This document shows, piece by piece, positions 1 through 64,000 of a DNA stretch of 64,000 bases. The stretch is from Candidatus Endolissoclinum faulkneri L2 (GTDB lineage Bacteria; Pseudomonadota; Alphaproteobacteria; Thalassobaculales; Thalassobaculaceae): assembly GCF_000319385.1 (NCBI RefSeq), contig NC_019566.1, positions 821,266-885,265 on the forward strand, written 5' to 3'. The position numbers were made by a program, and so were the translations under genes. The notes beneath the pieces are model-generated. The model was not told the DNA's origin. It saw nothing but the letters and a program-made list of their open reading frames with translations, and did not search any database. Positions within the stretch are counted from its first letter, which is position 1, and each line of letters starts with the position of its first letter.

Positions 1-1
1 G

Positions 2-937
2 AGGTTAAAATCTGAGGACACTAAATTATCCTACCAGAAAAGAAAGGTTTACAGTGCTTGGCTGTTGCTATTGCCTATGTTAGTAGTCTTACTAATAGTG
101 GCAATCTGGCCATTGTGTTATACGTTTTTTTATGCTTTTACTGACGCATCTTTATCTACTCTAACTAATTATAGCTTTATTGGTTTTGATAATTTCTTGG
201 TTCAGGATAATGGATGCTGGTATGGATTAGTTGCCGATCCGCTTTGGTGGTATTCAGTTTGGAATACTATAGTTTTTGCAATAGGATCAGTAGTTATAGA
301 AATATTATTGGGAACGATAATTGCATTAGTAATGCACACCAAATTTATCGGATGCTCCTTGTTTCGTGCTGCCATGTTAATCCCCTGGGCAATCCCGACT
401 GTAGTATCGGCAAAGATATGGAACTGGATGCTCCATGACCAATTCGGCGTGATAGACTATATATTGGTAAAATTACAACTAATTGCCAATCCAATTTCTT
501 GGCTTGCTGATCATAATCTTACAATGCTCACAGTAATTCTTGTCGATTCATGGAAAACCGCTCCATTCGTCGCTATGCTAGTATTAGCAGCACTACAAAT
601 GTTACCTAATGATTGCTACGAGGCCGCTAAAGTTGACGGCGTCCACCCAATAAAGGTATTTTTCGGTATAACTTTACCTTTAATTAGACCGGCGTTAATT
701 GTAGCAGTGCTTTTCCGATTAATCGAAGCTTTGCGAATATTTGACGTAGTGTATATTATGACAGGTAGCGCAGAATCAACTATGACTATGTCAGTATATG
801 CCCGCCAGAATCTTGTGAACTTTCAAGATCTAGGTTACGGCTCAGCCGCCTCGACTATGTTATTCATAGTGATTTTCTTCATAATCGCGCCTTGTTTAGC
901 AATAATGCGTGTAGACGTAATGAAAGAAGTTCACTAG
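2..937 (+). CDS. Sugar ABC transporter permease, MalF-like, 5' partial
   Basis: Inner-membrane permease of a carbohydrate ABC importer (binding-protein-dependent, CUT1/MalF family). The frame is open to the left edge and its first internal start is a TTG at 65, inside the first membrane helix. The basic stretch KRKVYSAW ahead of that helix is typical of the family N-terminus, so the true start lies off the window. About six hydrophobic helices are visible. The EAA loop that contacts the ATPase reads EAAKVDGVHPIKVFFGITLP, followed by the family-typical RLIEALRIFDVVYIMT. One base separates its stop from the ATG of the second permease, so the genes are co-transcribed. The sugar cannot be read from sequence; similarity to trehalose/maltose systems is my impression only. 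The substrate-binding protein probably lies upstream, outside the window. Confidence 0.92.
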   Translation, partial: RLKSEDTKLSYQKRKVYSAWLLLLPMLVVLLIVAIWPLCYTFFYAFTDASLSTLTNYSFIGFDNFLVQDNGCWYGLVADPLWWYSVWNTIVFAIGSVVIEILLGTIIALVMHTKFIGCSLFRAAMLIPWAIPTVVSAKIWNWMLHDQFGVIDYILVKLQLIANPISWLADHNLTMLTVILVDSWKTAPFVAMLVLAALQMLPNDCYEAAKVDGVHPIKVFFGITLPLIRPALIVAVLFRLIEALRIFDVVYIMTGSAESTMTMSVYARQNLVNFQDLGYGSAASTMLFIVIFFIIAPCLAIMRVDVMKEVH

Positions 938-938
938 A

Positions 939-1778
939 ATGACAATCTATCATAACTCGCTAACTGTAAAAATTGGATTATTTATGATAGTTAGCGTACT
1001 GCTGGTAGTATTTTTATTCCCATTTTATTATGCCTTAATCACTTCTTTTAAATCTGGTTCATCTATTTTTGAGGTAAGCTTTTTCCCAGAAAAGCTTACT
1101 TTAGAAAATTATATTGCTGTATTCGAGGAGCAGCCATTCGGAAAGAATTTTTTGAATTCACTAACTATATCGATTGCGTCAGGGTTAATATCATTGTTAT
1201 TTGGCATGACTGCTGCCTTACCGCTTGGCAGATTTCGTTTCAAAGGCCAGCGCCTAATTCTCCTAGCTGTCCTTATCATATCTATGTTTCCACAGGTCGC
1301 TGTGCTGTCGGGTATGTTTGAGCTAATTCGTGCACTTGGTTTATTTAACAACTGGCTTGGGTTAGTTTTATGCTATTTAATTTTTACTTTGCCATTCACG
1401 GTTTGGGTTTTGACTACCTTCATACGTAATTTACCTGTCGAAGTTGAAGAAGCAGCTATACTGGATGGAGCAAATCCATGGGTTTTACTGACTAAGATTT
1501 TTTTTCCGATGATGCGGCCAGCAATAATCACCACGAGCCTTCTAGTCTTTGTTGTTGCATGGAACGAGTTCTTGTTTGCAATGACATTTACTCTAAGCAA
1601 CCATCAGCGCACCCTGCCTGTAGCAATAGCGCTAATTAGTGGTGGTAGCCAGTTTGAGGTGCCATGGGGAAAAATCATGGCTGCTTCTGCAATAGTGACT
1701 GTACCAATGATCGCCCTGGTATTGATCTTTCAGCGCCAAATTGTTTCGGGGCTAACTACTGGTGCTGTAAAAGGATAA
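939..1778 (+). CDS. Sugar ABC transporter permease, MalG-like
   Basis: Second membrane subunit of the same carbohydrate importer (MalG family), 279 aa, a normal length. It starts with an N-terminal helix at about residues 12-34 and a periplasmic segment with the usual TSFK motif. Further helices follow, then the EAA loop EEAAILDGANPWVLLTKIFF. The C-terminal VVAWNEFLFAMTF and GLTTGAVKG stretches are hallmarks of MalG-type permeases. ATG 939 follows the stop of the first permease by one base, and the ATPase starts 9 bases after its own stop. The three genes therefore form one operon. The protein pairs with the upstream permease to make the channel. Confidence 0.94.
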   Translation: MTIYHNSLTVKIGLFMIVSVLLVVFLFPFYYALITSFKSGSSIFEVSFFPEKLTLENYIAVFEEQPFGKNFLNSLTISIASGLISLLFGMTAALPLGRFRFKGQRLILLAVLIISMFPQVAVLSGMFELIRALGLFNNWLGLVLCYLIFTLPFTVWVLTTFIRNLPVEVEEAAILDGANPWVLLTKIFFPMMRPAIITTSLLVFVVAWNEFLFAMTFTLSNHQRTLPVAIALISGGSQFEVPWGKIMAASAIVTVPMIALVLIFQRQIVSGLTTGAVKG

Positions 1779-1787
1779 GGAGTGCGA

Positions 1788-2849
1788 ATGGCTGACGTTA
1801 CCATGCGTGACTTACATAAAAATTTCGGTGATACCGAGGTAATTAATGGAATTGACTTAAGTATTAAAGATGGCACTTTCTGTGTTTTAGTCGGGCCATC
1901 CGGTTGTGGAAAATCTACACTATTACGGATGATTGCTGGATTAGAAGAAATAGATGCTGGTGAATTATCGATTGGCGGACAGGTCATGAATAACATTGAT
2001 CCCTCTAAACGAGGTGTATCTATGGTATTTCAAAGCTACGCACTCTATCCACATATGACGGTATATCAAAACATGAGCTTCGGACTAAAGTTGGCAAAAA
2101 CTTCCTCAGAAACTATAGAACATCGAGTACGTAATGCAGCTGAAATCCTACAGCTTATAGATTTACTTGATCGTAAACCTAAAGAACTTTCCGGCGGGCA
2201 AAGACAGCGTGTGGCTATAGGTAGAGCTATCGTGCGTAATCCAAAAGCATTTTTGTTTGATGAGCCGCTTTCTAATCTTGATGCTGCTCTGCGTGTACAA
2301 ATGCGCTTGGAAATTAGTCGTCTACATCGCCGCCTCGGCACTACAATGATCCACGTAACTCACGATCAGGTAGAAGCAATGACTCTTGCTGATCAGATTG
2401 TAGTGCTAAATCAAGGTATAATTGAACAGACCGGCAGCCCACGCGATCTTTATGACCGACCAGCAAATGTCTTTGTAGCAAGTTTTCTTGGTTCACCTGC
2501 AATGAATTTACTAAAAGCTAGAGTTGATGGTGGATCAGTAGTTTTGGACGGGACTAATAGCAGAATCTATAGCGTGGATGGCGTTGACCGGGTTAGCGGT
2601 CCAGTAACTCTCGGCTTTAGACCCGAGCATGTGGAGCTGAGCGAAGACGGAATTCCATTCGAAGTGGAATTTGTGGAAGATCTAGGTGACGCTTGCGTAT
2701 TACATGGAGTACTAGACGGTGGCCCGCGAGCAACAGTACGTATGCCTGCGGAGGGGGTTCCTATATTTCAAGAAGAGAGAATACTTAATGTTATTCCGGG
2801 TGACGGGCGTTGCCATCTGTTCGATAGGCAAAGTGGACGTCGGTGTTAA
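1788..2849 (+). CDS. Sugar ABC transporter ATP-binding protein, UgpC/MalK/MsmK family
   Basis: Cytoplasmic ATPase that powers the sugar importer, 353 aa. The nucleotide-binding domain shows Walker A GPSGCGKST, Q-loop VFQSYALYPHM, signature LSGGQRQRVAIGRA, Walker B AFLFDEPLSNLD and H-loop IHVTHDQVEAM. The C-terminal third is the TOBE/regulatory domain found in MalK, UgpC and ThuK, with FRPEHVEL. I chose ATG 1788 because AAGGAG sits about 6 bases upstream; a GTG at 1782 overlaps that ribosome binding site. UgpC-like ATPases can serve several importers, so this one may energise others in a genome with few transporters. The exact sugar is unknown. Confidence 0.94.
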   Translation: MADVTMRDLHKNFGDTEVINGIDLSIKDGTFCVLVGPSGCGKSTLLRMIAGLEEIDAGELSIGGQVMNNIDPSKRGVSMVFQSYALYPHMTVYQNMSFGLKLAKTSSETIEHRVRNAAEILQLIDLLDRKPKELSGGQRQRVAIGRAIVRNPKAFLFDEPLSNLDAALRVQMRLEISRLHRRLGTTMIHVTHDQVEAMTLADQIVVLNQGIIEQTGSPRDLYDRPANVFVASFLGSPAMNLLKARVDGGSVVLDGTNSRIYSVDGVDRVSGPVTLGFRPEHVELSEDGIPFEVEFVEDLGDACVLHGVLDGGPRATVRMPAEGVPIFQEERILNVIPGDGRCHLFDRQSGRRC

Positions 2850-3585
2850 TTGTTATTTCTCTTAGGTCCATGATGAAGATAATTGTATTATGGTATTGTA
2901 AGTATCAGATTTGCAGTTTGAAATAATTTTTGTTATCAATTTAAATTATTATTTTTATTGATTAAAATAAAATTCTCTGCTACGCGTTATTATAATTTTT
3001 TAAGTTTTCTTTTTCTTATCGATTAAACGTATAAAAAGTTTTATACTAAAAATGTTTCCATCAAAGATTAAAGGATTTAGCAATTTTATTAATTTAATTA
3101 TTATAGTAATACTTACATGGCAAAAGCTTCGTATAAAGAATAAAAGTATATGCTCAAATAGTAGTTATTCAATTGTTATTAGTTAAGTAAATAAAAAAAT
3201 ATTAATCTAATTGAGTAGATGTTCGATAGAATAAAAGCTAAAACTTATTCTCTAATGAATGATATAGTCTGTAAATTAATCTGAGCTAAGATTAATACAC
3301 TATTATTTTCAATAGATTTACCCTAAATATTTTTAGTAATACTGCTTACGCTAGAAATTTTTGCTTACCCCAGATGCAATCGATTCATGCGATAGTATTT
3401 TTATAGTTAAGTGGTTTACTTATTAGTATTTTTGCTCTGTGTTATATATTCCAAAAAAATTAGTTAAGTGTTTTTACATAAGCTAATAAAAATTATTTCT
3501 GTTATATATGAGTATAAAAATATTGCATTAATTATTAAATTTTCTTATCTTAATAAACGAGTAATTTACATGCTATTTAAAATAA
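2850..3585. other. Gene-free AT-rich stretch
   Basis: No supportable gene or RNA. It contains a small inverted repeat (8-bp arms 3275-3282 and 3289-3296, 6-base loop) and other A/T-only pairings of no clear meaning. No T-tract terminator is evident after the ABC ATPase. The stretch ends where the PPTase reading frame opens. Confidence 0.6.
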
Positions 3586-3681
3586 ATTAATTATCTTAGG
3601 GCTTATACAATTTCGACAATTTCTCTTTATTTTCGATGTATCGAAGGCTTTAGCGAAATTGACGTTACGGCTGATCAAGCC

Positions 3682-4305
3682 TTGCTTGATAGTTTTGAGC
3701 GCGAGCAAGCGTCTCGTCAAGTATTTGAAACTGGACGTGTAGAATACATTGTTGCCCACGCTATGGTGCGTAATGCACTGGCCAATGAACTAGGTGTAGA
3801 TCCTCATGATTTTCGGTTTACGAGAGGTAAATACGGCAAGCCTATTGCCTTGCTTGGGCGGACAACGGTTGCAATTTCTTTCAATTTATCACATACCAAA
3901 GGAATGGTTGTAGTTGGTATAGCAGCAAAGAATACAGATTTAGGTGTAGATGTAGAGAATAGACTGCGTAAGATTGATCTATCCATTGCTAATCATTATT
4001 TTGCACCGCCTGAGCTATCCTGGATAATGGCTCAAGCTACGTCAAATCAGACAAGTGCCTTTATGTCTTTATGGACTTTAAAGGAAGCTTTTATAAAGGC
4101 TACAGGAAAGGGATTGTCGCAAGAACTAAATCAATTTTGGTTTACGAATCCCTTTATTACACCAATCCGAATTAACTTCGGAGCAGATATGCAAGAAAGC
4201 AATAGTCTGTGGAGTTTTGAGCAAAGAATGTTGTTAGATAAATACTACATTTCAATAGGTTGGCGTGGTTTAGGGCAAGTCAATTGGATTGAAATACCAG
4301 ATTAA
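3682..4305 (+). CDS. 4'-phosphopantetheinyl transferase, Sfp/Gsp type
   Basis: Moves the phosphopantetheine arm of coenzyme A onto a serine of carrier proteins (polyketide, non-ribosomal peptide or fatty-acid pathways), acting in the cytoplasm. All three family motifs are present, numbered from TTG 3682: FNLSHTKG (67-74), LGVDVE (87-92, with the magnesium-binding D90 and E92) and WTLKEAFIKATGKGL (131-145). GKYGKP before them is also typical. The homologous region begins upstream of this TTG: the frame is open from 3586 and encodes a plausible family N-terminus (ISLYFRCIEGFSEIDVTADQ). That extension holds no ATG, GTG or TTG and has no ribosome binding site. A 240-residue product starting at ATT 3586 would match the usual Sfp length, whereas 207 aa is short. 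So the start is unsettled: rare ATT, internal TTG or N-terminal erosion. No carrier protein or biosynthetic gene is adjacent. Confidence 0.88.
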   Translation: MLDSFEREQASRQVFETGRVEYIVAHAMVRNALANELGVDPHDFRFTRGKYGKPIALLGRTTVAISFNLSHTKGMVVVGIAAKNTDLGVDVENRLRKIDLSIANHYFAPPELSWIMAQATSNQTSAFMSLWTLKEAFIKATGKGLSQELNQFWFTNPFITPIRINFGADMQESNSLWSFEQRMLLDKYYISIGWRGLGQVNWIEIPD

Positions 4306-5557
4306 AGAATAAAATTAAACCAATTAATTTGTTGTGTTAGCAGCAGTTAGCTTTATTAGCAGCAAATGAAATAATAATCTCTTGCATAGGCATAGCGTTA
4401 TCGGTTAAAAGATAACACAAGATAAACGTATGATTATAATATCATTATGAATTAACATAATATAATTTTCTATGAAATAGAGAGTATTGAGGTATTCTAT
4501 TCACTACGTTAAATTAACCTATGATTTTTTGTTAATATTTAGATTACTTACAATAATAAATGATTTTGCAATCTGATTGCATGTTATATTGTACATGCTA
4601 GGCTAATTACCTAATTAATAGATCTGTTTCATTGAAAATTTTTTAGTTATTGTGATAATAACAATTTAGCGCTCTATTTAAAATAGAGTTTTATATAGAA
4701 TGCTATTTTAGATTTAGTTAACAAGTTTTAATTTATAAATTAAAACTGTAGTCCATTGATATCATCAATATCATCCTTTAAAAGGTATAGAAACTTAAAC
4801 ATGTTTAATCAGCACTGATAATAGTAAAATAATTATTCATAAAAGTTTTATATCTTTATAATTTTCTATAGAAAGATAGCCTTTATTGGCATTTTATTAA
4901 TAAATTACCCTAATAAATAATTAAATTAATTTCTGTTAAAATTATTGTTCCCTATAATCAGCTTAAAAGCAATATTAGCCAATCAAGTAGAACAATTTTA
5001 TTTTTATAGGCTATTTCCTTGTCAAATAGCACACATTGTTAATGTATAAAAGAGACACTTAAGTAAGTATTCATCTATGCCCTACCTGATAATAAAGTAG
5101 TGCATTTTACACTTTAGTAGATATATTGTACAGAGGCATAAGCAAAATATTTGCTCATTTGAATGTTGAAATATGCTCTTGATCAAAATAATTAACAATA
5201 AGCTAGAAATTAGTAATTGCTATTTATTATGCAAATAAAAACTGATACAATAGATTAAAAGTAAATAATCAGAAATAGCTGCTATAGATATAAATAGCCT
5301 TACTAGATTAATATAATTAAAAAAACATTATTTTTCCGTTTATCAATATCAAAACCAAACTTTATAAAAATAAATTCTCAATAATCGAGATAAAGAACCA
5401 GAATAAACGAGCCTACACAGCTAGTGTCTAAATCTAAAAAGCAAAAGCATATAAAAACTTTTTATAAAACATATTATTATCAATAAACAACTTTAATTAC
5501 ATTTATCGTAAAATATTACTTACTTAGATTTTAAGTCATATAAATTATCAAAAATAG
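4306..5557. other. Gene-free AT-rich stretch with palindromes
   Basis: No supportable gene. Two notable palindromic elements lie 350-450 bases after the PPTase: a hairpin around 4672-4688 (arms CTCTATTT/AAATAGAG, followed by TTTTATA) and a perfect 24-bp palindrome at 4724-4747. Either could help end transcription from the PPTase side, but the distance is long. The rest is featureless A/T-rich sequence. Confidence 0.55.
4724..4747. repeat. Perfect 24-bp palindrome
   Basis: Each 12-base half (AGTTTTAATTTA) is the exact reverse complement of the other, with no spacer. It is composed almost only of A and T, so chance is a realistic explanation in this background. Confidence 0.5.
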
Positions 5558-5932
5558 TTATTCGTCTTTCAGCGTAGCACCATTAGACTGAACCTTAAGT
5601 TCGACATTTCGCCTACCACAATCAAAACCCCATCGATGACGGTGTAGTTTAGCAGGTGGTTTACGTTTCAGGTCAGTCATTCTGAGGTTTCTCAGCTGAG
5701 ATTCTAATTCAGCTAAACGATCTTTCAAAGCATTTTGTTCATTAAGTACTTTAGTAGCGATAGCTTCTACAGCATCAAATTCCTCACGTGTCACTAAATT
5801 ATGCCCAGCTAAAAACCTCTCAAGGCGCTGATTAATAAGCTGCTCAATCTCCGTATGTACACCTGCAACCGCACTAAAGGCTCCACTAGCCATACGAGCA
5901 AAATCATCAAACAAACGGCTACGAGTCTGCAT
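5558..5932 (-). CDS. ubiK: UbiK-like accessory factor (BMFP/YqiC family)
   Basis: Small protein of 124 aa. The N-terminal FDDFARMASGAFSAVAGV and the following REEFDAVEAIATKV are characteristic of the BMFP/YqiC family. In enterobacteria the family member UbiK assists the soluble ubiquinone-biosynthesis complex and binds membranes. Residues about 10-35 form an amphipathic helix and about 60-85 a short coiled coil (LNEQNALKDRLAELESQLRN). The basic tail after residue 85 (KRKPPAKLHRHR) looks less conserved. The start is clear: GGAGG precedes the ATG by about 7 bases. No ubi gene is nearby and it stands alone. The family assignment is firm; the ubiquinone role here is by analogy. Confidence 0.85.
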   Translation of the reverse strand: MQTRSRLFDDFARMASGAFSAVAGVHTEIEQLINQRLERFLAGHNLVTREEFDAVEAIATKVLNEQNALKDRLAELESQLRNLRMTDLKRKPPAKLHRHRWGFDCGRRNVELKVQSNGATLKDE

Positions 5933-6938
5933 CCCTTACCTCCAGTAAAGTACACAATATAGAATTAGCAATTTGCAATATCAAGCTATTAAGTAAAAAC
6001 ATTGCTTGTTTACCACATTAGTTGTAAAAACGAAACCAACAATACTGAAAATTAAAAATCTTTTAGTATTAAGCATTGTTTTTAATAAATATGTTTAAGT
6101 TTGATAACATAATTTATCGCATATAGAAATAAATTCAATCGCATAGTATCACTATGCTAAACAACTGCTTTGTTGCCTGAACAGAAACAATTTTAGTTTG
6201 ATCAATACGGGAACAATTGCTAGAGACGAAGCTTATTTATTTATCGCTTAATAAGATAGTTATTGTTTATTTAGCTATTTACGAAGATTAAAAAATTAAT
6301 ACTATACATGGCGATGCTTAAGTATTTGATATATAAATTAAGAATAACAAAATCAAATTAGCTTACAGCAACAGCACAAAAATACTCTTAAATTAACTAT
6401 AGTATATAATAATTAATTTAATTATTTAATATTATATCAATATTTAAAACAATGTAGAATACTTATAATTAAGCATAATTAAAGGATTAAGTTGATAAAT
6501 GCTAAATGAAGGTAGGCTAAATAATAAATAAAATAAACAGTTAAATTGCCATTACTAATAAACCTAAAGTTTAATCGTTTGTCAATTGTCAGTTTGTTAA
6601 AGAGCAAGGAGTACATGTAAAGAATATAAATTCGATGATTAAGTGTTAATAGTGCTATGATTTATGAATCATTCAAGATGAATAGCGCCATTTTACCTTG
6701 TAGCCATTATGCTTTAAGCTGCGCTAATCTATGTGCTTAGTATTTAATAGTGAGTAATAAATCAGAATGTTAAAATAATCAGCGATCATCTACTGACTTC
6801 TTCAAAAGAAGAAGAGTTTTGCTGAATCCAACAGTACACTGAATAATAAACTAGTATTTATGCAAAAAAGTGGATGTTAGATAAAGAGATTCTTCTTTTC
6901 TGAAGAGGCATATTATCGTTAAAGAAGAGGAGAAGTAT
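5933..6938. other. Gene-free AT-rich stretch
   Basis: It separates the UbiK gene from the divergently placed metallophosphoesterase. No gene is supportable. At about 6656-6740 the sequence is less AT-rich than its surroundings and has a 27-codon open frame, too short to call. Near 6798-6815 a CTTCTTC...GAAGAAG inverted repeat lies upstream of the phosphoesterase, of unknown role. Confidence 0.55.
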
Positions 6939-7763
6939 ATGCAACTGCTAGCAATTTCTGATTTGCACTTAGAAAGCGGGCTAAATCGTATAGCGCTAGA
7001 AGACTTACCTTCTTATCCTGAGGATTGGCTGATAATAGCTGGCGATGTTGCTGAACAAATCGATATAGTAGCAGACGCACTAGCTATCCTAGCAAACCAT
7101 TTTGCCAAAGTGATATGGGTTACTGGTAATCATGAACTGTGGTCAAGACCCAATTCCGGCGAACCTATAGGGGCTAATCGCTACAATGCTTTGGTTGCCA
7201 GAGCTAGATCCCTAGGAGTGATTACTCCGGAAGATCCTTTTCCACTATGGCCTGGATCTTTGCCTCAAGGTGTTGACAAACTAATTATAGCTCCAATGTT
7301 TTTGCTATACGATTACAGTTTTCGACCAGATAACGTACCACTTGAGCTAGTAGTTGAATGGGCCGAGCAAACCCACAACGTATGCACTGACGAGGTTCTA
7401 CTTTCGCCAGCAACTTACAAAAGCCGCATCGCTTGGTGTCACACTCGTTTGGCTCAGACCGAAATGCGACTTAATTTAGAAGTTCCAGCTAACGCACATA
7501 CTATTCTGATAAATCACTGGCCTCTACGTCGAGATTTAATAAGCATTCCACTTGTGCCTCGCTTTACTCCATGGTGCGGTACACTACTGACTGAAGATTG
7601 GCATATACGCTTTAATGCATATGCGGTAGTAACTGGTCATCTACATACTAGGCGCACAGACATGCTTGGTAAAACTCGATTCGAGGAAGTTTCTCTTGGT
7701 TATGCTCGCCAATGGAATTATGAACATGGCATGTCCAAATACTTGCGAGTGATCATAGCATAA
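6939..7763 (+). CDS. Calcineurin-like metallophosphoesterase
   Basis: Dinuclear-metal phosphoesterase, 274 aa. The five metal-binding motifs are in order: SDLHLE (D8, H10), GDV (D36), GNHE (N64, H65), a central histidine in INHWPL, and GHLH near residues 232-235. There is no signal peptide, so it is cytoplasmic. The start is supported by AGGAG 6 bases upstream of ATG 6939. The family covers nucleases, nucleotide and protein phosphatases and phosphodiesterases, and I cannot name the substrate. It has no gene neighbour within 1 kb on either side. After the stop an 8-bp inverted repeat (7772-7779 and 7786-7793) may help terminate transcription. Confidence 0.9.
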   Translation: MQLLAISDLHLESGLNRIALEDLPSYPEDWLIIAGDVAEQIDIVADALAILANHFAKVIWVTGNHELWSRPNSGEPIGANRYNALVARARSLGVITPEDPFPLWPGSLPQGVDKLIIAPMFLLYDYSFRPDNVPLELVVEWAEQTHNVCTDEVLLSPATYKSRIAWCHTRLAQTEMRLNLEVPANAHTILINHWPLRRDLISIPLVPRFTPWCGTLLTEDWHIRFNAYAVVTGHLHTRRTDMLGKTRFEEVSLGYARQWNYEHGMSKYLRVIIA

Positions 7764-9346
7764 GTATCTACTATCTAAAAACAGATTTAGATAAATACTA
7801 GTTAATCAAATACTATAAATTTTATCATTAATAAATATCTTGCTAAACTAAAATGAAGATAAAGCATTTAGTCATTAATGAATTACAGTACCGCAATTAA
7901 AATTATTAATAACAGATTTTTAACTTTGACTCTGGTCATAATACACCCTATCTATAATCCCTCCATTGTAAGTATTAATGATAAAAATAACTTTAAATAT
8001 ATTTAGATATACACATTGATTTTAATCAATATAATTGACAGATCATTTTGTTAAGTTTTTAGTTTGCTGCTATGCAATTAATAAAATTTTACTTTGTAAA
8101 TAAAACTAGAATAGCGGTTTCTATACACTTATCTCAAATCTGACTATTACATTTGCTAGATTTCTTAAAAAAACATTTGTAGCACAAATGACACCAAAAA
8201 TCAGCATCAAGTATTCAACATTTGCACACCTAATGAAACTTTTCATGGATTATTAATAGTAAATAGTAGTCAAATTCAACAAAGCGATATTGCTATATTC
8301 AGCATTTTGTATAAGCTAAAAATAGCTACCTAGTGATTTTACAAATAACAGAAAATTTTGGTTAATCTGTGTTTATAGCACAATGAATATGCTTTGAACA
8401 GCATCGCACAGCTTGTGACAAAGGTCGTGTATTTAGTTTAGTATATCAAGTTATTTTAACTGATACTTAAATATTGCGTAATTCTAAAGCGAGAAATATT
8501 TTATTAAATAATAAAATTTTCTGAAATCTTGGTCGATGAATCGAATTTAATAGAGCAATTTAATTATATGCATATGAATTTTGATTTCACACTACATCGC
8601 GAATACTTAAATAAATGCTGAATTAAGCAATATAATTTTTTGCATAGATCAACATATCGATAACTGGATTTTTAAATTAACAAGCAGCGTTATAAGTGAT
8701 CATTAATATATTATCAAATTAATAATCGATAAATAAATGATTCGGATAATAATCCTGAATTTTATTAGCTATATATTTGGATGATGTAATAATTATCTTT
8801 ATTCTATCTTAATAAAGATATAATAAATTATTGCTAGTTGCATATTTAATGATGATGATATTATCATTTGTAGGCAAAGAACCTGAGATTATCACTATTA
8901 ACAGTCAAACAATAGGCTTGATTGAGCGCATTAAGTTGTGCCCTGCCCTTGTGTCCTTTTGTTGCTAGAGTATTTAATCTGTAAAATTTTAATTTTTATC
9001 TATGATAGCTGATTTTTAAGCATGATTATTCTCTAGCCATACAACCTTAAAGAAGTCGATGATAAGTATACTAAATAAAAGCACATGTTTATAGGATGAT
9101 TGATTATTGAATAAATACCAAATTTTCAAATCATTTACGCTCTAGTGCTGCAAATAAACAGAAAATATACAAGGTTAATATAGATAATTATTTAATGCGT
9201 TTTTTATTTTAAGGGTAATAATTTTTTCTTAGCTGCATAGGCTAGTATTGAATATTATCAATCACATCAATAAAAACATTCTTGTTTATTTAGTTAAGCA
9301 CCCAACTAGCTTTTAATACTCTTTTATGTTACGTTGAGGATAAGTC

Positions 9347-9373
9347 AACAAACATTTAAATACAATGTTTGTT
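9347..9373. repeat. Inverted repeat, 10-bp arms
   Basis: Arms AACAAACATT and AATGTTTGTT pair perfectly across a 7-base loop. There is no adjacent gene within about 1 kb, and no T-tract follows in either direction. Confidence 0.5.
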
Positions 9374-9511
9374 ACGACTAATTAATCATTTTATTAGGTG
9401 CGAATACGCACAAGAATGAAATTAATTAATAAGCAAATATAATATAACTATTTTTATGACTAATACTTGATGTAAGCAAAGGAAAAACATTTGTACGGTA
9501 AGAAGTATAAT

Positions 9512-9545
9512 CACCTTTCAGGTTAAGGTGTCTGATTAATTTTTC
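9512..9545 (+). terminator. Orphan terminator-like hairpin
   Basis: Stem CACCTT/AAGGTG with a 7-base loop, extended with gaps by AATCA/TGATT, then AATTTTTC. It resembles an intrinsic terminator on the plus strand, but the nearest plus-strand gene ends 1.7 kb upstream. It may be a relic of a deleted gene. Confidence 0.35.
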
Positions 9546-10355
9546 TTCATGCATTACGCAATGTAGAAATAAAAAAGCACTATCAAATATTTTAGCAAAT
9601 TTTGAAAAACTATAACTTATTAAGTTTAATAACCATCAAATATAAAATACATTAAGTATGCTTGTTTATAGCAAGGATCCACGTAGAGTATCTTTTACAT
9701 AAAAGAGTATGAAAAATATAGCCGAAAAAAAAGAAATAGCGTTAAGAGATTTTATTGCATAAAATTACTACTGCAATATGCATTAATATTAATAGTTATT
9801 TTAAATATATTATTCTGAGAGATAATAATTTTATCATTCTATTTATATTAATCTTAATAAGATACTATGATACAAAAATTATCCCGTCAGAGCTGAATAA
9901 CTATTCACCAACAAATACATATTACAAAATATCCAAGGCTATAGCGCGTTCTTAGTAGAAAAATATAATTGTTTCATTACCCTTTAATATACTAAATATA
10001 CCTTAACTGCATAAGTAAACAAAGCACTTATCAGTTTTAAGGTGTGGTTCGGCAAATTTAAATGAACTAGAGTAGAGAGGAGATTAAATAGAGCCATATT
10101 TAATTTTCTAACATAACTTAATGGTTACATTTAATGTCCTTAAAAAGATGCTTGTACTATCAGTTTGATAGTAAATCATTCATCATTTGCTGATTAAACA
10201 GCTTAAAATAAAACGACAAACATACTTTAATTTTTTCATTACGAAAACTTTTGTTTAGTATCAAAAAACAAAATCAAAATATCTTTTGATGACTTAATTG
10301 ATATTAGCTCTTAGCGTTAATGCTGATCTGTATAGATGATGATAAGTCATTTTGT

Positions 10356-11831
10356 TCATACTTTTTTTTCGCAATGATCCAAAACGAGACGGTTAAGCGC
10401 ACGTACACCAAAGCCAGATGCGCCCTTTGGTGCAGTAGGCAAATTGTTACGTAACCAAGTCACGCCTGCAATATCCATATGAATCCAAGGAATATTATTT
10501 ACAAAACGCTCCAGAAAGCACGCTGCGGTAATTGCGCCGGCCCAACGTGAGCCAGCGTTTTTCATATCAGCTACATCGCTATCCATTTGCTTATTATATA
10601 CTTCACCCATCGGCATTCGCCAAATAGCCTCATCAACAGCATTGGCAGCGGCCTGTAACTCGCCCGCTAATATGTCATTATTGCTGAAATAACCACAAGT
10701 TTCCTCGCCAAGCGCTACAACCATTGCACCAGTAAGAGTAGCAATATTAATCATGAACTCTGGCTTATACTGATCTTGAGTATACCACAGCAAATCTGCT
10801 AAAATAAGCCGACCTTCTGCATCAGTATTAACAATTTCAATGGTCTGTCCAGACATCGATCGAACAATATCACCTGGTCGTTGCGCTTTACCATCTGGCA
10901 TATTTTCAACCAAGCCAATCACGCCAATGACATTTGCCTTAGCCTTTCTCTTAGCTAAAGCACGCATTAAGCCACAAACTACTCCCGCACCACCCATGTC
11001 AAACTTCATCTCTTCCATGGCAGTAGAAGGTTTTAAAGAGATACCACCGGTATCAAAACATACTCCCTTTCCGATAAAAGCAACAGATTTTTGGTTTTTG
11101 TCACCACCTTCCCAGAGCATTATTACTACCTGCGATTCGTGCTCGCTACCCTGACCAACGCCAAGCATAGCAGACATACCAAGCCTAGCCATTTCCTTTT
11201 CTTCTAATATATCAATTTTTAATCCCAAACTTGTCATCAAAGCAACCCGTTTGGCGAATTCCGAAGGAAACAAGATATTTGCTGGCTCAGAAACAAGGTC
11301 TCGAGTAAAAAATACCCCTTCAGCTACAGCTGCTTCAACTTCATAAACTTTTTTAGCATAAGAATATTCTTCGATAGAGATAAACAAATTAACCAGTGAT
11401 GGTCTTTCTTCTTTTGTTATTTTAGTTTTATATGAATCAAATCTATAGGAGCGCAATAGTGCTCCTAGTGCTAAATGAGCAGCTATTTCTACACTCTTAA
11501 AATCATCCACCTCCATCATAATAGTGGCTTCCTCTTCACCACTATTAGCCAAAGCTTCATAAATAACGCCTCCAGATTTTTCCGCAAAAGCTAAATTTAT
11601 TTGGGATGGCTTACCTAGACCGATCAACAATATACGATTGCTTGGCGTAAAAACATTCAGTGTTTGGTGAGATCTGCCAGTAAACTGCGAGCAAGAAATA
11701 GCTGTGCTAATGAGACCATTAGTCTCGTTATCCACTTTATAAGCAGTTGGTGATAATTTACCACCTTCCACAACACCACAGACTAACGCTCCTTTTTTAG
11801 GGCGGTTGAGTTTAGTAAAGCTGATATTCAT
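10356..11831 (-). CDS. pepA: Leucyl aminopeptidase PepA (M17 family)
   Basis: Cytoplasmic aminopeptidase that removes N-terminal residues from peptides and uses two metal ions; 491 aa, normal for the family. The diagnostic M17 signature NTDAEGRL is present near residue 334, and the metal-binding lysine/aspartate region GKGVCFDTGGISLKP lies upstream of it. MKFDMGGAGVV is a further family block. I start at ATG 11831; the TTG directly before it is also possible, and a GGA purine run lies about 10 bases upstream. The gene is divergent from lptF across 131 bases, an arrangement common in alphaproteobacteria. The usual downstream partner holC is not seen. Confidence 0.96.
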   Translation of the reverse strand: MNISFTKLNRPKKGALVCGVVEGGKLSPTAYKVDNETNGLISTAISCSQFTGRSHQTLNVFTPSNRILLIGLGKPSQINLAFAEKSGGVIYEALANSGEEEATIMMEVDDFKSVEIAAHLALGALLRSYRFDSYKTKITKEERPSLVNLFISIEEYSYAKKVYEVEAAVAEGVFFTRDLVSEPANILFPSEFAKRVALMTSLGLKIDILEEKEMARLGMSAMLGVGQGSEHESQVVIMLWEGGDKNQKSVAFIGKGVCFDTGGISLKPSTAMEEMKFDMGGAGVVCGLMRALAKRKAKANVIGVIGLVENMPDGKAQRPGDIVRSMSGQTIEIVNTDAEGRLILADLLWYTQDQYKPEFMINIATLTGAMVVALGEETCGYFSNNDILAGELQAAANAVDEAIWRMPMGEVYNKQMDSDVADMKNAGSRWAGAITAACFLERFVNNIPWIHMDIAGVTWLRNNLPTAPKGASGFGVRALNRLVLDHCEKKV

Positions 11832-11962
11832 CAAATTTTTCCACAGTTGCTAAAAAGTATGCCTTTTGCAATAGCCTGTTCATATATACGGTGTCAATAC
11901 TTTAATTGAGCTATCATTCACTGCTATAAATTTGGCATTATCAAAGATAATCTGACGTACCG

Positions 11963-13069
11963 ATGTGCTTTAAACTTTACGTACTACGACAAATTGTTAC
12001 TGCGATGTTATTTATAATAATATCGTTAACATTTGTTATTTGGCTATCGCAATCTCTGCGCTTTGTAGATCTGCTAGTCAATCGTAGCTTATCAATTAAT
12101 ACATTCATATATCTTACCATTATGCTAATGCCTACCTGGCTTTCGATTGTGCTCCCAATTGCTAGCTTCGCTAGCATGCTCTTCGTTTATAATAAAATGA
12201 CTGTTGATCAAGAATTGCTCGTAATGGCTGCTGCTGGTCTCAGCCCAATACGTTTGTCACAACCCGCTTTCTTTGTCGCTATCGCTACGACAGGGCTTTG
12301 CTTTTTGTTAAACACCTACTTAATTCCGATGGGCTATAGAGTATTTAAGGAATTGCAATGGCAAATAAAGCATAACATGGAAAACATTATACCGCGTGAA
12401 GGTGAATTTTGCTCCTTGGGCGATAATATCACCATTTATTTTCACACTTTTCAAGCAAACGGCAATCTACTTGGCATTATGCTGCACGACCAGCGAAATC
12501 CAGCTAAGTTGATAACTTTTGTGGCTGAAAAAGGTATACTGGTCAATACACCAAAAGGACCTCATGCTGTCATGATTAACGGCAATCGACAAGAGCATGA
12601 GGTTAAAACTAAACATATCAATATTTTGTACTTTGACTATTATTTAATTGATCTTGGCAAGAATGAACAGGAAAAGCGCAGCTATCGTGAAATAAATGAG
12701 TTGTTCATATATCAACTACTTAATCCTACTGACAGCGTAAATACAAACAGTAGTGCAAGCGAACTAATAGCTGAAGGATACCAACGATTGAGCAGTCCTT
12801 TACTACCTATCAGCCTAAGCGCAATCGGCTTGGCGGTAATGTTATCAACGAAATTTTCCAGACATCGACAGTCAACTAAGATTATACTCGCAGTACTATT
12901 AGCCGTCGCAACCGAATCTCTAGCTTGTGTAAGCAAGTATTTGGTAACAAAATCATCGCCAATGATTGCACTTATGTGGCTTACAGTAATATTACCATTG
13001 ATTTTATCAATTATTTCTCTGTCTTGTGTGCGTTTACGTACACGACGTGCTCAAGTTACCAGATTATAA
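11963..13069 (+). CDS. lptF: LPS export permease LptF
   Basis: Inner-membrane subunit of the LptB2FG complex, which extracts lipopolysaccharide from the inner membrane and pushes it along the periplasmic bridge; 368 aa. Three N-terminal helices (about 12-34, 45-75, 95-118), a long periplasmic beta-jellyroll segment (about 125-250) and three C-terminal helices (about 270-355) match the family. MAAAGLSP after the second helix is the typical cytoplasmic coupling loop. It is the first gene of lptF-lptG-lptD-surA-pdxA-rsmA, all tightly spaced on the plus strand. The ATPase LptB is not in the window. Confidence 0.95.
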   Translation: MCFKLYVLRQIVTAMLFIIISLTFVIWLSQSLRFVDLLVNRSLSINTFIYLTIMLMPTWLSIVLPIASFASMLFVYNKMTVDQELLVMAAAGLSPIRLSQPAFFVAIATTGLCFLLNTYLIPMGYRVFKELQWQIKHNMENIIPREGEFCSLGDNITIYFHTFQANGNLLGIMLHDQRNPAKLITFVAEKGILVNTPKGPHAVMINGNRQEHEVKTKHINILYFDYYLIDLGKNEQEKRSYREINELFIYQLLNPTDSVNTNSSASELIAEGYQRLSSPLLPISLSAIGLAVMLSTKFSRHRQSTKIILAVLLAVATESLACVSKYLVTKSSPMIALMWLTVILPLILSIISLSCVRLRTRRAQVTRL

Positions 13070-13082
13070 TTATGTTAAGGAA

Positions 13083-14177
13083 ATGAGGTTTTCTTGGATA
13101 CTATCTTTTTATATTGGCCGCCAATTAGCTATTTGGCTGTTTGGATCTTTCACAGGACTCACAACTACAGTCTTCTTACTCGACTTTATCGAGCTACTGC
13201 GTCGAGGAACAGGAAAAGAAGGTGCATATTTCATCGTTTTATTACAAATGGCACTGCTAAAGTTGCCAACCATGGCATGTCAAATTATGCCTTTTGGAAT
13301 ACTGTTTGGCTCTATGCTTGCATTTGCTCAGCTAACTCGGAGCAACGAACTAGTGGTTGCTCGATCTGTCGGCGTGTCAGTTTGGCAATTTATGATGCCA
13401 CCTATTCTCATAGCATTAGCTATGGGAATTATTAACATTACCATCTTAAACTCAATCTCTTCTAACATGCTAAAAAAATTCCATCAGTTAGAAGATTCTG
13501 TTCTACATAACCGATCAAATAAATTTCTACCGGTGCAATCTCGCGAGATATGGATGCGCGAGCAGGACGAAAAGCATCGCTTAGTAATTAATGCACGAAA
13601 TATCTATAATAATACTGGTCTAGTTGATGTAATAATGCTATTTTTTGATTATAAAAATCATTTCCAGAAACGAATAGATGCCCACAAAGCAACATTATCT
13701 AACGGCAATTGGATGTTAAAAGATGTAGTTATAACTGTTGAACACACTAGATCAAAGCCAATCGATGAAATTTCCTTCCCGACTAATCTCACTGTAGATA
13801 ACCTCAAGAATTTATACATTGCGCCTGAAACAATGTCACTATGGGAATTGCAGCAATTCATTGAATTACTTGAAAATACTGGTTTTTTAGCAGTTCAACA
13901 TCGGCTTTATTGGCACGCAAAGCTAGCTTATCCTCTATTGATGATGGACATGGTTATGATTGCAGCAATATTCTCTCTACGTTTAGCTAAAAATAACAAC
14001 ATATTGGTTTTGGCTGCTGCGGGGCTCTGCTGTGGTTTTCTAATATATTTCTTATCAAATATCCTCTTTGCACTAGGAATGGCAGCAAGAATTCCAGCAC
14101 GATTAGCAGCGTGGACTCCCGCAATTATTACAATGTTATTAAGCGTTGCTGGCAATTTACATCTTGAGGATGGATGA
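13083..14177 (+). CDS. lptG: LPS export permease LptG
   Basis: Partner of LptF in the LPS extraction complex, 364 aa. The membrane layout is the same: three helices, a periplasmic domain at about 125-250, then three helices. I chose ATG 13083, in frame and 13 bases after the lptF stop, with AAGGAA just upstream; the frame remains open further upstream inside lptF, but that would overlap. Its stop overlaps the lptD start as ATGA, so the genes are translationally coupled. The coupling loop ARSVGVSVWQ is family-typical. Confidence 0.95.
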   Translation: MRFSWILSFYIGRQLAIWLFGSFTGLTTTVFLLDFIELLRRGTGKEGAYFIVLLQMALLKLPTMACQIMPFGILFGSMLAFAQLTRSNELVVARSVGVSVWQFMMPPILIALAMGIINITILNSISSNMLKKFHQLEDSVLHNRSNKFLPVQSREIWMREQDEKHRLVINARNIYNNTGLVDVIMLFFDYKNHFQKRIDAHKATLSNGNWMLKDVVITVEHTRSKPIDEISFPTNLTVDNLKNLYIAPETMSLWELQQFIELLENTGFLAVQHRLYWHAKLAYPLLMMDMVMIAAIFSLRLAKNNNILVLAAAGLCCGFLIYFLSNILFALGMAARIPARLAAWTPAIITMLLSVAGNLHLEDG

Positions 14178-16327
14178 CACGTACACAAATTATTGCTGCT
14201 ATCCTGATATTGTTATCTGTTAACAATATTGTCAAGCAATCTAAAGCACAGGAAGCCAACGCTGGAAAAAAGCCATTTCTCTTAATTGCGGATGAGATAA
14301 TTTATGATGAATCTTTTGGCATATTAACTGCACGTGGTAATGTCGAAATCAGTCAAAATTCTCTTGTCCTACGCGCTGATACAATAAGCTATAATCGTAA
14401 AGCTGATACTGTTATTGCTCTCGGCAATGTCGCTATCATGCAATCATCGGGCCAAGTAATATTCAGCGACTATGTGGAATTAAACCACCAGCTAAAAATC
14501 GGCACAATTAATAATTTTCGCAGTTTGTTAGTTGACGGCTCTCGTCTCGCAGCAGTCCGAGGTAGACGCAAACCTGCTTATCATACAGAGCTAGAAAAAG
14601 CGATATTTTCTCCCTGTAGTGTATGTGATAAAGATGGAAATAAAACACCTGTATGGCAGATTAAAGCGCTAAAAATAGTCCATGATGAGATTAATAAAGA
14701 TATCATTTACAATTTCGCTACATTTGAATTATACGGCTTTCCGATCGCTTTTACACCATACTTTAAACACCCTGATCCGACTATCAAGCGAAGCTCTGGT
14801 ATGCTTGCCCCAACTATTGGTCTATCAGATGAGTTAGGCTTTATCTATGGTCAACCATATTACTACGTAATCGACGATGCTAGTGACTTACTAATAGAGC
14901 CACGAATACACTCAACGAGCGGCTCCATACTTTTAACCAACTATCGCAAGCAGTTCTCTAAAGGAGAAATAAACTTAGATAACTCTATAGCTTATGTAAA
15001 GCAAAGTTATCAAAATACTGCTTCAAAAGATTATGGATTCGAGTGGCATGCTGACTGGGCAGGAAAAATTAAAATAAATGAATCATGGCTTGGTGGTTTT
15101 GATTTTGAACAAGCAAGTCAAAGCAGTTATTTAACTCACTACAACATCAAAGATGCAAGGTTGCTAACCAGCAAATTGTACGCCGAAAGATTCCATGGAC
15201 GCAACTACACCTCCCTAGAAGCTTATAAATTTCAAAATCTACAATCTAGCATTCATTCGGACGATACGCCAATTATACTTCCGCTTATCCAATATAGCTA
15301 TGTCGGACCTCGAGACAAGTATGGAGGTCATACTTCTCTGGATGCCAGCCTGCTATCCATGAGCAAAAAGTCTGGAAAGAATACTCAACGTGTTTCCGCA
15401 GTCACTGGATGGGAGTTACAATCTATATCGGATAATGGCGCGATCTATACTCTGAACGCTAACTTACAAACTGATGCTTATTACGTGACTAACGCTGGTA
15501 AATGGTTAAATGAGGATAAATATATCGTCGGTCGTATCTTTCCGCAAATGGGACTAAAGTGGCAGTATCCACTTGTCAAGCGCAGCAATCAATTGACTAC
15601 ACTTATTGAGCCAATTGGCAGCTTGTTTATTGCCCCCCTGGGAGGCAATCCCAAAAAGATTACAAATGAAGGAAGTCAGCAATTTGAATTTGATGAAACT
15701 AAACTATTTCGCTTAAATCGCTATGATGATACAGATAGAGTGACTAATGGTAGTCACTTGAATTATGGTTTGCATGCCGGAGTATACGGTGATGATGGTA
15801 GTTCGAGTGAGATCTTAATAGGCCAAAGTTATCGATTTTACGGTAGATGCTCACTTGACTATGGTGCTGGTCTAGAAGAAGATTTATCAGACTTGGTTGG
15901 GGCACTATCGTTGCGTCCAACAAGTTGGCCATTCAAATTGACATATCGTTTCCGCTATGATCCTGAAGAAGCAAACTTGCACCGTAACGAAGTTGGTTTT
16001 TATTTATCTCAACCAAGATTTCATTTCGGGGGCAATTATATCAGTATTGATAGCTATTACGATAACCAATCACCAATTTCTCGTGAACAAATTGAATTAT
16101 ACGGCCGATTAAAAATGAGCGATCATTGGAATATAGATGGACTTCTAACAAGTGAGTTATCGCATCCTCATAATCCTTTGCTTCGTGGTAAGTTAGGCTT
16201 TACCTATACAAACGAATGCATATTATTTGGTATCAACTTTCAACGCTCGAATATAAGCGACAAAGATATCAAAGCTAACGATCGAATCATGTTTCGTCTT
16301 ACCCTAACTCATTTAGGTGAATTTTAA
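14174..16327 (+). CDS. lptD: LPS-assembly outer-membrane protein LptD
   Basis: Outer-membrane beta-barrel that inserts LPS into the outer leaflet, 717 aa. A signal peptide covers about residues 1-25 (cleavage near SKAQEA). The N-terminal OstA/LptA-like beta-jellyroll follows (about 35-140, with RGNVEIS and ADTISYNRKADTVIALGNV). A CxxC pair (FSPCSVCDKDG) marks the junction used for disulfide formation in this family. The rest is a barrel rich in alternating aromatic residues, ending in F at the C-terminus as expected for BamA-assembled proteins. It overlaps lptG by 4 bases. Retention of the complete Lpt inner and outer components implies that the cell still displays LPS. Confidence 0.94.
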   Translation: MTRTQIIAAILILLSVNNIVKQSKAQEANAGKKPFLLIADEIIYDESFGILTARGNVEISQNSLVLRADTISYNRKADTVIALGNVAIMQSSGQVIFSDYVELNHQLKIGTINNFRSLLVDGSRLAAVRGRRKPAYHTELEKAIFSPCSVCDKDGNKTPVWQIKALKIVHDEINKDIIYNFATFELYGFPIAFTPYFKHPDPTIKRSSGMLAPTIGLSDELGFIYGQPYYYVIDDASDLLIEPRIHSTSGSILLTNYRKQFSKGEINLDNSIAYVKQSYQNTASKDYGFEWHADWAGKIKINESWLGGFDFEQASQSSYLTHYNIKDARLLTSKLYAERFHGRNYTSLEAYKFQNLQSSIHSDDTPIILPLIQYSYVGPRDKYGGHTSLDASLLSMSKKSGKNTQRVSAVTGWELQSISDNGAIYTLNANLQTDAYYVTNAGKWLNEDKYIVGRIFPQMGLKWQYPLVKRSNQLTTLIEPIGSLFIAPLGGNPKKITNEGSQQFEFDETKLFRLNRYDDTDRVTNGSHLNYGLHAGVYGDDGSSSEILIGQSYRFYGRCSLDYGAGLEEDLSDLVGALSLRPTSWPFKLTYRFRYDPEEANLHRNEVGFYLSQPRFHFGGNYISIDSYYDNQSPISREQIELYGRLKMSDHWNIDGLLTSELSHPHNPLLRGKLGFTYTNECILFGINFQRSNISDKDIKANDRIMFRLTLTHLGEF

Positions 16328-16389
16328 TTCATACTAGCTTGGAATATTCATAAAGACGTTGTTGTGCAATACGACATTTACTAAATGAT

Positions 16390-17715
16390 ATGCTGGTAAT
16401 TCTATTCGCATTGAGTATGCTTCATTTAATGTCTCGATATCAAATATCTATGGTGTTTGCACTTGTTGTTTGCGTAAGTACTTTTTTTATGCGGACAGTA
16501 GCTCCGCTAGCAAACAAGTTACAATATATGCAGCGAATTGCTGCCGTAGTAAATGACGAAATTATTTCTTTTTGGGACCTGCGTAATCGAATTGATATGG
16601 TGATCATAACCTCACAACTCCCACGAAGTTATGAAACTGCCCAAAGGATTGCACCTAGAATACTGAGAAATCTCATTGACGAGCAAATTCAGATTCAAGA
16701 AGCAAAAAAAATGAACATAAATATCCAAGATATTGAAATGGATCGTGCGCTTCGTGATATCGAGAAAAGTAATGGTTTACGGGCAGGGGAATTGAAGAAC
16801 TTTATCTTGCAACTTGGCATCAACCCTAACACGCTAGAACGTCAACTTCGCAGCAATCTACTTTGGGCTAAATTAGTAAAACGCCAATTTGCAAATCAGG
16901 TCGAAGTTAGCACTGATGAGGTCAATGAGATATGCTCACGCCTAGCTGCTCAGATTGGACATAAACAAAAATTAGTTTCTGAGATACTGCTAACCGTTGA
17001 TGATCAAGTTAAAGAAAGTGAGGTGCTACAGTTTGCTAATCAGCTAGTAAAGCTACTCCGTGCTGGTGCATCATTTAAGTCACTTGCGCAGCAATTCTCT
17101 CAGGGTTCCAATGCTAGTATCGGTGGCGATATAGGCTGGTTATTACCTGAAGATCTCACGCAAGAACTTTCTAATGTAATAAAAACACTATCTGTAGGGG
17201 AGATCACAGAGCCAATACGCACTGTGTTTGGTTATCACATCCTTCAAGTAAAAGATACAAGAGTAATAGCAAAGCAGGATCCTGGACTGATTCATATCAG
17301 TTTAAGTCAAATATTTCTATCAATGATACACCCCAATGATCTACAAGAGCGCAAGATGTATATTTCAAAGGTTCAGGATACAATCGACAAAGCCAAGAGT
17401 TGCGAGCATTTGGCAGTACTGGCTAAAGAAGCTGGTTCCTCTATAGCGCCAAAGCTAGAAAAGTTAAGTATTACTGAATTGCCTTCATATTTGAGAGCAA
17501 AGGTAGAAAACCTGCAAGTTGGAGAAAAAACAACGCCGATCAATCTGCCAAACGGCGTTTTGGCAGTTATGCTTTGCCAGCGCAATGATCAGAATCCCAC
17601 CCTACAAGATTCCACTCAGATTCGTCGCAATCTCGAGAACCAGCGCCTTGGGGTCCTTGCTCAGCGCTATTTACGTGAATTACGCCAAGCTACCTTTATT
17701 GAAACTCGTGTCTAA
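16390..17715 (+). CDS. surA: Periplasmic chaperone / peptidyl-prolyl isomerase SurA
   Basis: Escorts unfolded outer-membrane proteins such as LptD to the Bam machine; 441 aa. A hydrophobic signal or anchor lies at about residues 10-40. The SurA N-terminal domain follows (about 48-170, starting IAAVVNDEIISFWDLRNRI), and a parvulin domain lies at about 190-300 with FKSLAQQFS and GGDIGWL. The C-terminal parvulin-like part (about 300-440) is less conserved. Several ATGs in the first 20 codons could be the start; ATG 16390 is the most upstream. It lies 62 bases after lptD and overlaps pdxA by 8 bases. Its place beside lptD is the standard surA context. Confidence 0.93.
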   Translation: MLVILFALSMLHLMSRYQISMVFALVVCVSTFFMRTVAPLANKLQYMQRIAAVVNDEIISFWDLRNRIDMVIITSQLPRSYETAQRIAPRILRNLIDEQIQIQEAKKMNINIQDIEMDRALRDIEKSNGLRAGELKNFILQLGINPNTLERQLRSNLLWAKLVKRQFANQVEVSTDEVNEICSRLAAQIGHKQKLVSEILLTVDDQVKESEVLQFANQLVKLLRAGASFKSLAQQFSQGSNASIGGDIGWLLPEDLTQELSNVIKTLSVGEITEPIRTVFGYHILQVKDTRVIAKQDPGLIHISLSQIFLSMIHPNDLQERKMYISKVQDTIDKAKSCEHLAVLAKEAGSSIAPKLEKLSITELPSYLRAKVENLQVGEKTTPINLPNGVLAVMLCQRNDQNPTLQDSTQIRRNLENQRLGVLAQRYLRELRQATFIETRV

Positions 17716-18715
17716 TGTTCCACCTATCGTAGTCACTCCTGGAGAACCAGCGGGTGTTGGTATTGACCTTGTACTTGGTTTATGGATCACCCGCAACCAA
17801 GATACACCTGCGTTCTTTCTTATTGACGATCCACAACGCGTGGCAAAGCGTGCACGCCTACTTGGATTATCTATCTCTTTTGAGATTATGGAAGATCCTT
17901 CTTATGCTAGTAATGCATTCCCAAGTGCTTTACCTGTATTAAGGCATCATTTTCCAGTAGATACCACTCCCGGTATACCTAATTTAGCTAATACGTTAGC
18001 AACGGTAGAAGCAATTAATAGAGCAATAACTTTGATACGCGCAGGAATGGCTTCCGCTGTTGTAACCAATCCTATCCAAAAGGAAACTTTATACCAAGCA
18101 GGTTTCAACCAACCTGGACATACCGAATATCTAGCTAAACTGTCGGATGCTAATGTTATACCCGTAATGTTGATTGTAACACCTGATCTAAAAGTAGTAC
18201 CAGTAACAATTCATATTCCATTAGCAGAGGTTTCGCGTCAACTTACAGTAGAAAAAATATTTACTACCGGGCTTATTACTTATAACGCTTTGCGTGCTGA
18301 TTTTGGAATCATTGCCCCACGTCTAGCATTGACAGGACTTAATCCTCATGCAGGAGAAAACGGCACATTGGGACGAGAAGATAATGAAGTGATCGCTACC
18401 GCTGTTGCCAAACTATCTGCTAAAGGGATTGATGCTCAAGGCCCTTTTTCGGCGGATACACTATTTTATGAAGAGGCAAGGACAAATTATGATGTTGTAC
18501 TCGGCATGTATCATGATCAAGTTTTGGTGCCAATAAAGACTCTTGATTTCTGGAGAGGGGTCAATGTAACTATAGGTCTTCCATTCATTCGTACGTCTCC
18601 CAATCACGGCACAGCGCTAAGATTAGCCGGTACCGGTACAGCACGAATAGATAGTCTACGAGCTGCTACTGATATGGCTTGGTGTATAGTTCGTCGTCGC
18701 GCTGAATCGCAGTGA
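17708..18715 (+). CDS. pdxA: 4-hydroxythreonine-4-phosphate dehydrogenase PdxA
   Basis: NAD-dependent enzyme of the DXP-dependent pyridoxal-phosphate pathway, 335 aa. Family blocks: TPGEPAGVGIDL at the N-terminus, GFNQPGHTEYLA, TGLNPHAGENG, GMYHDQVL and PFIRTSPNHGTA, which carry the metal-binding histidines. The reading frame is open much further upstream inside surA, so the start was chosen by homology. GTG 17708 overlaps the surA stop and places PPIVVTPGEPAG correctly; TTG 17699 is an alternative. It overlaps rsmA by 4 bases (GTGA). The surA-pdxA-rsmA order is widely conserved in proteobacteria. Confidence 0.94.
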   Translation: MSNVPPIVVTPGEPAGVGIDLVLGLWITRNQDTPAFFLIDDPQRVAKRARLLGLSISFEIMEDPSYASNAFPSALPVLRHHFPVDTTPGIPNLANTLATVEAINRAITLIRAGMASAVVTNPIQKETLYQAGFNQPGHTEYLAKLSDANVIPVMLIVTPDLKVVPVTIHIPLAEVSRQLTVEKIFTTGLITYNALRADFGIIAPRLALTGLNPHAGENGTLGREDNEVIATAVAKLSAKGIDAQGPFSADTLFYEEARTNYDVVLGMYHDQVLVPIKTLDFWRGVNVTIGLPFIRTSPNHGTALRLAGTGTARIDSLRAATDMAWCIVRRRAESQ

Positions 18716-19575
18716 TTGAACGTATTCTTGAGATCGCGGATGAAGTAGCAATGCTGCCACCAATACGTGAAATAATAAGTGCTGGTAGAATTTCTGCTCG
18801 CAAGTCGCTTGGTCAACATTTTTTGTTTGATATTAACCTAGCTCGCCGAATTGCCCGATTAGCAGGCGACATGTCAACTGGTACAACGATTGAGATCGGT
18901 CCAGGGCCTGGTGGCTTAACTCGTGGGCTTTTGCTAGAAGGTGCCAGAAAAGTGGTGGCAGTCGAAATTGACTCTAGAGCTAACAATTTTCTTAAATCCT
19001 TAATTACAGCAGCATCAGGTAGGCTAACTCTAATTAAAGAGGACGCATTGAAGGTTAATTTTACTGCAATTAGTCAACCTCCTCGACATATCGTTGCCAA
19101 TTTACCTTACAACATTGCTACACGCATTCTACTTACTTTACTACGTAACCCACATGACTTCGCTTCGCTCACCCTAATGTTCCAAAGTGAAGTAGCCGAT
19201 CGACTAATAGCCAATCCAGGTAGTAAAATTTATGGACGACTTAGCGTATTAGTATCTTGGCTATGCACTACTCAAAAATTAATGAATATATCGCCAAACG
19301 CATTCATTCCGCCACCAAAAATTTGTTCTAGCCTTGTACGTCTAGTACCACGCGTCACACCACTTGCAGCAGCCAACCGCGATATTTTGGAATATATCAC
19401 GAAAGCAGCTTTCTCTCAACGCAGAAAAATGCTACGACAAAGTTTAAAAAAGCTAGGAGGTGTTACTTTAATCCAAGCAGCAGATCTAAATCATACATCC
19501 CGGCCAGAAAATTTAACGGTGAAAGAATTTTGCCGACTAGCTAATGCTTATTCTAAGTTAAATCAAATCCGATAG
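18712..19575 (+). CDS. rsmA: 16S rRNA dimethyladenosine transferase RsmA (KsgA)
   Basis: S-adenosylmethionine-dependent enzyme that dimethylates two adjacent adenines near the 3' end of 16S rRNA during 30S assembly; 287 aa. Motifs: KSLGQHFLFD, the SAM-binding IEIGPGPGGLT, and the catalytic NLPYNIAT. The C-terminal small domain has FSQRRKMLRQSL. The GTG start overlaps the pdxA stop, which supports both. It is the last gene of the lptF operon and is followed by 2.75 kb without a gene. Confidence 0.96.
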   Translation: MIERILEIADEVAMLPPIREIISAGRISARKSLGQHFLFDINLARRIARLAGDMSTGTTIEIGPGPGGLTRGLLLEGARKVVAVEIDSRANNFLKSLITAASGRLTLIKEDALKVNFTAISQPPRHIVANLPYNIATRILLTLLRNPHDFASLTLMFQSEVADRLIANPGSKIYGRLSVLVSWLCTTQKLMNISPNAFIPPPKICSSLVRLVPRVTPLAAANRDILEYITKAAFSQRRKMLRQSLKKLGGVTLIQAADLNHTSRPENLTVKEFCRLANAYSKLNQIR

Positions 19576-20448
19576 AAAAAGAAGATTATATGCTATTCCC
19601 ATACCGTAATAATTTTATTAATAACAAAACAAAATATGCACAATATTAGTAGAGACAACAAGCGATCAACTGCACGATAATAAAAACAATAACTAACTAT
19701 TTACTCAGCAAAAAAATTTAATTTAAATGTAAATATTAAATCGACAAGCTTTAAGCTTTGTTCTATTGTAATAGCTAATTTTTTTATAAAAAATACATAA
19801 CCTATTGATACTTTGATCAGATAGCCTTCACTAATAATATTTATACGTGCTCTTGAGAAAATTTTATGCAAAGTAAAGTGAAAAAGATATACATGATACT
19901 TTACAATTTTTATTATATCAAGATTAGCATGTAAGTATAATGTATTTTTAGTTAAAAAAAATTATAATACATTGTCCAATGCTTTAATTATAATTATGTC
20001 GAACATAACATCAACAAACGTATGCAATGCAGCTTAAGCAGTGTCCAAAGTGGGGATATGTTTATTAAGAGCAAAAATTTTAACCTAAGGTAGCTAAATA
20101 GAATGTTTAATAATTCAGCATTAAAAATACTCCAATATTCAACTTACTCTTTTAAGAAGAAGATATTATCTGATTAATATTTAATATTAAAAATAAAAAT
20201 TATAAAGGTTTCTTAGTTACTGTCTTAATATTTTAAGTTTTAACTGAAATTTACCTAAAGGTAAAGTATACAGTATTAATTTTATATTTACAAACCTGAC
20301 TTTTCTAATAGATAAAGATTTTATTTATTATTGAATAGCGTTATCGCAAATAACTTATTATATGCATTCCTTTTATAGACAAACTATATAATAAAAGTTA
20401 GATAAATATACCACTTAATATATGAACTTTATTTTTTTTGTTACTCAA

Positions 20449-20498
20449 AGCAGCATTCTATGCTAATAATTTGAGGATTATTAGCATAGAATGCTGCT
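20449..20498. repeat. Perfect inverted repeat, 22-bp arms, 6-base loop
   Basis: The left arm (20449-20470, beginning AGCAGCATTC) and right arm (20477-20498, ending GAATGCTGCT) pair without mismatch around TTGAGG. It is much longer than an ordinary terminator stem and lacks a T-tract. It sits in gene-free DNA, about 0.9 kb after rsmA and 1.8 kb from msrA. Confidence 0.9.
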
Positions 20499-21530
20499 AC
20501 ATTAAACACTGCCTAAATGAAAAACAAAAAATTAAATTTATTGCGAATCAAAACTAATTATTTACGAATGATTAAAAGATTAGTTAGACAGCATCTTTCT
20601 CGCTAAGCAAGATAATCTACTAAGGCCAGAACCTGTGCGAATAAACTTAATCTCTAGATCTATATAAATAATAATCAAACTAAATTTTATTATTATATGA
20701 CATTTAACATTCTAGACAGCCTGGCATTGCACAGAATTTCTCATCTAAGTGCGGCAATTAATTTGGTGTTAGTACTCATCCTACAAGTCAATTTAAATTA
20801 TAATTGATTAGTAGAATAAGCTATATGCAAAAAAATCGTAATTATTTAGATGCTTTTAAATTAGAAGATTGTTAGTTAGTTGTTCAAGCTATCAAAGCGA
20901 TCTCAATAAATTTTAATATCATAAAGTATATTGTCATTGTACGATTTAGAGCAACCTACAGTGAGCTTTGCTTATTAAGCGTTTAGCTATTAGCATATTT
21001 TATTTTATAACAAGCTAATCAAACTTAACTCTAATGATCATCTTTATTTGCTTTACAAAAGTAAAAAGCAGTTAATCGCCTAATCGAGTTATAAAAATAT
21101 TAATTTTTAATTAATCTAAATTACCTTACCTGAATAAAGGTTAAATATTGATTTAAAAAGCATCATGAGCAAAAGCATGCGTAGGCATCCTAAAAATATT
21201 TGTCTAACTGGCTATTATTTTAGGCAAGGAAATCAATACATAGATACCAACAAATACAATAAATATTTAATATGTCTTCGAAAAGAAGCTACTTGTCATT
21301 AACTTAATTTAAATATAGTACATAAATTTCTACTCAGAACGTTAATAAATAGTTTTTTTGTTCTGAAAATATGTTTTAATTTAGTATGAGAAAACATCAA
21401 CAACCAGTATCATTGCAATAATCTACGCAAAAATAGCGCTATAATTATAGATTAATTTATTTTTTTTATTAGATTATTTTGCAACTAAACATTCCAAACT
21501 TAAGCATTAATACATTACTTAACGTAACGG

Positions 21531-21551
21531 TTTCTTTTGAAGAAATTTTTT
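21531..21551 (+). terminator. Possible weak intrinsic terminator
   Basis: Stem TTTCTT/AAGAAA with loop TTG, followed directly by six T. The stem is almost entirely A/T, and no gene lies just upstream, so function is doubtful. Confidence 0.25.
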
Positions 21552-22326
21552 GATAAAAAACTATATTGTAAATATAGGGCCGACAAATCATACAATCATG
21601 CTACAATGCAGTAGAATTTTATTTATTCTGTTTATTAGACTATTATTAGTATAAAATAGTGCGCTACCAAGATTATGCCTCACCATTTTTAAATAGTCAC
21701 AGTGAGCAAACACTTTTAATCTTTAAATTAACATTTAAAGCCTATATAAGTTAAATTTAACAAATATATTAAACTATCTTCCATAACTAACATTTATGAC
21801 TCACATCAACCAGCCAAAACCAATTTTCACAGTTAAATTTTTCTCTAAAAGAGAATCTATTCGTAACTAAAAAAAACAATATACACAATGAAATACTTAG
21901 ATAAATCTAATAAATAAGATTATAAACAATGCATCTAAAAATATTTTAATTAAAAAAAATAATGCTGCTAATAAGTTACTTTAAATTAATTGCTATAAAA
22001 TACAAATTATTTTAAAATAAGTATAAAATTTATTATAATGCAATTAAACTTAATTTAAAATCGGCTAAGACATTAAAGTAAAGCAATACTTAGCGATTTT
22101 CTACTAAAAAACAATCATCTTAGTCTATATTGCGTTGCAATAAATCAGAAAGTTATTCTAACATTATTCTACTCGATCAAAACGATAAATTACTAATATC
22201 AGCCCAAACCATTATAGGCAAGCTTATATAATATTTATATAGTAATCTATGTTATTTGCTTAACATTAAATAACTAATAAATATTTTATAAAGCCATCCC
22301 GTTATATGTAAAATTGCACACTATCT

Positions 22327-22791
22327 CTATTTATTTTCAAATAATCCCTTGCAAAGCTTAGATAGAAACTGCTGATGGTATTCTTCAGCACGCCAAAAAA
22401 TATCAAATTTGACAATCTCGGTAGCTATCTTAACGCCATTTACTACCAACTTTTCCTTCGCTGCATAAGCAAAGCGTTCCTGCTCTGCATTATCAAAGAA
22501 TACAACCGAGCGATACTGATTGCCAACATCCAGCCCTTGACGATTAACCAAAGTTGGATCGTGAAAATTAAAAAATATTCTCAGCAAATCTTCATAACCC
22601 ACTTTACTCTTATCAAATTTAATATTTGCTACTTCTGCATGACCAGTCGTGCCACTACAAACCTCTTCGTAAGTTGGATTATCCTTATTTCCACCACAAT
22701 ATCCTACGGATACGTCAACCACACCAAAAACGTAACGAAAATGCTCTTCTAATTTCCAAAAGCAGCCTGCTCCAAAAATCGCTTTGGACAT
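22327..22791 (-). CDS. msrA: Peptide-methionine (S)-S-oxide reductase MsrA
   Basis: Repairs oxidised methionine (S-sulfoxide) in proteins using a reactive cysteine; 154 aa. The catalytic motif is GAGCFWKLEE with Cys10; the common form is GCFWG, so Lys replaces Gly. VSVGYCGG, YEEVCSGTTGHAE and VGNQYRSVVF are family blocks. A resolving cysteine may be the one in the C-terminal KLCKGLF. The ribosome binding site is weak (AAGAAAG). The gene is isolated: more than 2.5 kb lies between it and each flanking gene. Confidence 0.95.
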   Translation of the reverse strand: MSKAIFGAGCFWKLEEHFRYVFGVVDVSVGYCGGNKDNPTYEEVCSGTTGHAEVANIKFDKSKVGYEDLLRIFFNFHDPTLVNRQGLDVGNQYRSVVFFDNAEQERFAYAAKEKLVVNGVKIATEIVKFDIFWRAEEYHQQFLSKLCKGLFENK

Positions 22792-25306
22792 ATCGATCTT
22801 TCTTAATATTTATTAATGATGCAAAATTTATAGTAATCCTATGGTATTGAATTAGTCAAGTGTTGTACAATTTGCCCTGTGGGCAATTAAAGTAGCTCGA
22901 GCTATTATAGCTTAGAAGCTTTTTTAACTATCCCTTATCTTCAATCCAATTAACAGCACTATGAGCTTTTTCGCTTAGTGACAATAAACTTCACAGCTAG
23001 GGCCGTTTTTTAAAAAGAGTTTATTAATCTGGACTACAATTCTGTTCTAATTTTTACTTTTAAAGTGTACATCCTGTTAGTAAAGTTTTATTTTGTTGTT
23101 CCGTTTGCGAGAATATCGTTTTTTATTATTTTAAATTGTTCAGCAAGCGTTTAAAATTTCTTTAATGTTCTAATAAAGAAATTAAAGAAAAAAAACAAAT
23201 AACTTAATTTTTATTTTTTCTCATTAATTAATTTATCTGTTTAAAAAAAATTTTTAATATTCTTAGGCATCTTTAAACTAATGTTTAAAATAAAATAAGT
23301 TCAATATGCCAATCCTCTGTACTAAAAATTAGGATAATCTCCCAAAAAATTTTTAATTAACTTTTTGAAAAATTACCCTATCGATGCCAAAATCAGTTCA
23401 TTGTTACAAATGATTAGTTGACAAGGTACTAAAACTAAAACAACTAATATCGGTTATTATTTGTACAAGTGATATTCAATCATATAGTGCGTAGAATATA
23501 AAAGTAATTTTAATAGCCATTAAGATAAAAGCTGTAGAAGTTTTTTGCCGTACCATAATTAAAAAAATCAAAATTTAATATTTCTACCACTAAGGTATTT
23601 TTAATGTATTATTCTTTATTAAAGATGTATCTAAATTAAATGGTAGTAATGGACTATATTATAGTCTGGAATAGATAATGTAAGTAATGGTATATTAATT
23701 AGCGAGTTAGCTATAAGCAAAAAATGAAACTGTTATCGAAAAAGCGCTAGATAAATTTCTTCAGCGTAGAAGACCATCGACTACAGTAGTAAAGTGTTAT
23801 GGATGGTGATATTTAGATTAAAAATCTCTAAGTAAATAAAGTTCGACACCTGATCGCTTATCAAAAGCGAAGTATCTTTGAAAGCATTTAATTATTTGAA
23901 CTTAGTTTCAATTAAACAATGGATTAACATTTGCTACAATAATTGTGTAACTCATTGGAATTTTTAATAACTCAAAATAGCTGTTGATATTTTATATGCT
24001 TAAAAGCTAATGCTATATTATTAAGCATTTTCAATAAATAAGGAAACGATTAATTCTAAGTAAGCAAGCATTGATCTTCCTATGATAATATCAAAATATT
24101 TTATTGTACTTTTGCTATTATATTCAACAATTTAAAAACTAATTTTGAATTAACCAAACTTATTAAGTATCGTAAGTTTTTAAAAAAGTAACTTAATAAA
24201 ATAATTATATATTGCTTACTTACTAAAGTAAACGAGCGTAATTTTGTTGAAGCTATGCAAGTTAATTTACAATTTAGCCCATTCTATCCGATCTTAACTG
24301 TAGATACTAAAATTGATAATTATCTACCTAATCTATTGTACAATATAGAAGTCATTTGAGGATTCGAAGCAATGCTCATAACCTTAAATATCCTGAAACT
24401 ATTCAGTAAATCCTGAGTATTTAAATACTCCAAATAACTCAAATAATTAAATAGCATATTAGTGATCTTAAAACAACTGAGAAGCTAGTAATTTTGACAA
24501 ACTTTTTATATTATTCTTTTCTTTTATAAAGAATTATTATGATTATAATATTTTAAGAAATGAATGAAGATATAATGCATACCCGAGAAGGATTAATGAT
24601 TTTTATGTTAGCTGATTTAGTAAAACAGCTATTTTATAGCCTTTGGCTCTGGCAATCAATGACAAAAACTGTGAATTTGAGATTTGTTGAATATAACTTG
24701 TTTATTAAGTAGAAATATCCTATAAGATAAAATCCTAAAATTAAAATCATAAGCTAGATATTTGCAACGTCGATAATAATAAATTATCAAGCATAAAATT
24801 GTACTTTACTAGATTAAGTACAAGACTATGACTAGATTTTTTCCGCAAAAGATCTTAAGTTTATTATTGAAGTAATTGATGATAGCCCTATTCGTCGTAA
24901 TGATTCTACATTGTAGAAAATCCTGAAATGCTTTAAGTAAAATTAAAAAAAGATAGCATCAGGCTTAGACTAACAAAGATTATAGTAGTTAAAAAAATGC
25001 TTATAGCTTTTAAAAACACTTAATTATACTCGAATATATGGCAGCAAGATTGTACTCTCTATACAAAAATTTAACAAAAAACACCACTTAATTTAGCTTA
25101 AGACGTATAACTACTCACGTTAAACTTTTAATAATTGTTATATTTAGTACAATTAAAGATATAAAACTTATGCAAGTAAATAAATTATACTATTTTATGC
25201 TGTAATGTGGAAGATACTGTAAATATATTTAGAATATATGTTTAATATCTTAATGAATTTGTAGTTTGTTGGATAATTAAATGCTAGCACGGATTTAGGA
25301 AACTTC
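22792..25306. other. Long gene-free stretch with possible gene fossils
   Basis: About 2.5 kb without an intact gene. A GC-containing hairpin (TTGCCC-TGT-GGGCAA, 22872-22886) and a 12-bp palindrome (22893-22904) lie just upstream of msrA. Short open patches with near-coding composition occur at 22928-22984 (minus) and 23717-23809 (plus), and possibly at 24212-24360, 24560-24712 and 24840-24917 (plus). They are too short and unlike any family I recognise, so none is called as a gene. Confidence 0.5.
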
Positions 25307-26653
25307 ATGAATGATATTTTAGCGCATGATTTACTTGCAGATATTTTAAATCAAGCAAAAAAAATCGGAGCTGACGCAGCTGATACTATTTTAGTGCAGG
25401 AGATCTCTCAGTCAGTATCGCAACGTCTCGGCAATACGGAGGCGATAGAGAGATCGGAAGATTGCAAACTTGGTTTACGAGTGTTTGTTGGCAATCGACA
25501 AGCAGCAGTTTCCACAACTGACTTCAAAAAAAATGTTTTAAATAACATGATTGAGCGAGCAATAGCCATGGCTAAAGTAGCACCAGAGAATTCATATGCT
25601 GGTCTAGCTGATCCTACACAAATAGCTCGTAAATGGCCTTACATTGAGATGTTTGATAAAACTGAGTTGAGTGTGGATAATTTGATTGAGCGCGCCCAGT
25701 CTGCTGAAGATGCTGCTCTCGCCGTGTCTGGTATTACAAATTCTGAAGGAGCCGAGGCACGTTTTACAGTTTCCGAAGTAACGATGTCTGCAACCAATGG
25801 ATTTATTGGAGCTTACAAGCAATCCAGCTACTCATTGGGAGTAGCTGTTATAGCGGGTACTGACTGCACAATGGAGCGTGACTACGATTACACTGCTAAA
25901 GTGTTTGACGAAGATTTGGATAAACCAGCTGATGTGGGTCGTCAGGCTGGGGAGCGTACCGTGCGTCGATTAAATCCACGGCCAGTAAAAACTTGTCGGG
26001 TGCCGGTAGTTATTGAACCGCGTGCAGCTCGCTCGATGCTTAACTATTTTGCATCAGCAATCAGCGGTTTAGCCATCGCTCGAGGTACAAGTTTTTTAAA
26101 ATATTCTATGAATAATCAACTATTCCCTGAAAACATTCGTATTATGGATGAACCACATCGACCTCGCGGTTTTCGTTCTAAGCCATTTGATGCAGAAGGA
26201 CTAGCTACAAGCCCGCGTGCGGTGGTCGATAACGGTAGACTAACCAGTTGGATCTTAGATTTAACTACTGCCCGCCAGCTTGGGCTTGATAGCACGGCTA
26301 ACGCGGTGCGCAGTACCAGCAGTAATCCTGAGCCAAGCGTTAGCAATTTTTACATGATACCTGGTAAACTATCACCCAAACAGTTAATCAATGAGGTCGA
26401 GCAAGGATTGTTTATTACTGACTTGATGGGAACAAGCGTCAATTTAATTACAGGTGATTATAGCCAGGCTGCTGTTGGATATTGGATCAATAATGGGGAA
26501 ATTACTTATCCGGTATCAGAAATAACTATAGGCGGACACTTAGAAAAAATGTTTGCTTCAATAGTCGCTGCTAACGATTTAATGTTTCAATATGGAACAG
26601 ATTGCCCAACTATCCGGATTGATGGCTTAACTGTTGCTGGCAAGGGAGAATAA
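25307..26653 (+). CDS. pmbA: TldD/PmbA-family metalloprotease subunit PmbA (TldE)
   Basis: PmbA pairs with TldD to form a cytoplasmic zinc protease that processes small peptides (microcin B17 and CcdA in enterobacteria); 448 aa, normal. PmbA is the partner lacking the metal-binding HExxxH motif, and none is visible here. Family features include GVAVIAGTDCTMERDYDYT, the central PVVIEPRAARSML, and the C-terminal FITDLMGTSVNLITGDYSQAAVGYWINNGE (split across the domain). AGGA precedes ATG 25307. TldD is not in the window. A short perfect hairpin follows the stop (26660-26678). Confidence 0.93.
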   Translation: MNDILAHDLLADILNQAKKIGADAADTILVQEISQSVSQRLGNTEAIERSEDCKLGLRVFVGNRQAAVSTTDFKKNVLNNMIERAIAMAKVAPENSYAGLADPTQIARKWPYIEMFDKTELSVDNLIERAQSAEDAALAVSGITNSEGAEARFTVSEVTMSATNGFIGAYKQSSYSLGVAVIAGTDCTMERDYDYTAKVFDEDLDKPADVGRQAGERTVRRLNPRPVKTCRVPVVIEPRAARSMLNYFASAISGLAIARGTSFLKYSMNNQLFPENIRIMDEPHRPRGFRSKPFDAEGLATSPRAVVDNGRLTSWILDLTTARQLGLDSTANAVRSTSSNPEPSVSNFYMIPGKLSPKQLINEVEQGLFITDLMGTSVNLITGDYSQAAVGYWINNGEITYPVSEITIGGHLEKMFASIVAANDLMFQYGTDCPTIRIDGLTVAGKGE

Positions 26654-27497
26654 TTAATCAGATAATGTAACATTATCTTTGGTTATCGCTGAATTTGTTT
26701 TCAATTCCTTAATTGGAAAATGTACTAATTGATGAATGAAGCTTATCTATGAATCAAACGTTTACTATTTTCTAATATTAAGTCAATGCTTTTGTCTAAA
26801 ACTTCGTATAATAAGATGAATAGATTTGCATTTTAATATTAATTAGTTAATTTTATTATTTTAAATAGTTGCTCGTATTTTAATTAATAACTAAATCTTA
26901 AAACACGTCATTAAGACTTAACCAGTAAATCTAGCATTATAAAGATGTTGATTTTGCTGTCTAAATAACACCGCATCCGTAGTAGCAATTATCCAAAAAG
27001 CAAGATCTCTAAGTTAACGTGTAGCGCTAAAATCTTACATTCTAACATTAATAAAAGTGTATAATTTAAGCATACCGGGAAATATCCAACCTAAAAAAGC
27101 TTTATTTTTATAAAGTATACAAATTTATATGATTATGATCATAAACTAAACTTCATTTAAAAATGACACCAAACTTTTCGAGAAAAATTTTATTTCGTTT
27201 TTAGTAAAACTATTATAGCAACAGATTAATCAATTCCTTTTAGCGTCTATTGATTAATACAACATGTAGTTCCTTAGATCTAATACATGTTACTAATTAC
27301 TATCTTTTAGTAACACTAAATTTAACTGACTAAAAATAAATAGCTTTTTATTAGTGAAATATCAATCGTTACTTACTTTTATAATTAATTAATTGATTAG
27401 TTATAAACTGCGAGGCAAATAGAAATTACATTCATAATATAATAAAGGCGTTTCGAACTAATCAAGATTGTGTATGGTATTTCTTTGTTAAAATAGA
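26654..27497. other. Gene-free AT-rich stretch between pmbA and tRNA-Ser
   Basis: It contains the pmbA 3' hairpin (26660-26678), a bulged hairpin (26699-26722), and inverted repeats with 10-bp arms (27225-27234 and 27249-27258) and 9-bp arms (27288-27296 and 27307-27315). No gene is supportable. Confidence 0.55.
26660..26678. repeat. Short perfect hairpin after pmbA
   Basis: Arms AGATAATGT and ACATTATCT meet across a single base. It lies 7 bases after the pmbA stop and may stabilise or end its mRNA, but only TTTGG follows rather than a clear T-tract. Confidence 0.45.
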
Positions 27498-27586
27498 TGG
27501 CGGACGGAGTGGGATTCGAACCCACGAGGGAATTGCACCCTGGCGGTTTTCAAAACCGCTACCTTCAGCCGCTCGGTCATCCGTCC
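27498..27586 (-). tRNA. tRNA-Ser (anticodon UGA)
   Basis: Reads 5' to 3' from 27586: acceptor GGACGGA pairs with TCCGTCC, discriminator G, and the CCA tail is encoded at 27500-27498. The anticodon stem-loop is CGGTT-TTTGAAA-AACCG, giving TGA. The long variable arm (GGGTGCAATTCCC) is diagnostic of serine tRNA. The T-loop is TTCGAAT within GTGGG...CCCAC. Confidence 0.96.
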
Positions 27587-29618
27587 TTGTAAAGGAAGCA
27601 TGTTAACATTTCACAGATCAATGTATCATCATACCAAGTGATGATGCGTTAAGGTTATAGTAAATGCAATTGTATACCTAGGACAGACCAATAGATATCT
27701 TAAAAATATTAACAATTTATTATTATTAATCGATTTTAATGCAAATTAAATTTATAAAGAATTTATATTCTAGTTGTGTAACTATATTTGAATTTTTTTT
27801 TGTAAAGTGATGAAATCTTAGCCATTTTTAACAATTCTAAGGATGTATAGTACATATCCTTACTTATATACTCTTACTTTGATCAAATTATTTTAAAAAT
27901 GATAACAGTATAATTTTACTCTTTCTTAGACTAATTCATAATTAAGCATTTATAAATTCATATGATGAATTGTATAATGCATTTAGTTTTTCATCGATAT
28001 TCAAACATTATGCATTGCTTTAAGCAAATATCAAAATCGTTTATCTATAGGATATGTTTAATGTTTAAGTAACAGAAAAAAGATAAAACTTCTTTTATTA
28101 TTAGTATAATACTTTAGAAATAACAAGGTTTTTAGTATTTTTATCTAAATTAACACAACCTAGATTATTGCTGTCGAAATATTACTCGAAAAACAATACT
28201 AACTGTCTTGTCGTTGGTTAACCATCAACTTTTAAAAGCAATATTAATAAATACTCTATTTAAATTACTATTGATATATATAATCAAAAATTACCTATGA
28301 TTGCTAACGATTTTCTTAATAATTTTCTTTTAATATAAAATTGTTTCTCTTAATACCTATAATAAACATGTATTTCCGCTCACAGTAAATTTTTAAAGAC
28401 AACAGCTTGATCAACAATAAAGTGATAATTTCATTACTTCTATAACGCAATAAGCTATCATACTAAATTTAATCCTTATACATCTAGTAAGCATTTTTCT
28501 ATTCTTTATAGAATGCAAATAAATCGTAAGAATTAATAGCTTTAGTCTAAATAAATACAGTTAATTAATATAAGGCAGACTCAAATTCTTACTATAGCTT
28601 AATCTATACTAAAATAGTCTATCTTAAAGATCCTCTCACATTGAGAAATGTTAATAAATATAATACATATTGCTCAACTTCTACAGCAAAACAATCATTA
28701 ATTTTAGCAATCAAGCTGCGCCAATATCTACAAATACGATGCTGTAATCTAACCTCAAATAACTCTAGTACTAGCAAATACTAATTTTTTACAATTTCTT
28801 GTTGTAAGATGTAACTTTCTTTTAAAAGATAGCTAGCCACAAAACACCAAATCAACTCTATAATTTTTGTCTACCAGCGCCAAAACATAATAAAGTTTAA
28901 CAAAGAATTCTACAACATTATTTTCTTTAGTAATCACATTACTAAATATTTAATTATAAAAATTAACTTTATAATCAACATAAATAGTTTATTAAAAAAT
29001 AAATAATATTTAATTATTTAAATTTATCATAAAAATAGTGATAACAAAGCTTTTTATTTGTATCTCTAGTAATTTTTTAGCAAAGATACTAATATCCTAA
29101 ATCTAAAAAAGTATTGCTGAATGATTAGCTAAATATAAACTTATGAACGCTAAAAGTAAAATGCATTTTCTAATTTAATCATTAAATAAATCTCTACCAC
29201 TCACTCAATAAATTAAAATACCTTTGACTTAATCGCAGTAATAAAAATATACGTTAAAATAAAAAAATAATGTATTATTTATTATTTTATAGGATATGAA
29301 GCACTCGTTACTGTACACTAAAATAACCGTAATTATCTATTAATCAAGAAGTTAATGCTTATCACTCCTCGTAATTTCCGCATAAAATATTTGAATTTAT
29401 CATTCAGCACTATCGAAAGAAATTACACGAAATCAGCACTGCTGAAAAAAAACATACTGTATAATTAAATAGTGCAGCAAAACATAATCACAATTATTTT
29501 AATTTATGGATATTCAACTTATTAATTCAATTATTTGATCATTATTCTAGCAAAATTGCTAATGCTAATATAATTATATTACATTTCTAATGTTACATGG
29601 GGTAATGTTAAAAACATA
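27587..29618. other. Gene-free AT-rich stretch (2.0 kb)
   Basis: No gene or RNA that I can support. A 7-bp inverted repeat lies beside the tRNA (around 27624-27644), a 10-bp palindrome TGGTTAACCA near 28214, and a 9-bp hairpin with 3-base loop at 28926-28946. All are within what A/T-rich sequence could give by chance. Confidence 0.55.
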
Positions 29619-30143
29619 ATGATTCTGTTACAAAGTTATTTTTTAATTCGACCATGGTTCCCAACCATAATTTTAATTGTAGCATTTATCCTGACTAGTT
29701 GCTCACAAACAGATATATTGGAAAATATAGAGAACACTAATTATAACCAAAGATACTATGATCATAGAAAAAGATATAAGCTTGGCGCTGCTTACAAAGT
29801 CCAAGGCGTTTGGTATTATCCGAAGAAAGAATTAAATTACTCAGAAGTCGGTATTGCTTCTTGGTATGGACCAGGGTTCAACGGCAGAAAAACAGCTAAT
29901 GGAGAAATTTTTAACGATAACAAATTAACTGCTGCGCACCGCACCCTGCCAATGCCAAGCTTAGTACGAGTAACAAATTTGATAAACAATCGTTCATTGA
30001 TCGTACGCATAAACGACCGTGGGCCGTTTTCTCGTGGTCGAATCATCGACTTATCACGCCGTAGCGCTAAGCTTTTAGGATTTGTAAATAAAGGAACGGC
30101 TCGAGTTCGTGTTGAAGTAGTAAAGTTAAGAAGACATCGTTAG
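29619..30143 (+). CDS. rlpA: RlpA-family lipoprotein (septal-ring lytic transglycosylase family)
   Basis: Exported lipoprotein of 174 aa with a double-psi beta-barrel domain. RlpA proteins bind peptidoglycan lacking stem peptides and in some bacteria cleave it during cell separation. A hydrophobic signal segment (about 10-25) ends in the lipobox LTSC (Cys28). The barrel domain spans about 76-170 with GIASWYGPGFNGRKTANGE, LTAAHRTLP and the catalytic-type IVRINDRGPF. It lacks the C-terminal SPOR domain found in longer homologues. It sits 385 bases before the D,D-carboxypeptidase, a conserved alphaproteobacterial pairing. Maturation would depend on the Lol system found further on. Confidence 0.93.
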   Translation: MILLQSYFLIRPWFPTIILIVAFILTSCSQTDILENIENTNYNQRYYDHRKRYKLGAAYKVQGVWYYPKKELNYSEVGIASWYGPGFNGRKTANGEIFNDNKLTAAHRTLPMPSLVRVTNLINNRSLIVRINDRGPFSRGRIIDLSRRSAKLLGFVNKGTARVRVEVVKLRRHR

Positions 30144-30528
30144 GTACTAGCGCTATAGAAGAAAAAAAATAATTACTTTCGTGCGTAAATTAAATAATAA
30201 ATTATCCAGTACGCCACATTTTGTCGAAAACAAATATAGCATTTGTTCAGATAAATAGATTTTATCAAGAAAGCTTGATGTAGCACGTATCAAAAACTCT
30301 ATCAGAGTATTAAATCCGTTTACCAAATAATATCGATCACATGATACAAACAATATCGAATAATTATTCACTAATCAAATATAATATCTTTGCATATTAT
30401 ATTTATAAAAAATTTTTAATATGTTAAATCTAATTACAAAACAGTGTGTTTTGTATTAATTTGCAAACCAAAATACTTTTAAAGTTAATGAATACTAATT
30501 CACTTGTATCGTCAATGGATAGCTGAAA
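30144..30528. other. Gene-free stretch between rlpA and the carboxypeptidase gene
   Basis: Nothing recognisable. A 72-codon minus-strand frame across 30153-30371 has no family resemblance and an A/T-driven composition. A promoter for the carboxypeptidase is expected here, but I see no clear one. Confidence 0.5.
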
Positions 30529-31686
30529 ATGATAGTAAGCACTACTATTCGCATTACTTATTTGTTGCTTTTTATGGGTATTTTATTGCCCTCATTAGCT
30601 AATGCAGCCAAAATAGCAACTAGTGCACGTGAAGCAATACTGCTAGATTACGATACTGGTTATGTGTTACTGCAAAAAAATGCAGACAGACTCATGCCAC
30701 CAGCATCTATCACTAAGATAATGACTGTATTACTGGCTTTTGAACGATTAGCAGATGGAAGGCTTCGCATGGAAGACGAGATTCCGATTTCTGAGCAGGC
30801 CTGGAAAAAAGGTGGCTCCAAGATGTTTGTGGAAATTGGTTCACGAGTAAGCGTTCATGATATTTTGCGTGGTATCATAGTCCAGTCAGGAAACGATGCA
30901 GCAATTGCACTTGCTGAAGCAATTGCTGGAACGGAAACTGCTTTTGCAGAACTAATGAATGAAAAAGCCTCTAGGATCGGTATGGGAGAAGCTACCTTTT
31001 ATAACGCTACAGGTTGGCCAGATCCAAAACACTTAGTTACTGCACGTGGACTTGCAGTTTTAGCTATTGAAACAATCCGAAAATTTCCTGAATACTATAA
31101 GATTTATGCAGAAAAAAGCTTTATTTATAATGGAATCAAGCAAAACAATCGTAATTCGTTACTTTACAAAAATATAGGGGTTGATGGGCTTAAGACTGGC
31201 TATACTGAGATCGCTGGGTATGGGCTAACTGCTAGTGCAAAACGTAACGAACGTAGGTTAATATTAGTCGTTAGTGGTTTAAAAAGCGCTAACCAGCGCT
31301 CCAGAGAAAGCGAAAGGTTACTAGAATGGGGGTTTCGTGAATTTAACAACTACAAACTGTTTGATTCAGGCCAAACTGTCGAACAAGCTGAAGTATGGTT
31401 TGGTGAACAAAATACGGTATCCTTGACGACAGAGAAAGAACTGGTTATCACTATGGATCGTATCAGTCGTAAAGAAATGCAAGTTAGTGTGGAATATGAT
31501 AGCCCAATTCTCGCACCAATTTTAAAGGGTCAAGTATTAGCCCAACTACGAATATCTATTCCCAATAGAGAGGATCAGATTGTCCCCCTTGTAGCTAAGA
31601 ATAATATTGATAAATTGAATGGATTGAATCGTATATCTCGAGCTATCTACTACTTAATATTGGGCTACTATATAGAACACTCATAA
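30529..31686 (+). CDS. dacA: D-alanyl-D-alanine carboxypeptidase (PBP5-type, S11 family)
   Basis: Trims the terminal D-alanine from peptidoglycan pentapeptides in the periplasm; 385 aa. The signal peptide is residues 1-26 (ANA-A cleavage). The penicillin-binding active site is complete: SITK (Ser60, Lys63), SGN (120-122) and KTG (222-224). The C-terminal PBP5-like beta domain spans about 270-355 and is followed by a hydrophobic/amphipathic end (YYLILGYYIEHS) that may anchor it to the membrane. In alphaproteobacteria it is normally followed by tmk and holB; here holB follows directly, without tmk. The exact dac paralogue cannot be decided. Confidence 0.95.
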   Translation: MIVSTTIRITYLLLFMGILLPSLANAAKIATSAREAILLDYDTGYVLLQKNADRLMPPASITKIMTVLLAFERLADGRLRMEDEIPISEQAWKKGGSKMFVEIGSRVSVHDILRGIIVQSGNDAAIALAEAIAGTETAFAELMNEKASRIGMGEATFYNATGWPDPKHLVTARGLAVLAIETIRKFPEYYKIYAEKSFIYNGIKQNNRNSLLYKNIGVDGLKTGYTEIAGYGLTASAKRNERRLILVVSGLKSANQRSRESERLLEWGFREFNNYKLFDSGQTVEQAEVWFGEQNTVSLTTEKELVITMDRISRKEMQVSVEYDSPILAPILKGQVLAQLRISIPNREDQIVPLVAKNNIDKLNGLNRISRAIYYLILGYYIEHS

Positions 31687-32018
31687 AGATATAATATTGA
31701 AGCTATTTTTTTCTTTAATGAAAACGTAGAGGTAGTGATGAAATATTCATACTATGGTAAGTATACTTTTTTATTATATTATAATCTTACGTAAAAGTAA
31801 AATAGTCTACAATATAATTTAAGGCATTAACTTGTATTAAATGTGATCTACTCTAAATTTATATATGTAAAAAACGCTCTACAAAAAAATTAATCCTAAA
31901 GGCTATATTAGGCTATACTTAATCTGTAAGCCACACTAATTGAAAATTATTAGTTGGCAACATGTATATATTACGAGCAATCTAAATCAATTAGATATTG
32001 TTGTACTAAAAATTGTTA
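31687..32018. other. Gap where tmk would be expected
   Basis: 332 bases between the carboxypeptidase gene and holB, too short for an intact thymidylate kinase gene. An 18-codon frame begins at 31738 (ATGAAATATTC) after AGAGG; it has no recognisable relative. I see no remnant of tmk. Confidence 0.5.
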
Positions 32019-33179
32019 ATGAGGGATAATCAAAAGAATAAAAATCAAGGTTTACCGTTTCCTTCTGCATCAACCGAATTGCTAGGACATGAGAAAGCGG
32101 AAGGCGAGCTTGTCGAAGCTTATAATTCAGGACGGATGCCTCATGCTTGGCTATTCTTTGGACCAACTGGTATTGGTAAGGAAACTTTAGCCTTCCGTTT
32201 GGCGAAATTTATTCTTTCCCAAGAAGGAAATAAGCTTCACCAACCATTGAGTTGTAGTTTATTTAAGTCTCTTACGATAAATCCTAAGTGCCAAGCTGCC
32301 CTTCAAGTTTCGTCTGAATCCCACCCAGATCTTAAAATTTTACGCTGTAAATCCAACGAACAAGGAAGAACAAATTCTATAATTCGTATAAACGATATTC
32401 GTTCTTTTAAAAGCTCGTTACATTTGAAGTCTAGCTCCGGCGGTTGGCGTGTAATAATTATTGATGAAGCCGAAAAGATGAACACTAACGCTGCAAATGC
32501 TATTCTTAAATTGATTGAAGAACCTCCCGAAAAAACTTTAGTAATAATAATTACCAACTCACTAAATGCTATTTTACCAACTATTAAATCACGCTGTCGA
32601 AAATTGATGCTAAGACCGCTAAATGATAATTTTGTTGCCTCACTGATAACTAAGGTTTACCCGTATCTATCAGATAAGGACATGAATATCATCTTACGCT
32701 TAGTAGAAGGAAGTCCAGGAAAAGCTTTAACATTCTTAGAAGCTGGTGGAGCTGTAATATATCGTGACATTATCAATATTCTCAGTAAAATTCCTAAAAT
32801 AAGTGGAGAAGAAGTGCATGCTCTAGCAGAAAATTGGTGCAAAAGAAAATTAAATAATAGTAATCAAGACATTTTTCATATTGTGACTTACATGCTATTG
32901 CGTTGGATAGAACGTGCCATTCTGGCTGCCAATCAGTCCCCTGACATTCAAGAAATAATTCCTGGTGATTTAGAGGCTGGGCGAATTTATGTTTCTTGCA
33001 TCGGTTTAGAATCTGCTTTTTATCGCCGTGATGCTATATATCGATTAATCCAACTAGAAAATGCATTAATGCTCGATCGTAAGCAGCTCATAATTGAAGC
33101 TTTTTATATTCTAGCACTTGGCGAAAAAATAGAATATTCTATTTTTTCGCCAAGTGCTAGAGATTTTATTAAATTTTAA
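32019..33179 (+). CDS. holB: DNA polymerase III subunit delta'
   Basis: Clamp-loader subunit that helps load the sliding clamp at the replication fork; 386 aa. AAA+ domain: Walker A GPTGIGKET, Walker B IIIDEAEKMN, sensor-1 region LVIIITNSLNAILPTIKSRC with the SRC motif. I prefer ATG 32019 over the in-frame TTG 32013; no ribosome binding site is obvious. The family normally ends near the conserved helix QLIIEAFYILALGEK. Here the last 16 or so residues (IEYSIFSPSARDFIKF) are encoded largely by the right half of a 52-bp perfect palindrome, so the tail looks newly formed. The gene precedes proS and follows the carboxypeptidase gene; the usual tmk is absent. Confidence 0.93.
   Translation: MRDNQKNKNQGLPFPSASTELLGHEKAEGELVEAYNSGRMPHAWLFFGPTGIGKETLAFRLAKFILSQEGNKLHQPLSCSLFKSLTINPKCQAALQVSSESHPDLKILRCKSNEQGRTNSIIRINDIRSFKSSLHLKSSSGGWRVIIIDEAEKMNTNAANAILKLIEEPPEKTLVIIITNSLNAILPTIKSRCRKLMLRPLNDNFVASLITKVYPYLSDKDMNIILRLVEGSPGKALTFLEAGGAVIYRDIINILSKIPKISGEEVHALAENWCKRKLNNSNQDIFHIVTYMLLRWIERAILAANQSPDIQEIIPGDLEAGRIYVSCIGLESAFYRRDAIYRLIQLENALMLDRKQLIIEAFYILALGEKIEYSIFSPSARDFIKF
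33110..33161. repeat. 52-bp perfect palindrome inside the 3' end of holB
   Basis: The two 26-base halves are exact reverse complements with no spacer (centre between 33135 and 33136). The left half begins TCTAGCACTTGGCG and the right half ends CGCCAAGTGCTAGA. It lies wholly within the holB coding frame and ends 18 bases before the stop. In RNA it would form a very stable hairpin; T-rich sequence follows. Confidence 0.97.
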
Positions 33180-33451
33180 TTAAAAAAAGTTCTATTATAC
33201 AATAATTAAGATAATCTTCTATAATCTGATTTTTAATTAAAACGCTAAACATACGAAAACTTCGTAGGATCTAATTAATGCTTTTTCAACTATACTTATT
33301 TTTTGCAGTAAAAGCGTTCTGTCCTTGGTATTACTCCAAAATTGTAAATATAAAAATTGCTGTTACTTGAAAAACTAATAAGTATAGGTTTAACCAAAAT
33401 TAACAACAGCACGCCTAACATAATCTAGTAATTTTATTGCCGAGAAATTGA

Positions 33452-34765
33452 ATGCGCGTATCCAGCTATTTTCTGCCTACTCTAAAGAACACGCCTCGGG
33501 AAGCAGATATTTTATCTCATCGTCTAATGCTGCGAGCAGGGATGATGCAGCAGTCTAGTGCTGGTATTTATTCGTGGCTTCCGCTTGGACTTAAAGTCTT
33601 GAAGCGCATAGAACAAATCGTACGCGAAGAACAAAATGCAGCGGGTTGGAACGAGATGTTGATGCCCACTATACAACCGGCCGAATTGTGGTATAAAAAC
33701 AATTGTTATAATGATTACGGCAGGGAAATGCTTTGTATTACTGATAGGCATAAACACAACATGCTTTATGGACCTACTAACGAATGGCAAATTACTGATA
33801 TTTTTAGAAACCATGTGCATAGCTATAAAAAGCTACCCAATCGGCTATACCATATTCAATGGAAATTTCGTGACGAAGTACGTCCACGCTTTGGCGTAAT
33901 GCGTAGTCGTGAGTTTCTAATGAAAGACGCCTATTCTTTTGATATTGACAAGGAAGCTGCTAAAATCACCTATAATCGCCAATTTATGGCCTATTTACGA
34001 ACGTTTAATAGGCTGGGCTTGAAAGCAATTCCAGTTAATGCTGACAGCGGGCCAATTGGCGGCGAAATGAATCACGAATTCGTTATATTAGCCGATAACG
34101 GTGAAAGCGAAATATTTTGTCAAAAGGATTGGATCGATACAGAAGTAACTCTCGATAAATTTGATTATAATGACAACCTTCAGCCCATAGTTGATTGTTG
34201 TCTAAAGCGTTACGCAGCAACCAAAACAAAACACGATCCAATTAATTGTCCAATTGAGGCAGACAATCTAATAAATATTCGCTGCATTGAAGTTGGGCAT
34301 GTCTTTTATTTAGGCACTAAATATTCTGAGCCAATGGGAGCAAAGGTCACCTGTGCAGATGGCAGAAAAAAAGTTGTGCATATGGGTTCATACGGTATCG
34401 GGATTTCTCGTTTGGTTGGTGCTATCATTGAAGCCTGCAACGATAAAAACGGCATTGTCTGGCCAGAAGAAATAGCCCCGTTTCATGTTGGCTTGATAAA
34501 TTTAAGCGTTGATGACACAAATTGTCATGCCACTACGGAGGATATTTACGCTAAGCTTTGTTCAGCCGGTGTCGAGGTTTTAATGGATGACAGTTATTAT
34601 AGATCTGGTGCTAAGCTAGCTATCATGGATCTAATAGGCTTGCCTTGGCAAATTGTTGTCAGTCCACGTGGCGCTGTAAACAAAATCGTAGAAATTAAAA
34701 ACCGCAAGACGGGCAAACATGAAGAAATATCAGTTGAGGAAGTCCTCACTCGGTTAGTAGGCTGA
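33452..34765 (+). CDS. proS: Prolyl-tRNA synthetase (short, alphaproteobacterial type)
   Basis: Charges tRNA-Pro; 437 aa. This length matches the form of class II ProRS typical of alphaproteobacteria, which lacks the editing domain inserted in the E. coli enzyme. Motif 2 is around FRDEVRPRFGVMRSREFLMKDAYSFD and motif 3 is GSYGIGISRLVGA. The anticodon-binding domain occupies the last 100 or so residues (PFHVGLINL...). It starts at ATG 33452, 272 bases after holB, and leads into lolC, lolD and dnaE, an order widely kept in alphaproteobacteria. Confidence 0.96.
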   Translation: MRVSSYFLPTLKNTPREADILSHRLMLRAGMMQQSSAGIYSWLPLGLKVLKRIEQIVREEQNAAGWNEMLMPTIQPAELWYKNNCYNDYGREMLCITDRHKHNMLYGPTNEWQITDIFRNHVHSYKKLPNRLYHIQWKFRDEVRPRFGVMRSREFLMKDAYSFDIDKEAAKITYNRQFMAYLRTFNRLGLKAIPVNADSGPIGGEMNHEFVILADNGESEIFCQKDWIDTEVTLDKFDYNDNLQPIVDCCLKRYAATKTKHDPINCPIEADNLINIRCIEVGHVFYLGTKYSEPMGAKVTCADGRKKVVHMGSYGIGISRLVGAIIEACNDKNGIVWPEEIAPFHVGLINLSVDDTNCHATTEDIYAKLCSAGVEVLMDDSYYRSGAKLAIMDLIGLPWQIVVSPRGAVNKIVEIKNRKTGKHEEISVEEVLTRLVG

Positions 34766-34847
34766 TAAATCATTAATCTAAGATACATCTACGATATCAC
34801 ACGCATACAGCACAGGTGATGGCACTTATCACAGAAAGCTCTAATAA

Positions 34848-36095
34848 ATGATTTTCGGTGATTTTGAACGAATGCTAGCAATGCGCTATTTAATGGCTCG
34901 TCGCCAAGAAGGGTTTATTTCGATTGTAGTTGGGTTTTCTATAGTAGGTATTGGCCTTGGAGTAGCAACTTTAATCATTGTTATGAGCGTAATGAACGGC
35001 TTTCGAGAGGAGCTAATCAGCCGAATCATTGGCCTTAACGGTCATGCCAACATCTATGCAAGAGATGGAGTAATTAAAAATTACGATAAATTATTGATGC
35101 AGATTGCTTTAGTGCCTGGTATATTGAGCGTTACTCCACTGGTCGAAGGGCAAGCAATGCTAACTGCTAACAAAATTGCTGCGGGCAGTATAGTGAGAGG
35201 TGTACGAACAAGAGATTTAAAGTCCAAAAAACTTATAGCCAATAATATTAAAGACGGCTCCCTCGAAGATTTTAACGATATGACCAAAATAGTGCTGGGT
35301 TCGCGATTAGCCGATCGTATGGGTTTGCAAGTCGGCGATTATGTAACAATGATTTCACCCAGTTTCGCTGTTACCGCAATCGGTAATATACCAAGAATAA
35401 AAACCTATAAGGTGATTGCCTTGTTTGAGATGGGCATGTACGAATACGACAGTAGTTTCGTCTACATGTCAATAAAGGCAGCTCAAACGTTTTTTCAGCA
35501 AGGAAACTCGGTGAATGCACTAGAGATCTTTACAGAAAATCCAAATTTACTAGATGATGTAAGATGTAAGATAATTAAAGAACTGCCTCCTACAGCGTAT
35601 TTTTATGACTGGCAGCAAAAAAATAGCAGCTTATTTAATGCATTGCAGGTTGAACGTAATGTGATGTTTTTAATCTTGATGTTGATCATTTTAATTGCAG
35701 CATTTAATATAGCCAGCTCAATGACCATGCTGGTGAAAGACAATATCAAGGAAATTGCTGTACTAAGAACCATGGGTGCCTCACGTGGTATGATTACCAG
35801 AGTATTCTTTATGACGGGAACTAGTATAGGATTTATTGGTACAATTATAGGTGCGGTGCTTGGATTACTATTTGTGGTAAAAATAAATCTGATTCAGAAA
35901 TGGATAGAAAACATCTTTGCCACCTCAATATTTCCTTCAGAGATATATTTTTTAGCCAATGTCCCAGCAAAGATGAACCCAATTGAAATAATTATGGTGC
36001 TCATAATTACATTGGCACTTAGTTTTATGGCAACAATATACGCCGCCTGGCGTGCTGCTCTCACTGATCCAGTTGACGCTCTACGCTACGAATGA
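34848..36095 (+). CDS. lolC: Lipoprotein-releasing system permease LolC/LolE
   Basis: Inner-membrane subunit of the LolCDE exporter, which releases mature lipoproteins to the chaperone LolA for transport to the outer membrane; 415 aa. An N-terminal helix (about 22-46) is followed by a large periplasmic domain (about 47-270) and three helices (about 272-296, 318-345, 378-402). [13 protein letters not shown] is the family's cytoplasmic coupling segment. One fused-type LolC/E protein is normal in alphaproteobacteria and would act as a homodimer. AGAAAG precedes the ATG. lolD begins 5 bases after its stop. Confidence 0.95.
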
Positions 36096-36099
36096 AACG

Positions 36100-36828
36100 A
36101 TGATATCTTTGCAACCAAACTTCCCTGTAATTTCAGATGAAAAAGCTATTGTTCTGAAGGAAGTAACTCGTATGTTCAGCCTAGGAGGCAAGAAACTGCT
36201 AGTGCTAAGATCGGCTAATCTAACTCTTAATAAAGGACAGATTGTCGCTTTGGTTGGTCCATCTGGTGCTGGTAAATCAACCTTATTACACATTGCTGCC
36301 CTTTTGGAAAAGCCAACCAGTGGTAAAGTTATTGTCAACGGAAAAAACTGCTCAGAGCTGGATGATGGAGAACGTACCCGTTTTCGCCAAAGCACTATTG
36401 GTTTTGTCTACCAATTTCACCATTTGCTGCCAGCATTTTCTGCTCGCGAAAATGTTATGATTCCACAAATGATTGCCGGGTATTCTAAGCGTAAAGCACG
36501 AAAGCAAGCAGACAAATTACTGGATATGGTAGGTTTAAGCTCTCGAGCAAATCATCGGCCTGCTAAGCTTTCCGGAGGGGAGCAGCAAAGGGTGGCAATT
36601 GTGCGCAGCATAGCTAATTTACCAAGAGTATTGATTGCCGATGAACCGACAGGTAATCTTGATCAACAAACAGCATATCAAGTATTTAGCCAACTTACCC
36701 ATATAGTAAAGAGTACCGGTTTATCGGCCCTAATAGCAACCCATAACACGGATCTAGCGACACAAATGGACCGTATAGTTGAGTGTCGTGACGGAGTATT
36801 AGTTGAACAACAATCATCTACACAATAA
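36100..36828 (+). CDS. lolD: Lipoprotein-releasing system ATP-binding protein LolD
   Basis: ATPase that powers LolC/E; 242 aa. Walker [11 protein letters not shown]-loop [16 protein letters not shown], signature [14 protein letters not shown], Walker [13 protein letters not shown], and H-loop IATHN. I place the start at ATG 36100, 4 bases after the lolC stop; the frame continues upstream into lolC, but those codons do not fit the family N-terminus. MacB-type ATPases are similar, but the LolC neighbour settles the role. A client in this window is the RlpA lipoprotein. Confidence 0.96.
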
Positions 36829-37442
36829 ATAAAATTACATTAGCTTCAACAGCTACAACAGATTGGATCCTATATTTGGCAACCAATTCAGTAAAATAGC
36901 TAAACTTAATTTTATTTATTTTATATGCACGTCGGGCTGCCTAAAAATTCATGAATTAACTGATGATATAATATATTCTTTAGCGTATTCAGTAGTATCT
37001 ATCAGAACTGTCAATTATCAATCTCGTAGTACAACTTTTATTATAAAGTAATAACAAGATTAACAAAAATTAAAATAATTACGTCTCTTTTCTCAAATGA
37101 AAAATAACTTCATTTAATATAACAATAATAACCATTAATTGTTTTAAGTATTAAAGCAACATTTAAAACTTTATAATTCATATTAGATTACAGTTTATTT
37201 ATAATAGTTTATTTTATCTTAGCTAGATTTAAAATTTAATTTTGTTCACGAATTAGCTAACTAATTATTATACACAGAATAATAATTGCGTTTATATAGA
37301 CTTTTATCTAAAAATACTGGAATAATTAAAATTTTCCTAATTGTTATAATTTATTTTATAATTCGTTCACCCCTAATTAGATACACTATAATTACTAATA
37401 AACAGAATATATTAATGTTGTATATTAATATATGAGGTTATT
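36829..37442. other. Gene-free stretch upstream of dnaE
   Basis: No gene. Just before dnaE a 9-bp inverted repeat (37408-37416 and 37424-37432) ends next to the GAGG ribosome binding site; in the mRNA it could partly occlude translation initiation. A 62-codon plus-strand frame at 36863-37051 has no recognisable relative. Confidence 0.5.
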
Positions 37443-40400
37443 GTGTCTCACGCTAAATTTATTCATCTTCGTGTACATTCAGCATATTCTATGGCTGAAG
37501 GAGCGATTCATCTCAGCGAGATTGTAAAACTTGCCAAGCAAAATGCTATGCCAGCTGTCGCCATAACGGATACTAGCAATATGTTTGGAGCATTGGAATT
37601 TTCTGTAACAGCTTCTAACCAAGGCGTACAGCCAATAATAGGAGTACAGCTTAACATTCGCCGAACAATAGATACGGAATTAGCAGGCCTGTATGAAGTC
37701 AGCAATTGTAATAATTTACCAGACCAACTACCGTTGATTGCCCAAAACGAAACCGGCTATTCTAATTTAATGAATCTGGTAAGTCAGGCCTTTCTCAATA
37801 CTACAGGAAATGACACTCCGCTGATTTCCCTTGATGAAATGGAAGGACGTACCGATGGTGTGATTGCACTAACAGGAGGCATAAAAGGTAGTTTAGGTCG
37901 CTTACTATTAGCTAAAGAAGGCAAAAGCAAAGCGGAGGCTATACTTACACGTTTAGAGACACTTTTTCCTAATAGACTTTACATCGAGCTGCAGCGCCAT
38001 TTCATTGAAGAAGAACGCCAAATAGAAAAGTATCTGATTAATTTAGCATATGCTCGTAATCTTCCTTTGGTAGCTACCAACGACGTATTCTTTGCTGACC
38101 AAGATATGTATGAAGCACAAGATGTTCTTCTATGTATAGCACAAGGCACAACAATTAGCGATTTAAAACGCTGGCAAATTACTCCACATCATCGCTTCAA
38201 AAGCGCTGAGGAAATGCATCAACTATTTGTTGATTTACCAGAAGCAATTAATAATACTCTAGTAATCGCAAGACGCTGCGCGGTAATGTCGGAGAAGACT
38301 GCACCCATACTACCACGATTTGAAACGAAAGATGATAGAACTGAAGCGGAGGAGTTACGCATACAAGCGAGTGATGGTCTAGAAAACCGCTTAAATGCTT
38401 ATGTTTATACTCCAGAAATGAATGCTACTAATCGAGAAAAAATAGCAATTCCTTACCGCAAGCGACTCAATATGGAATTAACGATTATCGAACAAATGGG
38501 ATTCCCAGGGTATTTTCTTATCGTATCGGACTTCATAAAATGGGCTAAGTCAAAAAAGATCCCTGTTGGTCCTGGACGCGGGTCAGGAGCAAGTTCACTC
38601 GTTGCTTATTCTTTACTAATTACTGACTTAAACCCGTTGCGGTGGGGATTACTATTTGAGCGCTTCCTTAATCCAGAACGCGTATCAATGCCAGACTTTG
38701 ATATCGACTTCTGCCAAGATCGTCGTGATGAAGTAATTCACTATGTGCAGAAAAAATATGGCCGAGAATGTGTTGCACAAATTATCACTTTTGGGAAACT
38801 TCAAGCTCGTGCAGCTTTACGCGACGTCGGACGTGTACTTGAAATCCCTTATAGCCGGGTAAATCATATTTGCAAGTTAGTACCAAACAATCCTAATAAT
38901 CCAGTCACCTTGAAACAAGCACTGCAAAATGAAAAAGAACTTCAAGCGCAAAGTGCAGATGATATAAATGTCGCTAATTTGATTAAGATTGCTCTAAAGT
39001 TGGAAGGACTATATCGCAATGCATCTACGCATGCTGCTGGCATAGTAATAGGCAACAAGCCGTTAAACAATCTAGTACCTCTCTATCGTGATCCACGCTC
39101 AGATATGTTAGTTACCCAGTTTAACATGAAATGGATAGAGCAAGCTGGTCTTGTAAAGTTTGATTTTTTAGGTTTGAAGACTCTAACGGTACTCAAGTTA
39201 GCCGTTGACCTATTAAAAGAGCGAAGAGTAGAAATCGACCTATCTCAAATTCCTCTTAACGATAAACACACTTATTCTATATTAACCAAGGGCGATAGCA
39301 TTGGCGTATTTCAATTAGAAAGTTCAGGAATGCGCGATGTGTTACGCCGCATGCGTCCTGATAGGTTTGAAGACATCGTTGCGCTAGTTGCCTTGTATCG
39401 ACCTGGACCAATGGCAAACATAGAAAAATATATCGCCTGTAAGCACGGCGAGGAACAGCCAGATTACATGCATCCTATTTTGGAGCCAGTACTTAAGGAA
39501 ACTTTTGGCATAATGATTTATCAAGAGCAAGTTCAACAAGCTGCTCAGCTACTCTCTGGCTATACCCTCGGTGCTGCAGACTTGTTACGTCGAGCCATGA
39601 GTAAAAAGATTAAGGAAGAAATGGATGCTCAACGTGATAAATTTATTAGGGGAGCAACTGCAAATGGAGTAAGAAAAAACCAGTCTAACCGTATTTTTGA
39701 TCAAATCGCTGCTTTTGCAGGATACGGTTTTAACAAATCTCATGCCGTGGCTTATGCTATGATTAGTTACCAAACTGCTTATCTAAAAGCTAATTATCCA
39801 GTTGAGTTTCTAGCAGCATCAATGACCTATGAAATTAATAATACAGATAAACTAAACGTATTGCGTCAAGAATTAAACAATCTTAATATAAAATTACTGC
39901 CTCCAGACATTAATAGGTCACGCGAGAATTTTTCAGTCGAAAAGCTTGAAGATGATAGATATGGTATTCGTTATGCTCTTGCTGCAATAAAAAACGTTGG
40001 TATTTCAGCGATGAAATTACTAGTGTATTTACGAGACAAAGACGGACCCTTCAAAAATATAGTAGATTTTGTTTATCGTATTAACCCCAATCAAGTAAAC
40101 AAGCGTCTTATGGAAAATTTAATCCGCGCCGGAACTTTTGATGAACTACATAACAATCGTGCAGAATTATTTGAGAATATTAATACCATTATGCTACGCC
40201 TAAACTTAGCAGCAAATGAGCGAAATTCTGAGCAAATAAGTCTTTTTAGCATCGAAAAAGATTGGGCATTGCAACAGCAAATTTTACCTAAAAGCAGACC
40301 AGACTGGCCAAGCATGGATCGATTACGGGAAGAATTTGCTGCACTCGGATTTTATCTCTCAGCTAATCCGTTAGATTCTTATGCACAAAATTTAACTAAG

Positions 40401-40964
40401 ATGAAAGTGACCTCTTCTAGCGAAGCATATTCAGAGACTCTCTGTAGAGGTGGAAAGACACAACTGACGATGGCTGGAATAGTCATTGGTAGACAAATCC
40501 GCACTTCTAAGTTTGGCAAACATTTCGCAAACATACAATTTACTGATAGTAAAGGTTTATTTGAGTTAATCATGTTTTCAAAGCTACTTGGTACATCACA
40601 AGATTTATTAGATTCAGGAGAACCACTACTGATTCATACTAACGCAAGAATTAAAGACAACAAGTTGCAACTATCAGCCTCCTCAATAAAACTACTAAAT
40701 CAGGTAATGGAACAGATAACATCCGGAATAGAAATTTTTCTCAGTAACAGTTCATCTCTAAAACAGATCAAGCAGTTGATACAAAAAGAAGTAAAGGGAT
40801 CTGGGCGTGTCTATATTATTATCCAAACTAGCCGCGGTAACGTACGCATCAAATTACCAGAAAGTTATCACGCGTCCAGCGAACTGCTTAACGTTATTAA
40901 AGATATGTCGGGCATCAAACATACAGCGGATCTTTCATCAAACAATATCGATTGTCATCGCTAA
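37443..40964 (+). CDS. dnaE: DNA polymerase III alpha subunit
   Basis: Replicative polymerase, 1173 aa, full length. The PHP domain opens with HLRVHSAYSMAEGAI (about 7-21). The polymerase core has GPGRGSGASSLVAY and the catalytic PDFDIDF with D418 and D420. ETFGIMIYQEQVQ and GYGFNKSHAVAYAMISYQTAYLK are standard fingers and helix-hairpin-helix-side blocks. An OB fold lies at about 1010-1090 (MAGIVIGRQIRTSKFGKHFA). It starts with GTG 37443, with GAGG 6 bases upstream. It ends the proS-lolC-lolD-dnaE group after a 614-base gap. Its stop codon lies inside a 22-bp perfect palindrome. Confidence 0.97.
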   Translation: MSHAKFIHLRVHSAYSMAEGAIHLSEIVKLAKQNAMPAVAITDTSNMFGALEFSVTASNQGVQPIIGVQLNIRRTIDTELAGLYEVSNCNNLPDQLPLIAQNETGYSNLMNLVSQAFLNTTGNDTPLISLDEMEGRTDGVIALTGGIKGSLGRLLLAKEGKSKAEAILTRLETLFPNRLYIELQRHFIEEERQIEKYLINLAYARNLPLVATNDVFFADQDMYEAQDVLLCIAQGTTISDLKRWQITPHHRFKSAEEMHQLFVDLPEAINNTLVIARRCAVMSEKTAPILPRFETKDDRTEAEELRIQASDGLENRLNAYVYTPEMNATNREKIAIPYRKRLNMELTIIEQMGFPGYFLIVSDFIKWAKSKKIPVGPGRGSGASSLVAYSLLITDLNPLRWGLLFERFLNPERVSMPDFDIDFCQDRRDEVIHYVQKKYGRECVAQIITFGKLQARAALRDVGRVLEIPYSRVNHICKLVPNNPNNPVTLKQALQNEKELQAQSADDINVANLIKIALKLEGLYRNASTHAAGIVIGNKPLNNLVPLYRDPRSDMLVTQFNMKWIEQAGLVKFDFLGLKTLTVLKLAVDLLKERRVEIDLSQIPLNDKHTYSILTKGDSIGVFQLESSGMRDVLRRMRPDRFEDIVALVALYRPGPMANIEKYIACKHGEEQPDYMHPILEPVLKETFGIMIYQEQVQQAAQLLSGYTLGAADLLRRAMSKKIKEEMDAQRDKFIRGATANGVRKNQSNRIFDQIAAFAGYGFNKSHAVAYAMISYQTAYLKANYPVEFLAASMTYEINNTDKLNVLRQELNNLNIKLLPPDINRSRENFSVEKLEDDRYGIRYALAAIKNVGISAMKLLVYLRDKDGPFKNIVDFVYRINPNQVNKRLMENLIRAGTFDELHNNRAELFENINTIMLRLNLAANERNSEQISLFSIEKDWALQQQILPKSRPDWPSMDRLREEFAALGFYLSANPLDSYAQNLTKMKVTSSSEAYSETLCRGGKTQLTMAGIVIGRQIRTSKFGKHFANIQFTDSKGLFELIMFSKLLGTSQDLLDSGEPLLIHTNARIKDNKLQLSASSIKLLNQVMEQITSGIEIFLSNSSSLKQIKQLIQKEVKGSGRVYIIIQTSRGNVRIKLPESYHASSELLNVIKDMSGIKHTADLSSNNIDCHR

Positions 40965-40983
40965 TTTTTTAATTAAAAAATTA
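40962..40983. repeat. 22-bp perfect palindrome overlapping the dnaE stop
   Basis: TAATTTTTTAA and TTAAAAAATTA are exact reverse complements, and the first TAA is the dnaE stop codon. It is pure A/T, so it would form a weak hairpin; on the minus strand a T-run is also present. Confidence 0.6.
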
Positions 40984-42038
40984 ACCTGTAACTTGACCAG
41001 TTTTCTTGATATGTAAAATAAACTTTTACCAAACTAAATTTGATTTTTTAAATTATCTAGAACAATAGCCTTATTTAGCTATAACAATATAACAAAATTT
41101 AAATAAAGCAATAATTTGCTTGCTTAAATAGTTTAACGTACAACCAACATATGACAATTGGATTGATGCTATACAACATCATCCCATAATCATATTATGA
41201 TAGATAGTATCAGTGAAAAAACAACTAAAGATTTCAATAGTTAACTTAGACAGAATTTATTTTACCAAACAATTCATTAACTACTAATGTAAAGTATATT
41301 AGCAATTAATTAGTAAACATCAATAACATTATGATTAGAAAACGTAAAATGATTCTACGAAATTGCCCTTTTATTAATCTAAGATTTTGATATTAAGCAA
41401 AGTTGCATACAAACTGCCATTATACTGTATTCATGAGGTAATAAAAATTAACATGAATATTATCAAATTCCATAAAACAATGTATAGACAATTAAAATTA
41501 CGTTGCTTATATAAGTAAATAAGGCATAATAAACGGAAAATTATTTATTAATTGAGTTCTTCCTAAACTTGATAGCTCAATTATAAGTAATCATTGTTTA
41601 TTTACTTCATAACTAACTAGCTCAATAGGCTTGAGTAAATCCGAATGAATGTGTGGTACTGCATTTAAGTCATAATATCTTAGTCAAGTAATAAAACTTA
41701 TTTTTAAAATTAAATTAATATCAAGGTAAAAACCAAAATTATCATCTCTCACTTTCAAACGATTAACTCAAAGTGCAGTATATTATTATGAGTAGCAGCA
41801 AAAAATTTAAAAAGCACTGTCAACGGCAAATATTAAGATATTTAATGCTAAAATTATGACAAAAACAACTACTTCATTGTTATAATAAAGATTATCGTCA
41901 TGCTAAAAATTTAGCATATCTGATTAAATTAGTAGCAATAATTGATTATAAAAATTTGCTAAGTTATTTAGCGATTACTTGCTTGTGCTGTCATCCAAAT
42001 TATCAAGATAGACCTGCTCTTAATTATTGATTAATTTT
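40965..42038. other. Gene-free AT-rich stretch between dnaE and the amidotransferase gene
   Basis: The two flanking genes converge here. Apart from the palindrome at the dnaE stop there is an 8-bp hairpin with 2-base loop at 41900-41917 (ATGCTAAA/TTTAGCAT) and a 7-bp AATTGAG/CTCAATT pair near 41554-41583. No gene or RNA is supportable. Confidence 0.55.
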
Positions 42039-42803
42039 TTAGTTGGCTATCCTAGAATGATAGCGTACACGAGCCGCAGCGCCTAATGCTTCAAATATAA
42101 CTCTACTAACAGGATCAGCAATAGCATTATATTCTGCATGCCACTGCACTCCAATAGCAAAACTAGGAGCATCAGCAATTGCAATTGCCTCAATCGTATC
42201 GTCGGCTGCCACACCATTAACAATTACTCGATCGCCAGGCCGCATAATTGCTTGGCCATGTAGTGAATTAGTTACAATGTTTTCAGTGCCAAGCATAGTA
42301 GCAATCTTCCCGCCGGGGGTTAAACGTACTTTTTCTCGCAAAGCAAAGATAATTTCTGGGTCTTTGCAATTCTTAGGCATACGATGACGGTGTTTTCCTG
42401 GTATATTGCCAATCTCTGGATGAAGTGAGCCTCCAAAAGCAACGTTCATTTCCTGAATTCCGCGACATAGGCCAAGAATTGGAATCCCCCGTTCTACGCA
42501 GTTTCGTACCATTGGTAAGGCTACTTGATCACGACCAAGATCCATTTGACCATGCTGCTCTGTCCATTCCTCGCCGTAGTAATGAGGGTGTACATTTGCT
42601 CGACCTCCGGTTAGTACAACTCCATCCAAGACTGCCAATAAATCATCAATGTCCAAAGCATCTGGCATAGAGGGTATTAAAAGTGGCGTGCAGTTAGCCA
42701 CAACAGCAACTGCCTCAATGCTAAGCTGGCTAACCAGCTGAGTCTCAATTACCCCTTCGGCTACAAAGTGGTTGCATTGAATGCCGATCACAGGCCGCGC
42801 CAT
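42039..42803 (-). CDS. Class I glutamine amidotransferase-like hydrolase (peptidase C26, PuuD-like)
   Basis: Cytoplasmic amidase of the gamma-glutamyl-GABA hydrolase family, 254 aa. The catalytic nucleophile is Cys113 in LGLCRGIQEMNVAFGGSLHPEI, and the His/Glu pair is H222 and E224 in GVQWHAEY. TGGRANVHPHYY is also typical. The frame extends 24 codons further upstream, but ATG 42803 is preceded by AAAGGAG at 5 bases and gives the family N-terminus MARPVIGIQCNH. The true substrate is uncertain: homologues cleave gamma-glutamyl amides from polyamine degradation or other metabolites. No polyamine-catabolism gene is nearby. Confidence 0.92.
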   Translation of the reverse strand: MARPVIGIQCNHFVAEGVIETQLVSQLSIEAVAVVANCTPLLIPSMPDALDIDDLLAVLDGVVLTGGRANVHPHYYGEEWTEQHGQMDLGRDQVALPMVRNCVERGIPILGLCRGIQEMNVAFGGSLHPEIGNIPGKHRHRMPKNCKDPEIIFALREKVRLTPGGKIATMLGTENIVTNSLHGQAIMRPGDRVIVNGVAADDTIEAIAIADAPSFAIGVQWHAEYNAIADPVSRVIFEALGAAARVRYHSRIAN

Positions 42804-45090
42804 GTGGTCTCCTTTAAAATTAAGTAAGAGAGCAATAAACATCCGTTTCTTTGGCTTTAAATCCAAGACCTCCAAAACAGAATAAAAAACTGCTTAAAAA
42901 AAGTACCATTAGAATTTAAGTATATCACCCTAAAGATTTCGTATTATCCAATCGAATAGCTATTTTAAAGTTGATACGATCAACCAAAATTTCTAGTGTC
43001 ACTTCGCAACAATAAACTTAATATACATCCATATATACAATAAAGATACGCAAAAGGCATTCAAAATACTCCAAGAATAGATAATTTCTCTCAAACCCTT
43101 TGAGGGAGTTTGGTCTAAAACTTTTATCGAGCCATCATTTATCTTTAAGCGTATTCTCCTAATTACTTATCAAAACATTTTTAATTATCTTATTTCACAA
43201 TAAGCCTAATTAATACTAATTATTAATCAAGATAATTTTATTTAAATAAGTAATTAAAAAAAAGAAAAATAATATAATAGCTTTCTATCGCGCAAAGAAG
43301 ATACTTTTTGACTAATAATTAATTAATTGATTGACTTAAGATTTATATTATCGCTTCTTTTATAGCTTTATCTAGTATGCGCTATTCGAATATTTTTATT
43401 CTGACGTAATGGAATTCTTCAGATAATACAATGCATATTCTTTAATAAGGCATAACCTGAGATACACAGTAAATCTATCCACGTAGTAGAATACAGGATA
43501 CAATCTAGCGTTTATCACTTTATTAATCATTAGATAAAAAAGTAACAAAATAGTGTTAAGCAAAAATTATCATCATACCAAACGATAAACCAGATTAAAA
43601 TCTAATTATAGTGCAATTCATAATGGATAAATAAAAAAATAATTTTAAAAAGTTAATGATTACACTAAACAAATAAAATATAATCTATTGTTTCTAACAT
43701 CTTTTATAGTAATACAATTTATTAGGTGCATAAATTAAAAATCTAACCAGGAAAATGATTAAAAACTGCTAAGTATAATCTTCTAAACTAAAATTAAAAA
43801 CATGAATTCTCAGAGCTTATTTGATTAAATCAATCAATACTGTCGCATAATTAGTCAATAATTCAACTAAAAGATAAGATTAGACCAAATAATTCAACTT
43901 TATTATCCATAAGTTATATTTTTCCTCGGCCGTAGTTTAACATCTTAAAAAGAATCCTCTGTAGATCTAGCATTAGAATACAAAAATATCTAAAAAACCT
44001 ACAGTAAAATACTTATCCCAAAGTGATAAGTATTACAACAAGTTACTATGCTAATAATTTTTATCTTTCGGTCATTAACAACTCATCAGAGTTAAATAGT
44101 TTTTATTAGGCAGAATACTTTTTTAATATTAACTTAAAAACTAGGATAACTGTTTTTATACGCTAAATTATTTAATTATTTTGCTAAATGCTTGTTCGAT
44201 TTATTAAAAACAAATAATTTCAATATTACGCTAGTGAAACTATTATTTGCCTAGATTTAATATATAGCATACTGCTTAAAAGTAATAATTCATTTACTTA
44301 ACATATAGCTAACAAGTACGTCCTAGTATAAAAACGCCAATAACACAACAAAATTTTTCATAAAAATCAATACTTAACGTAAAATATCTACTATAATTTA
44401 GTAAGAAAACTTTTCAGCTATGCACTCTTAATATTTAATAATGCATTATTTAATATTGTATTAAAAAAAAGCATATGAGATATATATAAAAATAAATAAC
44501 TAAAAACTATGATCTAAAATAGTTTATTCTAGTCCGAATCTTAAAAGATGCTTTCCTTTTATTGTTTAATTCATATAAGAAGCGTTTATTTCATTTTGAA
44601 CAATTTTTAAAATTAATTTTAGTAAATTTGATTTACTTTTTTAAATCGATACCTCCGATCAATTTGATAAAATTGTAAATCACAGCAACAAATTTATTGC
44701 TGTATTAGAGCAATTAGCTATATCACTAATTCATCTTCAGATGAAGACAATTATTTTCTGGTCGCAAAATACAAGCAAAATATTAAATTTATACCAAAAT
44801 ATTTTTAAAGTTTTAGCAGTCATTGTTAACGATCTGTGACTCAATGATGTAGAATTATCATTCTACAGCTTAATCCTAAGTCAAGCCTATTATATAACAA
44901 CAGTCAATGTTAAGATGATAGCTTTTTAAGCTGGTAATTTCGATTGATGATCTTGCCCGGATAATAAGATTATTTTTCTTGGCCATCATTATATCGCCAA
45001 GCTTAGTAGTTAACTACATTCAAGATAAACTTCGTTTCATAACTAAATACTAGCATACTTTAAAAAAATTATTAAGGATTAATACGCTAA
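42804..45090. other. Long gene-free AT-rich stretch (2.3 kb)
   Basis: No gene found. It lies between two divergent genes and contains a 10-bp hairpin with 7-base loop at 44008-44034 (AATACTTATC/GATAAGTATT) and an 8-bp hairpin at 44848-44867 (TGTAGAAT/ATTCTACA). Around 43090-43104 lies CTCAAACCCTTTGAG, which pairs its ends. None is tied to a gene. Confidence 0.55.
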
Positions 45091-45756
45091 ATGATATCAA
45101 AAACTATCGACTGTTGGATCTTCGATATGGATAATACACTATATTCTCCACGATCTAACCTTTTCATACAAATTTCGGATAAAATGACTGAATTTATTCA
45201 AGGGAAATTTGATTTAGAGTTTACAGTAGCTAGCGATTTACAGGAGGATTTATTCAAGCGTTACGGTACTACTTTACGCGGTTTAATGATGGAATATAAT
45301 ATTGATCCATTGTCTTTCTTGGAATTTGTGCACAATATCGATGTTAACTCTATCGATCCAGCGCCGGAGCTGGAAGAATTATTAGCGCAGCTGCCGGGTC
45401 GTAAGGTTATTTATTCCAATGGATCGGCAGATCATTGTGCACGGGTAACAAAAAGACTAGGCGTCGACCACCATTTTGACCATGTTTATGATATAGTTGC
45501 CTCTGATTATTCGCCTAAACCTAATCCAGCACCTTATGACAGGCTAATTAGCTTGCTAAGCATTGATCCTAAACGCACAGTAATGATCGAAGATATAGCC
45601 AACAATCTAAAACCGGCTGCAGATCTTGGGATGACTACGGTTTGGCTAGAAAATGATTTCAACTGGGCTAAAGCAGGTTCCGATCAACCGTACGTACAAA
45701 ACGTAGCCAAAGATATAATTAGCTTTTTGCGAGACGTAGTAAAGAGAGGAAAATAA
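45091..45756 (+). CDS. HAD-family pyrimidine 5'-nucleotidase-like phosphatase
   Basis: Haloacid-dehalogenase hydrolase, 221 aa, of the group that includes yeast Sdt1 pyrimidine nucleotidase. Motif I is FDMDNTLYSP with D12 (nucleophile) and D14; motif II is VIYSNGS; the motif III lysine is in SPKPNPAPYD; motif IV is MIEDIANNLKPA. The DNTLY form of motif I and its place just upstream of dapD match a conserved alphaproteobacterial gene usually annotated as pyrimidine 5'-nucleotidase. The substrate is not proven. AAGGA lies about 13 bases before the ATG. Confidence 0.9.
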   Translation: MISKTIDCWIFDMDNTLYSPRSNLFIQISDKMTEFIQGKFDLEFTVASDLQEDLFKRYGTTLRGLMMEYNIDPLSFLEFVHNIDVNSIDPAPELEELLAQLPGRKVIYSNGSADHCARVTKRLGVDHHFDHVYDIVASDYSPKPNPAPYDRLISLLSIDPKRTVMIEDIANNLKPAADLGMTTVWLENDFNWAKAGSDQPYVQNVAKDIISFLRDVVKRGK

Positions 45757-45852
45757 CTGATGTAAACATTGCGCTACCAGCATTCTATACTAACTAAATG
45801 TAGTATACTAAGAAAATGTATAATTTTAAACTGTTAACAAAAATTAAAAATT

Positions 45853-46710
45853 ATGAATACTGCTGTACAACTTGTTATCGACACTGCGTGGGAAAACCGA
45901 GATAGCATAAACACCTCTACCAAGGGTGAAGTGCGTGAAGCCGTCGAAATCGTCTTAGAGAAACTAGATGCTGGCTTAATTCGCACTGCCCAACCTAAGG
46001 GTAACCACCAGTGGGCTGTTAATCATTGGATCAAGAAAGCGCTATTACTATTTTTCCTGCTAAACGATATGGAATTGGTCTCTGGTGGTCCGGAGGATAT
46101 AAAACATGGAAAATCCTTATGGTGGGATAAAGTGCCGTTAAAATTCGCTGGATGGAATAAACAAAGATTCCGCGATGCCTCCTTCCGTGCAGTTCCACAC
46201 TGTGTAGTACGCTATTCTGCGCATATCGCTTCAGGTGTAATCTTAATGCCATGTTTTGTCAATGTTGGCGCTTTTATCGATCATAGTACCATGATTGATG
46301 CTTGGGCTACCGTTGGTTCCTGTGCTCAAATTGGCAAAAACGTGCATATATCCGGCGGCGCTGGTATCGGTGGTGTAATTGAACCTATACAAACCAATCC
46401 AGTTATTATTGAAGATAATTGTTTTATCGGCGCTCGCAGCGAAGTTGTTGAAGGTGTGATCGTTGAGGAAGGTGCAGTACTTTCTATGGGAGTTTTTCTT
46501 TCTCAATCTACTCGCATCGTCAACCGGAATACAGGAGAAGTTCATATAGGTCGTGTACCTGCTTATTCAGTTGTAGTACCTGGATCAATGCCAGGCAAAT
46601 TGTTACCTAATGACATGCAGGGTCCTTCGCTTTCTTGCGCTGTAATCATTAAAAATGTGGATGCTCAGACTAGGTCAAAGACATCGATTAATGATTTACT
46701 CCGTTACTGA
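45853..46710 (+). CDS. dapD: Tetrahydrodipicolinate N-succinyltransferase DapD
   Basis: Fourth-stage enzyme of the succinylase route to diaminopimelate and lysine: it transfers succinyl from succinyl-CoA to tetrahydrodipicolinate; 285 aa. The N-terminal helical part covers about 1-110. The C-terminal left-handed beta-helix is made of hexapeptide repeats, visible in [20 protein letters not shown] and [20 protein letters not shown]. It is a cytoplasmic trimer by homology. The product is needed for peptidoglycan cross-links, consistent with the cell-wall genes elsewhere in the window. dapE follows after 19 bases. Confidence 0.96.
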
Positions 46711-46729
46711 TTTCTATGAAAAAATTTAT

Positions 46730-47908
46730 ATGTTAACTCCTGTCCATATCATTACATCGTTCTCAAACTGTCTTGATCCTGTTAAAATTGCCGCAGATTT
46801 AATACGCTGCCCCAGCGTCACTCCTGAAGAAGGAGGTGCTATAGATTTATTACAATCTTTGCTAGAACCGATGGAATTCATATGTCATCGATTACATTTT
46901 GAAGAATATGGAACACATAAAATTGAAAACCTTTATGCACGTAAAGGCAACACTGCACCCCATTTCTGCTTTGCAGGACATATAGACGTTGTGCCAGTTG
47001 GTGATTTATCATCTTGGACCGTAAAACCATTTGACGGTATCATCGCTAAAGATCAGCTTTGGGGTAGAGGTGCTGCAGATATGAAAGGGGCAATTGGTGC
47101 CTTCGTCGCTGCAGTTGATAGATATCTAGCTTATTATGGTGGAAAGCGAGGGTCAATCAGCTTGTTGATCAGTGGTGACGAGGAATGCCAGGCTATTAAT
47201 GGCACCGCTAAGGTCATTAATTGGATGAAAAATAACGGCGAGATTCCTGACATGTGTATCTTGGGAGAACCAACTAACCATACGATTATGGGGGATATGA
47301 TAAAAATTGGCCGTCGTGGCTCATTTACAGGACGTCTTACTTTACATGGCATCCAAGGCCACGTCGCTTATCCACACCTAACAAGTAATCCAGTACACCA
47401 ACTAATTCGTTTATTTACACCGTTCATTAACAATAACTTAGACCGAGGTACAGTAAACTTTCCACCAACCACTCTATCAATAACAACAATTGATGTAGGT
47501 AATGTAGCCAATAATGTTATTCCAGCGAAAGCACAAGCTACCTTTAACGTACGCTTTAATGATAGCTATTCGTCTGAATCGCTTAACCTCATGTTTCGTA
47601 AGTTTTTTGATAAGCAGGATATGTCTTACACACTTAAAACCGAATGTTCCCGTGAAAGCTTTCTTACAGAACCTGGGGCACTATCCGAGTTAATATCAGA
47701 CAGCATATTTGTGATTACAGGCAGACGTCCAGAGCTAAGCACAACTGGTGGTACATCAGATGCTAGTTTCATTAAAAGACTATGCCCAGTGGTAGAATTT
47801 GGTTTAGTCGGCCAAACTATGCATAAGGTTGACGAGCACGTGTCCGTAGCTGATATTTATACCTTACAAGACATTTACTTCACTGTATTAAAATGCACTC
47901 TTGGCTAA
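46730..47908 (+). CDS. dapE: Succinyl-diaminopimelate desuccinylase DapE
   Basis: Zinc enzyme of the M20 family that removes succinate from N-succinyl-diaminopimelate; 392 aa. Metal and catalytic motifs are present: GHIDVVPVGD (His and Asp), WGRGAADMKG, SGDEECQAINGT with the catalytic Glu pair, and the C-terminal GLVGQTMHKVDEHV. The frame runs upstream into dapD; I chose ATG 46730 because it gives a normal family N-terminus and avoids overlap. ATG 46691 is an alternative. It forms a two-step unit with dapD. A hairpin with 9-bp arms (48063-48071 and 48083-48091) lies 155 bases after the stop. Confidence 0.95.
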   Translation: MLTPVHIITSFSNCLDPVKIAADLIRCPSVTPEEGGAIDLLQSLLEPMEFICHRLHFEEYGTHKIENLYARKGNTAPHFCFAGHIDVVPVGDLSSWTVKPFDGIIAKDQLWGRGAADMKGAIGAFVAAVDRYLAYYGGKRGSISLLISGDEECQAINGTAKVINWMKNNGEIPDMCILGEPTNHTIMGDMIKIGRRGSFTGRLTLHGIQGHVAYPHLTSNPVHQLIRLFTPFINNNLDRGTVNFPPTTLSITTIDVGNVANNVIPAKAQATFNVRFNDSYSSESLNLMFRKFFDKQDMSYTLKTECSRESFLTEPGALSELISDSIFVITGRRPELSTTGGTSDASFIKRLCPVVEFGLVGQTMHKVDEHVSVADIYTLQDIYFTVLKCTLG

Positions 47909-48062
47909 TGGTAATACAATTAGATATCGCTGATCACTTATAATTTTTACCAAAAACAGCTATTACTAATTTAGTCTGCAGTGAATTACAGTAATTTGCT
48001 AAATTTTAGCACTGTAAATACTATAGCATATTCAATTTATTAATCCTTCAATAACTAATAAG

Positions 48063-48091
48063 CATCTTAGCTATTATCAATGGCTAAGATG
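48063..48091. repeat. Hairpin downstream of dapE
   Basis: Arms CATCTTAGC and GCTAAGATG pair perfectly, extended by a G-T and an A-T pair around a 7-base loop. It may mark the end of the dapD-dapE transcript, but there is no T-tract. Confidence 0.5.
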
Positions 48092-48155
48092 ATATCAATA
48101 CGAAATACGTACACTATCAAATTTCGCTGCCCATTCGGAGGTTGCCTAATGCTTA

Positions 48156-48193
48156 TAACTATTAAATGTTTTCTAAAAAACATTTAATAGTTA
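48156..48193. repeat. Perfect inverted repeat, 17-bp arms, 4-base loop
   Basis: Left arm 48156-48172 (TAACTATTAAATGTTTT) and right arm 48177-48193 pair exactly around CTAA. It sits about 250 bases after the dapE stop. Confidence 0.85.
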
Positions 48194-48430
48194 AGAAACA
48201 ATAGAGAACTTTAAGTTGATTAAAATATGATAGCATATTCCCATATCTCTTTTATTATTAAATAATATAACTAAAATTATGGTTCGTTATAATTATGTTA
48301 AATTAATGCTTTAGAAGAAGAAGATTAGTTTTACACTTGACTCAGATGCAACATGAATATTATCAAAAAATTATCTTATGGTAATTATACCTAATTATTT
48401 TTATAAAAGAAAATGAGTACATATCTATAT

Positions 48431-48469
48431 AAAGATGGTACAACGGTGGATTGTCTAGACACCATCTTT
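48431..48469. repeat. Compound stem-loop element
   Basis: Outer arms AAAGATGGT and ACCATCTTT (9 bp) enclose a second short pair ACAA/TTGT and the self-complementary GTCTAGAC. The patch has more G and C than its surroundings. It could be a small structured RNA or a relic; no family is recognised. Confidence 0.45.
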
Positions 48470-49234
48470 GAATATAACTCGTTTATCAAATTCATGATAA
48501 TTTATCTTTCTACAAATTAAGTAATACATGAAGTATGGCAGTAATAATTGTATATAGTAAATATATTGCTTTATTTGAAATGTTGTTTTGGTTTTAGCAG
48601 TGATAAACAGTCAATAAGATAATATTATTATTTTTTTTTGTTTGATTTCATGCTAGTGGATAGCTTTTTAAGAAAAAATTTATAAAGATGTACTGGAGAG
48701 TGTTTTTAAATCTTATGCAGTAAGTAAATTATTAATCAAATAAAAATATCACTATACAGTGATATTACTAATGCCTTGTTTTTATAAGTATAATTAGTTT
48801 TATTAAATAAAATTTATATATTTATTTTTAACTAAATAAAGAGATAAGTATCATTCTAAGTAAGTTTTTTTATTAGCAGACAATAAGCGTATAGATGTTA
48901 CTTTTTAGAGAAAGTTTATTTTTTTAACAAAAAACTGTAATTTTAAATAAAAGAAATAAATCTTTGATTTTATCAAATAAACGCCACATCAAATAAATAA
49001 TACATATACAAACTAAGCTAATTAAACAAATAATAATTGTATTATTATATCATTGAGTTCAATGTCAAGCTAATCAATCATTAAACTACTAAAATATTAA
49101 TTTTAATCTGTTGGTATAGAAGTTATCAACTTTTATTAGTAATATTTAATTTATTATGCATTAGTGATTAGAACATACTTACATATCTCTCCTCAAAACT
49201 CTATAAGAATCCTTTTGCTAAAAGGAAATTTTAC

Positions 49235-49281
49235 TGCTTTATTGCATCCTTTAAAATAGTTTTAAAGGATGCAATAAAGCA
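49235..49281. repeat. Perfect inverted repeat, 22-bp arms, 3-base loop, 3' of alaS
   Basis: Left arm 49235-49256 (TGCTTTATTGCATCCTTTAA...) and right arm 49260-49281 are exact reverse complements around TAG. It starts 50 bases beyond the alaS stop and could end that transcript, but lacks the T-tract of a standard intrinsic terminator on either strand. Confidence 0.92.
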
Positions 49282-49331
49282 AAGAAAACATACAACAAAA
49301 CTACCTAGCGGTTTGATTTAATATTTATAAT

Positions 49332-51998
49332 CTATAAAATAGGCGAGGGGTATAAAGAGGCTAAAGCCTCTTCGATGGCCGCGATAACTTTATTGTTGCT
49401 ATCAATTATATTATATCCGCCAGCCGCCTGAGCCATGTCAAGACGTCCACCCCCTCCCTTACCACCGATAGCAAATGAAGCAGCTCGAACTAGATCGATT
49501 GCGCTAAAACGATCAACTAAATCATTAGTAACAGCAACTACCAGTGAGGATTTACCATTATTATTACTAATAATAGCAACAACTCCAGAGCCAATTTGTT
49601 GCTTAAGACCATCGGCGATACTTTTTAATTCACAAGCTGGAACAGCATCCAACAACCTTATAGTGAAGGTAATTCCGCAGACATTTTTAGTAATACCACC
49701 ACCAAAAGCTAATTGCTTTCTGCTTTTAACTAAATCACGTTTAAGCTGATGAACCTCTTGGATTAAAGCATGAGTGCGAGCAGGTAATTTTTCCGGAGTA
49801 CTTTTTAATTCAGCTGCAACCTTTGTAATAATTTTTTCGTGAGAATTGATCCAATTTAACGCACCCATGGCAGTAACTGCCTCAATTCGTCGTACACCAG
49901 CAGAGATAGCCATTTCAGAAATGATCTTTACTATACCTATATCGCCTGTTCTTTTCACATGAATTCCACCACAGCATTCTACTGACCAAGCAAACCTGTT
50001 ATCTGATTCAATCTTTCCTCCCATAGAGACGACGCGAACTTTTTCGCCATACTTTTTGCCAAATAGTACTGTGCTTCCCTCAGTGAGGGCTGATTCTAAT
50101 GTCATTTGACGTGTAATTACAGAAGAATTCTGAAATACTCGGCGATTAACCTCACTCTCTATCCATAACAGATCACCATTAGTGATAGCAGTAGGTTGAG
50201 TAAAATCAAAACGTATACGATCAGGTGTTACTAACGAGCCTTTTTGAGCAACTTCACAGCCAAGCCTTCTACGTAAAGCCTCATGCAACAAATGAGTGGC
50301 AGAATGGTTAGCACGTACTCGATCACGTCGATCAATATCGACCAGCATTTCCACCGAGTCACCAATCTTAATTATTCCACTATTACTTATAGCAACATGA
50401 ACAAAAAGATCACCAAATTTTTTCTTAGTATCCGTGACGGTTAGAGTTGCTCCACTGGAAGTGCGCATAATACCGGTATCACCAATCTGGCCTCCGCTTT
50501 CTGCATAAAACGAGGTCTGATTTACGACAACCAAAACATCAATGCCTGAGTGTATACTGCTAACCTGCTTGTTGTCGACGATCAATGAGCAAATCACAGC
50601 ATTTATTGAGGTCTTATCATAACCTAAAAATTTGGTTGCACCGACATCTTTACGGACCTGAGACCAGATAAGATCTGGTGCAGCCTCGACTAAACCAAAC
50701 CAGGATTTACGAGCAGCAGCACGCTGACCTGCCATAGCCAGATCAAAACCAGCCTGATCCAAAGATCTGCCTTGACCACGCAAAATATCACTGGTCAGAT
50801 CTAGAGGAAATCCATATGTATCATATAATTTAAAAGCAAATTCACCACTTAGAGGCTGACCAAAGCCAAGCTTATTGGTCTCATCAGATAAGAGGCTTAA
50901 GCCGCGATCCAAAGTCTCCTTAAACTTGATCTCTTCCATTTTAATAGTTTCAGTAGCCAAAGCTGATGCGCGTACTAATTCAGGAAATGCTTCACCCATA
51001 TCTTTCACAATTGTTGACACCAAACGATACATGATTGGATCGGTACAACCCATAATATGTATATGACGCATCGCTCTGCGCATAATTCGGCGCAAAACAT
51101 AGCCACGACCTTCACTTGAAGGCAACACACCGTCAGCAATTAAGAAAATGCTAGCCCGCAAATGATCAGCAATTATGCGGTGAGATACCTTAAATTTGCC
51201 ATCCGGATCTGCACCAGAAATATCTGCAGAAGCTTCGATAATATGGCGCATTGTATCGATTTCATAGTTGTCATGCTTTCCTTGCAATACCGCAGTAATA
51301 CGTTCCAACCCCATACCGGTATCAATCGATGGTCGAGGTAAATCAACACGCTCTTCTTGCGAAACTTGTTCATACTGCATAAAAACTAAATTCCATATTT
51401 CTATAAATCTATCTCCATTTCCATTAGACCTACCAGGCAAATCACCAGAGAAAGAAGGTCCATGATCAAAGAATATCTCTGAGCATGGACCGCATGGACC
51501 GGTATCACCCATTGCCCAAAAATTATCTGATGTCGGGATGCAAATAATTTTTTGCTCCGGCAAGCCAGTTATTTTGTTCCAGAGCTTAGCTGCTTCGTCA
51601 TCTTCAGCATATACAGTCGCCAATAATTTATCCTTGGACAAGCCTAATTCGTTAGTTATCATTTTCCAAGCATACTCGATAGCTTCAGCTTTAAAATAAT
51701 CACCAAAAGAAAAGTTACCTAACATCTCGAAAAACGTATGATGACGCGCCGTATAACCAACATTATCCAAGTCGTTATGTTTGCCTCCGGCACGCATGCA
51801 TTTTTGTGAGGTAGTCACTCTCGTATACTCACTAGTTTCCTCGCCAGTAAACAAGCTCTTGAATTGAATCATACCTGAATTAGTAAACATCAGCGTTGAA
51901 TCATTGTGAGGAACGAGCGAGCTGGAAGCAACCTCTAAATGTTGGTGATGATTGAAATAATCGAGAAAAGCTCGGCGTATGTCCTTACTCGTTGCCAT
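49332..51998 (-). CDS. alaS: Alanyl-tRNA synthetase
   Basis: Charges tRNA-Ala and clears mischarged Ser/Gly; 888 aa, full length. The class II catalytic core begins RRAFLDYF and includes ARHHTFFEMLGNFSFGDYFK. The editing domain has HSATHLLHEAL (about 565) and CCGGIH further on, which bind zinc. The C-terminal domain includes SSLVVAV and GGKGGGGRLDMAQAAG. ATG 51998 has GGAG 7 bases upstream. In many proteobacteria recA lies next to alaS; here the upstream side is gene-free to the tRNA-Thr. A long perfect hairpin lies downstream. Confidence 0.97.
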   Translation of the reverse strand: MATSKDIRRAFLDYFNHHQHLEVASSSLVPHNDSTLMFTNSGMIQFKSLFTGEETSEYTRVTTSQKCMRAGGKHNDLDNVGYTARHHTFFEMLGNFSFGDYFKAEAIEYAWKMITNELGLSKDKLLATVYAEDDEAAKLWNKITGLPEQKIICIPTSDNFWAMGDTGPCGPCSEIFFDHGPSFSGDLPGRSNGNGDRFIEIWNLVFMQYEQVSQEERVDLPRPSIDTGMGLERITAVLQGKHDNYEIDTMRHIIEASADISGADPDGKFKVSHRIIADHLRASIFLIADGVLPSSEGRGYVLRRIMRRAMRHIHIMGCTDPIMYRLVSTIVKDMGEAFPELVRASALATETIKMEEIKFKETLDRGLSLLSDETNKLGFGQPLSGEFAFKLYDTYGFPLDLTSDILRGQGRSLDQAGFDLAMAGQRAAARKSWFGLVEAAPDLIWSQVRKDVGATKFLGYDKTSINAVICSLIVDNKQVSSIHSGIDVLVVVNQTSFYAESGGQIGDTGIMRTSSGATLTVTDTKKKFGDLFVHVAISNSGIIKIGDSVEMLVDIDRRDRVRANHSATHLLHEALRRRLGCEVAQKGSLVTPDRIRFDFTQPTAITNGDLLWIESEVNRRVFQNSSVITRQMTLESALTEGSTVLFGKKYGEKVRVVSMGGKIESDNRFAWSVECCGGIHVKRTGDIGIVKIISEMAISAGVRRIEAVTAMGALNWINSHEKIITKVAAELKSTPEKLPARTHALIQEVHQLKRDLVKSRKQLAFGGGITKNVCGITFTIRLLDAVPACELKSIADGLKQQIGSGVVAIISNNNGKSSLVVAVTNDLVDRFSAIDLVRAASFAIGGKGGGGRLDMAQAAGGYNIIDSNNKVIAAIEEALASLYPSPIL

Positions 51999-53354
51999 AA
52001 CGTATCTCCAAATACTTAGCTATCTTTCGACATATTAAAATATGCAAAACGACCTCGTCAAAATTGCTGAATTATAAAAGCAAATTACTAGGCACTGCCA
52101 TAAATTATTTAATAATTAACAAATTATCTTTTATTGTTCGTTAACAATAAATACTTCTTTAAACAATTTATTAATTGTTCAGTAGAAGTTTTTTAATGTA
52201 AAGTAAAATTATTAATATGATTAACCCTTAGTAAACATTTTTATTTTTAATCAAGGTGCGTAGGTAAAAGAGGAAAATATATCTTACAAACGACTAGGAA
52301 TCTTATTAAAAGTATAGTCCTACTCATAGTAAAAAAGCGATTAGACGTGCGTGTAAAAAAGCAATCTATATAGAGAAATTTAATACTTGTATTAAATTTC
52401 TCGGCACAGCCTAGATTATTAGTTAAATTAGATAATTTTTTTTAATTGTCCTACGATACGTAGGAGAATAATTTCTTGTAAATTAGTTATCAACTAAAAG
52501 ATTAAATTTATTAAACGATACTAAAAATTATCATTCTATTTACGAAATAGAAAAATAGTGAAGTGCCATTAGCTTAATCAGGCCAAAATGTAATATTACG
52601 ACAACCATAACTAGTCCATTTTACAAAAATTTATTTCATCAAATATATACCTTAGTATAAGTAATAACTATTAATATCATCTAAACTAATGCTATATAAT
52701 TTATTAATTGTAAATTATATATTTATAGGATTTTTATATCTATAAACAAGCTAATCGTTAGTTGATGATATTTAAATTTTGCTAATTAGTTCAATAATGA
52801 ACTAAATATTAGCTTAAATTAAATATAATTAACTGTACGTAGAGCTTTTTCAATGGAAAATGACTAACTAAGATAGTTTCTAATTTAGTTAATAGTGTAA
52901 CTGTTTACTTAAATAATAAACTAAAATATATTTAGTATTCCTTTATAATTTTATGCTAACGACATTTTTAATTAAATTTTATTTAATCGCAATAAGTAAC
53001 CCAATGATAATATTTATTGTATAAATAATTGTAAGACAAAAAATTTCTTGCTTTTTACTAGATTAGATTATATATATTAAATATAATGTTTTGACTTTGT
53101 TAAGATTTACATCTGTATGTTTGAACTAATACTTAAAAAGTAAAATATTTTAAAAAGTGCTAAAGCATCAAATGCTAAAAAATTACGAGTAATATAAAAA
53201 AACAAATGTAAGATTGTCTCTATAGGAGATAGATTAGATAAAAACCGGAATAATAAAATATCTATTTTTATAGACAAATTAGATTATTTATCAACCTCAA
53301 TCACTTAGTTAAAAAAAGATTATTTTTTTGTAGTAAATCAAAAAAAGATAATGC
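51999..53354. other. Gene-free AT-rich stretch upstream of alaS
   Basis: 1.36 kb with no gene. It contains a 14-bp perfect inverted repeat (52373-52402) and a 9-bp hairpin with loop CGTT (52130-52151). recA would often be found here, but I see no remnant. The promoter of alaS should be near its left end; none is clear. Confidence 0.55.
52373..52402. repeat. Perfect inverted repeat, 14-bp arms, 2-base spacer
   Basis: GAGAAATTTAATAC and GTATTAAATTTCTC flank TT. It is about 375 bases upstream of alaS, with no clear role. Confidence 0.75.
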
Positions 53355-53427
53355 TGCCGCAAGAGGGAATTGAACCCCCGACCCGCGCATTACGAATGCG
53401 TTGCTCTACCGTCTGAGCTATTGCGGC
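53355..53427 (-). tRNA. tRNA-Thr (anticodon CGU)
   Basis: From 53427: acceptor GCCGCAA pairs with TTGCGGC, discriminator A. D-stem GCTC/GAGC, anticodon loop TTCGTAA gives CGT, T-arm GGGGG-TTCAATT-CCCTC with a G-T pair. The bases after the discriminator are GCA, so CCA is not encoded and must be added by the cca product found at 62.3 kb. Confidence 0.95.
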
Positions 53428-54250
53428 AAAGAAAATCCAATAATCAATCAAATTATTTCTCTGCATAATAGGGATAATCAAACGAAAATGCAAGCTTCGG
53501 CTATTACTAGTAAGCTGTTAGTTGGGATAATTTAAACAAAGTTCTTCCATTATAGACTACTATAGTAAAATGCAACACACTGCATGTTCAATACGAAGCT
53601 TTTATAAATGAGTTTTATTACTATCCGTTTAATCTATAATAAAGCTGTAACGGATTTAAAATAGTCGGGAAATATCTTTCCTCTTGTATATAGCTAATGC
53701 TTTTGCTGTTAAATAACTTAAACAATTACTACATAGATATGTCACTTATCGTTAGGTCGAACGTTAATTATACGCTTTAGGAACATTGCGCAGTTTGTTA
53801 CTAGCCTTCTAGCTACTCGTTGATAATAGAATAGTTCGTTGGGTAAAAATAAGTAATTAAAAAACGATAATTCAAGATAATGTCAAAATATACAAGTAAA
53901 AACTATAACAATTAATAGATCTAAGCTTGCTATACGTTCTTACACATGCATCAACGTCGAAGAAATTTCTTCAATATTTCATTAAAAAATCAACAGGATT
54001 ATCGTAAAATTATTTACTAGTTAGCGCATAAATTACGAACAATGCTTCTTATATTAACTGTAATTTAAAAAATTTTTCTAGTAAAACAGTACAACAATAA
54101 TTTTAATTGTGTAAAATGTCTTAAAATCTTTTGATAAAAAAGTTTGTAATAGATTACTAGATCTGTTTTAGAAGATTTTATCAGCTAAGTTAAGCAAAAA
54201 TGAATATCGCTTAATTTTAACAAACAAATATAAAACAAAAAAAAATTAAG
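53428..54250. other. Gene-free AT-rich stretch between tRNA-Thr and the haem cluster
   Basis: No gene, RNA or strong hairpin recognised over about 820 bases. The region near 53640-53830 is slightly less AT-rich but contains no usable frame. Confidence 0.5.
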
Positions 54251-55645
54251 TTACCAAGCAAGTTTTTTTGTTGGTTTTATATGCTGAATTGTAGACCAGC
54301 GAAAAGATCTAACTGAGTCCATACCATTGCGGGGAAAACTGCTTAGGACCGGTGGAAAAACTATTACTGGTGGACGAATCCAAGTAATCGTTTCAAACGC
54401 ACCACAATTATTACATGCAATAGTCCATAGAGGCATAACTGAACCACAAGAAATACAAGTCCATGCGGGATCACTTAAAGCATAAGATGCTCTTTGCATC
54501 CAATTACGAGATTTGATTAAATTGCCATGCTCGCCCTCCTCTAATCTAGCCCAAAGCATGCATGCTCGAGGGCCAATATCATCTGGAGCCAAGGAAGAAA
54601 GTTGAGCCCTAGCTTCACCCCAAAAATCATTATCTAAGGCAGTTTCAGCAACGGCCAAAAGGCTTTCGGCATGTTCTGGTAAACTTTCCACCATCGCCTG
54701 TATTTTGCATAATAACATAGATCCAGCAAGGTCATCTTTCCACAATATACGCATTAATGTAACTAGATCTGGATGAGGTGTTTGTTTCCATTCTTTATTT
54801 ATCAGCGTATAGGCTTTATCTTTACGACCCATAGCGCCTAATAGCCACGCTTCTGCTATTATAGCAGGTACAAAGTCCGGTTGACTTTCTCGAGCCTTAG
54901 CCGCAAAAGTCAGAGAAAGATCTTGGTTATCAGCTAATCTTGAGCGCTCTATTAGCAGAGCGGCCCGATGTCTTTTACCAGAGGACTTAGAAATAAGTCC
55001 TCTCTTAACAAAGTCCTGGAGAGCAGACTGCGCTTCTTCCCATTGACCATCCCGAGCGAGAGCGAAGACCATTGTAGTGGCTACTTTAACAGAGGTTGGT
55101 CGCAAATTATTTGCTTTTTTAGCTAGCTCGAGAACATAAGGGTAATCACCCCTTGCACTAGCCAACCGCATCAAGCCGAGTAATCCAAAAAAAGCAGTAT
55201 CTTCGTTGTCTCGCATAGTAGCAAAATAACGCCCAGCAACAGATAAATCTCCCCCTAATACCGCTGCTTGAGCAGAAAGCAATCGAGTTAGATATGGATC
55301 TTTTAGAAGGGAGCCAGCTTCACGCGAAAAACGTTTAGCCTCACCTCCATCACCAACAGCGACTGCTGCCAGCCCTTGAATGAGAGCATGGTAGCCAGCT
55401 TTATCACGATAAACTTTACGGTAGTGCCATAACGACGAGGGAATTTTTATAAGCGCATAAACAACCCGCCAACTGAATGTTGCCAAAGCAATTATAACAC
55501 TAATTGCTAATAAAAACAATGCGCATGATGTTTCTAATTTCCAATCCAACCACTCTATGCTAATCCAGCCAGGATATTGAGATAGCCAGACTGCGATAAA
55601 TACAAAAGTAACAAGCTGTATAAGATAAATTAGTGATCCTCGCAT
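54251..55645 (-). CDS. HemY-like membrane protein with TPR-type repeats
   Basis: Inner-membrane protein of the HemY (haem-cluster, non-oxidase) family, 464 aa. Two N-terminal helices (about 3-20 and 39-66) are followed by the HemY N-domain and helical TPR-like repeats (about 90-360: KRFSREAGSLLKDPYL, AYTLINKEWKQTPH). The C-terminus carries a CxxC...CxxC pair (CISCGSVMPLWTIACNNCG, about 394-413) that resembles a small zinc ribbon. It starts 4 bases after the mitofilin-like gene and is the last gene of hemC-hemD-mitofilin-hemY, a standard alphaproteobacterial order. It is not the protoporphyrinogen oxidase called HemY in Bacillus; its exact role in haem formation is unknown. Confidence 0.9.
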   Translation of the reverse strand: MRGSLIYLIQLVTFVFIAVWLSQYPGWISIEWLDWKLETSCALFLLAISVIIALATFSWRVVYALIKIPSSLWHYRKVYRDKAGYHALIQGLAAVAVGDGGEAKRFSREAGSLLKDPYLTRLLSAQAAVLGGDLSVAGRYFATMRDNEDTAFFGLLGLMRLASARGDYPYVLELAKKANNLRPTSVKVATTMVFALARDGQWEEAQSALQDFVKRGLISKSSGKRHRAALLIERSRLADNQDLSLTFAAKARESQPDFVPAIIAEAWLLGAMGRKDKAYTLINKEWKQTPHPDLVTLMRILWKDDLAGSMLLCKIQAMVESLPEHAESLLAVAETALDNDFWGEARAQLSSLAPDDIGPRACMLWARLEEGEHGNLIKSRNWMQRASYALSDPAWTCISCGSVMPLWTIACNNCGAFETITWIRPPVIVFPPVLSSFPRNGMDSVRSFRWSTIQHIKPTKKLAW

Positions 55646-55649
55646 CTAT

Positions 55650-57032
55650 TCAATCCCCTAACAGCGCAGCAAGCGCCTGCGAATGCAGAGTATGTATTGC
55701 TTTATCTAAAGCAAAACGCTCCTCTACCGCAGTGATCCATGGCTGTGCCGCTTGAGCAGCTTTACCAACTAACGCCTCCAAATAATCAGCCGCTATCAAA
55801 AGATCACCATTCCTGGTAGCTGCTTCAGCTCGATTGATTATAGCGTCAAGAGAGCGATTATCATCCGTTTCAGTGTGTCGTAAGGTTACCAATGAGAATA
55901 TACGTGTCATTACCTTGTCAACTATATCATTATCATCACCGATTGAAGACGTGGATTTGATTATCGATTGGGCAACAGCCGGAAAACTATACCGCAAATC
56001 TACCAAGGAAGGTACACCATCCACATGAGTGCGCAAAATAACAATAGCCTCGGCAATTTTTAGCTGATCCCAAGCAGCATTTTCTAGCTCGTCCAGTTCT
56101 ACCGCAAAAGCACTACCTTTTTGGCTAGCTTCTTGCAAACGATCAATCGCTAACAAGAAAGCACCAATCTTCTTTTTTTTATTTTGGTCTTCTTCTAATT
56201 TGTATTTTAGCTCTTGCTGAGCAGCAACTATATCGTCAATCTGAGCGATCAGACTAGTATCCCTGTCTTCAAAAGAACTCCGTAAAACTTTTATTTTCTC
56301 TTGCAAGATGTCAAAACCATCAGACGAGACAAGCGGCCATTCAAAATTTTCTTGTTCTTCTATATTTAAAAGACGACGTTCTAAAATAGACAAACGATCC
56401 GACAAATCCAAACCGGCTGATGAAAATACGTCAATATCTTCCGCAACTTTTTGCTTGTAGCGAAAAGTTGCTACATCATCTAATAAAACTTTAACTTTGC
56501 TCTCCATCGCATCAATTTGCTCAGTTATTCTATCGATATTTTCTTTCGTTTTACTCATCCATTCAGGTATTTCAGACAAAAGATAAGTCTTTGTTTCCAA
56601 AACAACTAAGCGCTCTTTCAGAGACTGAAAATCTTTCTTCAAAACTGCAAAGGAATCGAAGAAAGAATCTAAATATTCGTATTTAGTAGGCTGAGATTTA
56701 ATATTTTCCGACGAAGTAGGCGAATCTTGTGTTAAAAAGTTTATAATAGACTTACTTAATGTCAACGGTGAAATTGCGCCAATCATAGCTACATATTGCT
56801 CTGCTTTTTCGCGCCACTTTGGATAACTAACATAACAAATGCTTATGGATAAAATAATAAATACAATAATTAACCGCATGAAAACAGCGCTTAAACTCTT
56901 ATTCTTCGGTGATATTTTAGCTTGTTTATCACTTACGGTATCATTGCCGCTCTTTGCTTCGTTCCCTGCCTTACAATGGCAAACTTTTGTTTTTTCGGTA
57001 CTCGAGCTAAAATGCTCAGATGAATTGACCAT
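55650..57032 (-). CDS. Mitofilin-like inner-membrane coiled-coil protein (COG4223 type)
   Basis: Membrane-anchored periplasmic protein, 460 aa. A cytoplasmic polar N-terminus (1-46) is followed by one helix (about 48-69). A long coiled coil covers about 120-290 (FAVLKKDFQSLKERLVVLETKT, with several similar stretches). A helical C-terminal mitofilin-like domain ends the protein (about 300-460). The family is related to the mitochondrial crista organiser Mic60, and in alphaproteobacteria it sits in the haem gene cluster. Its function is thought to concern inner-membrane architecture. The N-terminal 45 residues are poorly conserved. A 268-base gap separates it from hemD, unusual for this cluster. 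Confidence 0.88.
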   Translation of the reverse strand: MVNSSEHFSSSTEKTKVCHCKAGNEAKSGNDTVSDKQAKISPKNKSLSAVFMRLIIVFIILSISICYVSYPKWREKAEQYVAMIGAISPLTLSKSIINFLTQDSPTSSENIKSQPTKYEYLDSFFDSFAVLKKDFQSLKERLVVLETKTYLLSEIPEWMSKTKENIDRITEQIDAMESKVKVLLDDVATFRYKQKVAEDIDVFSSAGLDLSDRLSILERRLLNIEEQENFEWPLVSSDGFDILQEKIKVLRSSFEDRDTSLIAQIDDIVAAQQELKYKLEEDQNKKKKIGAFLLAIDRLQEASQKGSAFAVELDELENAAWDQLKIAEAIVILRTHVDGVPSLVDLRYSFPAVAQSIIKSTSSIGDDNDIVDKVMTRIFSLVTLRHTETDDNRSLDAIINRAEAATRNGDLLIAADYLEALVGKAAQAAQPWITAVEERFALDKAIHTLHSQALAALLGD

Positions 57033-57300
57033 TGAAACCGCATTTTTATATCAAAATTAAATTTATTATTATGGTTTGTATCGGAAACACTATTAGATCT
57101 GATAGTCAGCGAATCTCTATTAGTAACAGATATAGGTTTTCTCTTCGCTGCTACAGTCGTTGTGCTAGTAAATTAAATATATGCAGCTCGTCCACTCCAT
57201 AACCTTCTCCTTCTATTCTATATCTCGAGAATGCTCTTTGTGTTCTCCTCCTTAGGCGTATTCGCCATAGAGCAATCACTTTCTAAATATTTTAAACTGA

Positions 57301-58017
57301 TCAGCTGACAATCATTGTCTGTATAAGAGCAGCTTTTGTCGGCATTTTACATACATACACAGCGTGCCACTTAAGTTTTGAAATCACCTGAGCAATAGAA
57401 TCGCTTAAACAATACGCCGATACTGTTGAACAAGCCACTTCTAGGGATCGTTTGCCTACAAGAATCACAAAAGCCTTTGCACTACGGGGGGAAAAAAATA
57501 ATATTCCATCTACTAATCCTGCCCGCAAGGCCTTTTCTACTCTCACCGGAATGTTCGTTGACATGATTGTAAAATATGCGATATGTCGATAGACTAAGAA
57601 ACCATGAGCTGATAGTGGTGCAACTAAATCTGTACTGACTGACTCTCCGCTTATCCAGATCAATGGTCCGTTTTTTGGTTTACATACTTTTATAGCTAGA
57701 TTGATGAGAGATGCGCTGTCACCTAATGCAGAAGTAACCGTAACAAAACCTGCCTTCATAGCCAATTGCGCGGTGGCATAGCCAACCGTTAAAACGCGTA
57801 AATTACGACTTATTCCTAGCCGTACCGCACCTTGCACTCCGTTGCCGCTAGTAAGTAAAATTGCCTGGACATCACTAGCAATAGTTGCCATTTTAGCAAC
57901 CGGTTTAACCGATAACATAGGTGCTGGCAGCACCTCAATCCTATATTGCGCAAGCTCAGCCCGAAAATCAGCTATCAGTGATGCTGGTCGAGTGACTATA
58001 ACTCGCCGTAATGGCAT
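57301..58017 (-). CDS. hemD: Uroporphyrinogen-III synthase HemD
   Basis: Closes hydroxymethylbilane into uroporphyrinogen III, the branch point of haem and corrinoid synthesis; 238 aa. The family is poorly conserved, but the N-terminal VIVTRPASLIADFRAEL, AILLTSGNGV and the late DGILFFSPRSAKAFV, together with the two-domain length, support it. It begins 6 bases after the hemC stop and acts on the product of HemC. Confidence 0.92.
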   Translation of the reverse strand: MPLRRVIVTRPASLIADFRAELAQYRIEVLPAPMLSVKPVAKMATIASDVQAILLTSGNGVQGAVRLGISRNLRVLTVGYATAQLAMKAGFVTVTSALGDSASLINLAIKVCKPKNGPLIWISGESVSTDLVAPLSAHGFLVYRHIAYFTIMSTNIPVRVEKALRAGLVDGILFFSPRSAKAFVILVGKRSLEVACSTVSAYCLSDSIAQVISKLKWHAVYVCKMPTKAALIQTMIVS

Positions 58018-58023
58018 AAAATG

Positions 58024-58962
58024 TTAAGCGAGAAAATTGCGGCCACAGCGCGACAAAATATCCTCACCCACCCAACGACCAAGAGATTCTGCCTCACTAG
58101 CAACAGCGCTCGCAGTCACAGAATGACTATGCATTCCGTCCAATGATAACACCAAGCCGCTCAAAGTCAGGAGATTACCATTCAACACCGCATGACCGGA
58201 AATTGGGGTACGACATGAACCTTGCAGTGTTGCTAACATCGAGCGTTCCGCTATTACCCTTGAACGACTTGCCCAGTCGTCCAGAGCAGAAAGCCATCGA
58301 GCGATATTAGCGTCATGAGTCGCAGTACTACCTGCTCGACGCTGCACACCAATTGCTCCTTGACTAACTGCTGGCGGAAATTCGTTCACCTCCATTATTT
58401 TAGTAATTGTATGCTCCATCTTTAAACGTTGTAACCCACAAACTGCTAAGAAAGTTGCTTCTGCCTGGCCTTCGCGCAGTTTACGCAAGCGAGTATCCAA
58501 GTTCCCACGAAACAAAACTATCTGTAAGTCTGGTCGTTGACTGCGCACTAAAGCAGCACGTCGGACTGAAGCGGTACCAACTCGCGCACCGTCTGGCAAA
58601 TTATTAAAACTATCAACACAGTAAGAAATAAACGCATCGCGCGGATCTGAGCGCGGCAATACAGCCTCAAGTACGGTAGATTCGGCAATAGTAGTTTCAA
58701 TATCTTTTATTGAATGTACCGCGGCATCAATTTCTCTAGAAAGCAATTTGCTTTCTAGCTCCTTGATAAACATTCCTTTACCGCCAAGCTCAACAAGTGG
58801 ACGATCACTCACAATATCTCCAGTTGTTTTCACTCTACGTATTTCAATCGCTCCCTCCTCTCTTAGCTCAGGCCAAGCTGCCATTAAACGGTTGCTAACC
58901 TCTCTAGTCTGCGCAAGAGCTAGCAACGATCCGCGCGAGCCAAGAATAATCTTAGCGGTCAT
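58024..58962 (-). CDS. hemC: Porphobilinogen deaminase HemC
   Basis: Joins four porphobilinogen units to give hydroxymethylbilane; 312 aa. The dipyrromethane cofactor attaches to Cys250 in LQGSCRTPISGHA. Substrate-binding blocks are GSRGSLLALAQ, AVHSIKDIET, GTASVRRAALVRSQRPDL and RGNLDTRLRKL. It is the first gene of the haem cluster. Its upstream side (58963 onward) is gene-free, whereas many relatives have a divergent tsaD there. Confidence 0.97.
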   Translation of the reverse strand: MTAKIILGSRGSLLALAQTREVSNRLMAAWPELREEGAIEIRRVKTTGDIVSDRPLVELGGKGMFIKELESKLLSREIDAAVHSIKDIETTIAESTVLEAVLPRSDPRDAFISYCVDSFNNLPDGARVGTASVRRAALVRSQRPDLQIVLFRGNLDTRLRKLREGQAEATFLAVCGLQRLKMEHTITKIMEVNEFPPAVSQGAIGVQRRAGSTATHDANIARWLSALDDWASRSRVIAERSMLATLQGSCRTPISGHAVLNGNLLTLSGLVLSLDGMHSHSVTASAVASEAESLGRWVGEDILSRCGRNFLA

Positions 58963-59684
58963 GACTACTCTGTATTAGCCCACGATCTATAAAACTAATC
59001 TGAAGACTGCTAAGAGCAGCTTAAGCATAACTCGATCAATGACGCACAAAAGAGGTTAAATAGCGCTGGTCAATCGATTCATGCTGAATTTTCATTCTCT
59101 TATTAACATACACTCGCCTGAGTACCATCATTCACTAAACCAATCTATCTTTTATACAAGTATTTCTTGTATATATCTTCATTGTATTAAAGATGCAGCA
59201 GATACAAACTTTTGCTTGTGCAAAGTCAGAAACTATCTTCTTCCAGAAGTAATTTGTAACAGTGATAAAAGAAAAACTAATTTCTGCTTAAACGCTCGAT
59301 TTTTGCTATCTTAAACATAAAATTACAAAGATAGTCAAGATAAGCGCGATAAATTTTCCTAAGATAAAACGCTGAATTAAATGACAAAGCAAATAAAAGA
59401 AAAAAATATATCATTAACTACAATTAATAACCTCATAGATAAATAACAGAAACCATAAATATCATAACCTAATTTAGCTAATTAGCTTAAAGCCAACACA
59501 AAAGCAAACAATTTAAATTTGTTTCCCTAAATTTTATCATGTAAAGAAGAAAAATGCTGATAAAAATAATCACAGAATAATCTATTACGTATTTAAAAAT
59601 ACGACCTTACTACCACTATAAAATTAAATTTATAGCATTCTCAGCAGCCCAAGTCAATCATTGATGGAAAATAATACATAAAAA
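58963..59684. other. Gene-free stretch between hemC and tRNA-Gly
   Basis: A 77-codon plus-strand frame (59081-59314) is rich in Cys, His, Ile and Ser and resembles no family; I regard it as chance. Nothing else is recognised. The promoter of the haem operon should be at the left end. Confidence 0.5.
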
Positions 59685-59759
59685 TGGAGCGGACGATGAG
59701 AGTCGAACTCACGACACCAACCTTGGCAAGGTTGTGCTCTACCACTGAGCTACGCCCGC
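59685..59759 (-). tRNA. tRNA-Gly (anticodon GCC)
   Basis: From 59759: acceptor GCGGGCG pairs with CGTCCGC (one G-T pair), discriminator T, CCA encoded at 59687-59685. Anticodon stem CAACC/GGTTG with loop TTGCCAA gives GCC. T-arm GTGAG-TTCGACT-CTCAT (one G-T pair). Confidence 0.96.
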
Positions 59760-60801
59760 TTTGTAAAGCTTTGCAAAATCACAAACAATAAGGCAAAGTT
59801 GCTATAGTTAAGTTTATTAATAAATATTATTTCTTTAAATGTATGATTTTTCATACGCAAATTAATTAATAAAAATCAATCTTATTGAAAGATATTTACT
59901 GTGTTTTATTTATGCTAATACCCTATTAATTCATAAAATTTAAAGATCTTTAAAGGGATACAATCTATAAATCTTTTCTTCATTAGCAATTTTTCTCCAT
60001 TTCACAAATAACATTATTAAGAGCTGATAGCCATTTGCTGTATGTAGTTTGTAAAGAATCCTGTAGCGCGTCAAGAAGCATCGTAATTTTGTAACAAATT
60101 ATATCATAAAGTAAACAGTAAATCCTATATTAACTATATCCAAGTTTAGTATAAAGGTTTAGCGATCTTAACACACTCTAATTAAGACAGATTAATTTAC
60201 AGAAGTAAACCAATTACACAAGTTGATCAAACTGTACTATAACATAAGACTATAAAAAGTAACCTAGTAAGAATTCTATAGTGGATCAATTATACAAATA
60301 CAAAATAAAACTAGCATAAATATACTTTACCTATAAGATCATTACCTTAAGTAAAAATAATTGTTAAAAAACTGCACAACTAAGATTCAGAAAACTATTA
60401 GAAAGCATACCCATAGTAATTTAACACGTAAATTTCATCGTATATAAATACATACTTTACGCACGAAAAGAAAAAGTATGACACACATATTGTACTAAAA
60501 CAAATAACTTTAAAAATTAATTACCTTTACGATAATATATATCAGTATAGTGGGTGATGTCATCAAACAAATCAAGCGTTAAATTATTTTCCTAAGTTAA
60601 GATCATCAGTACAATGACATAAAGTTTTTTATCATAAAATACTCCGCACTGCCCTTATTGAAGTAAAAGCAAGCAAAATATTAGTAGCTTATTGTAAGGA
60701 ATAAATACATTATTCAAATTTTAAGTATTGACAAAATTGAATTATAGTATTATGCAAAAAATTTTTTTAGTACAATCTATCTTCTAATAAATAAAATAGA
60801 A
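59760..60801. other. Gene-free AT-rich stretch
   Basis: About 1 kb between tRNA-Gly and the 3' end of pgsA. A 16-bp A/T-rich palindrome (TTTAAAGATCTTTAAA) lies at 59939-59954. No gene is supportable. Confidence 0.55.
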
Positions 60802-61395
60802 CTATTTCATATTCCTCTCCGAAAAACGCGTTAATTTATGAGCAGATACACGGCGTATTCCTTTTACTAAGTAATCCTGAAAAGTACAGAGTGTCAGAAT
60901 TACACCTAACCACAAACCAACTTCACCAATCGTTGTGAAATATATCCATTTTGCTGAATCATCTCCAATAATCAAAAAACCGATTGCGATTAAATGAACC
61001 GTTGTTTTCCACTTGGCTAAACGACTAATTGGTATGCTAACTCGCAGTTCTGCTAAAAACTCACGCAGACCAGAAACTAATATCTCACGCAACATGATTA
61101 CTAAAGCCGCCAAAACTGTTATCCCAGAAATATGGTCAAGTGCTACTAGGATCAGCAATGATGCCACGACCAGCAGCTTATCGGCGATTGGATCCAGTAA
61201 CCGCCCAAGACTCGACTGAACTTGCATGACTCTCGCAAGATAACCGTCAAAGTAATCGGTAATACTAGCTAATATATAAGATACTAAAGCAATCCATCGC
61301 AGAGTTTCTCCACCAAGCCAGAGACACAGCGCAATCGGCACTACCGCTAGAATGCGGAAAATAGTGAGCCAATTGGGTAATTGATCTAGCATCAC
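60802..61395 (-). CDS. pgsA: CDP-diacylglycerol--glycerol-3-phosphate 3-phosphatidyltransferase PgsA
   Basis: Inner-membrane enzyme that makes phosphatidylglycerol phosphate, the precursor of phosphatidylglycerol and cardiolipin; 197 aa. The CDP-alcohol phosphotransferase signature is complete: D-Y-F-D-G-Y-L-A-R, eight residues, G-R-L-L-D-P-I-A-D. About five hydrophobic helices are visible, with NWLTIFRILAV at the N-terminus. The usual upstream partner uvrC is missing. A bidirectional terminator-like hairpin lies 66 bases upstream of its start. Confidence 0.95.
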   Translation of the reverse strand: MMLDQLPNWLTIFRILAVVPIALCLWLGGETLRWIALVSYILASITDYFDGYLARVMQVQSSLGRLLDPIADKLLVVASLLILVALDHISGITVLAALVIMLREILVSGLREFLAELRVSIPISRLAKWKTTVHLIAIGFLIIGDDSAKWIYFTTIGEVGLWLGVILTLCTFQDYLVKGIRRVSAHKLTRFSERNMK

Positions 61396-61461
61396 GCTTT
61401 AATTCACCGTTTAAAAAATTTCTTGCTACACAACTCTTTATTACAAGACAGAATAAGATAA

Positions 61462-61487
61462 AAAGATCCTAAAAAATTAGGATTTTT
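61462..61487. terminator. Bidirectional terminator-like hairpin
   Basis: Stem ATCCTAA/TTAGGAT with loop AAAA. Five T follow on the plus strand and a CTTTTTATC run on the minus strand, so it could act either way. No gene now ends at it on either side. Confidence 0.6.
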
Positions 61488-62248
61488 GCATTAAATTAAG
61501 AACCAAGGCAACACAACCATCATAATCTTGTCCATGTATTTAAATTGCTGTGGAATTGTTAATAATGGATTACCAGTTAACTCCAATCATTGCTCATAAT
61601 TTTGGAATATATAACTTAAGTAAGTTTAAGCATTAGCTTACTAAACATCGCACAAATACCCAATGTTAGTCGTGAAAGATTTAATGTCAATCTGCGTCTG
61701 TTGATTAACATTTTAATTAGCTCGACTTCAATTTGAAACTTTGTAAAGGCTAAGATCTAAATTAATAGATTTCGCCGAAATCTAGTGCATTAGAATTCAA
61801 TAACTAGAGTGTCAAAACGCAAATTATTTTATTTTACTGTATTAACAAATGCAATACTGTAAATTGGAAATATCTTTTATGCATTAATTGTAATAAATTA
61901 TTAATAAGATACTATAGCTTACCTCTATAGTTAGAAATGCACGAATAAATAATAAACTATAATCCTTATTAATAGATACTAACTGTAACATTGACTAACA
62001 ATAAAGCTGTTTGTTTTAATTTATTAGATAAAGAAGCATAAATTTACTTCAATAAAGCAATCCGACTACAAGTAAAAAATTATTTATCCTTATAAAAATC
62101 ATTTATTGTACTTTTTATTTGACAAACCTGATTAAGAAAAAGATATTTCTATCTGTGCTGATGTACAAGAACATTGTTGTGCTAACAAGCTAATTTAAAG
62201 CTTGTTTCTAGGTTAATGGGAATTTTTGTAAACTTTTATGTATACTTT

Positions 62249-62255
62249 AAAGGAG
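62249..62255 (+). promoter_or_regulatory. Ribosome binding site of cca at an odd distance
   Basis: AAAGGAG is a near-ideal Shine-Dalgarno, but it lies 18 bases before ATG 62274. The in-frame ATT at 62262 lies 6 bases after it, the ideal spacing. Confidence 0.5.
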
Positions 62256-62273
62256 TAGTTAATTAATTTTCGC

Positions 62274-63503
62274 ATGAAACCGGCTGAGAGTATGGTATTT
62301 GCTGAATGGATGTATAATCCACCTTGCAGTTCTGTTTTATCTTTATTAGCCAACAATGGTTACCTCGGACGATTTGTCGGCGGAGCAGTTCGTAATCATG
62401 TGCTTGGCTTGCCGGTTGTTGATTTTGATATAGCAACCAATGCACTGCCTGCTAATATACTTGCTCTATGTACATCGGCTGGTTTACACGCAGTTCCTAC
62501 TGGAATAAGACACGGTACTATAACTATCTTTATTGATAGTTCTTTTGTAGAGGTTACTACTCTGCGTCGAGATATGGATACTGATGGTCGTCATGCTGTT
62601 GTATCCTTTACAGAAGATTGGCTTGAGGATGCTTCACGTCGAGATTTTACTCTAAATGCTGTTTATCTCGACATGGAGGGTAATCTTTATGATCCAACTG
62701 CTACCGGCATTGCTGATATTCGTGCTAGACGCATTCGCTTCATTGGTGATCCGCGAATGCGAATTCACGAGGACTGCTTGCGAATTCTTCGCTTTTTCCG
62801 CTTCTATGCTGAGTATGGGCATAAAGAACCTGATATTGATAGTCTTAAGGCTTGTGTTGATTTAGCGCCAAGTTTATCTGGGTTATCTGGTGAACGAATA
62901 TGGAAAGAATTTTCCCGCCTGCTAATTGCTCCAATGGCAGCAAAGGTGATAGTTATCATGGCGGAAAGTGGAATAGCTAAGCATTTGTGGGATGGTCCAT
63001 TTGATGTAGGTCAGCTCATAAGATTCATAAATATCGAGCGTTACTATAGTATTAATCCAAATCCTATTAGTCGCCTCGCCGCTTTATTAGCCGATTCAAA
63101 TACAGCTCGATCGGTTTCAGAAAGGCTTAAGTTTTCTAATGTTGATGCAAAACGTTTAGCTTCTGCTATCGCAACATCCAGAAATACTTTGATGAATTCT
63201 TATGAACGTAAAACAATAATATATCGCTTCGGTGCTAAAAACTTTATCAATGCTAAAATGCTGCTCGCAGCAAAAACAGGGGAGAACATTGAAGATGATC
63301 TTGCTATCGCTAAAAATTGGATACCACCTGTTTTCCCTCTCAGGGGCAATGATGTGCTTGCACTCGGCATTAAACCTGGACCAAAAATTGGGGAATTGTT
63401 ACGTTTAGTAGAGAATTGGTGGATTACAGGTGGTTTTACAGCAGATGAACAAGCTTGTCGATTAATGCTAAGACGTATGATATCAAATACTAAGATAAAC
63501 TAA
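62274..63503 (+). CDS. cca: CCA tRNA nucleotidyltransferase / poly(A) polymerase family
   Basis: Adds or repairs the 3' CCA of tRNAs; 409 aa. The nucleotidyltransferase head shows GGAVRNHVLGL (usually GG.VRD) and the catalytic DFD (D50, D52). RRDMDTDGRHA and EDASRRDFTLNAVY, which select CTP and ATP, follow. The GDPRMRIHEDCLRILRFFRF block is the neck region. The enzyme is required here because at least tRNA-Thr lacks an encoded CCA. ATG 62274 is the first ordinary start; an ATT four codons earlier fits the ribosome binding site better. A short terminator-like hairpin follows the stop. Confidence 0.95.
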   Translation: MKPAESMVFAEWMYNPPCSSVLSLLANNGYLGRFVGGAVRNHVLGLPVVDFDIATNALPANILALCTSAGLHAVPTGIRHGTITIFIDSSFVEVTTLRRDMDTDGRHAVVSFTEDWLEDASRRDFTLNAVYLDMEGNLYDPTATGIADIRARRIRFIGDPRMRIHEDCLRILRFFRFYAEYGHKEPDIDSLKACVDLAPSLSGLSGERIWKEFSRLLIAPMAAKVIVIMAESGIAKHLWDGPFDVGQLIRFINIERYYSINPNPISRLAALLADSNTARSVSERLKFSNVDAKRLASAIATSRNTLMNSYERKTIIYRFGAKNFINAKMLLAAKTGENIEDDLAIAKNWIPPVFPLRGNDVLALGIKPGPKIGELLRLVENWWITGGFTADEQACRLMLRRMISNTKIN

Positions 63504-64000
63504 GCGACTAATCCGACTTATGACAAATAATCTACGCTGAATAGCTAATGGATAGTAGTATCCTTCCTAAAAAAGGAATTTTTAACTATAGTCGCTAAGT
63601 CAATTGCTTAAATTATCGCTTGAACTATTATTAAGCCTACAACTAAATATTAGTTGTGTAATGGCAAATCAAAAATAGCATTATTTTTAGTTAAAAAAAT
63701 CAACATCAGGTGGACCGTATGGTAAATGAATTAAAAAGAACTGATAAATGTTAAAATAAAGCGATAGCAATTGTAGATGGGTGATGTTTGGAACATTTAT
63801 TAGATTATTGGCCCAAAGCCGCATGCTCTTAAAAAAGATTTTTAAATGTAAAACGCGATCTTAAACAATAACTCAGCTGATAAAGGCAGGTTATTATTTT
63901 ATACCTATGAATATAAGTATTTTATAGATAATTGGAGCATTAGAAATAACTAAAGTTTTATTGTCAATATGACAAATTAGGCCATAGCCAAAAAAATAAA
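63504..64000. other. Gene-free right end of the window
   Basis: Apart from the cca terminator, nothing is certain. A 27-codon plus-strand frame (63781-63864, starting GTGATGTTTGG) is less AT-rich than its surroundings but matches no family. Confidence 0.5.
63564..63583 (+). terminator. Probable terminator of cca
   Basis: Stem TTCCT/AGGAA with an A5 loop, directly followed by five T, 60 bases after the cca stop. It is short but has the right form and position. Confidence 0.5.

Follow-up and report, generated by a model that had tools for sequence, protein, structure and literature searches.

How did an essential replication gene acquire a perfect 52-bp palindrome at its 3' end, and what keeps the two arms alike? 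The question arises at holB of Candidatus Endolissoclinum faulkneri L2, in a stretch of 64,000 nucleotides from contig NC_019566.1 (hereafter the window, to which coordinates refer). Two arms of 26 nt, 100% complementary and with zero spacer, lie wholly inside the HolB reading frame there, and the locus is laid out as follows:

32013-33179, plus strand: holB, DNA polymerase III subunit delta prime; 388-aa ORF from TTG (predicted start), matching NF005677 (305.3 bits, cut-off 252) and PF13177
33110-33135, plus strand: left arm, the terminal stretch of original holB coding sequence (LALGEKIE plus the first base of a Tyr codon); complementary to the right arm and alignable with congeners
33136-33161, plus strand: right arm, copied as the reverse complement of the left and coding for the new tail (the rest of the Tyr codon, then SIFSPSAR); without counterpart in congeners
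33162-33179, plus strand: codons after the palindrome and the stop (DFIKF*); T-rich sequence, included in a terminator-like match

Comparison of the arms bore out the initial annotation, which had described two exact 26-base halves without spacer inside the ORF; its distance of 18 bases to the stop holds if the TAA is counted, and is otherwise 15 nt. The centre of the palindrome falls inside the Tyr codon of IEYS, so that, by coordinate arithmetic, the third codon positions of the two arms pair with each other. These are the longest perfect arms in the window, whether loops of up to 12 or up to 60 nt are searched, and the palindrome occurs at a single site in the one-contig L2 genome (1,481,191 bp). 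Chance is ruled out as its origin: base composition predicts 1.6e-10 zero-loop palindromes with a 26-nt arm in 64 kb and 1e-8 with any loop of 0-60 nt, and order-3 Markov sequence, one per sampled stretch (1.18 Mb in all), contained no perfect inverted repeat with arms of 14 nt or more. An Rfam search returned no family at the holB locus and only three tRNAs in the window. Separately, a second perfect inverted repeat (33174-33186 and 33230-33242; 13-nt arms, 43 nt apart) begins in the last holB codons after the palindrome.

The source of the tail emerges from four congeners (G002-G005), presumed to be free-living, with genomes of 4.7-5.6 Mb. HolB ends LA[FY]GEGLERRRA* in an alignment of all four, as against LALGEKIEYSIFSPSARDFIKF in L2 and LALGGKNKYSTFPPSAKI in its sister strain L5, and a search of the congeneric holB loci (L005-L008, about 4.1 kb each) for inverted repeats with arms of 10 nt or more and a loop of up to 12 nt found none. 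The left arm is thus native by alignment, the right arm is its exact reverse complement, and the copy is missing outside the symbiont clade, in agreement with the earlier proposal that the left half is original and the right half was copied from it. That proposal had also placed the normal end of delta prime around ALGEK, which is slightly off, given that the congeners continue for seven residues beyond GE, and had taken the old C-terminus to be replaced by IEYSIFSPSARDFIKF. Replacement stands for RRRA and the stop; the left arm already encodes the I and E of IEYSIFSPSARDFIKF, which align with L-E of the congeners, and native sequence reaches the E of GEKIE in L2. As judged from the aligned sequences, then, the native residues lost are RRRA, not the whole C-terminus. 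The new tail, which extends beyond the conserved protein core, is probably tolerated rather than selected. A wider contig search for HolB yielded 80 distant relatives, whose matched names belonged to other groups.

The nearest relative of L2 (G000) is a genome of 1,518,636 bp (G001), which we infer to be strain L5. In the sampled stretches the two share 192 orthologous ORF pairs at a median identity of 85.0%; the published L2 and L5 genomes measure 1.48 and 1.51 Mbp, with 57.2 and 55.6% coding DNA and a median protein identity of 85.6% (PMC3851785). At the same place in holB, L5 carries a longer hairpin with 48-nt arms, 98% complementary and 14 nt apart, and its TAG stop lies within the longer arm. 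The centres of the two hairpins coincide to the base and in frame, a coincidence that depends on anchoring by the coding arm; whole-gap MAFFT alignment opens a long gap there and does not align the right arms together.

Of the 26 L2 pairs, nine differ between the strains; both sides have changed in five of them and a single side in four. For a closer comparison, the pairs were divided along the boundary of the L5 loop, a 19/7 split made after the data had been seen. Among pairs 0-18, outside that loop, all 19 are paired in L2 and 18 in L5; four differ between strains, every one of them on both sides and none on one side only, with three still Watson-Crick and the fourth an A.C mismatch in L5. 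Among the seven apex pairs, 19-25, L5 forms two Watson-Crick pairs and one wobble, and here four pairs differ on one side and one on both. At the four unpaired apex positions of the right arm the strains agree at two. Among 24 pairs examined beyond the L2 stem, L5 forms all 24, and L2 five Watson-Crick and two wobble. That three of the four two-sided differences within the 19 pairs preserve pairing may, on these sequences, reflect concerted change of the arms, although independent copying gives the same pattern. Two L2 intergenic stretches searched against L5 gave short matches.

Another coding hairpin is common to both strains (L042:18407-18435, L058:18970-18998). Its 14-nt arms lie inside an ORF and show one paired C-G to T-A difference, which changes His to Tyr on one side and is silent on the other; the ORF carries the motif HRLDK.TSG, and we take it to be of the pseudouridine synthase type.

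The holB palindrome is one of many such structures in these genomes; neither this class nor the sister hairpin figured in the initial annotation. A scan of sampled stretches for perfect inverted repeats (arms of 14 nt or more, loop up to 60 nt) found 62 in L2 (384 kb sampled) and 76 in L5 (395 kb), the L5 count rising to 114 in 609.6 kb with added stretches, a density of about one per 5-6 kb of sampled symbiont DNA. The congeners G002 and G004 each gave four per 200 kb, and smaller controls gave three in 55 kb (G029, 44% GC) and one in 22 kb (G034). None was found in G026 (6 kb, 38% GC), G030 (9 kb), G037 (7.8 kb), G003 (17 kb), G005 (20 kb) or G032 (31% GC), the last being the only control below 35% GC and comprising just 35 kb of one genome. 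Four further hairpins of this class lie in the window itself, all located by the inverted-repeat scan and without assigned strand:

20449-20498, no strand: hairpin with 22-nt arms and a loop of 6 nt
48156-48193, no strand: hairpin with 17-nt arms and a loop of 4 nt
49235-49281, no strand: hairpin with 22-nt arms and a loop of 3 nt
52373-52402, no strand: hairpin with 14-nt arms and a loop of 2 nt

When mismatches were allowed (loop up to 30 nt), 66 of 83 hairpins in L2 and 71 of 97 in L5 were mismatch-free, and among arms of 20 nt or more the perfect share was 21 of 27 in L2 and a lower 21 of 39 in L5, shares to be read with the mismatch penalty of the hairpin scoring in mind. When 176 hairpins were compared with one another, the E cut-off of 0.001 was passed by a single orthologous pair and by two AT-rich matches of 14 nt; all others had sequences of their own. 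Since, moreover, the stems (23.5 and 23.8% GC) resemble their AT-rich flanks (26.3 and 27.2% GC), the hairpins look locally templated. Arms of 12 nt or more overlapped an orthologous ORF in 10 of 98 cases in L2 and 9 of 160 in L5, and in both lists the holB arms were the longest. Across 168 syntenic gaps holding 67 L2 and 78 L5 hairpins, 33 gaps had hairpins in both strains, with five near-coincident pairs, none of which looks like the same sequence (holB is not listed among them, owing to the MAFFT gap). Coincidence between strains is therefore rare, which suggests that re-formation is frequent and that hairpins are made and lost quickly. In a survey of 1,565 bacterial genomes, the main text of which does not name Endolissoclinum, Buchnera ranked highest in inverted repeats (PMC10434271). 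The terms hairpin, palindrom and inverted repeat are missing from the main text of the L2/L5 genome paper (PMC3851785), and a search of the open-licence literature found no report on hairpins in this lineage.

We favor, at a probability of roughly two in three, an account in which a fold-back template switch rewrote the end of holB, the arms were later corrected against each other, and the same process operates genome-wide in a lineage that has lost repair functions. While the 3' end of holB was being replicated, the newly made strand would have folded back and taken the coding sequence before it as template, so that an inverted copy with an open frame took the place of the last four codons and the stop; this probably happened once, before L2 and L5 split. 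Template switching is known to create a perfect stem in one event and can fix pairs afterwards (PMC8794818). The hairpin itself would act as a template-switch hotspot at which mutations of one arm are copied into the other, and this may be how pairing was kept while the sequence drifted, as the pattern in pairs 0-18 suggests. In L5, the stem would have become longer, with the stop supplied by the copied arm. Elsewhere in the genome the same process would make and remove perfect hairpins, mainly in unconstrained DNA. A fold-back or template-switched origin, already put forward in the initial annotation, is the best explanation of the locus, backed by the genome-wide hairpin excess and by the matched differences of both arms seen in the sister strain.

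Exonucleases I and VII limit quasipalindrome mutations in E. coli. No match to xseA, which encodes the large subunit of exonuclease VII, was found in the whole genomes of L2 or L5, and the gene is present in all four congeners; recA and mutSLH have likewise been lost from L2 and L5 (PMC3851785). In E. coli, quasipalindrome mutations are modelled as fold-back of a nascent 3' end and are raised in recB mutants (PMC6357072). The functions that would limit hairpin formation here are probably those of exonuclease VII, recA and mutSLH, and their loss may be a cause of the hairpin excess, the link to exonuclease VII being a correlation; our search of the open-licence literature found nothing joining quasipalindromes with exonuclease VII. 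Other candidates were rejected: all six genomes have recJ and polA, which removes loss of RecJ or Pol I as a cause, and the SbcC and SbcD models scored above cut-off in none of the six, congeners included, so that SbcCD loss does not set the symbionts apart. More tentatively, and at slightly less than even odds in our estimation, the symbionts may be under a general hairpin-making regime, in which fold-back copying, after the loss of mismatch repair, recA and exonuclease VII, continually generates perfect inverted repeats chromosome-wide and proofreads them; these would persist like replication parasites, and at holB a shared hairpin whose arms change together would dictate the end of an essential protein.

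One doubt about the favored account is that only two lineages are available, which makes it hard to tell an ancestral event followed by correction from two events at a hotspot, given that a newly made right arm would match its left arm as well. A separate fold-back in each lineage, with each right arm a recent and uncorrected copy of its own left arm, would explain why arms match within a strain and differ between strains, and it accords with the fast genome-wide turnover, the unequal arm lengths (26 and 48 nt) and the poor agreement at the unpaired apex. It sits less easily with a centre that coincides to the base and in frame, or with the A.C mismatch in the L5 stem, which suits an older copy, and we regard it as rather unlikely. 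A single shared origin is likelier than two separate ones, and our reading is that one shared hairpin, its arms kept alike, was either extended in L5 or decayed at its outer end in L2.

A different explanation is that selection keeps the hairpin because it terminates transcription, a role already suggested in the initial annotation, or protects the 3' end of the mRNA; here holB would first have been cut off from its old neighbour metG, and the paired changes would have arisen by compensatory evolution. The gene order dacC-tmk-holB-metG of congeners G002 and G004 is indeed broken in both symbionts, where holB now lies between dacC and proS (window flanks 31687-32012 and 33180-33451) and both metG and tmk have been relocated (in L2, to 1362585-1364027 and 1209534-1210121, respectively). 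The 3' end of holB consequently adjoins an old rearrangement. T-rich DNA follows the stem in L2 and L5, the folds are strong (-43.5 kcal/mol, z -9.3, and -76.7 kcal/mol, z -16.9), and the L2 site gives a terminator-like match with the T-rich tail GAGATTTTAT, one of three such sites in the region against a shuffle mean of 1.9. Genome-wide, arms of 14 nt or more number 35 in 71.7 kb of convergent gaps, 55 in 174.8 kb of tandem gaps and 10 in 56.0 kb of divergent gaps, and 17 fall in 210 gene-3'-end zones as against 8 in 194 gene-start zones. Stems in tandem gaps are followed by 3.4 T, compared with 2.5 at the mirror position (n=54), and five or more T occur after 11 of 54 versus 5 of 54, a mild bias. 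However, the holB stem lies inside the ORF, the stems of the class are AT-rich, the 3' excess is absent in L2 for arms of 12 nt or more (9 in 105 zones versus 8 in 97), and for many hairpins the closest called gene is hundreds of bases away, with gene calls being approximate. Rho is present in six of six genomes, which excludes its loss as a driver of hairpin terminators. Stem selection also leaves the exact templated origin unexplained, and as a sole account we consider it doubtful; terminator selection could nonetheless act on top of template switching.

Palindromes are typical artefacts of strand-displacement libraries, which raises the question of an assembly or library fold-back. Yet the sister genome was assembled separately and shows a hairpin that differs from that of L2 and exceeds it in length while sharing its centre, and in both strains the frame runs through the palindrome into an open tail, so that this worry is largely met and an artefact as sole cause is very improbable. 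Insertion of a mobile palindromic element of the Rickettsia kind, which the position inside an ORF of a reduced alphaproteobacterial genome might bring to mind, is hardly credible given the single genomic site, the lack of a dispersed family or consensus copies among the 176 hairpins, and the native coding sequence of the left arm.

Several described systems come close to the holB case. Reported template-switch mutations likewise consist of a reverse copy of adjacent sequence that yields a perfect stem with pairs fixable later (PMC8794818, PMC6357072, PMC7202029); here, by contrast, long perfect hairpins occur across a bacterial lineage, among them one that has overwritten the 3' end of an essential gene. 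The nearest known kind is the coding palindromes of nematomorph mitochondria, where genes contain long inverted repeats, most of which lack mismatches; their arms change in concert, they are gained and lost between species, and conversion was suggested for them (PMC6649704). Long perfect arms inside a predicted coding frame are shared with holB, whereas our case concerns a bacterial chromosome on which hairpins lie mostly outside orthologous ORFs. Furthermore, the arms at holB do not both encode conserved residues: the left arm alone does so, and the tail from the right arm is missing in congeners. Rickettsia palindromic elements, as known from PMC6649704 and general background, also reside within ORFs of reduced alphaproteobacterial genomes, but they form dispersed families that lose arm identity, unlike the single, locally templated sequences of Endolissoclinum. 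In yeast coding genes, arm homogenization by template switching alters proteins without adaptive cause, as may have happened at holB, although the cases described involve short repeats, up to five neighboring residues and no tail (PMC8604942), compared with a new C-terminal tail here. Rho-independent terminators, too, are stem-loops at a gene end followed by T-rich DNA; the holB stem differs in lying within the ORF and in being far longer than needed, and the stems of its class in being AT-rich.

If the favored account is right, these genomes would provide a natural and repeated case of a mutation type usually caught singly in reporters, in which fold-back copying first supplies a protein with a new end and afterwards preserves the match between the arms during drift. 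With one arm coding and alignable, holB would allow maintenance to be separated from recency, unlike the fast-turning intergenic hairpins. Should the exonuclease VII link hold, the lineage would show what the enzyme prevents over evolutionary time. Moreover, there would be a warning for comparative work, in that paired stem changes, usually taken as proof of RNA function, can come from copying alone.

Elsewhere in the window, positions 29619-30143 hold an ORF of 174 aa that is presumably rlpA. Rare lipoprotein A is listed in the L2/L5 genome paper as 45.7% shorter than its homologue (PMC3851785), and its identity with this ORF is putative.
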